From: an uncultured Gimesia sp.
Lineage (GTDB): Bacteria; Planctomycetota; Planctomycetia; Planctomycetales; Planctomycetaceae
Direction: 5' to 3'
Assembly (NCBI RefSeq): GCF_937910335.1
Contig: NZ_CALEMX010000483.1
Location: 1 to 35,757, forward strand
DNA length: 35,757 nt
The position numbers and the translations under genes were made by a program. Positions 1-35,757 of the stretch are shown here, piece by piece (position 1 is the stretch's first letter; every line of letters begins with the position of its first letter). The notes under the pieces are model-generated. The model saw only the letters and a program-made list of their open reading frames with translations. It was not told the origin of the DNA and searched no databases.

Positions 1-2952
1 GCCGACAGGCATTAATGAAACGCCATTGGATTTCATTTCTTCAATTTCTTCCTTGAGCACGGTAATCGTTTTTCCTTCAGGCTGCTTCAATGTGATCGCA
101 GAACCACTATCGGAAGAAATGACTCCGGTATGAACCACTCCATCAATCGTGATGATCGTGTAACTGAAGAAGTTCGCATCGATGGCCCGGTTGGGATCGA
201 GAATATTCGTCAGTAAATACTCGGGCGTTTTCGTGCGTGAATCTCCAATATCAGGTGCGACATTCACGCCGACATCTCCAATTTTATGACAGGTGACACA
301 GTTCTTGATAAAAACCTGTTTGCCATGCAAAGGATTAGCCTTCAACTTCAGTGATTTCTGATAGGCGGCGAGAATTTTTTGACGGTCTGCGGGAATCGCA
401 GCAGCAAATAACGCAGCAGAGCGTTTCTTGATTTTGGCATCACGGTGACGTGATAATCGAGTCGAACGCGAGGGACCCAGTTCAGAAATTTTCACCAGAT
501 CCTTTTCAATTGCATCCAGTAACAGGTTGGTTCGATTTATATTTGATAGCATCGCATCCAGAATCGCGCGTCGCATACCGGGAGTTTGTTTGGCAAACCC
601 CTCCATCAGAATAACGCCAATCTGATCCTCTGAATAAGGACTGATTGCACCAATGGCTGCAATTTTGATTGCCTGTGAGGGATTGTCCTGAATTAAAGAA
701 AGTAGTGTCTTGCCACTCGCTTCAAAACCGACAAACCGTAAGACTCCGATCGCACTTAGTTTTTGAGCAAGCGGTGTTTGAGGATCAGCAGCAGTATCGA
801 CAATTTTCTGATAGAAGGCTTTCAACTTCTCTTGATCAGCCGCAGACAGACCTTTTTGGTATTGTGCAATCGATTTACCTCGGCGTGCCAAACTCGTCCC
901 TAATCCCTCAAACCCGGCAACCTGCAGCGCCAGATACTGCTTGGTATCCAGACCGGAGATCAACGAAAGGGCTTCCTGAATTTCATCTGCTTTGAGACGC
1001 GGACCAATCACCGCAGCCATTTCCCGAACCGCATCGGAAATTCCTGGTTGACTGGATTGCTTCTTGCCTTTTGTTGTGAGCTGATCCAGAAACGATTTGA
1101 ATATCGCTACCGTAGACTCACGGGCAGAAGATAGAACAGCCGCTCGCGTCCAGGAATCACTGGCACCCTTAAGCATCAGTTGTGCCAGGGGGGCAACCAT
1201 TGAAGAGGCATCGTTTGCTTCACCCAGGCTGATCGCTAATTGAAATCGCAGTCGGCCATCGGCAGAATCAACAAGTGAAAGAACCTCTTTTTTCAGTTCT
1301 GTATTTTTTGACAAACGTGGTTCGCTTAATCGAACGGCCTGCTCTCTCACTCGTTGAGATTTATCTTTCAATGCCGTTTTCAGTATAGAATCGCTTAATT
1401 TGCCCATTCCTTCCAATGCCCACAACGCATGAATTCGGGCCTGTTCCACTTTCCCACTGGAAACCAGTTGTTCTAATTGAGGCAGAAGCGAAGCGTCCTG
1501 TCTTTCAAAAATTAAACGGGCGGCCGTTTCGCGCTGCCAGGCATTTTGAGAAGACAGTGCAGAGACTAATTGTTGCGGAGTTGCATTTTTCAAAGCCGTA
1601 TAAACGCTTTTGTCAATTTTGGCATTCTTGGGAACAATGCGATAAATGCGCCCGCGATCGATGCCATCATTCAAATCTGAACGTTCTTTTAATTCCACGG
1701 GCATAAACTGGGGATGCTCGATCACTGCGCGATAGATATCACACAGGTACAAGGCACCATCGGGACCATTGGCCATATTCACAGGGCGGAACCATTCATC
1801 ACGACTGGCAATAAACTCAACCTGATCACGACCATACTTCGAATCATAAGTGGCTCCCATCGGCGTCAATATATCACGATGAACCAGATTTGCCGTCGGT
1901 TCGCAAGTCAGACTGTTCCCATAAAAACTCTTGGGAAACAGGCCACCTCGATAAATCGTCACGCCACACGCGGCTGTGAATTGCCCCGCATGCAATGTGG
2001 ATGTCGTCCAAGGACGACTAATGGCATACACGCGGGAATCTTCTCCATCTGTAGAGACATCATGATAAACAGACTTCACCGCCAGATAAGGGTTCCGCTT
2101 AAGATAACGATTTTCCAGAACGATATGTTTATTCGGATTCCGGTTCGTACAGACAAAACGGTTTCCATAATCATCAAAAGTCAAACCAAACTGACCAATT
2201 CCCGATATCGATTCGTAATGTCCGGTCTGTGGATGAAAACGAAAATCAAGACCATTAATCGGAACCTGTTTTGCTTTTTTCTTCCATTCGGGATGCGTGG
2301 AAATGACCGATCCACCACGCAATCCATTGGAAATATAAATGTGATTGTCCAAACCCAATGTAGGATGATTCGCACGCAGTTGAGAGTTATCTTCTTTAAA
2401 TCCGGTGAACCATGTTTCCACGATATCGGCTTTGTCATCACCGTTTGTATCTTTCATAAACTGAACTTTACCCGCCAGAGTAACGATCAATCCCCCTTTC
2501 CAGGGCTGGACACCGGTGGCAAATAATAACTTGTCTGCGAAAACAGATGCGGTTTCGTAGAATCCATCCTGATCCTTGTCCCGCAGTAATTTGATGCGGC
2601 TTTTTGGCGATTCACCAGGTTTGGGGCCGTGCGGATAATCAGTCATTTCCACGACCCACAGCACACCAGATTCGTCAAACGCCACAGCAACCGGATTGAT
2701 GACATTGGGCTCCGACGCCACAACCTGCATTTCGAAATCAGGATGCACCACAGTCTGTTTCAATGATTCAGCCGGGGATAAAGGCGATTTGGGTATCGCT
2801 TTTGACTTTTCAGCGGCTTGAGCAAATGACAGGCTCACACCGATCGCCAGCAATAATCCCAACCATCTCAGCCGGGAATAAATGGTTCTTGAAAGTAATT
2901 CATTCTGTCCCGCGGAACGTTGTTTCAATACTAAAATCTTAGTTCGTTTCAT
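1..2952 (-). CDS. PVC-type membrane-bound dehydrogenase with HEAT-like repeats and C-terminal cytochrome c domain (partial, C-terminus cut by window edge)
   Basis: The reverse strand is open from an ATG at 2952 to base 1, giving 984 codons without a stop. A hydrophobic stretch near residues 30-45 ending in SFAQA looks like a signal peptide, so the protein is probably exported. Residues of about 55-420 resemble the planctomycete/verrucomicrobial 'putative membrane-bound dehydrogenase' beta-propeller domain, with segments such as DESGVLWVVEMTDYP and NGPDGALYLCDIYRAVIEHP. The middle is helical and HEAT-like. A heme-binding motif CVTCH lies at residues 885-889, followed by KIGDVGVNVAPDIGD and LTNILDPNRAI, typical of the planctomycete heme-binding domain. 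SLMP near the edge would supply the distal Met ligand, so only about 20 residues should be missing. The family is thought to oxidise extracytoplasmic substrates, often sugars; the substrate here is unknown. Confidence 0.9.
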   Translation of the reverse strand, partial: MKRTKILVLKQRSAGQNELLSRTIYSRLRWLGLLLAIGVSLSFAQAAEKSKAIPKSPLSPAESLKQTVVHPDFEMQVVASEPNVINPVAVAFDESGVLWVVEMTDYPHGPKPGESPKSRIKLLRDKDQDGFYETASVFADKLLFATGVQPWKGGLIVTLAGKVQFMKDTNGDDKADIVETWFTGFKEDNSQLRANHPTLGLDNHIYISNGLRGGSVISTHPEWKKKAKQVPINGLDFRFHPQTGHYESISGIGQFGLTFDDYGNRFVCTNRNPNKHIVLENRYLKRNPYLAVKSVYHDVSTDGEDSRVYAISRPWTTSTLHAGQFTAACGVTIYRGGLFPKSFYGNSLTCEPTANLVHRDILTPMGATYDSKYGRDQVEFIASRDEWFRPVNMANGPDGALYLCDIYRAVIEHPQFMPVELKERSDLNDGIDRGRIYRIVPKNAKIDKSVYTALKNATPQQLVSALSSQNAWQRETAARLIFERQDASLLPQLEQLVSSGKVEQARIHALWALEGMGKLSDSILKTALKDKSQRVREQAVRLSEPRLSKNTELKKEVLSLVDSADGRLRFQLAISLGEANDASSMVAPLAQLMLKGASDSWTRAAVLSSARESTVAIFKSFLDQLTTKGKKQSSQPGISDAVREMAAVIGPRLKADEIQEALSLISGLDTKQYLALQVAGFEGLGTSLARRGKSIAQYQKGLSAADQEKLKAFYQKIVDTAADPQTPLAQKLSAIGVLRFVGFEASGKTLLSLIQDNPSQAIKIAAIGAISPYSEDQIGVILMEGFAKQTPGMRRAILDAMLSNINRTNLLLDAIEKDLVKISELGPSRSTRLSRHRDAKIKKRSAALFAAAIPADRQKILAAYQKSLKLKANPLHGKQVFIKNCVTCHKIGDVGVNVAPDIGDSRTKTPEYLLTNILDPNRAIDANFFSYTIITIDGVVHTGVISSDSGSAITLKQPEGKTITVLKEEIEEMKSNGVSLMPVG

Positions 2953-3310
2953 ATTTGATCACCGTGTTGATACAGTCTTAATTCTGGTTTAAACCACTAC
3001 ACCATCTTGTTCAGCGTTATTCTATCGTAACCGACACTCTAAGGATTCTCTATCTCACCCAAAGCATGTTTTAAGGAATCTGCTGAATTTATTAACAATC
3101 TTTACGTTTAACGGCCCCCAGTGCAATCAACGCTGGCAAACTGTTTTGATTTTTCCATCCCCGCACCATCTATTTTGGTAATTCATGATCTCAAAAGATC
3201 AAATGGGTTTCATGTCTCTCAGAATATTGTTTACTCTGAGGGATATCTATTTGAAAATACGAATGACGTATGAATGCTAATCAAAAGATCTATTTTTTTC
3301 AAAGTGAACT
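2953..3310. other. Divergent intergenic region
   Basis: This 358-base spacer separates the leftward dehydrogenase from the rightward small membrane protein, so it should hold both promoters. I see no gene in it and no convincing -35/-10 pair. It contains a direct repeat TCAAAAGATC at 3191-3200 and 3281-3290, and an imperfect inverted repeat TCTCTCAGA / TCTGAGGGA at 3215-3223 and 3235-3243. Neither can be assigned a role. Confidence 0.5.
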
Positions 3311-3787
3311 ATGCAGTCCTTCAGTCTGGTTTTAATTCGATTCTGTTTGTCAGCCTGGGTTGGCGCGGCCGTGATCTTTGTCATTACCGGTGTTCAGGAT
3401 GTGACTTTTAAGCATTTTGACTCCTTGGTCAGAGATCAACTCATCTCATTACACTTCCCCGTCTATTATACGATCGCCTGGGTCTTATTAGTGGGATCAA
3501 TTCTGGGATGTTTGGGAATACGAAAGATTAAAGAGATCTCTCGCTTCAGATCCAATCTTATTTTTTGTCTGGTTCTGATTATTCTGGGTCTCAGTCTGAT
3601 CGACTATTTCTGGATCTATACTCCGTTGGAATCGATGATCACCCCTCCCGGAAGCCCGCGCCCGGCAGAGTTCAGATCCTACCATCAGGCTTCTAAATAC
3701 ATAAACAGTCTCAATATTCTGTTAACGGTGGTTGCTGCCATTCTGGTGAACCTGCCGACGAAAAACCAGAACCAGACAGACGCGTAA
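3311..3787 (+). CDS. Small four-helix integral membrane protein (DUF4149/TMEM205-like)
   Basis: This 158-residue protein has four hydrophobic segments, at roughly residues 5-27, 50-70, 80-103 and 130-150. The layout, the pairing of GAAVIFVITGVQDVTFKHF near the start with FRSYHQASKYINSLNILLT near the end, and the size resemble the DUF4149/TMEM205-like family of unknown function. I base this on pattern resemblance only. The loop between helices 3 and 4 (MITPPGSPRPAEFRSYHQ) is the only sizeable polar part. It is convergent with hemA, whose stop is 10 bases away, and divergent from the dehydrogenase, so it is probably transcribed alone. The start is the first ATG; no clear ribosome-binding site precedes it. 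Confidence 0.75.
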   Translation: MQSFSLVLIRFCLSAWVGAAVIFVITGVQDVTFKHFDSLVRDQLISLHFPVYYTIAWVLLVGSILGCLGIRKIKEISRFRSNLIFCLVLIILGLSLIDYFWIYTPLESMITPPGSPRPAEFRSYHQASKYINSLNILLTVVAAILVNLPTKNQNQTDA

Positions 3788-3797
3788 AAGAGCTCGA

Positions 3798-5078
3798 TCA
3801 GTCCCGAATATGGAACAGCTGCTTGAGTGCCTTAAGTAATCCGTGTGGAGTACCCTCCCTGGCCTCTTGCCTTAGCACTTCTAACGGGGGATGCAGCAGT
3901 TTATTCACAATCTGCTCAATGGAACGTTCGATCAATTCCTGATCTTTCTCATCCAGATGTGAAAGTTTACCAAATAGTTTTTCGACTTCCTGTTCACGAA
4001 CTTCGTGCCACTGCTCCCTGAGCTGTTTAATGATTGGCCCCGTGGCCCGGTGATAAATACCATGCATGAAGCGATCTGTTTCTTCATCAATGATCTCCAG
4101 TGCTTTTTCGACTTCTTTTTGTCTCGCATGCCGATTTTTTTCGCAGGTTGCTTCCAGGTCATCGATATCATAAAGAAAGATATTGTCATTGATTTCACCG
4201 ACAGCAGAATCGAAATCTCGGGGCGCTCCCAGGTCGAGAATAAAAAACGTTTTGTTACCCGACTTCTCTAAAACTCGCTCAAAGCAGGGAACATCGACAA
4301 TTGGCTGGTTGGATCCCGTTGTACTTACAATCACATCCGCCTTAGCCATGCAGTCTTCCAGATCCTGATAAGGCCTTGCCTCACCTCCAATTTTGGTCGC
4401 CAGCTTCTGTGCATTTTCCAGACTGCGATTCACAACAACGATCTGATCCACCCCCTCATCTTTCAGATAAATCAGAGTTTCTTCAGCCATTTCACCAGCG
4501 CCGATGATTAAAACCGTTTTATTATCAAAACGTTCAAAAATCCCTTTTCCGAATGTGCCCACTGCAACGCTGGCAATCGAAACGCGACCTTCAGAAAGTT
4601 GTGTCTCTGTACGCACGCGAGCGGAAACACGAATCGCCTGCTGAAACAGCGCATGTGTCAAGGGACCACATAAGGCATTGTCCGTCGCACGTTGATATGC
4701 TTCTTTCACCTGATTGACAATCTGTGGTTCGCCCAGCACCATACTGTCAAGACTGGAAGCCACTTGAAACAGATGCCTGACGGCATCCGGTCCGGTACGC
4801 TCCAGAAAATCTTCGAAAAAATCGCTGACGGGAACCTGATGAAATTCCGAAAAGAATTTTGCCAGATCCTGATGAGAAGGCCCGCTTTCAGACTCTTGGG
4901 TGGCCGTATAAAGCTCAACCCGGTTACAGGTCGAAATCACAACCATCTCGGTATCAGGGTACGATTTTTTCAGAACTGAATAGGCGCTATCCAACTGTTC
5001 TTTCGAAGAAAAAGCAAGTTTTTCGCGCACATCCAATCCCGCCGTCTGGTGGTTACAATAAACGACCTGCAGATTCAC
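3798..5078 (-). CDS. hemA: Glutamyl-tRNA reductase
   Basis: It catalyses the first committed step of C5-pathway tetrapyrrole synthesis: NADPH reduction of glutamyl-tRNA(Glu) to glutamate-1-semialdehyde. The 426-residue length is normal for the family. The catalytic motif STCNRVELY places the nucleophilic cysteine at residue 51. VLGEPQI follows near residue 115. The NADPH-binding segment reads VLIIGAGEMAEETL, and STTGSNQPI and ILDLGAPRDFD come later. The C-terminus is the helical dimerisation domain. The start codon is GTG, with AAAGGA seven bases upstream. It overlaps the stop of the HemX-like gene as GTGA, so the two are translationally coupled. The HemX-HemA pairing is known in Bacillus, where HemX influences HemA abundance. 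Confidence 0.96.
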   Translation of the reverse strand: MNLQVVYCNHQTAGLDVREKLAFSSKEQLDSAYSVLKKSYPDTEMVVISTCNRVELYTATQESESGPSHQDLAKFFSEFHQVPVSDFFEDFLERTGPDAVRHLFQVASSLDSMVLGEPQIVNQVKEAYQRATDNALCGPLTHALFQQAIRVSARVRTETQLSEGRVSIASVAVGTFGKGIFERFDNKTVLIIGAGEMAEETLIYLKDEGVDQIVVVNRSLENAQKLATKIGGEARPYQDLEDCMAKADVIVSTTGSNQPIVDVPCFERVLEKSGNKTFFILDLGAPRDFDSAVGEINDNIFLYDIDDLEATCEKNRHARQKEVEKALEIIDEETDRFMHGIYHRATGPIIKQLREQWHEVREQEVEKLFGKLSHLDEKDQELIERSIEQIVNKLLHPPLEVLRQEAREGTPHGLLKALKQLFHIRD

Positions 5079-5983
5079 GAAATCGTCCTTTCTGCAGATG
5101 TTTGTTGAACTTCCATCAAAGGCGCTGAATAGTGAGAATGCCAGCTGTCAAAATTCAGAAGTCGCACATTTGTGAGTATCTGAATACCAATCACTGTCAA
5201 CAACAGCAACCCCCCGGTCCAGATCGTTAACTGCGCGATATGTTTTTGATTCGGTTGCTTCGTTCTGAGTATAAAAATCACGCTGATCATCATGACTGCC
5301 CAGACGATTTCATATACAATAATCACCGGGTCATAGAACGAAATCGACTGAGCGCCTTTACGAACATAAACTCCCAATCCAATCCCAATTCCCATTCCCA
5401 CGGTTAAAAGTGGTGCAGAAATCATGAGCGCCCAGCGATTCAAACGTGACAGTTTCGCCAGACTGGGAAGATGGAAACCTTCAGAAAAGTTCTGTTTCTT
5501 TTTCAGTCGACGATGTTGAACCAGATACATTGCGCTGACCACAAAACAGAGCCCGATCCCCACACCACCCAGTACCAGCAATGAAGCGTGCAGTAATGCC
5601 CACGAGCGAATTGCTGGTTCCACCAATGCATTCGTGACATTATCCACAAAATAAGACGAAATCACCAAAACCAGAACCAGTGGAAACAGAAACAAACCAA
5701 TCGAAAGCTGTTCATCAATCAGATTGATGAACAGAAAAATGGAAACAAGTAACCACGAAAAGACGATCAGCCAGTCATGTGATGAACTCAACAAGGGAGG
5801 AAGTTGTGTTTTCTGGGCTTGATTAAAGATGTAAGCGGTTTGTGCCACCAGCCCTGCAAAGGAAAAGAGGAAAATGAGAGGCCGAATGAACTTGTTTTTT
5901 TTTCGCAGAAATCTGGCCAGCTCTAACCCGAAGGCCACGAGATAACTGGCCATAAAACAGAAAACTGTCACATTCGATAACAT
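5075..5983 (-). CDS. HemX/CcsA-like cytochrome c assembly membrane protein
   Basis: This is a polytopic membrane protein of about 302 residues with roughly eight hydrophobic segments, and it overlaps hemA by four bases. The fold pattern, a conserved-looking histidine in WALLHASLLVLGGVGIG, and the position just upstream of hemA match the HemX/CcsA (cytochrome c assembly) superfamily. Such proteins handle heme at the membrane or modulate HemA. The reading frame is open further upstream to a GTG at 6034, which would add 17 residues. I prefer the ATG at 5983 because it opens directly into the first membrane helix (NVTVFCFMASYLVAFG); neither start has a strong ribosome-binding site. Whether it acts on heme delivery or on HemA stability cannot be told from sequence. 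Confidence 0.85.
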   Translation of the reverse strand: MLSNVTVFCFMASYLVAFGLELARFLRKKNKFIRPLIFLFSFAGLVAQTAYIFNQAQKTQLPPLLSSSHDWLIVFSWLLVSIFLFINLIDEQLSIGLFLFPLVLVLVISSYFVDNVTNALVEPAIRSWALLHASLLVLGGVGIGLCFVVSAMYLVQHRRLKKKQNFSEGFHLPSLAKLSRLNRWALMISAPLLTVGMGIGIGLGVYVRKGAQSISFYDPVIIVYEIVWAVMMISVIFILRTKQPNQKHIAQLTIWTGGLLLLTVIGIQILTNVRLLNFDSWHSHYSAPLMEVQQTSAERTIS

Positions 5984-6090
5984 GTTTGAGACTTCATAAA
6001 AACGACAGAATAAAAGTGGTAGGCTCTCTGTCACTGAGGAGAATCAGAACGACTCTCTATTATAGGGCTGTTCAGCAAGTGAAGGGCAAG

Positions 6091-7131
6091 TCATCTTGCT
6101 TCAGATTCTAATTCGTACTCGGAGATTTTTTTGTGCAACGTGTTACGATTGATTCCCAATCGTGTCGCGGTCTTGGTCTGAACTCCCTGACAGGACCGTA
6201 AAACCTGCAAAATCAATTCTTTTTCCACCTGTGACACAACATGCGTATGCACATTAGTAGAGGAATCCCCTACTTCCTGCAATTCCAAACGGACCAGTTC
6301 GCGACAGAGAGTCTCCGGATCCAGTGTCTGAGAGGCATGCGACCGAGAAGCTGATTTCCCTGTGACATGTCCCGGTAATAAGTCAAGAGATAGTCCATCT
6401 TCACCAGACAGCACAATCAATCTCTCGACATAATTCTGTAATTCTCTCACATTTCCCGGCCAAGAATAGTTTTTGAAGGTCGATAACACCTCATCAGAAA
6501 AATCAGGCAATGGAATCTCCTCTGCAGCAGAAAACTGCTTTGCAAAAAAGTGGAGCAATTCCGGAATATCCTCTGAGCGATTACGCAGTGGTGGTAAATC
6601 AACTGGTATGACGTTTAAACGATAATATAAGTCTTCACGAAATCGTCCGGCTTCAATCTCATCCAACAGATTTCGATTCGTGGCCGCTACGATGCGACAA
6701 TCAACCTGAATCGAGCGTGTGTCTCCAACCCGTTCGAATTCGTGCTCTTGCAGTACTCGCAATAATTTCACCTGCAATGTAAAGCTGACTGAATTGATCT
6801 CATCCAGAAAGATCGTACCGCCATGGGCCGCTTCAAAACGCCCCGTCCGATTTTCGACGGCACTGGTAAACGCGCCTTTAATATGTCCAAAGAGCTCACT
6901 CTCCAGCAGGCTTTCACTGAGCGCACCACAATTCACTCGAATAAAAGGGCCTGTGGCGCGGGGGCTCAACTCATGGATGGCTTTGGCAATCAACTCTTTA
7001 CCAGTCCCGGTTTCACCAGTCAGCAGTACAGTCGATGAGCTACTGGCAGCGCGGCGGGTCAGTCGATAGACGTTCCGCATGGCCTGACTGTCTCCGACCA
7101 TCTCTTTTAATATAGGGCGATCGTCTTCCAT
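6091..7131 (-). CDS. Orphan sigma-54-dependent transcriptional activator (AAA+ plus Fis-type HTH, no sensor domain)
   Basis: The 346-residue protein starts almost directly with the sigma-54 interaction AAA+ domain. It has Walker A GETGTGKE at residues 39-46, a GAFTSA loop at 86-91 (usual form GAFTGA), and Walker B GGTIFLDEI at about 104-112. The sensor and arginine-finger region reads FREDLYYRLNV, and PGNVRELQN follows. The C-terminus carries a Fis-like helix-turn-helix, with KTATRLGINRNTLHKKI. There is no receiver, PAS or GAF domain, so activity may be controlled by abundance, by a partner protein or by nothing. Members of this family activate RNA polymerase holding sigma-54. It lies upstream of the hemX-hemA pair on the same strand with about 107 bases between, so co-transcription is possible. 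I found no obvious -24/-12 promoter in the window. Confidence 0.93.
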   Translation of the reverse strand: MEDDRPILKEMVGDSQAMRNVYRLTRRAASSSSTVLLTGETGTGKELIAKAIHELSPRATGPFIRVNCGALSESLLESELFGHIKGAFTSAVENRTGRFEAAHGGTIFLDEINSVSFTLQVKLLRVLQEHEFERVGDTRSIQVDCRIVAATNRNLLDEIEAGRFREDLYYRLNVIPVDLPPLRNRSEDIPELLHFFAKQFSAAEEIPLPDFSDEVLSTFKNYSWPGNVRELQNYVERLIVLSGEDGLSLDLLPGHVTGKSASRSHASQTLDPETLCRELVRLELQEVGDSSTNVHTHVVSQVEKELILQVLRSCQGVQTKTATRLGINRNTLHKKISEYELESEAR

Positions 7132-7453
7132 TCTTAGTATCAGAAATCCTATTCATTCGCAGGGTAAAATAATCAGAGTCGCTCCAGGAGCAAGTCTCTG
7201 AATAATGAAATCTCGTAATTCGGCTTGGCATTCCAAAGAGATGACTCAGGCCCTACTAATACAGCATGAAAATATTGCAACCAGATGCACAAAAAGATGG
7301 CGAACGTACCATTATCATAGTCAGTCATGGGGAGTGAAGAAAGAGGTAGACGGAAAGTTTTTGAAAACGAGCCTGTATCGCCTGATTCATTCGACATCAG
7401 GACAACAAGAATGCTTAAAGCTTACGCACAAAGCACATTCCCAAGGCACTCTC
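7132..7453. other. Intergenic spacer between the sigma-54 activator and panD
   Basis: About 320 bases lie between the panD stop and the start of the sigma-54 activator. Short open frames exist on both strands, but none has a recognisable protein pattern or a ribosome-binding site. I see no strong hairpin and no clear promoter. Confidence 0.5.
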
Positions 7454-7834
7454 TTATTCAGTCTCGAAGGCAACAGAACTCTCTGCAGGAACCGCATGGT
7501 TTAGACTATCAACCAAAACCACCTTGGGTTGGTGCCTCCGCGCTTTTTTCCCTTTGTACTCTGCATAACTGGCAATGATCACCAGATCAAAGGGCTTCAT
7601 CAAATGCGCTGCAGCGCCATTGATGCAAATGACTCCAGAACCTGCTTCTCCAGTGATTGCATAAGTGGTCAGTCGGGTACCTGAAGTGATGTTGTAGATT
7701 TGTACTTGCTCATATTCAACAATGTCTGCCGCTTCCATCAGGTTCTGGTCAATGGTCACACTTCCATTATATTCCAGATTGGCCTCGGTGACGGTAGCAC
7801 GGTGAATTTTCGATTTGAGTAATACGCGTTTCAT
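7454..7834 (-). CDS. panD: Aspartate 1-decarboxylase
   Basis: It is a pyruvoyl enzyme that converts L-aspartate to beta-alanine for pantothenate and coenzyme A. The 126-residue protein has the self-processing site YNGS with Gly24-Ser25; Ser25 would become the pyruvoyl group. KIHRATVT near the start and the family signature NGAAAHL are present. The frame is open 18 codons further upstream, but the ATG at 7834 puts the cleavage site exactly at the Escherichia coli position 24/25. A second ATG directly before it (7837) is possible; AGGTTT lies a few bases upstream of both. CoaB and CoaC, later steps of the same pathway, are encoded elsewhere in the window. Confidence 0.95.
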
Positions 7835-7974
7835 CATTCTAAACCTAAAAGAAGCGAGACTTCTTTCTGACTGTTCAAACAGACTCACAGATCCAAGGGT
7901 CGGGGTATCCTAACCAGATGCCTGATTAACAAGCAAGACTGTATCCATTTGATCATATCCTGCAAGCTTCTGTT

Positions 7975-10900
7975 TCAAACAGGCACAATTTCCGGGAATT
8001 GGTCTTCTTCTGCATTATATACCGTTGTGGCTTCCGATTCATCAATTTTTCGGTCCCAGGGTTGATCAGGTTGTGCTCCCATAATCCGGGCATACAAATA
8101 ATAGTAAGTGGGAATGAGAAATAAGACCAGACCGGTTGCCAGCATCAAGCCGAAAATCAGACTGGCTGCCATCGGAATTAAAATCTGTGCCTGAAACGAT
8201 GTCTCTTTTAAGATGGGAGCCAGGCCAACGATCGTCGTCATCGAGGTTAATAAAACAGGACGAAAACGACGACGACCCGCTTCCATTAATGCCGCTTTTA
8301 AAGGAAGACCGTCTGCTATACGATGATTAATAAAGTCGATTAATACAATGGAATCGTTCACCACGACGCCGGTTAAAGCAACCAGACCGAATAAAGAAAA
8401 GAGTGTCATTTCCATTCCCAGAATCGCGTGACCAAATACGGCACCGATCACTCCAAACGGAATGATTCCAAGCACAATTAATGGTTGAACATAAGAACGA
8501 AACTCGATTGTCAATAATGCAAACATTGATGCTAAGGCAATCATCAGCCCAATGATTAAACTATTGACAGATTCATCCGTCTGTTCCTGCTGCCCTTCCC
8601 AGCGTACTTGGACATCGGGGTATTTCTCTGTTAACTGATCCATAAAGCCTCCCGGCTTTTTCATTGCCTGCACAATTTCGCGCGCATTCCCTTCTTTCTC
8701 ATTCAAATCGGAATACACCGTAATGGACCGTTTCTGATCAATACGGTTGATTTCAGAGTAACCTCGTTTTACGGTAACATCAGCTAATTCCGTTAAGGGG
8801 CGTTCCGATCCATCTCCAGTGCGAATCCTGATATCATCAAAGCCCATCAGAGAACGCCGCTCTTCTCTCGGATAGCGAACCATCAGCTTGACTTCATGGC
8901 GCCCCCGTTGCAGCCGCATCACTTCTTCACCGTAATAAGTGGCACGAACGGTCTCTGCCACATCCGCCAGCGGAACACCCATAGCGCGGGCATTATCTTT
9001 GATTTTAATCTGGAATTCCCATTTTCCGGGACTCGAATCGTCATTGATGTCTTTCACACCCGGGTAACTTGCCAGCTCCTGCTTACTGGCTTCAACTGCC
9101 GCTTCCAGGTCATTCAGATTTTCAGCGCTTGCCAGCAGTTTGAATTCAATCGGTTTGCCTCCCGGTCCCATTGAGGGAGACTTGATCGTCAGACGATCAA
9201 CTCCCGGAAGCTCACCAATCTGTTCTCTCCATAAATCAATAATCTCTTCACTACCAAGCGTGCGTTCTTCTGCTTCTACAATCTCGACGCTGACCTTACC
9301 GACATGACTGCCTTCGACAGAACCTCCGAGGCCCCCTCCAGATTCATCCCGCGTTCCAAACCCAACATTTCTGCGTACAAGTTTGATCAGTGAGTTACCA
9401 TGCTGCTCTTCATATTGCTTGTTTAATTCTTCAAACGACTGCTGAATGTGCAGAGTTGCCGCTCCCGTAATAGATTGAGGGGTTCCATCTGGAAATTCAA
9501 CCGTTGCTTCGATCATCCGAAAATCGGTTTTCGGGAAAATATTAAAAGGCGCAAAACCTCCCATGATCAAACCAGCAGAGACCAGGAGGAGCGCCCCTGC
9601 CACCGCCAGGGCTGATGAAGGATAATCTAATGCCGACTTTAAAGCAGGCAGATAACAGCGGTCGATAAACCAGTTCAACTTTCGACCCACAAAGCCAACC
9701 TTCTGCTCTGAATCTATTTTCCCATGCGCCAAATGGCAGGGTAGAATAAAGATACTTTCTAAAAGTGAAATCACTAACATTGCAATGACGGCAATAGGCA
9801 TCACGGCAATAAATTTCCCCATGATCCCCGAAACAAAGAGTAAGGGCATAAACGCAATAACGGTTGTTGTTACAGAAGCACAAACGGAAGGCAACACCTC
9901 GGTCGCACCATCAACGGCGGCCTGGAATATGGATTTGCCCATCTGTCGATGTTCATAAATATTTTCCCCGACAACAATCGCGTCATCAACAACAATCCCC
10001 AGGGCCATCAGAAATGCAAACATGGAAAGCATATTCAATGTCTGTCCGGTATAGTATAAGACGACACAGGCACCAAACATCGAAATAGGAATGCCCAAAG
10101 CGACCCAGAACGCTAACCGAAACTCCAGAAAAATCGCCAGTGTAATAAAAACTAAAATCAGTCCCTGCACACCATTTCGACTTAATAACTGCATTCGATC
10201 ACGCACATCAACAGATTGATCCCTCCACAGCTTCAATGAATAACCGGGAGGCAGACTCGCTGTTTTTACATAAGCACGAACTTCCTCCACAATCTGCAAC
10301 AGGTCTTCTTGTGCCGTTCTTTCAACCGAAACCGATAAAGCCGGCTTTCCATTAATTTCACTGATCATCGTAGTATCAGTAAACTCATCCCGAACACGCC
10401 CCAGATCAGCGACTGTCAACACGACCCCACCGGGCTCTGTCACCAGAGGGATCTTTTCGATTTCACTTCCAATTAGATGTTTATTCTTTCCTCGCAACAG
10501 CAATACATGTGAGTCTGTTACTAATTTCCCTCCCGGCAACTCCAGGTTTTCCCTGCGAACGGTATTGGCAACATCTTGCAATGTCAGACCATACTTCCGA
10601 AGGGTGGCTTCTGGGATTTCTATATCAATTTGAAAATCTCGCGCACCCGCGATATTAACCTGCGATACGGACTTTAGCTGAAGCAGTTCATCTCGAATCC
10701 GTTCGCTCACGGCGCGCAGTTCCCACTCACTATTCTCATCTGATTCTTCAGGACCAATCACCGCGACATCGATCGCCACCTGTCTGAAAGTAATCTGCTG
10801 AATATCAGGGTCTTCAGCCAATTCGGGGAAGCTGGGAATACGGTCGATTTCAGAACGGACTTCGTTTAATATTTTCTGGACATCGGGCACATCGGCCCTC

Positions 10901-11187
10901 AATTCCAACACCACAGAACCAGAACCTTCATTGGCAATCGAGGTGATTTTCTTAATACCATCGATCGAGCGGACTGCCTCTTCCATTTTTTGGCAGATCC
11001 CTTCTTCCACTTCATCAGGACTGGCCCCCGGATAGGGTACTGATACCAGAATGATTTCCAGTTCAAACTCCGGAAAAACTTCTCGACGCATAAAAAGTAA
11101 TGAAACCAGCCCCACTCCCAGAATGGTGACCATCAAGGTGTTCATCGCAGGCGAGTTATTGATTGCCCATTTAATGAGCGACTTCAT
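7975..11187 (-). CDS. RND-family efflux transporter, inner-membrane pump (AcrB/HAE1-like)
   Basis: The 1070-residue protein has the standard RND duplication: an N-terminal helix (residues 12-33), a large periplasmic loop, a helix bundle, and a second copy. The start is MKSLIKWAINNSPAMNTLM, and FPEFELEIILVSVPYPGASP marks the family. The proton-relay aspartates in helix 4 are present as D401-D402 in GIVVDDAIVVGENIYEH. The second half repeats the pattern with GVVVNDSIVLIDFIN. It overlaps the adaptor gene as ATGA, with a good upstream AAGGAGAGG, so pump and adaptor are made together. No TolC-type outer-membrane channel is encoded beside it, so a channel from elsewhere must be used. The substrate is unknown; sequence alone does not separate drug, lipid and bile-salt-like substrates. 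Confidence 0.95.
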   Translation of the reverse strand: MKSLIKWAINNSPAMNTLMVTILGVGLVSLLFMRREVFPEFELEIILVSVPYPGASPDEVEEGICQKMEEAVRSIDGIKKITSIANEGSGSVVLELRADVPDVQKILNEVRSEIDRIPSFPELAEDPDIQQITFRQVAIDVAVIGPEESDENSEWELRAVSERIRDELLQLKSVSQVNIAGARDFQIDIEIPEATLRKYGLTLQDVANTVRRENLELPGGKLVTDSHVLLLRGKNKHLIGSEIEKIPLVTEPGGVVLTVADLGRVRDEFTDTTMISEINGKPALSVSVERTAQEDLLQIVEEVRAYVKTASLPPGYSLKLWRDQSVDVRDRMQLLSRNGVQGLILVFITLAIFLEFRLAFWVALGIPISMFGACVVLYYTGQTLNMLSMFAFLMALGIVVDDAIVVGENIYEHRQMGKSIFQAAVDGATEVLPSVCASVTTTVIAFMPLLFVSGIMGKFIAVMPIAVIAMLVISLLESIFILPCHLAHGKIDSEQKVGFVGRKLNWFIDRCYLPALKSALDYPSSALAVAGALLLVSAGLIMGGFAPFNIFPKTDFRMIEATVEFPDGTPQSITGAATLHIQQSFEELNKQYEEQHGNSLIKLVRRNVGFGTRDESGGGLGGSVEGSHVGKVSVEIVEAEERTLGSEEIIDLWREQIGELPGVDRLTIKSPSMGPGGKPIEFKLLASAENLNDLEAAVEASKQELASYPGVKDINDDSSPGKWEFQIKIKDNARAMGVPLADVAETVRATYYGEEVMRLQRGRHEVKLMVRYPREERRSLMGFDDIRIRTGDGSERPLTELADVTVKRGYSEINRIDQKRSITVYSDLNEKEGNAREIVQAMKKPGGFMDQLTEKYPDVQVRWEGQQEQTDESVNSLIIGLMIALASMFALLTIEFRSYVQPLIVLGIIPFGVIGAVFGHAILGMEMTLFSLFGLVALTGVVVNDSIVLIDFINHRIADGLPLKAALMEAGRRRFRPVLLTSMTTIVGLAPILKETSFQAQILIPMAASLIFGLMLATGLVLFLIPTYYYLYARIMGAQPDQPWDRKIDESEATTVYNAEEDQFPEIVPV

Positions 11188-12635
11188 TCCGCCTCTCCTT
11201 TTTTCCGAACCCGCATTCCCTCTGATGCAACACTCAAAGGAGATGTCACAACCTGATCCCCCGACTTAAGTCCGGAAGCCCCCAGTTCAACCAGCAACTG
11301 TTCGCCACTCGTGTCCACAACACGGATCTTTTCGCCATGCAGTTTCCCCTCTCTCACAACCCAAACCAGATTCCCGGGGCGAACCGCCATTTCGGGGATC
11401 TCCAGTAATGCGACATTACCTTCGAGCGGAATTTCTATGGAAACATACATGCCTCTCGTTAAAGGAGGCGCTCCAACAAGCTGATCTGTCGGACGGCCAT
11501 TGACTAAAATTGCGGAAGCTTCAGGATCTGAAACTACAATCCGGCAGGGAACCGTTCTGGTTTTCTCATCCAGACCGATTCCATCATAGCGAGAAAGTTT
11601 GCCTTTCCAGATAAACGTTCTTCCCCCTAATTCATAGCGCACATTCACAGGAAGCTGAGGAAGTTGATAGCCCAGATTATGCCGATTGGTTTGAGTTACC
11701 CCTGACTCTGATTGACTTTTTCTCGCTGTTAGAGCAGCGTGCTGCCAGAGCTGGTATAATTCTTCCATGCGCAAGTTGGAACGAACCTCAACAGCCGATG
11801 TGTCTTCAATCGTAACCAGTGGATCACCAACTTTCACATAACCATCCTTCTCAACCGAATCCTCAACGATAACTCCGTTGATCGGTGAATAGATGCGCGT
11901 GCGACTCAAATCCAGCTTGGCTCTTGAAAGTTGCACGCCAACCAAATCGCGAGCATGTTCCATCCGTTTACGTCGTGACTTGAGTAAATCCGATTCGTTG
12001 GTTAATTTTTGCAGCGAATTCCGCGCGGCAAGTTCCGTACGCTTGGCTTCTTCATAGTCAGTATCTGAGACAACATTTTTTGCACGTAATTTCTCGACGC
12101 GGTTCAAATGTCTTTTCTGTAGCTGAACCTCTTCATGGACTAAGTCAACGACCGCTTTCGAATTATCAATCTCGACTTCCAGTTCATCAATGACATCTTG
12201 TGCCTGTGCATGTTCCTGAGTAAGACGTTTTACTTCCAGCTCATAATTTTGAGGATCAATCTTGATTAATAGATTCACAGTACCCGCGACTTCGCGTTCT
12301 TGATCAGTTGCTTTACGAACGATATTTCCTACTTTACAACCATCACGGGTATAGAGCACTCTCCCAGAAACCTCTGCCGCAAGTTTGACCTCTCGGGAAG
12401 GAACCACTACTCCGTCGACGGTAATGGTAATACCGGATTCGGAAAGACCAATCATTTCAGTCAAAACAAGCGGTGCTGAAGCTTCAAGAAGTTGTTCACT
12501 CTTCACCGGTTCTCTTTTCATGGCCTTCAAAACAACTAAACTTCCCCCACCAATCGCGATGATGAAAATCGGCAACAGAATATGTTTGATCTTGTGATAA
12601 AAAATTCTTGGTTTTTCTATTTTCAAATCTGACAT
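11184..12635 (-). CDS. RND efflux periplasmic adaptor (HlyD/AcrA-type membrane fusion protein)
   Basis: The 483-residue protein has one N-terminal membrane anchor (ILLPIFIIAIGGGSLVVL, about residues 19-36). A lipoyl/barrel half follows with VVVPSREVKLAAEVSGRV, then a long coiled coil at about residues 140-235 rich in Glu, Lys and Leu. The second lipoyl half reads LDLSRTRIYSPINGVI and VKVGDPLVTIED. Beta-barrel and membrane-proximal parts complete the protein. This is the classic adaptor that joins an RND pump to an outer-membrane channel. It is immediately upstream of the pump and coupled to it by a four-base overlap. The adaptor is longer than AcrA (about 397 residues), with inserts around residues 270-330. 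A TetR gene lies 194 bases upstream on the same strand and is the likely regulator. Confidence 0.93.
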   Translation of the reverse strand: MSDLKIEKPRIFYHKIKHILLPIFIIAIGGGSLVVLKAMKREPVKSEQLLEASAPLVLTEMIGLSESGITITVDGVVVPSREVKLAAEVSGRVLYTRDGCKVGNIVRKATDQEREVAGTVNLLIKIDPQNYELEVKRLTQEHAQAQDVIDELEVEIDNSKAVVDLVHEEVQLQKRHLNRVEKLRAKNVVSDTDYEEAKRTELAARNSLQKLTNESDLLKSRRKRMEHARDLVGVQLSRAKLDLSRTRIYSPINGVIVEDSVEKDGYVKVGDPLVTIEDTSAVEVRSNLRMEELYQLWQHAALTARKSQSESGVTQTNRHNLGYQLPQLPVNVRYELGGRTFIWKGKLSRYDGIGLDEKTRTVPCRIVVSDPEASAILVNGRPTDQLVGAPPLTRGMYVSIEIPLEGNVALLEIPEMAVRPGNLVWVVREGKLHGEKIRVVDTSGEQLLVELGASGLKSGDQVVTSPLSVASEGMRVRKKGEAE

Positions 12636-12829
12636 GACTATTTTCTATAATGAAACGTGTCACAATAATTGTTGACATCACAATTCAATTTGTGAACAAG
12701 AGTGGATTCGATTTCTTGGCACTGGATCTCCCCGACGCAAACCTTTTACATTGTCCTGCTAATCTTTCTTGTAAATTGCTATTCAAAATCGTCTGTTTTA
12801 ATAATGACTTCTATTCTGTCTGAAAACAT

Positions 12830-13498
12830 TCAAATGCGATGAACGGGTGAAGAAGATTCGATTTCGGACTCTCTTAATTCCTGCTTCAGATTCTTAATTG
12901 CTGACAATGAAAACTGGAGAATATGTTCGACTAACTGCTCTATGTTATAGTGAGAGTCCTTTTCTGCCTGCCCCAGCATCAAGGTCACCAGACCGTCGGA
13001 AACTCGATAGAATTGGCATTGCGCTGCGATACTGAATACACACTGCATTCGTCGAAATTCAGGGACTGATTCTCCCAGAATCTCCTTCAAGATCGAGTCT
13101 GCCACATTTACAAAGGGACGAAATAATTCTTGAATCAAATGTTCGCAAGCTTTCGTAGGTCTCAGCACTTCACGCATAATCAAATGATTGCTCCAGGATA
13201 GTTCTCCCGTACCTAACATCCGTCTCACTAATGTAGTGACCCAGTCTCGCAATTTTTGTTCGGGTGAAGTTTCAGACGTCCATCCCGGTAGGGGAGCGCG
13301 CGAAACTCCTATCTCTTTAGCCAGGCAAATTACTTCCAGATAGAGTTGCTCTTTATCGCCAAAATAATAATTGACGCTGGCCAGATTCACATCTGCCTTC
13401 TGACAAATTTCACGAACCGTGGTCTTCTCAAAGCCCTTTTCTGAAAAAACAGGCCCGGCCACCTCCAGTAATCGATCACGAACGTTACAAGACGACAT
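12830..13498 (-). CDS. TetR/AcrR-family repressor, CecR-like
   Basis: The helix-turn-helix lies at about residues 27-58 and reads TTVREICQKADVNLASVNYY, then FGDKEQLYLEV. The ligand domain contains HLIMREVLRPTKACEHLIQE and resembles the C-terminal domain of E. coli CecR (DUF1956 type), which regulates a HlyD-type efflux operon. It is encoded just upstream of the adaptor-pump pair on the same strand, so it likely controls these genes and itself. The frame stays open to an ATG at 13633. I prefer the ATG at 13498 (222 residues) because the family's domain begins at once there, and because the extra 45 codons run through two palindromes that look like operator DNA. No strong ribosome-binding site distinguishes the two starts. 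Confidence 0.9.
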   Translation of the reverse strand: MSSCNVRDRLLEVAGPVFSEKGFEKTTVREICQKADVNLASVNYYFGDKEQLYLEVICLAKEIGVSRAPLPGWTSETSPEQKLRDWVTTLVRRMLGTGELSWSNHLIMREVLRPTKACEHLIQELFRPFVNVADSILKEILGESVPEFRRMQCVFSIAAQCQFYRVSDGLVTLMLGQAEKDSHYNIEQLVEHILQFSLSAIKNLKQELRESEIESSSPVHRI

Positions 13499-13589
13499 GA
13501 GTTCTTCATCCCAAATCTTTATAGCGCGAGAAGGCAAACTTGACGACAAAACTGTCTGGAAAAATGAAAAACAGCGGTTCAATCCCCTG

Positions 13590-13622
13590 TTTAAAACAAT
13601 TGTATTAAACACTTGTTTTAAA
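13590..13622. promoter_or_regulatory. Tandem palindromic operator candidate upstream of the TetR gene
   Basis: Two palindromes sit head to tail, 13 bases apart. The first is centred on CAATTG: TTAAAACAATTGTATTAA at 13591-13608, with a single mismatched pair. The second is AAACACTTGTTT at 13607-13618. The whole is flanked by perfect 10-base arms, TTTAAAACAA and TTGTTTTAAA. It lies about 90-125 bases before the preferred repressor start. TetR proteins commonly bind such sites as dimers, so autoregulation is inferred. Confidence 0.55.
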
Positions 13623-13790
13623 TCAACCGGCATTTTAGAAAAACAGTTGAAAACATCATAAGAGTATATATATCTATGTACCTTATGAGTTATTCATACC
13701 GTTGATTTGAAATAAAATGACCGTCTCACCGCGATCGATTATCTGGCAGGTCAGAAGAAAAAAATGACGCTCTGCCGAGAAATCAATCTG

Positions 13791-14195
13791 TTAACCGGTA
13801 AGTCGTTCTGGACCATCCTCACTAAAATCAAAGCGTTGGAACCCGCTCTCATCCAGTCGCTGCCTTAAAAGTTCTTTCCAGAGCGTTTCTGGAAGTCCAT
13901 TCAGAACACCGTACAAGACCATGCCAATCGTAAGACTGGCAACTTCAACCACACGCATGGGTAAGGAAAATTGCTTCAGGTCTGCGAATATCTCGTCGGC
14001 ACTGCAATATTCGCCAAATTTGTGATCATGGTACATAAACTCAACCCCCAAGAAATCATGGCTCCATTCATAATCAAATGGTCCATACTCTCTCTTGCGG
14101 TGAAGAACCCAGAAACGGGTCCCTTCAAAGCGTATACCGTGTGTACCTCTCAAAATGTTGAATCCTGCGTCTGTTCTGGTCATATTGAGTGCCAT
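13791..14195 (-). CDS. Conserved-looking hypothetical protein
   Basis: I do not recognise the family with certainty. The protein has about 134 residues from the ATG at 14195; the frame is open to another ATG at 14246. Its first half is rich in aromatic and charged residues (FWVLHRKREYGPFDYEWSHD, then FLGVEFMYHDHKFGEYCS), which looks like a small soluble beta-rich fold. Residues of about 85-105 (VVEVASLTIGMVLYGVLNGL) are hydrophobic and could be one membrane-associated helix. The C-terminus is charged. The composition is protein-like throughout and no better frame overlaps. It stands alone: 292 bases downstream of the TetR start, and divergent from the CCA-type enzyme. No Shine-Dalgarno sequence is visible, so the start is uncertain. 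Confidence 0.7.
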   Translation of the reverse strand: MALNMTRTDAGFNILRGTHGIRFEGTRFWVLHRKREYGPFDYEWSHDFLGVEFMYHDHKFGEYCSADEIFADLKQFSLPMRVVEVASLTIGMVLYGVLNGLPETLWKELLRQRLDESGFQRFDFSEDGPERLTG

Positions 14196-14461
14196 TGATG
14201 AATGAACCCATTTGAGCCAGGAGAAAAACCATATCGAACGATCCATTCTACGCCATTACTCACTCTTTGCGAAGTCCGTTTTCTGAACCTTCTGCCTCTT
14301 TTCTCTGTCCTGAAGAACCCACCTTCGAGACGAAATTGAATGAGGAACTCCACATTATCGTCCAAAAATTAACGAACATAAGTCGATAACTGACCAGAAC
14401 TTGCTATGATTACAAGTCGACAGCAATCAGATCTCATTTTTTTACAGACACCCCAACACTC

Positions 14462-15730
14462 ATGAAGCACACAGAAGCATATCACACCGCGGTCAAAGTG
14501 GTCCAAAAACTACGTGACGCCGGATTCCAGGCTCTCTGGGCGGGTGGTTGTGTACGTGATCTGTTACTGAAAAAAGAGCCTCAGGACTACGATATCGCAA
14601 CCAATGCGCTACCGGATCAAGTCCGCGACCTGTTTGGAAAACGACAGACTTTAGCAGTGGGAGCCAGCTTTGGCGTCATCATTGTACGAGGCACACAGCC
14701 GGACTTTGATGTCGAAGTCGCCACATTTCGCAGTGAAGGCCCTTATCTCGATGGACGTCGTCCCGAAAATGTGACGTTCACGACAGCAGAAGAAGACGCT
14801 CACCGTAGAGACTTTACCATCAATGGCATGTTTTATGATCCAGTAACAGAATCGATCCATGATTTTGTGAATGGACAATCCGATCTGAGACAACAAATCA
14901 TTCGAGCCATTGGCAACCCCCTGGAACGTATGCAGGAAGACAAACTTCGGCTCCTACGTGCCATACGCTTTGCCTCCACACTCCGATTTCGACTGGATGA
15001 AGTCACATTTGAAGCCATTCAAACGATGGCAAGTGAAATCTGTGTAGTAAGTCCTGAACGAATCGCCGTCGAATTACGAAAAATGCTGATACATCCAAAC
15101 CGCAGCCATGCCATTGAGCTGGTTCAGAGTTCTGGTTTATTAAATTCAATCATCCCTGAATTGGCTTTTTTATGGGAAGAGCAGGAACAAAAGTCGCTCT
15201 GGGAACTCACACTACTTCGCCTGGAAAAACTGAGTTCAAACAACTTTGAGACCGCATTTGCTACACTATTACTTGACTTGCCAGCAAAAAAACCAGCCGA
15301 TCAGCTCGACAAGATTCATCAAATTTGTAAACGACTTCGCTTTTCGAACCATGATCTGGACTTGATTTATTGGTTGGTTCAGCACAGAGAGAGTCTCACA
15401 ACTGCCTCAACATTAAAACTTTCTCAACTCAAACGACTGCTTTCACACAAAAACTGCCCTTTTTTGTTTGAGTTGATTCAAGCGGATCTGATTTCTCAAC
15501 AACGAACTTTGGACGAGCTTGAATTTTCTCGCCAGTATCGAGATCATACTCCCACAGAGATTTTGAACCCTCCTCCGCTCATCACGGGAAATGACCTGAT
15601 CGCTTTTGGCATTAAATCGGGCCCGGAATTCAAAGAACTGCTCACACAGATTCGGGATGCGCAATTGGAGGGATTGATCAATACCCGGGAAGAAGCGCTC
15701 ACACTTCTCGCCAGCTTGCATCAAAAATAA
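14462..15730 (+). CDS. CCA tRNA nucleotidyltransferase / poly(A) polymerase family enzyme
   Basis: This class II nucleotidyltransferase adds or repairs the CCA end of tRNA, or adds A residues; sequence alone does not decide between them. Seen motifs are AGGCVRDLLL (about residues 27-36), DYDIAT (42-47) with the metal-binding Asp pair, and FDVEVATFR (82-90). HRRDFTINGM follows at 114-123. The tRNA-binding part contains EDKLRLLRAIRFA and VSPERIAVELRKML. The 422-residue length fits CCA enzymes lacking an HD phosphohydrolase domain, and I see no HD motif in the C-terminal 150 residues. The start is the first ATG, without a clear ribosome-binding site. An oxidoreductase gene follows 46 bases downstream on the same strand. 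Confidence 0.92.
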   Translation: MKHTEAYHTAVKVVQKLRDAGFQALWAGGCVRDLLLKKEPQDYDIATNALPDQVRDLFGKRQTLAVGASFGVIIVRGTQPDFDVEVATFRSEGPYLDGRRPENVTFTTAEEDAHRRDFTINGMFYDPVTESIHDFVNGQSDLRQQIIRAIGNPLERMQEDKLRLLRAIRFASTLRFRLDEVTFEAIQTMASEICVVSPERIAVELRKMLIHPNRSHAIELVQSSGLLNSIIPELAFLWEEQEQKSLWELTLLRLEKLSSNNFETAFATLLLDLPAKKPADQLDKIHQICKRLRFSNHDLDLIYWLVQHRESLTTASTLKLSQLKRLLSHKNCPFLFELIQADLISQQRTLDELEFSRQYRDHTPTEILNPPPLITGNDLIAFGIKSGPEFKELLTQIRDAQLEGLINTREEALTLLASLHQK

Positions 15731-15776
15731 CTTATCAATCCAACAATATTCAGTAGTCACGCACGAAGGATCATAC

Positions 15777-16880
15777 ATGACAGGTTCAGTTCGTATTGGA
15801 ATCATCGGTGCCGGTGCCGTTTCCGATTATCATCATGTCCCAGGCATTAACATCGATCCGCGCGCGGAACTGGTCTCCATCTGCGACCCCAATTCAGAAT
15901 TACTGGCACAACGTCAGGCCGATTGGGGAAAAACCAAAGTCACCACCAGATATGAAGAAATTGCCAGTGACCCAGAGATCGATGCTGTCATAATCGCCAC
16001 TCCCAACTTTACGCATCATGAAATCGCGCTGGCCTGCATTCGTGGCGGAAAACATGTCATGTGCGAAAAGCCGTTGGGGTTGAACTATACTGAATCTGCG
16101 GAAATGTATCGCGCAGCCCGCGATGCCAACTTGCGGCATATGACAGCCTTCACTTATCGTTTCGCTCCTTCCATGCGGTATGTAAAACACCTTGTGGAGT
16201 CAGGCGCGCTGGGAGCACCTCGCCACTTCCGCAGTCAACGGTTTCTCGACTGGCCTGAATCCAGCTGGGGCTGGCGACAAAGCAAAAAACTGGCGGGTGC
16301 CGGCGACCTGTTTGATATGACGATTCATCGCATCGACTTCGCCCAGGACTTACTCGGCCCCATCAAAAGCATCTGCGGCGCCGTGGCCCAGTTCGTTCCC
16401 CGGGATCAAACTGCCGACGGTTTGCCCTGTGAACCATCGGAAGTGGATGACTGGTCTTCACTCATCGGACAATTTGAAAATGGTGCCGTCGGTGTCTGGG
16501 AAGGTTCTACATTGATGAAAGGTTATCACAATGATGGGTTTGGCTATGAATGGGCGGAAGTCAATGGCTCCGAAGGTTCCGCCGCTTACCAACTGACTGA
16601 TCCCAATCATATCCTGATCGGAAAACCAGGACAGACAATGGAAAAACTTCCAGTTCCGGAAGAATATCTGGTCATCGAGGGCAGTCCGCGACAGCCTCAC
16701 GAAGGTGTTCCGAGTACTGTCTTTCGTTATGATCTTGTCTACGAATTTGTTTCAGCGATCGTAGAGGAACGGGATGCCATTCCAGGCTTCGATCATGGTG
16801 CTTTAGCCCAACTCGTTGCCGACTCGGTTCTCGAATCGTTTGAGAAACGGACCTGGATCGATATCCAATCTGACCTGTAA
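15777..16880 (+). CDS. Gfo/Idh/MocA-family NAD(P)-dependent oxidoreductase
   Basis: The 367-residue protein begins with a Rossmann fold, IGIIGAGAVSDYHHVPGI, followed by VDAVIIATPNFTHHE-type dinucleotide contacts (residues about 65-80). The conserved CEKPLG of this family lies near residue 100, with the catalytic-type lysine. The C-terminal alpha/beta domain contains AGDLFDMTIHRIDFAQDLLG, whose His and Asp occupy the usual active-site position. Members oxidise or reduce sugars, inositols and related compounds, and planctomycetes carry many paralogues. The specific substrate cannot be deduced. It follows the CCA-type gene by 46 bases and is convergent with the outer-membrane protein gene, whose stop is three bases beyond its own. 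Confidence 0.93.
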   Translation: MTGSVRIGIIGAGAVSDYHHVPGINIDPRAELVSICDPNSELLAQRQADWGKTKVTTRYEEIASDPEIDAVIIATPNFTHHEIALACIRGGKHVMCEKPLGLNYTESAEMYRAARDANLRHMTAFTYRFAPSMRYVKHLVESGALGAPRHFRSQRFLDWPESSWGWRQSKKLAGAGDLFDMTIHRIDFAQDLLGPIKSICGAVAQFVPRDQTADGLPCEPSEVDDWSSLIGQFENGAVGVWEGSTLMKGYHNDGFGYEWAEVNGSEGSAAYQLTDPNHILIGKPGQTMEKLPVPEEYLVIEGSPRQPHEGVPSTVFRYDLVYEFVSAIVEERDAIPGFDHGALAQLVADSVLESFEKRTWIDIQSDL

Positions 16881-16883
16881 TCC

Positions 16884-17972
16884 TCAGAATGTCAGTTGAT
16901 AACGAACCATACCGGTGGGAGAAATATCGTAATCGCCAACTTGTGATTTGTATTCCAGCTTGCGATTGAATACATAGCCAATTTCAAACTGGCTGATCAT
17001 GCCATTGGTATGCTTGGTTTCTAAACCACCAATCAATCGCAGATCACTGTAAGTGGCAACATCGTCAACCCCCGCTGCACCGCGCCGAATTCCCCAGGAA
17101 CCTCCACCAAATTCGCCAGCGGCATACAGCCAGCGTTCTTTTGATTCATCTTTTTCAATGCGATAAGTAAACTTGGGTTTCGGAAAAATCAGTTCCAGAC
17201 GAGATCCCTCACTAAACCACATAATCATACCCGCAGCGGGAAGCAAACTTAGATCTTCACGATCCAGATAAACGACTCCCACTACAAATTGCTTGGATTG
17301 CGAATGCATATAGTAAGCGAGCCCTCGTCCCGTAATGCGCAAAGAGTCAGAGGTCACATTTTTAAAATCGCTGTAAACTCCCGGTGCGACTTCCAGTTCA
17401 TATGACCATTTCTCATTGAATTTTTTAAACCAGCGAAAAGCAACTGAAGTATCATAAACACGCGCCGGCAAGTCAGTACGTACGGGACCATCCAGATAAT
17501 GTACACCGAACCGGGGAGTGACCGTAAAGCCCTCGGAACGGGGAAAATCCAAAGTTTCCGATAAATTCAAACTGAATATCCCTAATTCATCACCATTACC
17601 AGGCAACCATGTAGTACCTGCCGTCGCACGTTTATGCGCAATCAATGGTACAAACGTTTCAACTTCTTCACCATCTTCGGGTAACTCACTCCAGGACTGA
17701 TCTTCCTCCAGCAATTGAGGAGGAATCCCCAGAGCATCCCGGGCCTCAGCGTCTAAAACATCGGGAACTTGCGGCGATTGACCCACTAGTTCGATCTCTT
17801 GATCGCGAGGCATAAAAATTGTGCGATGACGTACTGCCGGAGAATTAGATAACGCTTCGGTATTATGCAATGCAGGCAGACCCTGAGCAAAAGCCATTTT
17901 TCCCACGACATCTCCCAGGAGAAAACCCAGCGCAATCATCAGAAAAACAGCCAGGCGAGACTGAAATAACAT
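16884..17972 (-). CDS. Secreted beta-barrel outer-membrane protein (DUF6268-like)
   Basis: From the ATG at 17972 the protein has 362 residues and opens with a signal peptide (LAVFLMIALGFLLGDVV) and cleavage near AFAQG. A low-complexity acidic linker follows (about residues 30-115). The rest alternates polar and aromatic residues in short strands, such as FGVHYLDGPVRTDLPARVY and YELEVAPGVYSDF. It ends in GMVRYQLTF, with a terminal phenylalanine as in proteins inserted by the BAM machinery. This resembles the planctomycete DUF6268 family of unknown function. The frame stays open upstream to an ATG at 18014, which would add 14 residues before the signal peptide; I consider that less likely. It is convergent with the oxidoreductase gene. 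Confidence 0.82.
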   Translation of the reverse strand: MLFQSRLAVFLMIALGFLLGDVVGKMAFAQGLPALHNTEALSNSPAVRHRTIFMPRDQEIELVGQSPQVPDVLDAEARDALGIPPQLLEEDQSWSELPEDGEEVETFVPLIAHKRATAGTTWLPGNGDELGIFSLNLSETLDFPRSEGFTVTPRFGVHYLDGPVRTDLPARVYDTSVAFRWFKKFNEKWSYELEVAPGVYSDFKNVTSDSLRITGRGLAYYMHSQSKQFVVGVVYLDREDLSLLPAAGMIMWFSEGSRLELIFPKPKFTYRIEKDESKERWLYAAGEFGGGSWGIRRGAAGVDDVATYSDLRLIGGLETKHTNGMISQFEIGYVFNRKLEYKSQVGDYDISPTGMVRYQLTF

Positions 17973-18286
17973 AACAGATTTTTTCCAAATCGATGTGGAG
18001 TGACTGCAAAACACTATGTAAATCTCCCCATTCCGGGCAAGATTTCTGAAAAGTGAGAGTGAGGATCAACAAAAAAAGAGATGAAAGAGAGGGGAATTGA
18101 GTGAAATACCAAGGAATCAAGATGGGGTCAACCCGAATTCAAAAATGGATCTTCTCTCGAAATCTCTGTCAAAATGCCTTGCTTTGATCGTTGCCCCTTA
18201 CCACAAGAGATGTTAGAATCGGTTACTTGAATCGAAATATATACATTCGAACACAATGTTTTCACCTAATCAGGAATATTTGAGAA
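17973..18286. other. Divergent intergenic region between the outer-membrane protein and the DUF6800-like gene
   Basis: About 314 bases separate two genes that point away from each other, so both promoters should be here. The stretch is AT-rich near 18230-18250 (TATATAC), but I could not pair it with a well-spaced -35 element. I see no further gene. Confidence 0.45.
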
Positions 18287-18457
18287 ATGGGACGTGTTGA
18301 AAAAGGACGTGAGCTCGCTTCACGTCGAATCCGGAAACACAAACTGAAACAACTCCGCGCGAAATTTGCAAAAGCAAAAGACGAGTCTGAGAAAGAAGCG
18401 ATCAAAGAAAAAGTTCGCAAAATCAGCCCTTTTGTTGTTTTGGAAGAATCCGCCTGA
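18287..18457 (+). CDS. 56-residue basic protein, DUF6800-like
   Basis: A short frame opens with ATG at 18287 and ends with TGA at 18455-18457, giving 56 residues. The N-terminal half is very basic (MGRVEKGRELASRRIRKHKL), followed by a Lys/Glu/Ala helix and a conserved-looking end ISPFVVLEE. The pattern matches the small DUF6800 proteins I recall from planctomycetes; their function is unknown. AGGA lies 12 bases before the start. It is followed 31 bases later by a strong hairpin terminator, so it appears to be a single-gene transcript. The basic helix could contact nucleic acid, but that is only inference. Confidence 0.8.
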   Translation: MGRVEKGRELASRRIRKHKLKQLRAKFAKAKDESEKEAIKEKVRKISPFVVLEESA

Positions 18458-18487
18458 AAAAGTTTCTCGCAGAAGTTATAAAAAAAT

Positions 18488-18521
18488 GACGCTCACTTTT
18501 TAAAAGTCAGCGTCGTTTTTT
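18488..18521. terminator. Bidirectional rho-independent terminator
   Basis: The stem pairs GACGCT with AGCGTC and ACTTTT with AAAAGT across one C:C mismatch. T6 follows on the + strand, and the mirror A-run on the left gives a T-tract on the - strand. It sits between the convergent DUF6800-like gene (31 bases after its stop) and clpB (about 150 bases after its stop), and can serve both. Confidence 0.85.
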
Positions 18522-18670
18522 CATGCGCAAAAGTAATAGACCAAAATATGGCAGTCAGTCAATCGGCTGTCATATCGCACAATCCAGAATGAATTGATTG
18601 GACCAGCACCGCTTCTGACAGGCACGTCCAAAGCAGTGTGCCTTTAAAATACACAAACATCTATTTACTG

Positions 18671-21286
18671 TTACTTTTCTGAAAACAGAAACAATCCTTC
18701 GTGAGCGTCCACAATAATTGTAGCCCCTTCCGAAAAGTCTCCTGAAAGTAACTTGTTCGCCAATTGATTCTGAAGATTCTGCTGAATCGCTCGCTTTAAT
18801 GGACGCGCTCCATAGGAAGGATCATAGCCTTCTTCAGCTAACTGATCCTTGGCAGCATTTGAGACGTCCAATGTAAACCCATTGTCTTCCAGCAATGCAG
18901 ACAGATTCTTCAACTGCAAATCGACAATCTGGCGTATTTCATCCCGTCCCAGCGGATGGAAAACGATGACTTCATCTATCCGGTTTAGAAACTCGGGCAA
19001 AAATTCATGCTGAAGTGCATCCATCACACGATTTTGAATGAGCTGCTCATCTTCCTTACCAGACAAATCCATAATGGTCTGACTCCCGATATTGGAAGTC
19101 ATCACAATAATGGTATTTGAAAAATCTACCGTTCGACCATGACTGTCAGTCAGACGCCCATCATCAAGCAGTTGCAATAAAATATTGAACACATCACGGT
19201 GTGCTTTCTCTACTTCGTCCAATAGAACAACCGAGTATGGCTGACGCCGCACTGCTTCCGTCAATCGCCCCCCCTCTTCATAACCGATGTATCCCGGGGG
19301 CGCACCAATCAATCGTGATACAGAATGCTTCTCCATGAATTCACTCATATCAATGCGAATCATATTACGTTCGTCATCAAACAGAAAACCTGCAAGTGCC
19401 TTACATAACTCCGTTTTCCCGACACCCGTAGGTCCCAGAAACATAAATGAACCAATCGGGCGACTTTGGTCTTGTAAACCAGAGCGAGAACGGCGAACGG
19501 CATTCGATACCGCTTCGACTGCTTCATTTTGATTGATCATCCGTTGATGAATCTCATCCTCCATCCGCAACAGTTTTTCTCGTTCACCTTGCAACATTTT
19601 CGAAATGGGAATCCCGGTCCACATGCTGATCACCTTCGCGATATCTTCCGGCGTCACTTCTTCGCGTAATAAACGCTCACCCGTGTCATCACCCAATTCT
19701 GTCACTCGTTGTTCCATTTCGGACAGACGCTGACGAGCAGCATTCAATTCCTGCTCTGAATTATAAGCTGTGGAATAATCTTCGTTCGCATTCGTTTGCT
19801 GAGCCCGGTGAAAGGCCTGCTCATATGCAGTATTCAACCGGTCGATCTCTTCCTTCAAAGGTTGCAGACCTGCCAGCGCCTCCTTTTCCGTTTCCCAACG
19901 AGTTTTTAAAGCATTGACGCTCTCTTCTCGGTCAGCGATCTGTTTTCGTAACTCTTCCAGCCGCTCCTGACTCTCTGCCGTTGTTTCGGTTGCCAGCGCA
20001 GCCGCTTCGATCTGCATTCGCGTTAACTGACGCGTTGCCTCATCGATTTCCGAAGGCATCGAATCCATTTCCATCCGCAAATGACTGGCTGCTTCATCGA
20101 CCAAATCAATGGCTTTATCGGGAAGAAAACGATCATTGATATAACGATCAGATAATGTCGCTGCATTAATAAGCGCATCATCCATGATTCGGACACCATG
20201 ATGTGTTTCATAGCGTTCCTTTAAACCACGTAGAATGGAAATCGTATCCTCTACAGTAGGCTCCTGCACGACCACTGGTTGAAAACGCCTCTCCAACGCA
20301 GGGTCCTTCTCGATATATTTGCGATATTCATCGAGTGTCGTCGCTCCCACACAATGCAGCTCACCCCGAGCCAGAGCTGGCTTTAACAGGTTCGAAGCAT
20401 CTGCTCCCCCTTCCGCAGCTCCTGCCCCGACAACCGTGTGTAATTCATCGATAAACAGTATAATCTGACCTTTGGCCTGCTCGATTTCTTTCAGAACCGC
20501 TTTCAGTCGATCTTCGAATTCACCACGATATTTGGTCCCAGCGATCAATGCCCCCAAATCTAATGCAATGACTCGTTTATTTTTCAGATTTTGTGGTACA
20601 TCGCCCATCACAATTCGATGCGCAAGACCTTCCACTATCGCCGTCTTTCCGACTCCTGCTTCTCCGATTAACACCGGATTATTTTTTCGACGGCGGGAGA
20701 GAATTTGAATAACGCGACGGATTTCCTGGTCTCGACCAATAACCGGATCGATCTTGCCCTGACGCGCCAATTCCACCAGATCATTTCCGTACTGTTCCAG
20801 CGACTGATATTTCTCTTCCGGGTTTTGGTCAGTAACCTGTTGACCACCCCGCACTGCCTGCAATGCAGACAAGACATCATCCTCTTCAATGCCATTCAAC
20901 TCCAGAAGTCGCTTTGACGGATCGTCCACTGTCGTAAAGGCTAACAACAGGTGTTCTGTTGAGACAAAACTATCCTGCATCTGGTCGGCACGATCCTGCG
21001 CAGCCTGCAGTACCTGAAGCATCGCCTGACCTATGCCGACCTGCATCGCTGCACCAGTAACTTTGGGCAAACGATTGATTTCGTCATCTACCATTTTCTG
21101 AATTTGTGGAAGATTGCAACCGATTTTTTGAATCAGTGGCTTCACCACCCCCTGCTCTTCATCTAACAGAGCCTTCAACAAATGCAGTGGTTTTATTTCC
21201 TGCTGGCCAAAATCCTCAGCCGTCTGCTGAGCACGCTGTACCGCTTCCTGTGCTTTGACTGTTAGTTTTTCAAATCGAAACGCCAT
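18671..21286 (-). CDS. clpB: ATP-dependent disaggregase ClpB (Hsp100)
   Basis: This hexameric cytoplasmic chaperone pulls proteins out of aggregates together with DnaK. The 871-residue length is normal. The Clp N-domain ([20 protein letters not shown] onward) is followed by NBD1 with Walker A GEAGVGKT and Walker [20 protein letters not shown]. Next is the coiled-coil middle domain (about residues 410-530) that marks ClpB rather than ClpA. NBD2 has [15 protein letters not shown] and [13 protein letters not shown]. Two ATG codons stand in tandem at 21289 and 21286. GGAGG lies only three bases before the first but six before the second, which favours 21286. dnaK is encoded just upstream on the same strand (about 265 bases away). 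Confidence 0.97.
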
Positions 21287-21497
21287 CATACTCCTCCCAT
21301 TCTATCTGTACGCTGCGCAGCAATTTAACAGCTCGGATGATCTTAAGAAATAACCAGCCAACGATCAAAAATAGTTACGCATCTATACTTGGTTATGTCA
21401 CAGGCTCGGTGAGGTGGGTCGAAATGGTGCCTGCGAATTACGATGTGTGTTTAAAAAATTACCATCAAACTCGAAAAGTTTTCTGAACGCGGGTACC

Positions 21498-21525
21498 AGG
21501 GACTCAAGACAATTCTTGAGTCCCT
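21498..21525 (-). terminator. Perfect 12-bp hairpin downstream of dnaK
   Basis: AGGGACTCAAGA and TCTTGAGTCCCT pair perfectly around a four-base loop, 28 bases after the dnaK stop. No long T-run follows in the dnaK direction, so it may be a weak terminator or an mRNA-stabilising or processing hairpin. Confidence 0.6.
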
Positions 21526-21552
21526 CTTCCCTCAATCAGAATATGATTCATA

Positions 21553-23466
21553 TCAGTCTTTTTTCTCAAATTCTGCATCAATGACATCTTCTTCTTCAGC
21601 TGCCGCAGCTCCGGCTCCACTCTCCGAAGCCGATTCCTCGCCACCTCCTGCAGCCTGAGCCTCTTTATACATCTGCTCGGTAAATGCATGAGTCGCCTGC
21701 TGCAGTTCTTCACAAGCAGTATTGATTGCAGCGACATCATCGGTTTCGATCGCATCACTTACTTTTTTCACTGATGCTTCTATTGCTGACTTGGAAGAGT
21801 CATCTATTTTCTCAGCATGCTCTTTCAACAGCTTTTCGACATCGTAAACAATGCGGGAACCATTATTCTTCGCTTCAGCCAGTTCCTTTTTCAGCTTGTC
21901 TTCATCTGCATGTGCTTCTGCCTGACGCTGCATGTCTTCAATCTCAGATTCAGATAAACCACTGGACTGTTCAATCTTGACCGATGTTTCCTTTCCGGTA
22001 GCAACATCCTTTGCCGAAACATTCAAAATCCCATTCACGTCGATATCAAATACCACTTTAATTTGCGGCGCTCCACGTGGTGCAGGTGGAATATCTTCCA
22101 GATTGAACTGACCTAACAAACGATTGTCAGTAGCCATCTGCCGCTCACCTTGGAACACTCGCACGGTCACTGCAGTTTGATTATCCGCCGCGGTTGAAAA
22201 CACCTGATCCTTGGTAACGGGAATGGTTGTGTTGCGCTCAACCAGTTTGGTCATCACTCCCCCTTCGGTTTCAATGCCCAACGATAGCGGAGTGACGTCG
22301 AGCAACACAATATCTTGAACATCACCAGAGATAATTCCACCCTGAATCGCAGCACCTATGGAAACGACTTCATCAGGATTGACCCCTTTATGAGGCTCTT
22401 TATCGAAGATTTTCTTCACAAAATCGTGAACGAGGGGCACACGAGTCGATCCACCGACAAGCACGACCTCATCAATCTGGCTGGCATCAAGTCCGGCATC
22501 TTTCATTGCCTGCTCAACTGGCTTTCGACAACGTTCCACCAGCGGGTCAATCAATTTCTCGAATTCTGCGCGAGTAATTGGCATCTGCAAGTGTTTTGCA
22601 CCCGTACTGTCTGCAGTGATGAACGGTAAATTGATATCGGTTGCTTGAGAAGAAGACAATTCTTTCTTGGCTTTTTCTGCGGCTTCACGCAATCGCTGTA
22701 ATGCCATTGCATCATCCCGCAGATCAATCCCCTGCTCTTTCTTAAAAGAGTCAGCAATGTGATTGATCAGTTCTTCATCGAAATCATCACCACCCAGGTG
22801 ACCATCACCATTCGTGCTCAACGTTTCAATAATTTCGTCTCCCACTTCCAGAACGGATACATCAAATGTACCGCCCCCGAAGTCAAAGACCACAATCTTT
22901 TCGTCGTTCTTTTTCTCTAAACCGTATGACAACGCAGCAGCCGTCGGCTCATTGATGATACGCGATACTTCCAGACCCGCAATCTGTCCGGCATCTTTAG
23001 TCGCCTGTCTCTGAGCATCATTGAAGTAAGCGGGAACTGTCACCACTGCTTTATTGACTTTGTGCCCCAGATAACTTTCGGCGGCTTCTTTCAGCTTTCG
23101 TAAGATCGAAGCAGAAATTTCTGGTGGAGTATAGGTTTTGGAACCTGCTTCAATTTTGACATAATCTTCCGGACCACCGATAATTTTATAAGGTACAATT
23201 TTTTCTTCGCTCTGCACCTCATTATGTCGACGTCCCATAAATCGCTTTACTGAATAAACCGTATTCTTGGGATTCGTCACAGCCTGACGCTTTGCCGGCT
23301 CTCCTACCAGCGTCTCGCCTTTATCTGTGAAAGCGACCACACTCGGGGTAATCCGGTTTCCCTCCAGGTTGGGAATCACTTTGGCCTCCCCACCTTCCAT
23401 TATGGAAACCACTGAGTTTGTGGTTCCTAAATCAATTCCAATGATCTTTTCACCTTGAGATGACAT
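21553..23466 (-). CDS. dnaK: Molecular chaperone DnaK (Hsp70)
   Basis: This 637-residue Hsp70 uses ATP to bind and release unfolded proteins. The ATPase domain opens with [20 protein letters not shown] and contains [36 protein letters not shown] and [18 protein letters not shown], then [13 protein letters not shown]. The linker [11 protein letters not shown] leads to the substrate-binding domain, and the acidic tail ends in [15 protein letters not shown] strong ribosome-binding site (GAGGAG, nine bases upstream) precedes the ATG at 23466. No grpE or dnaJ gene is adjacent. I looked for a CIRCE-type element upstream and did not find one, so heat control must use another signal; palindromes further upstream are listed separately. 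Confidence 0.98.
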
Positions 23467-23733
23467 TCCTGTTTCTCCTCTTTTTTATTCTTGATTCAGA
23501 TGTGTACAAAAGACGGATTCAAGACGAATCTCACAGCCTGGTACACCACTCATGTTCTATGTTTCAGATCTAATGAAGCCAGTTCATTTTTCAAAACCGG
23601 ATTGCCGTATCTCAATTTAGCAATGAGTGTGCCAAGCAGCAGCCTGAAGCCAATATTGACCCATAAATTATTTATATACAATGACTTATAATTTAGAAGA
23701 CTTTATGCCTTCGAAATAGCTAACCATAAAAAC

Positions 23734-23792
23734 TGCCATATTGGCATCAACCTTAATCAGGACTGTCTGTACAACAAAATGACATATTGGCA
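23734..23792. promoter_or_regulatory. Pair of 13-bp palindromes (operator candidate)
   Basis: TGCCATATTGGCA at 23734-23746 is a perfect 5-3-5 palindrome. TGACATATTGGCA at 23780-23792 differs by one base, 46 bases further on. Together they also give an inverted repeat AAACTGCCA / TGGCAGTTT (23730-23738 and 23788-23796). The spacing is between four and five helical turns, which suits a regulator binding twice. Confidence 0.5.
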
Positions 23793-23852
23793 GTTTGCAA
23801 CGTGCTTCTATCAGAATAAAGTCTAAACGATTCACAGCAAAGGCTCAACCGC

Positions 23853-23881
23853 TTGACAGTCCCTAAATCCGGCGGTACAAA
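23853..23881 (+). promoter_or_regulatory. Possible sigma-70 promoter toward pheA
   Basis: A consensus TTGACA is followed, after 17 bases, by TACAAA, which matches four of six bases of the -10 consensus. It would give a leader of about 270 bases before pheA. The match is suggestive only. Confidence 0.35.
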
Positions 23882-24160
23882 CTAGAACAATTGAAGACGG
23901 AGCTGTTATTTTAAAAGTCTTTGGAAGCATCCTCAGACTTTTACCACGCAAGACAACTATAACTCATTACCCTGTAATGTTTTATGAAATATATCAGTAG
24001 TAAAAATCGGGAGAAATCCCCAACTGATTATGCTTAAGGGATTGTAATCCAATTGTGAAACTGGCAGTAATCAATGCAGCACAACCAGGGAGGGTGTGTA
24101 ATCTGTCTACCGTTCATTTTCTGAGAGACAGAAACGAGACTCGCATCCTGAAAGATTCCG

Positions 24161-25342
24161 ATGGCCAAGAAAAAAGCGGTTAATAAACGCACTTCAGCAA
24201 GCACCTCGAAGTCGCCAGCCAAAAAAACAGTCGCAGACAAGAAACCAGTCGTCCGAAAAAGCAGCAAAAGCAACCCTGCCTCGCTTCAGTCTGAACTAAA
24301 GAAACTTGACCGCGAAATTGTAAAAATGGTCAATAAACGCTGTGCAATGACCGTCAAGCAGATTAAATCGGATCCCGAACCGCGCAAAGCAATGTTCGAC
24401 CCGAAATCAGACGAAGAACTAAGAGAAAACATAGAAAAAATCAACGCATCTGGCACCATGACCAACAATGCGATTCGAGGGGTATTCAGACAGATTCTGA
24501 GTTCTGCCCGTCGACAGATTCACCCCCAACGTGTTGCCTATCTCGGACCAGCATATAGTTACACACATCTGGCTGCCCTCGAACGATTTGGGGATCAGGC
24601 AGATATGGTCCCTGTTAACACCATTGGATCCGTCTTCGAAGAAGTGAATCGAGGTAATACGGAATTTGGTGTCGTCCCGATCGAAAACAGTACCGATGGA
24701 CGCGTCGTAGATACACTCGATATGTTTACCAGACTTCCACTCCGAATTTGTGGTGAAGTCCTTATCGCCGTCCATCATAATCTGCTCGCACGCTGTGAAC
24801 GGAGTGAAATCACTGAAATCTACAGTAAACCGCAGGCGCTCTCCCAGTGTCGTGAATGGCTCTCACGAAATATGCCACAGGCACACTTACATGAAGTCAC
24901 CAGTACTTCAACGGCAGCGCAATTAGCGGCGACAAAACCAGGCGCAGCAGCGGTCGCCAGCCATCAGGCTTCGGTTGAATATGATTTGCAAATTATTGTG
25001 GAAGGCATTGAAGATAACGTCAATAACGTGACTCGCTTTGCCGTTATTGGAGAAGAAGTCTGTGATCCAACGGGCTCAGATCGTACTGCCATTTTAGTAC
25101 AAATTAAACATTCCGCTGGATCACTGGCAGATACACTGCAAATCTTCAAGAAAAACAAAGTGAATCTGACCTGGATTGAATCGTTCCCCTTAAGAGGCGA
25201 CGAACCAGGTTACCTCTTTTTTATTGACTTCGAGGGACATATTCAGGAACCCCAAATCAAACGCACCATCAGCGAACTGGAAAAACGAGTCGTTCGACTG
25301 GAGGCAATGGGCTCCTATCCTCGTAGTGGTATCATGGAATAA
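24161..25342 (+). CDS. pheA: P-protein: chorismate mutase-like domain, prephenate dehydratase, ACT domain
   Basis: The enzyme makes phenylpyruvate, the phenylalanine precursor. Residues 1-40 are a Lys/Ala/Ser-rich tail without a known role. Residues 41-120 align with AroQ chorismate mutase: R60 and K69 fit catalytic positions, but Gln43 replaces the usual N-terminal Arg, and Ser83-Asp84 in FDPKSDEE replaces the usual Arg-Glu pair. Prephenate dehydratase follows, with [34 protein letters not shown] and the catalytic threonine in [10 protein letters not shown]. The C-terminal ACT domain has ESFP where ESRP is typical, and AGSLADTL in the other ligand motif. Dehydratase activity looks intact; mutase activity and phenylalanine feedback are doubtful. 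It appears to be a single-gene unit after a long leader. Confidence 0.93.
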
Positions 25343-25621
25343 TCGCTCAAGAGAAATTCGAGTAACCCCTTGCTGTTCACCACATCTGCTTCAGAATCAA
25401 GTGAAAAAGGGCTGGATCTCAGGTTTTTCAAGTGGAATCCTTGAATCATAGGCTCCGACTCAATAACTTACCTGTCACGCAATGGCTTCTCTGAGTCAAC
25501 TCCGATCCATAATTCCAGGCCCTGACAACACGGATCGTTTTTTGCTCACTTTTCTCACCGGAAGCGAAAGCGATGTCGAAACACTTTCAATATTTCACAC
25601 TCATTAATCACAGGATGAATT

Positions 25622-26395
25622 ATGCGTCGCTTTCTTGTAGCTGGTAACTGGAAAATGAACACGACCAGAGAGTCTGGTTCGCAATTGACTCAGGCGTTAG
25701 TAAAAGAAGTTCCCACTGAGAATCAGGCGGTCGAAATTCTGGTTTGTCCTCCTTTTCCTTACCTGACCACGATTGGCGAAATTGTCAACGCATCAGGAAT
25801 CGGTGTCGGAGCCCAAAACTGCTATCACGAAAAACCAGGGGCCTTTACAGGCGAAACCGCGACAGAAATGTTATCCGACATCGGTTGTCGTTCCGTTCTC
25901 TTAGGCCACAGCGAACGCCGACATATTCTTAAGGAAACCGATTCCGACATCAATCTCAAAGTCAAAAAGGCGCTTGCTTCCGGACTGCAGGTCGTTCTAT
26001 GTGTAGGAGAACTTCAGAGCGAACGCGAATCCGAACAGACTGAAACGGTCCTCAATACGCAAATGACAGGCGGTCTGGATGGAATTGATGCCTCAGCCTT
26101 TGATCAGATTGTGATTGCCTACGAACCAGTCTGGGCAATTGGAACAGGCTTGACTGCCAGCCCCGATCAGGCCGAATCAGCACACCAATACCTGCGAAAC
26201 TGGCTGAAAGAGCACTATTCATCAGAGATCGCTGATGCGACCCGGATTCTCTATGGAGGTAGCGTGAAACCAGATAATGCCAGAGAGCTGCTCTCTCAGG
26301 AAAATGTGGATGGTGCACTAGTCGGAGGAGCCAGCCTCAAGCCTGAACAATTTATCCCCATTATTCAGGCCGCCATTGAATTATCGGCCAGTTAA
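25622..26395 (+). CDS. tpiA: Triosephosphate isomerase
   Basis: It interconverts dihydroxyacetone phosphate and glyceraldehyde-3-phosphate in glycolysis. The 257 residues carry all family landmarks: AGNWKMN with Lys11, [16 protein letters not shown], the catalytic histidine in LLGHSERR, the catalytic glutamate in [10 protein letters not shown], and the phosphate-binding [11 protein letters not shown] and [10 protein letters not shown] near the end. AGGA lies seven bases before the ATG. secG follows 190 bases downstream on the same strand, a neighbourhood seen in many bacteria, so they may share a transcript. No obvious terminator stands between them. Confidence 0.98.
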
Positions 26396-26584
26396 TGGAA
26401 AGCCGCTATTTTATCTCGATTCGTCTACACTCGGATACCAGAATCGATTTACAGATCGTATCTGACTACGATATGATGCAGCGGTTCAAATTCCAAAGGT
26501 GCGTTTTTTCTCCGCGTGGAATCTCGTTCACTAACTTTTTTCAATTAATAGCAACGGCTCATCACAGCTAACCAGGATAACATA

Positions 26585-27160
26585 ATGATTCTTGCAAATT
26601 TTGTGGATACCATCACGGATCCTGCCACCTTATTAATGACCCTGTTGATGTTCTTTGGAGTTCTACTGATCATCATCATCCTCCTGCAAAAAGGTCGTGG
26701 TGGTGGATTGGCAGGTGCCTTCGGCGGCTCTGGCGGGCAAAGTGCTCTCGGAACAAAAGCCGGTGACGTCTTTACCAAGATCACAATTGTCATGGCGGTC
26801 ATCTGGGTAATCCTGGCCGGGATTTCGGGAATCACAACCAGAGCCAGTTCAGGCAAATACGGGGGCGGCTCTGAAGCAGTCTCAAAAGAACCTACTGTCA
26901 CAAATCCAGAGGAAAAACCAGACACGGATCCACCCGTTAAAGAAGACAGCACGCCGTTTAAAAATATCGAAGAGAAAAAAGAGGCACCAGTAGCACCAGC
27001 GAAAAAAGCTGACGAAAAACCAGAGGCAGCCAATAAGAAAACAGAACCTGCCAAACCAGACGATGCTGACAAGCCTGCAGAGAAAAAACCGGAAGCTCCT
27101 CCTGCAAAATCGGATACAACTAAGCCTGACACAACCAAGTCAGAATCAAAACCGAAATAG
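26585..27160 (+). CDS. secG: Preprotein translocase subunit SecG with a long charged C-terminal extension
   Basis: SecG is the small accessory subunit of the SecYEG protein export channel. The core is residues 1-85: helix one ([20 protein letters not shown]), the signature [20 protein letters not shown], a [10 protein letters not shown] turn, and helix two ([16 protein letters not shown]). Typical SecG proteins have about 75-110 residues; this one has 191 because of a tail from about residue 95 rich in Lys, Glu, Pro, Ala and Asp, with repeated EKKPE/KPD units. The tail is probably disordered and, given SecG topology, likely cytoplasmic. AGGA lies just upstream of the ATG. An open frame on the opposite strand mirrors this gene and is not real. 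Confidence 0.93.
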
Positions 27161-27242
27161 TCGGCATGCTTTGACATAAATGAAACCAAGAGACTGTTCT
27201 CTTAACATCCATCGATTCCTGTAATTCAGAAAAGAGTGTGTT

Positions 27243-28127
27243 GTGCTTCTAGGCATGACTGGTTTTGGAAGTTCGACTGCAGAAGATGACCGCTTATCCG
27301 TTCACGCTGAAATTCGAACCGTCAATAACCGTTATTTAAAAATATCGTCCCGTTATCCGGAACTCTACGCAAAACTTGGCAGCCAGATTGATAAGTTATT
27401 GCGGAGTTCGATTACGCGCGGAACCGTCAATCTTACTCTCAGAATTGACAATCTCGACCGCACGAGCGACTACCTGCTGGATGAAGAAGTGGCACAACAG
27501 TATTGGTCTCAGTTAAAACACCTGACGGAAGTCTGCCACCTCCCACTGCCCGATAACCTGAACAGCCTGCTGGCACTGCCTGGAATTGTGATTGACAACT
27601 ACTCCCGATCGCATACTCCGGAAGCCGACTGGCCACTGATCGAACAGGCCATTCAAGGAGCACTCACGGAGTTAACCGAATTTCGAATCAAAGAAGGCGA
27701 ATCTGCGCAAGCCGATCTTATTGCCAGTAATCAGAAAATATGCGATCAACTGGAAGTGGTGAAAGAGAAAGCTCCACGGGTCGTCACCAGCTATCGTGAT
27801 CGTCTGCACCAGAGGCTCACTGATCTTTTAAAGGACCAGGAAGTTGACTTTGATTCAGAAAGCCTGATACGTGAAGTCAGTCTGTTTGCGGATCGTTGTG
27901 ATATCAATGAAGAAATCAGTCGACTGCAATGCCATCTGGAACAATTCGATACCATCATTAAAGGCGATACCTCCCAGGGTAAAAAACTGGAGTTTCTGGT
28001 TCAGGAAATGTTTCGGGAAATCAATACCATTGGCTCCAAAGCCAACGATGTTGAGATATCACACGCAGTCATCGAAATGAAACTGGCTGTCGAAAAAATC
28101 AGAGAAAACGTTCAGAACGTTGAATAA
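27243..28127 (+). CDS. yicC: YicC/YloC-family endoribonuclease-like protein
   Basis: The 294-residue protein begins (V/M)LLGMTGFG, matching the family start M-x-x-x-MTGFG, which supports the GTG at 27243. An ATG at 27255 is an alternative. The N-terminal half contains EIRTVNNRYLKISSRYPE, the family's RNA-related motif. The C-terminal DUF1732 part ends with KLEFLVQEMFREINTIGSKA and AVIEMKLAVEKIRENVQNVE. Characterised members (E. coli YicC, Bacillus YloC) are reported to cut or promote decay of RNA. It overlaps or abuts gmk, and starts the yicC-gmk-rpoZ-coaC-coaB cluster, which matches the Bacillus yloC region. Confidence 0.93.
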   Translation: MLLGMTGFGSSTAEDDRLSVHAEIRTVNNRYLKISSRYPELYAKLGSQIDKLLRSSITRGTVNLTLRIDNLDRTSDYLLDEEVAQQYWSQLKHLTEVCHLPLPDNLNSLLALPGIVIDNYSRSHTPEADWPLIEQAIQGALTELTEFRIKEGESAQADLIASNQKICDQLEVVKEKAPRVVTSYRDRLHQRLTDLLKDQEVDFDSESLIREVSLFADRCDINEEISRLQCHLEQFDTIIKGDTSQGKKLEFLVQEMFREINTIGSKANDVEISHAVIEMKLAVEKIRENVQNVE

Positions 28128-28194
28128 TATAAATCATTGTCCACAAACAGTTAAATACCAGGACGACACTGCGATCCCTCTGGAATTTTGTAAC

Positions 28195-28809
28195 GTGCCA
28201 AATCCCCATCAAAACACACAACTGGAAACACCCATCATTGTTCTCTCGGGACCAACTGCCAGTGGTAAAACAACAATTGTGAAACGTCTACTGGAGGATT
28301 CGCCGGTTAAACTGATTAAAGCAATCTCAGCCACAACCCGCCCCAGGCGGAAAGGCGAGGTGGATGGCCAGGATTACTATTTCCTGACAGATACAGAATT
28401 TGAAGAACGGCAAAAAAATAACGAATTACTAGAGTGCGAACAGGTCCACGGTTTAGGATACTGGTATGGAACGTTAAAATCCGAGGTAGATCGGGCTGCC
28501 CGGGAAGGTGGCTGGCCTTTTCTGGAAATTGACGTTCAGGGTACGTTAAAACTGAAAGAACAATTCCCACAGGCCATCACGCTGTTTGTAAGAACATCCT
28601 CCGATGAAGAATATGAAAAACGAATTCGGAGCCGCGGAACAGAATCGGAAGAAATTATCGAAAAACGGTTAGCCACAATTCGCAAAGAATTGGAGCAAGC
28701 CAAACATTATAGCCATGTCATTATTAATGATGAATTGGATCGGGCTGTTTCTGAAATTGGCACCATCCTGAAACAACGGGAGCAAGAAATCAATGCTGGA
28801 AGAATTTAA
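28195..28809 (+). CDS. gmk: Guanylate kinase
   Basis: It phosphorylates GMP to GDP. The P-loop reads GPTASGKTT; the common form is GPSGxGKST. GMP-binding segments are [19 protein letters not shown] and the [13 protein letters not shown] region, then [25 protein letters not shown] and [12 protein letters not shown]. Two starts are possible. A TTG at 28120 would overlap yicC by eight bases and add 25 residues with no family counterpart. The GTG at 28195 gives 204 residues, the usual length, and I prefer it, though its ribosome-binding site is weak. The gene overlaps rpoZ by 17 bases, so the two are translated together. The enzyme sits in the nucleotide supply chain for RNA polymerase and ppGpp. 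Confidence 0.93.
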
Positions 28810-29071
28810 AGAAGAAGAGATCGTTAACAAAGTTGGCGGTCGTTTCAAATTGTCTTCACTCATCCAAAAGCGCATCGTCGCTCTGAATCGGGGGGCCAGA
28901 CCGCTGGTTGAATTGCAAACCAAAAACCATCTCGAGATTGTGGTCAAAGAAATCATGGAAGACAAAATCTATCTGGACCAGTCGGGCGAAGTGGCAATTA
29001 TCGAAGAAGCCAAACCGCTGGATGGGATAGAGTACGATGACAAAGGTCCCTCATTAGAAGATATGATTTAA
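28793..29071 (+). CDS. rpoZ: DNA-directed RNA polymerase omega subunit
   Basis: Omega helps assemble and stabilise the beta-prime subunit of RNA polymerase. The 92-residue protein shows the family pattern: an N-terminal [20 protein letters not shown], then the helix [20 protein letters not shown] and [16 protein letters not shown]. The C-terminal 25 residues are acidic. It starts inside the end of gmk with GGGAG in the gmk coding sequence, about ten bases upstream. The gmk-rpoZ pairing is widely conserved and supports the call, which would otherwise be cautious for so short a protein. coaC follows 37 bases downstream. Confidence 0.9.
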
Positions 29072-29108
29072 CTCATACACCAAATCCATTTGCACCGGAA
29101 ATCAACTC

Positions 29109-29648
29109 ATGCAAGGGCGTGAAATCCTATTAGGTGTCTCTGGAGGGATCGCTGCATACAAAACGGCTGACCTCACCAGTAAACTGGTCCAGCAAGGGGC
29201 AGCCGTCAGCGTCGTCATGACTCAGGCGGCTCAGAAATTTATAGGTGCAACCACTTTTGAAGCACTCACAGGCCGACCTGTCTATCAAGGCGTTTTTTCG
29301 CCTCAGGAACATTTCCAGGGAGAACACATCGGCCTGGCCCGGAGGGCTGAACTTTTTGTAATCGCACCGGCAACAGCAAATGTCATCGCACAAATGGCGC
29401 ATGGCTTCGCACAGGACCTGCTCTCCACACTCACATTGACCTGCACCGCTCCGATTCTCATAGCCCCTGCAATGAACGCAGACATGTGGGCTAAACCCGC
29501 AGTACAACGAAATCTGGCGCAACTGAAAGAAGATGGCATTCAGATTGTAGAACCAGGAGAAGGCTGGTTAAGTTGTGGCATCACGGGCAAAGGCCGCATG
29601 GCAGAACCTGCGGAGATATTATCTCGAATGAAAGAAATACTGAGCTGA
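29109..29648 (+). CDS. coaC: Phosphopantothenoylcysteine decarboxylase (stand-alone CoaC)
   Basis: This flavoprotein decarboxylates 4'-phosphopantothenoylcysteine in coenzyme A synthesis. Seen motifs are [14 protein letters not shown] at the start, the catalytic-type histidine in [20 protein letters not shown], the substrate-binding PAMNADMW, and the flexible flap [14 protein letters not shown] with its cysteine. The 179-residue length matches a decarboxylase alone. In most bacteria this domain is fused to the synthetase CoaB; here a stop and 43 bases separate it from the coaB gene. It belongs to the yicC-gmk-rpoZ cluster. The ATG at 29109 has only a weak purine stretch upstream. Confidence 0.94.
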
Positions 29649-29691
29649 TCAGAATTAGCTCGTCGCCACTCCCTTGACGTGAATAAAACGC

Positions 29692-30318
29692 ATGCGAATT
29701 CTCATCACTGCCGGACCAACACGTGAATACCTGGATGATGTCCGCTACCTTTCCAACGCCAGCAGTGGTCAAATGGGATACGCCCTGGCACGCTCAGCAA
29801 TTCAAGCAGGCCATGAAGTTGCTCTCGTTTCCGGACCAGTCACACTTCCTCCGCCTGAAGGATGTGAAGTGTTTCAGGTCGAAACAACCGATGAGATGTT
29901 CGCGCAAGCCGAGAAACTGTTCGCGGAATGTGATGGCGTTATCGGAACAGCAGCCGTCTGCGATTATCGCATCAAAACCCGCAAAGCAGGCAAAATCGCT
30001 AAAACCGGTGAAGCGATCACTTTGGAACTGGTTGAAACGATTGATGTTCTAGCCGAACTGGGAACACAAAAAGGAAACCGCTGGGTGATGGGTTTCGCAC
30101 TCGAGTCGCAAGATGCCCGGTTTAATGCGGTTCGCAAACTATACAGTAAAAAATGCGACGCCATTGTCCTTAACGGTGTAAACGCCATCGGTTCCACAGA
30201 GAATTATGTCGAAGTCATCGACCAGACTCAGAAAACCGTCGCGACCTACTCTGGCGAAAAAACCCAGGTAGCAGATTCACTGATCGACTGGATTCAGGAG
30301 CATATCGCAGCAAAATAA
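29692..30318 (+). CDS. coaB: Phosphopantothenate-cysteine ligase (stand-alone CoaB)
   Basis: It joins cysteine to phosphopantothenate using a nucleotide triphosphate, one step before CoaC. The 208 residues begin with MRILITAGPTREYLDDVRYL and the signature SSGQMGYALA. AAVCDYR and a Lys-rich KAGKIAKTGEAI follow; the latter carries the lysine expected for substrate binding. The late motif reads MGFALES, then KKCDAIVLNGVNAIGSTEN. This corresponds to the C-terminal half of the usual CoaBC fusion. It begins with its own ATG 43 bases after coaC; I see no good ribosome-binding site. A frameshift of a former fusion is unlikely, because the intervening bases do not encode a linker in any frame I checked and both ends look natural. 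Confidence 0.93.
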   Translation: MRILITAGPTREYLDDVRYLSNASSGQMGYALARSAIQAGHEVALVSGPVTLPPPEGCEVFQVETTDEMFAQAEKLFAECDGVIGTAAVCDYRIKTRKAGKIAKTGEAITLELVETIDVLAELGTQKGNRWVMGFALESQDARFNAVRKLYSKKCDAIVLNGVNAIGSTENYVEVIDQTQKTVATYSGEKTQVADSLIDWIQEHIAAK

Positions 30319-30590
30319 AGCCAGCTCGAGTGAGACATCGATAACTCTCATCAGCGTCAGCTTGCGATAATGTCAACAAAGGTCACTTCCGGGATACCGG
30401 CTCAATTCATACTGTCAGCATAATCGGCCCTTAAAGCTTCTACTGATTTCACTAACCGGTCCAGCCTCCACCTCTGGTGCGGAAACACAACGCACTTTGT
30501 TGATTTTTTCCGACAGCCCTCAATTCATGTGCTAAGTTTGAATAGTTAAGGAAATCAATATCTAACTGAATCCATACTTTTGTTTGGTTC

Positions 30591-30614
30591 GCCTCAATAC
30601 TCCCCCATTGAGGC
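30591..30614 (+). repeat. Hairpin with perfect 8-bp stem
   Basis: GCCTCAAT and ATTGAGGC pair around the C-rich loop ACTCCCCC. No T-tract follows directly. It is the first of three consecutive inverted repeats in the coaB-ftsK spacer. Confidence 0.6.
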
Positions 30615-30628
30615 AATAGTCGTGAAAA

Positions 30629-30674
30629 TATTCCCGTCTGTTGATGTTCTTGGGTTTCATCTCAGACGGGAATA
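30629..30674 (+). terminator. Strong 12-bp hairpin, terminator candidate for the coa operon
   Basis: TATTCCCGTCTG pairs with CAGACGGGAATA, and inside them GATG pairs with CATC around a TTCTTGGGTTT loop. A short T-rich stretch (ATTTTA) follows. It lies about 310 bases after coaB, which is far for its terminator, so a leader or small-RNA role is also possible. Confidence 0.55.
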
Positions 30675-30708
30675 ATTTTACTCCAACATAAGATCTGGAT
30701 CACTCCAA

Positions 30709-30728
30709 AAAAAAGTGACCACTTTTTT
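30709..30728 (+). terminator. A/T-rich inverted repeat with T6 end
   Basis: AAAAAAGTG and CACTTTTTT flank two bases and end in six T residues. The stem is mostly A:T with only a few G:C pairs, so it would be a weak terminator, possibly working in both directions. It lies about 80 bases before the preferred ftsK start. Confidence 0.4.
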
Positions 30729-30809
30729 GCGATCGTTTTGCGCGCAGATGATTCCCTTTTAAAATATAAATACGAACGACTCACAATTCACTATTACAGG
30801 TTGGCCCTG

Positions 30810-33092
30810 ATGATAGACATTCAACGGTTCAAAACAGATATCATTGCGTTAGGATTGCTGGCAGTCACAGTCTTTCTTGGACTGAGCCTGTTTAGCTATG
30901 ATCCCGCCGATCCTCCTGCGCAATTAGTGTATCCTGTCCGTGATGTCGCTCAAAACCTCTGTGGAACTTCGGGAGCCCACACCGCTCATCTCTTACGATC
31001 CGGATTTGGAGTTGGTGCCTGGGGCATCTTTCTAGCGTTGATCGTGATCGATATGCGTATGTTCTCACGCCAGCAAGCAGTCGGCGTCATCGTTGAACTC
31101 TTTGGATTGACCCTGATTCTGACCTCAATTTGCATTGCCACTCAAATGATGCTGGGAGCCAATGGTACCACTCCGTTAATCGGTAGTGGTGGCTATATTG
31201 GTGCGCTCGGCTTCTCTTTGCTGGAATCCAAATTTTCCGTTGCAGGTTCCATCATTCTACTGGTATCCATGTTCTTTGCAGGACTGTTACTAACAGCTGA
31301 TACGCTTCCCGTTCGAATCTTTTTTTCCTGCCTCACATTTCCCTTCAGAGCCTTAGGCCGCGATTCTTCAGATGTTGAAGAAGAGGAAGAAGAATACGAA
31401 GAGGAAGAACAAGATCTAGTAGCAGAAGACGAAGAAAAGTTCGAAGAGGAAGAAGTCTCAGTACCAAAAGTTAAAAAAATCAAAAAACGCAAGCCCATTA
31501 AAGTCAATCCGCCTGCCGGCCTTCGTCTGGTACGACAATCAAAACCAATCGATCAAAAAAAAAACAGCTCCTATAAGCTGCCCGGCTTAGATCTTCTGGA
31601 AGAGGCCGAAGATTTTCCCTTTGAGCTTTTGGCAAAAAAAGCGGAAGAAGCAGCCGAGATTCTAGAAAGCACATTTGCTGACTTTGGTCTGGATATTCAA
31701 GTCTCCGAAATTGACACAGGGCCCGTGTTAACACTTTTCGAACTCAACTTGAAACCAGGTCTGCGTGTTGCCAAAGTCACAGCACTTGCCCACGATCTGG
31801 CTGTCGCATTACGCGTACCTTCCGTTCGAGTCGTGCCTTCGATTCCAGGAAAAAACACCGTCGGTGTCGAAGTTCCCAACGAGAAACAAGTCATGGTACG
31901 GTTGAAAGAACTAATTGAAGCCTGTTCTGATGAAGCAGAAAAATGTCGTATTCCGCTTTTCATGGGCAAAGATGTCAGCGGCCACCCTTTGACTGCCGAC
32001 TTGTCCAAACTACCTCACTTATTAATTGCCGGTCGTACGGGAACAGGTAAAAGTGTCTGTCTGAATACTTTGATTCTCTCACTGTTGATGACACGTACTC
32101 CCAACGAAGTCAAAATGCTCATGATCGATCCGAAAATGGTTGAGTTGAGCGGTTACAAACGCATCCCTCATTTGATGCATCCCGTCATTACCGATATGAA
32201 AAAAGCCGAAGCCGTTTTAGCGTGGGCCGTCGACAAGATGGAAGAACGCTATGATCTCCTGGCACGTTGTGGCGCGCGTAATATTGAAAGCTTCAACAAA
32301 CTCGGCAAAGACAAAGTACTCGATCTTGCAGGCATCGACCCGGAATCGGAAGAAGCCCTGAAAATGCCAGAAAAAATGCCTTCCATTGTGATCGTTGCTG
32401 ATGAAATTGCAGATATGATGATGACCTCTGGTAAAGATGTGGAAGCACACATTATTCGCCTGGCTCAGAAATCACGGGCCGTCGGAATTCATCTGGTCCT
32501 TGCCACTCAAAAACCAACTGTTGACGTGATTACCGGACTGATCAAATCGAACTTGCCTGCCCGAATCTCATTCCAGGTTGCCAGTCGCGGCGATAGCCGA
32601 GTGGTGCTGGATGAAAACGGTGCCGATGCCCTGCTCGGCAACGGAGACATGCTCTACCTGGCCCCCGGAACCAGTAAACTGACTCGCGCTCAAGGTGCTT
32701 TTGTTAGTGACGAAGAAATCGAAAACGTGATCGACTTCTTTAGCGATATGGCTCCGGAATACAGCCCTGAACTGGCACAAATCACTGCTGCCAACGCCAA
32801 GAAAAATAACGGCGCTGATTCTGATCGCAAAGTAGACAGCCTGTATGATGAAGCAGTTGAAATTGTGATTCGCGAAGGTCGTGGCTCCGTTTCTCTCCTA
32901 CAACGAGCCCTCGGTGTGGGCTACGGTCGCGGTGCCCGGCTCATTGATTACATGGCAGAAGATGGAATCGTCGGCGAATACAATGGCTCACAGGCACGTG
33001 AAGTCCTGTATACACTTGACGAGTGGGAAGCATCAAAACAAGGCGAACTTCAAGATGATTATGACGAAGAATACGAAGAAGAATTTGTCTAA
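30810..33092 (+). CDS. ftsK: DNA translocase FtsK/SpoIIIE
   Basis: FtsK is a membrane-anchored motor that pumps chromosomal DNA at division. From the ATG at 30810 (AGG nine bases upstream) it has 760 residues. Four or five membrane helices occupy residues of about 10-175, followed by an extremely acidic linker (about 188-215) and a basic patch KKIKKRKPIK. The motor has Walker A GRTGTGKSV near residue 410 (usual GTTGSGKSV) and Walker B IVIVADEIADMMM near 525. LATQKPTVDVITGLIKSNLP and FQVASRGDSRVVLDENGADA follow. A gamma winged-helix domain (GRGSVSLLQRALGVGYGRGA) near the C-terminus would read KOPS-like sequences. The frame is open to a TTG at 30738, but those 24 codons look non-coding. Planctomycetes lack FtsZ yet retain FtsK, so its partner at division is of interest. 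Confidence 0.95.
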   Translation: MIDIQRFKTDIIALGLLAVTVFLGLSLFSYDPADPPAQLVYPVRDVAQNLCGTSGAHTAHLLRSGFGVGAWGIFLALIVIDMRMFSRQQAVGVIVELFGLTLILTSICIATQMMLGANGTTPLIGSGGYIGALGFSLLESKFSVAGSIILLVSMFFAGLLLTADTLPVRIFFSCLTFPFRALGRDSSDVEEEEEEYEEEEQDLVAEDEEKFEEEEVSVPKVKKIKKRKPIKVNPPAGLRLVRQSKPIDQKKNSSYKLPGLDLLEEAEDFPFELLAKKAEEAAEILESTFADFGLDIQVSEIDTGPVLTLFELNLKPGLRVAKVTALAHDLAVALRVPSVRVVPSIPGKNTVGVEVPNEKQVMVRLKELIEACSDEAEKCRIPLFMGKDVSGHPLTADLSKLPHLLIAGRTGTGKSVCLNTLILSLLMTRTPNEVKMLMIDPKMVELSGYKRIPHLMHPVITDMKKAEAVLAWAVDKMEERYDLLARCGARNIESFNKLGKDKVLDLAGIDPESEEALKMPEKMPSIVIVADEIADMMMTSGKDVEAHIIRLAQKSRAVGIHLVLATQKPTVDVITGLIKSNLPARISFQVASRGDSRVVLDENGADALLGNGDMLYLAPGTSKLTRAQGAFVSDEEIENVIDFFSDMAPEYSPELAQITAANAKKNNGADSDRKVDSLYDEAVEIVIREGRGSVSLLQRALGVGYGRGARLIDYMAEDGIVGEYNGSQAREVLYTLDEWEASKQGELQDDYDEEYEEEFV

Positions 33093-33503
33093 TTCACAAT
33101 TCATCCCTGTTCTTTCGAGAACATCGCATTAAAAAAGAGATGAATTCAGGATTTCGTTTGACTACCTCAGCCCCTCTGCTTATGATCTTCACAAAGTAGA
33201 ACGTGAAAATAAAGTACTTGCTCGAATTGAAGGTCTTCCAGTCTATCATGTCCGTTTCTTATACTGACTACGTCAGCAGCATTATTATTATTTGCAAAAT
33301 CACAGGCTCGTCATGACTTGAGGATCATTACTAATTTAACAGTTTTTCAAAACCTCAGGTCACTCCCTGAGGTTTTTTTATTGCTTGCAACAGGACTCCT
33401 CAAGACAGGCTACAAGATCGCTTGAAAGCGTGAAGTCAAATTTCAGACAAAGAAACCAAACCAGCGATTCTTTAATTACAATAGAAAAAGAAAGCCCCTA
33501 ACG
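33093..33503. other. Intergenic region between ftsK and cimA
   Basis: These 411 bases carry no credible gene. A textbook terminator lies at 33349-33379, about 260 bases after the ftsK stop. That leaves an unexplained 33093-33348 stretch, which could be a long 3' untranslated region or encode a small RNA. After the terminator comes about 125 bases of leader for cimA. Confidence 0.55.
33349..33379 (+). terminator. Rho-independent terminator
   Basis: AAAACCTCAGG pairs perfectly with CCTGAGGTTTT around a six-base loop, and the T-run continues to 33379. This is the best terminator in the window. It insulates cimA from ftsK transcription. Confidence 0.92.
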
Positions 33504-35078
33504 ATGGCCCGAATTCAGATGTATGACACTACTTTGCGGGATGGCAGCCAGGGAGAAGGTGTAAACTTCTCATTAGAAGACAAGCTGCAGATTACCACAA
33601 AGCTCGATGAAATGGGCTTCGATTACATTGAAGGCGGCTATCCCCTTTCCAATCCAAAAGATACCGAATACTTCCAACGCGTGGCGGAAATGGATTTGAA
33701 ACATGCCAAAGTGACCGCCTTTGGTATGACTCGCCGCAAAGAGATTGCCGCGAAAGATGATGTCGGCATGCAGGCGCTTCGTGATTCAGAGGCACCCGTG
33801 GTCACCATCGTTGGAAAAACCTGGGATCTGCATGTGACAGAAGTCCTGCGCGTGTCGCTCGAAGAGAATCTGGCCATGATTGCCGATTCGGTTGCCTTTA
33901 TCAAATCGTGCGGACGGGAAGTCATCTACGATGCCGAACACTTCTTTGATGGCTTTTGTGCCAATCCGGAATACGCCTTAAAAACCATCAAAGCAGCTGC
34001 CGATGCTGGCGCAGATCTCATCGTCCCCTGCGATACAAACGGTGGCAGCCTGCCTGAAATCATCACAAAATATCTGAATTTCGTTCAAAGTGAAATCATA
34101 ACCCCGCTGGGTATTCACTGCCATAACGACTGCGACGTAGCCATTGCCAATTCATTAACAGCCGTGGAACAGGGTGTTGTACAAGTTCAAGGAACTATTA
34201 ATGGAATCGGCGAACGTTGTGGAAATGCCGACCTGATCAGTGTGATTGCCAATCTGGTAACAAAGAAAGAAGAGTATTCCGTTCTGCTCGACAATCAGTT
34301 ACATAAACTGACCGAGCTGTCACGCTATGTTTATGAACTGGCCAACATGAATTTTCGATCCAGCCAGCCTTTTGTTGGCACTAGTGCTTTTGCCCACAAA
34401 GGTGGCATGCATGTTCACGCCGTCAATCGTATCGCCAAAAGTTACGAACATATAGAACCGGAAGTTGTAGGCAATGAACGAAAAGTGCTCGTCAGCGAAC
34501 TCTCAGGCCGTTCTAATATCGTTGCCAAAACAACAAAGTATAAACTCGATAATGACCCTCAACTTCTTACGAACATTCTGGAAAAAGTTCAGGACCTGGA
34601 AAACCTGGGTTATCAGTTTGAAGCAGCGGAAGCTTCCTTCGACCTGCTCGTAAAAAAAGTTGCAGGAACCTTCAAACCACATTTCGAAAAGATTCACTAT
34701 CGTGTGAATGTGGAATCAGACAACTCACACGAACCGCTGACCGAAGCCACCATTAAATTGAAAGTGAATGGACAGGAGGAACATGTGGTCGGCGAAGGAG
34801 ATGGTCCGGTGAATGCCCTGGATACGGCCCTTCGAAAAGCCCTCTGCCCTGCTTTCCCCGCACTCGGAAAAATGCACCTGGTCGATTACAAAGTACGCGT
34901 CATCAACTCCGCAGAAGGCACTGCTGCCCGTGTAAGGGTCGTAATTGAGAGCAAAGACGAACAGCATGTCTGGAGCAGTATCGGCGTCAGTGAAAATATC
35001 ATCGAAGCAAGTTGGCTTGCACTGGTCGATAGTGTCGAATACAAACTCTACAAGGATGAAGGGACTTTTTTCGACTAG
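33504..35078 (+). CDS. cimA: Citramalate synthase
   Basis: It condenses pyruvate and acetyl-CoA to citramalate, the threonine-independent entry to isoleucine. The 524-residue protein is of the LeuA/HMGL family. The catalytic start is YDTTLRDGSQGEGVNFS, followed by GFDYIEGGYPLSNPKD, which points to the CimA subgroup rather than 2-isopropylmalate synthase. AEHFFDGF, VPCDTNGGSLPE and the metal-binding HCHNDCDVA follow, with QGTINGIGERCGNADL after them. KGGMHVHAV lies in the linker region. The C-terminal part (about residues 390-515) is a LeuA-type allosteric dimerisation domain with EGDGPVNALDTALRKAL. It is preceded by a strong terminator, so it has its own promoter. The ribosome-binding site is weak. 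valS follows 158 bases on, a fitting neighbour because it charges a related branched-chain amino acid. Confidence 0.93.
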   Translation: MARIQMYDTTLRDGSQGEGVNFSLEDKLQITTKLDEMGFDYIEGGYPLSNPKDTEYFQRVAEMDLKHAKVTAFGMTRRKEIAAKDDVGMQALRDSEAPVVTIVGKTWDLHVTEVLRVSLEENLAMIADSVAFIKSCGREVIYDAEHFFDGFCANPEYALKTIKAAADAGADLIVPCDTNGGSLPEIITKYLNFVQSEIITPLGIHCHNDCDVAIANSLTAVEQGVVQVQGTINGIGERCGNADLISVIANLVTKKEEYSVLLDNQLHKLTELSRYVYELANMNFRSSQPFVGTSAFAHKGGMHVHAVNRIAKSYEHIEPEVVGNERKVLVSELSGRSNIVAKTTKYKLDNDPQLLTNILEKVQDLENLGYQFEAAEASFDLLVKKVAGTFKPHFEKIHYRVNVESDNSHEPLTEATIKLKVNGQEEHVVGEGDGPVNALDTALRKALCPAFPALGKMHLVDYKVRVINSAEGTAARVRVVIESKDEQHVWSSIGVSENIIEASWLALVDSVEYKLYKDEGTFFD

Positions 35079-35165
35079 AATGAAGAAACCGTAACCGTCA
35101 ACAATGCCCGCAACAGTCATTTTTGCTATATCTGAGTCTGATCAGCCAGTTCCCGCTGTCACAAC

Positions 35166-35240
35166 ATGCTCGATCTATTAGAAATTACTGTTGCTTCTCT
35201 ATTCCTGGACTTTAAAACAAGACTCAACCGTATCCCATGA
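35166..35240 (+). other. Possible 24-codon leader ORF overlapping the valS start
   Basis: An ATG at 35166 opens 24 codons (MLDLLEITVASLFLDFKTRL, then NRIP) and its TGA overlaps the valS ATG as ATGA. Such overlaps allow translational coupling. It lacks a clear ribosome-binding site and has one valine codon only, so a valine-sensing attenuator is not supported. It may be chance. Confidence 0.25.
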
Positions 35241-35757
35241 CCGAATCGCTTGATAAACAATATAACCCTGCCAGTGCACAAAAGAAGTGGTATCCCTACT
35301 GGGAAGAGAAAGGCTATTTCCACGCCGAACCCAACCCGGAAAAAGAACAACACACCATTATGATCCCACTCCCCAACGTCACAGGGGCGCTGCATATGGG
35401 ACACGCGTTGAATGGGACTCTGCAGGATCTGATCACACGTTGGCGACGCATGCAGGGATACGAAGCCCTCTGGATGCCCGGAACCGATCACGCGGGCATC
35501 GCAACCCAGGCGGTCGTCGAACGTCGCATGAAAGAAGAAGAAAATCTTACACGCCACGACATCGGCCGTGATGCCTTAGTGGAACGTATCTGGAACTGGA
35601 AAGAACAATACGAAAAACGGATCTTAAATCAATTACGAGAACTGGGCGCCAGTTGCGATTGGGAACGCACACGATTCACCCTCGATGAGATGTGCTCCAA
35701 AGCAGTCAGGCGGACATTTCTGAAACTATTTTCCGATGGTCTGATTTTTCGTGGGCA
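35237..35757 (+). CDS. valS: Valyl-tRNA synthetase (partial, N-terminal 173 residues)
   Basis: It attaches valine to tRNA(Val). The frame begins with ATG at 35237 and runs off the right edge. Residues 1-35 (MTESLDKQYNPASAQKKWYP onward) match the ValS start. The class I HIGH motif appears as GALHMGHALN near residue 55. After it come LWMPGTDHAGIATQAVVERR and WNWKEQYEKRILNQLRELGA, then SCDWERTRFTLDE, all diagnostic for ValS. About 700 residues, including the editing domain and KMSKS, lie outside. No ribosome-binding site is visible, and the start overlaps the stop of a tiny upstream frame. Confidence 0.96.
   Translation, partial: MTESLDKQYNPASAQKKWYPYWEEKGYFHAEPNPEKEQHTIMIPLPNVTGALHMGHALNGTLQDLITRWRRMQGYEALWMPGTDHAGIATQAVVERRMKEEENLTRHDIGRDALVERIWNWKEQYEKRILNQLRELGASCDWERTRFTLDEMCSKAVRRTFLKLFSDGLIFRG

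Follow-up and report, generated by a model that had tools for sequence, protein, structure and literature searches.

Which enzyme makes prephenate in a bacterium whose fused chorismate mutase-prephenate dehydratase appears to have lost nearly all catalytic residues of its mutase half, and why would that half be kept? The question is raised by a pheA-type P-protein gene (24161..25342, + strand; 393 aa; open reading frame and Pfam matches) in the window, the whole 35,757-nucleotide stretch of DNA from an uncultured Gimesia sp. analysed here. The protein begins with a Lys/Ser/Ala-rich tail of 40 residues (24161..24280, +; 11 of 40 are Lys) that is predicted to be disordered, with pLDDT below 50 for residues 1–28 (AF2). 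Many members of the window's family share its MAK-type start. There follow a relic chorismate mutase (AroQ) domain (residues 39–120; 24275..24520, +; AF2, VIA), a prephenate dehydratase domain (residues 124–300; 24530..25060, +; Pfam PDT, E 9.5e-61) and an ACT domain (residues 305–389; 25073..25327, +; Pfam, E 0.00037, with a score of 20.6 bits that lies under its cut-off of 27). The dehydratase part looks intact: it reaches the NCBIfam cut-off for prephenate dehydratase (PRK11898; 251.4 bits against 219, residues 124–388), and N289 and T291-R292-F293 are invariant in a 108-protein alignment (A1). The mutase part barely passes the CM_2 (PF01817) cut-off (27.2 bits against 27; 30.6 bits for the same locus in the genome search) and misses that of the P-protein mutase domain (TIGR01807, CM_P2; 17 bits against 69.55), as the whole protein misses that of the bifunctional P-protein (PRK10622; 151.6 bits against 577). 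No RNA leader near the gene was matched by Rfam at gathering scores in the window.

The original prediction held that the N-terminal catalytic arginine of AroQ mutases is Gln43 in this protein and that the Arg-Glu pair is Ser83-Asp84, with R60 and K69 remaining. All five residues stand at these positions in the 393-aa translation, and both replacements recur in concordant MAFFT and pairwise alignments to E. coli PheA (MG1655), in which Gln43 (24287..24289, +) takes the place of R11 and Ser83-Asp84 (24407..24412, +) that of R51-E52. K69 proved not to be a kept active-site residue; it aligns with K37, and the position of catalytic K39 is held by Asp71 (24371..24373, +), so that the loss extends to the catalytic lysine. 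With Ile120 (24518..24520, +) in place of Q88, five of the six residues of the AroQ catalytic set (R11, R28, K39, R51, E52 and Q88) are changed, and the residue loss is larger than first described. The sole survivor is Arg60 (24338..24340, +), the counterpart of R28. Arg60 and Asp50 (24308..24310, +; counterpart of D18) are the only residues of the domain that are invariant among the 108 proteins of A1, an alignment that omits the most eroded P-proteins, those of genomes G023 and G030.

The relic domain is nonetheless predicted to keep the three-helix AroQ fold. AF2 models of the whole P-protein (mean pLDDT 90.0; block values of 89–97 across residues 41–120) and of the domain alone (pLDDT 92.4) both show this arrangement, with helices at residues 39–70, 81–97 and 102–120. 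In the VIA comparison the domain aligned with 5go2 (Z 10.2, 83 residues aligned, rmsd 1.9) and 1ecm_A (Z 9.3, 84 aligned, rmsd 2.0), and the 19 best rows, spanning Z 10.2 to 6.1, were chorismate mutases, mutase domains fused to DAHPS, or PchB; among them is 1ybz, titled conserved hypothetical there and chorismate mutase in the profile search. The next row was unrelated, at Z 4.3, as were the chains from there down. Foldseek with the domain alone gave no match at E<=0.001 (best 0.012, to 5go2, TM-score 0.70); with the whole model, dehydratases and unrelated folds stood among the top 50 rows, after which the domain was folded alone. Because helical bundles can reach such Z scores through arrangement alone, the case for an AroQ fold depends mainly on the drop in Z before the unrelated rows and on the sequence profile of the relic, which matched 2d8d at 1.7e-16 and 1ecm at 8.1e-8; both AF2 alignments contained intact homologues, which may have influenced the predicted fold. 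The profile was gapless to five structures among the matches listed, and the pairwise alignment was gapless from A40.

A likely source of prephenate is present elsewhere in the same genome (96% complete, 635 contigs), as had been proposed. Searches for the two mutase families CM_1 and CM_2 recovered one AroH (CM_1, PF07736; E 3.0e-46, 159.9 bits) at C267:13931-14281, on a different contig from the window, and no second AroQ (CM_2) at E<=0.001 or E<=0.1. The aroH reading frame is open and ends in a stop codon, and its product matches solved AroH enzymes across the 117 residues compared, resembling an ordinary member of the family (1com, 4nwo, 1ode) with no difference seen. All seven active-site residues checked are present (R7, F57, R63, C75, E78, R90 and Y108; we take F57, C75, E78 and Y108 to be active-site positions), and all seven recur in 30 of 30 AroH sequences of the class, a set thinned from 94 genomes with AroH. 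R7, R63 and R90 are named as AroH active-site residues in the account of PMC5526877. TyrA (312 aa) consists of PDH_N and PDH_C and has no mutase-family match. Since AroH is present together with a mutase-free TyrA, it can supply the prephenate needed for phenylalanine as well as for tyrosine.

Presence of AroH and decay of the P-protein mutase domain go together across the class. AroH was found in 41 of 59 relatives; P-proteins of the AroH-less families f2, f3, f4 and f6 score 66–94 bits against CM_2, and those of the AroH-carrying families f1, f5 and f7 score 55.2 bits or less or have no match. A class sample of 158 genomes contains AroH in 75 and a P-protein in 158. These P-proteins and those of 19 further relatives with a match (177 in all) were aligned jointly and scored for the six residues. 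Every one of the 92 that co-occur with AroH keeps three or fewer (2 keep none, 53 one, 35 two and 2 three), a count that includes G030, whose match shares only 39% identity, sits at the end of a very long branch (5.07) and may not be an orthologue. Without AroH, 82 of 85 keep five or six (8 and 74, respectively). A set of 157 proteins gave the same picture (87/87 with AroH, 67/70 without). Two genomes of 76 and 79% completeness (G006, G026) have AroH and no P-protein match and stand outside every P-protein tally.

The three exceptions, G251, G300 and G032, keep three, two and one residues, respectively, and show no AroH even at E<=10. G300 and G251 (loci L166 and L204; 97% complete) carry a decayed domain with neither AroH nor a second AroQ above the cut-off; the assemblies may lack a mutase gene, or these genomes may encode a mutase of another kind. 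G032 (88% complete, 1,200 contigs) has a second CM_2 match of 59.4 bits (L049, G032:C647). By eye, the frame of that match looks like an exported lipoprotein, and the matching segment bears an arginine, a lysine and DPERE.

At the level of single residues, 67 intact planctomycete P-proteins show no variation at R11, R28, K39, R51 and E52. In 77 decayed ones, a set that also omits G023, R28 and D18 are retained in 100%, E52 in 31%, R11 in 10%, R51 in 5%, K39 in 3%, G36 in 1% and Q88 in 0%. These conservation counts omit 11 of 16 genus genomes, G030 and 20 P-proteins that are present in the 177-protein tally. The intact and decayed sets were divided by their score on the same residues, and the contrast is partly by construction; the coincidence of this division with AroH presence is not. 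The pattern indicates residue loss beyond ordinary variation. A second group of residues, in helix 3, behaves differently: R78, S82 and R85 (numbered as in E. coli) each persist in 84% of the 77 relics; the intact planctomycete domains all have R78 and R85, and 98% have S82. The E. coli residues at these positions are Q, V and E, which points to a contact inside these planctomycete proteins rather than to catalysis.

Few evolutionary events underlie the count of 177 proteins, so the tally is a strong pattern rather than many independent trials. On a dehydratase-plus-ACT tree of 94 rows (omitting 11 genus rows, G030, G023, G042 and G303, with f1–f3 thinned to roughly half), the decayed state takes four changes, three of them forced by supported branches, which speaks against a single origin. 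A tree of 146 rows, omitting 11 genus rows, takes five changes for the decayed state and eight for AroH; its five independent pairs that differ in AroH on supported branches comprise two concordant, no opposite and three without a difference, and a sign test over these five is not significant (p 0.5). In the dehydratase tree the decayed proteins of the window's family are the sister of a large intact group, and the intact families f62, f64, f66 and f67, all five members of which have Glu at position 88, are placed among other decayed families. The repeated decayed state may have arisen through decay in parallel lineages or through differential loss from an ancestor that possessed both enzymes. 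In the AroH tree, a branch with support 99/97 sets the AroH of the window's family, which joins actinobacterial AroH, apart from the AroH of the remaining families that carry it. An AU test did not reject a single AroH clade (p 0.256), and two separate acquisitions of AroH are a suggestion only.

Beyond the class the either-or pattern of AroH and AroQ is not general. Among 148 genomes sampled from the phylum, AroH occurs in 21, of which 16 belong to the class; in four of the remaining five CM_2 is unmatched at E<=0.001, and the fifth (G067) has both. Neither CM_1 nor CM_2 is matched at E<=0.001 in 47 of the 148 genomes, and these other planctomycete lineages may have an unrecognised mutase or lack the pathway. 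Dehydratases beyond the class vary in their partner domain: those of the AroH-bearing genomes G139 and G149 have a DAHP synthase domain instead of a mutase domain, and that of G115 begins at the dehydratase part. The fused genes of G149 (L274:436-2310, +) and G139 (L276:1483-3357, −), from another planctomycete family, encode a DAHP synthase with a ferredoxin-like domain joined to prephenate dehydratase, and in G139 an AroH match (C122:4729-5076) adjoins that of the fused gene (5094-6059) on the same strand. A 680-aa protein of G067 (L278:571-2613, −) combines AroQ (69.9 bits), prephenate dehydratase and DAHP synthase, in a genome that additionally carries AroH and a second dehydratase.

Within the genus Gimesia the relic domain is under purifying selection. 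Median dN/dS is 0.048 for the relic, about five times below the 0.238 of the disordered tail of the same protein; the ACT value is 0.023 and that of the dehydratase 0.004. Of 120 pairs, 64, 95, 61 and 63, respectively, were usable, and high dS makes these ratios rough. Across relatives, a series of erosion can be recognised by eye, from full domains of three helices through G227, with a shortened loop and helix 2, to G272 (L272), with helix 1 only, and to G023 and G266 (loci L105 and L269), which have no recognisable helix 1 and are without R28. The shortest part ahead of the dehydratase measures 79 residues among 87 P-proteins of AroH-bearing genomes; that of G272, which lies outside this set, is shorter. 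Because the domain is trimmed in G272, G023, G266 and G227, any scaffold that it provides would be dispensable in some relatives.

We consider it likely that AroH displaced the mutase and that the N-terminal AroQ domain remains as a scaffold that is catalytically dead or nearly so. Chorismate would be converted to prephenate by the free-standing, unrelated AroH encoded elsewhere in the genome, the P-protein would act as a prephenate dehydratase only, presumably under ACT control, and TyrA without a mutase domain would carry prephenate on to tyrosine. We infer that the relic itself has no mutase activity. Its AroQ-shaped domain would most likely serve as a packing or dimerisation scaffold for the dehydratase, holding the old dimeric arrangement, a role to which the predicted fold and the low dN/dS point indirectly. 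The account of the Bacillus subtilis domain in PMC5526877 lists Arg27, the equivalent of Arg28, among the residues that form hydrogen bonds across the dimer; a similar contact would explain the survival of Arg60 alone. If the domain were functionless and merely eroding, quicker in certain lineages, the graded series from full domains through G227 and G272 to G023 and G266 would be expected, and we regard this as an unlikely though serious alternative. It sits poorly with the roughly fivefold lower dN/dS of the relic relative to the tail, with the invariance of D50 and R60 in A1 (G023 and G030 omitted) and with the at least 79 residues that remain ahead of the dehydratase in the 87 P-proteins of AroH-bearing genomes, G272 outside that set being shorter.

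Besides a structural role, the original prediction had allowed for an inactive domain that binds another ligand. Loss of five of six residues supports inactivity, but the conserved polar ligand pocket is gone as well, which makes it fairly improbable that the domain regulates the dehydratase by sensing a metabolite such as chorismate or prephenate, in the manner of some mutase-like domains of DAHP synthases. Such regulation has precedent: in Listeria the mutase-like domain fused to DAHP synthase is described as a regulator with chorismate or prephenate as its ligand, and its Bacillus counterpart is presumed to act likewise (PMC5526877); DAHPS-fused domains are among the best structural matches of the relic, Arg60 is invariant in A1, and the helix-3 residues are widely kept. 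The same account, however, describes the polar active-site residues as conserved in all CM_2 proteins compared, the regulatory ones included (PMC5526877), unlike R11, K39, R51 and Q88 in the relics. Slightly less probable still is that the relic was repurposed after the takeover by AroH, in parallel in at least two lineages with separate AroH, and that a remade surface docks a partner or senses a ligand; that surface may comprise the near-invariant Asp50 and Arg60 and the helix-3 R-S-R, with AroH handing prephenate to the dehydratase as one example. Residual catalysis is harder to accommodate. The AroQ-delta mutase of M. tuberculosis (MtCM), which has no Gln88 counterpart and an Arg in place of Lys39, is reported to be boosted about 100-fold by DAHP synthase (PMC7762937; PMC9910054), and a compromised mutase activated by a partner protein in this manner is conceivable here but very improbable: the MtCM active-site residues R18', R35, R46, R58 and E59, as given in PMC7762937, correspond in the profile register to Q43, R60, D71, S83 and D84, of which one is kept, and AroH renders such activity unnecessary. 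Least credible is an active mutase with a site rebuilt from other arginines or lysines. The domain would not lack material, with 18 Arg/Lys between residues 36 and 122, yet the alignments leave no shift in register (pairwise from A40; profile to the five structures among the matches listed), and the only basic residues that reach 80% in relics are R28, R78 and R85, which intact domains have too.

These results place a dead scaffold domain beside AroH as the preferred reading, and they bear on annotation and on the fate of fused enzymes. The name "bifunctional chorismate mutase-prephenate dehydratase" would very likely misdescribe this gene, and likewise its counterparts in several sister families as well as in the window's own family. 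The class offers a natural series for half of a fused enzyme after a takeover (intact, catalytically blank but folded, trimmed and nearly gone), in which AroH presence marks the switch, and the reason for keeping dead domains is directly testable in bacteria, here in a genus that is not known to include pathogens.

Among known systems, the AroQ-alpha chorismate mutase-prephenate dehydratase PheA of E. coli has the same domain order and the same predicted fold of the first domain, in contrast to the five of six mutase active-site residues lost in the Gimesia P-protein. The mutase-like domains of DAHP synthases in Bacillus, Geobacillus and Listeria (5gmu, 5j6f, 3nvt) likewise place an AroQ fold beside another enzyme of the pathway, and B. 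subtilis is reported to have AroH besides its DAHPS-fused domain (PMC5526877). According to the same source those domains keep a polar pocket, whereas the Gimesia relic keeps R28 only. Literature searched by titles and the beginnings of abstracts, with subscription journals and preprints outside its scope, yielded no description of the planctomycete case. The nearest precedent that we found appears to be Aro1 of Candida albicans, in which, on the account of PMC9074039, the DHQase domain is inactive through active-site substitutions and an unrelated type II DHQase, Dqd1, performs the step; the tested Candida species without the free enzyme keep the DHQase domain active (PMC9074039). As described there, the dead domain mediates homodimer formation and its deletion left viability unaffected (PMC9074039), which, like the trimmed domains of some relatives, counts against a scaffold being needed everywhere. 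Both cases unite a fused protein of the aromatic pathway that carries a dead domain, a non-homologous free enzyme and a matching co-distribution. Candida Aro1 is fungal, concerns another step and other folds, and its activity was assayed (PMC9074039); the P-protein is bacterial, concerns chorismate mutase and is known from sequence alone. Here, the pattern extends over much of a bacterial class and includes a graded series of erosion, and the Gimesia P-protein would represent the bacterial chorismate-mutase counterpart of Candida Aro1.
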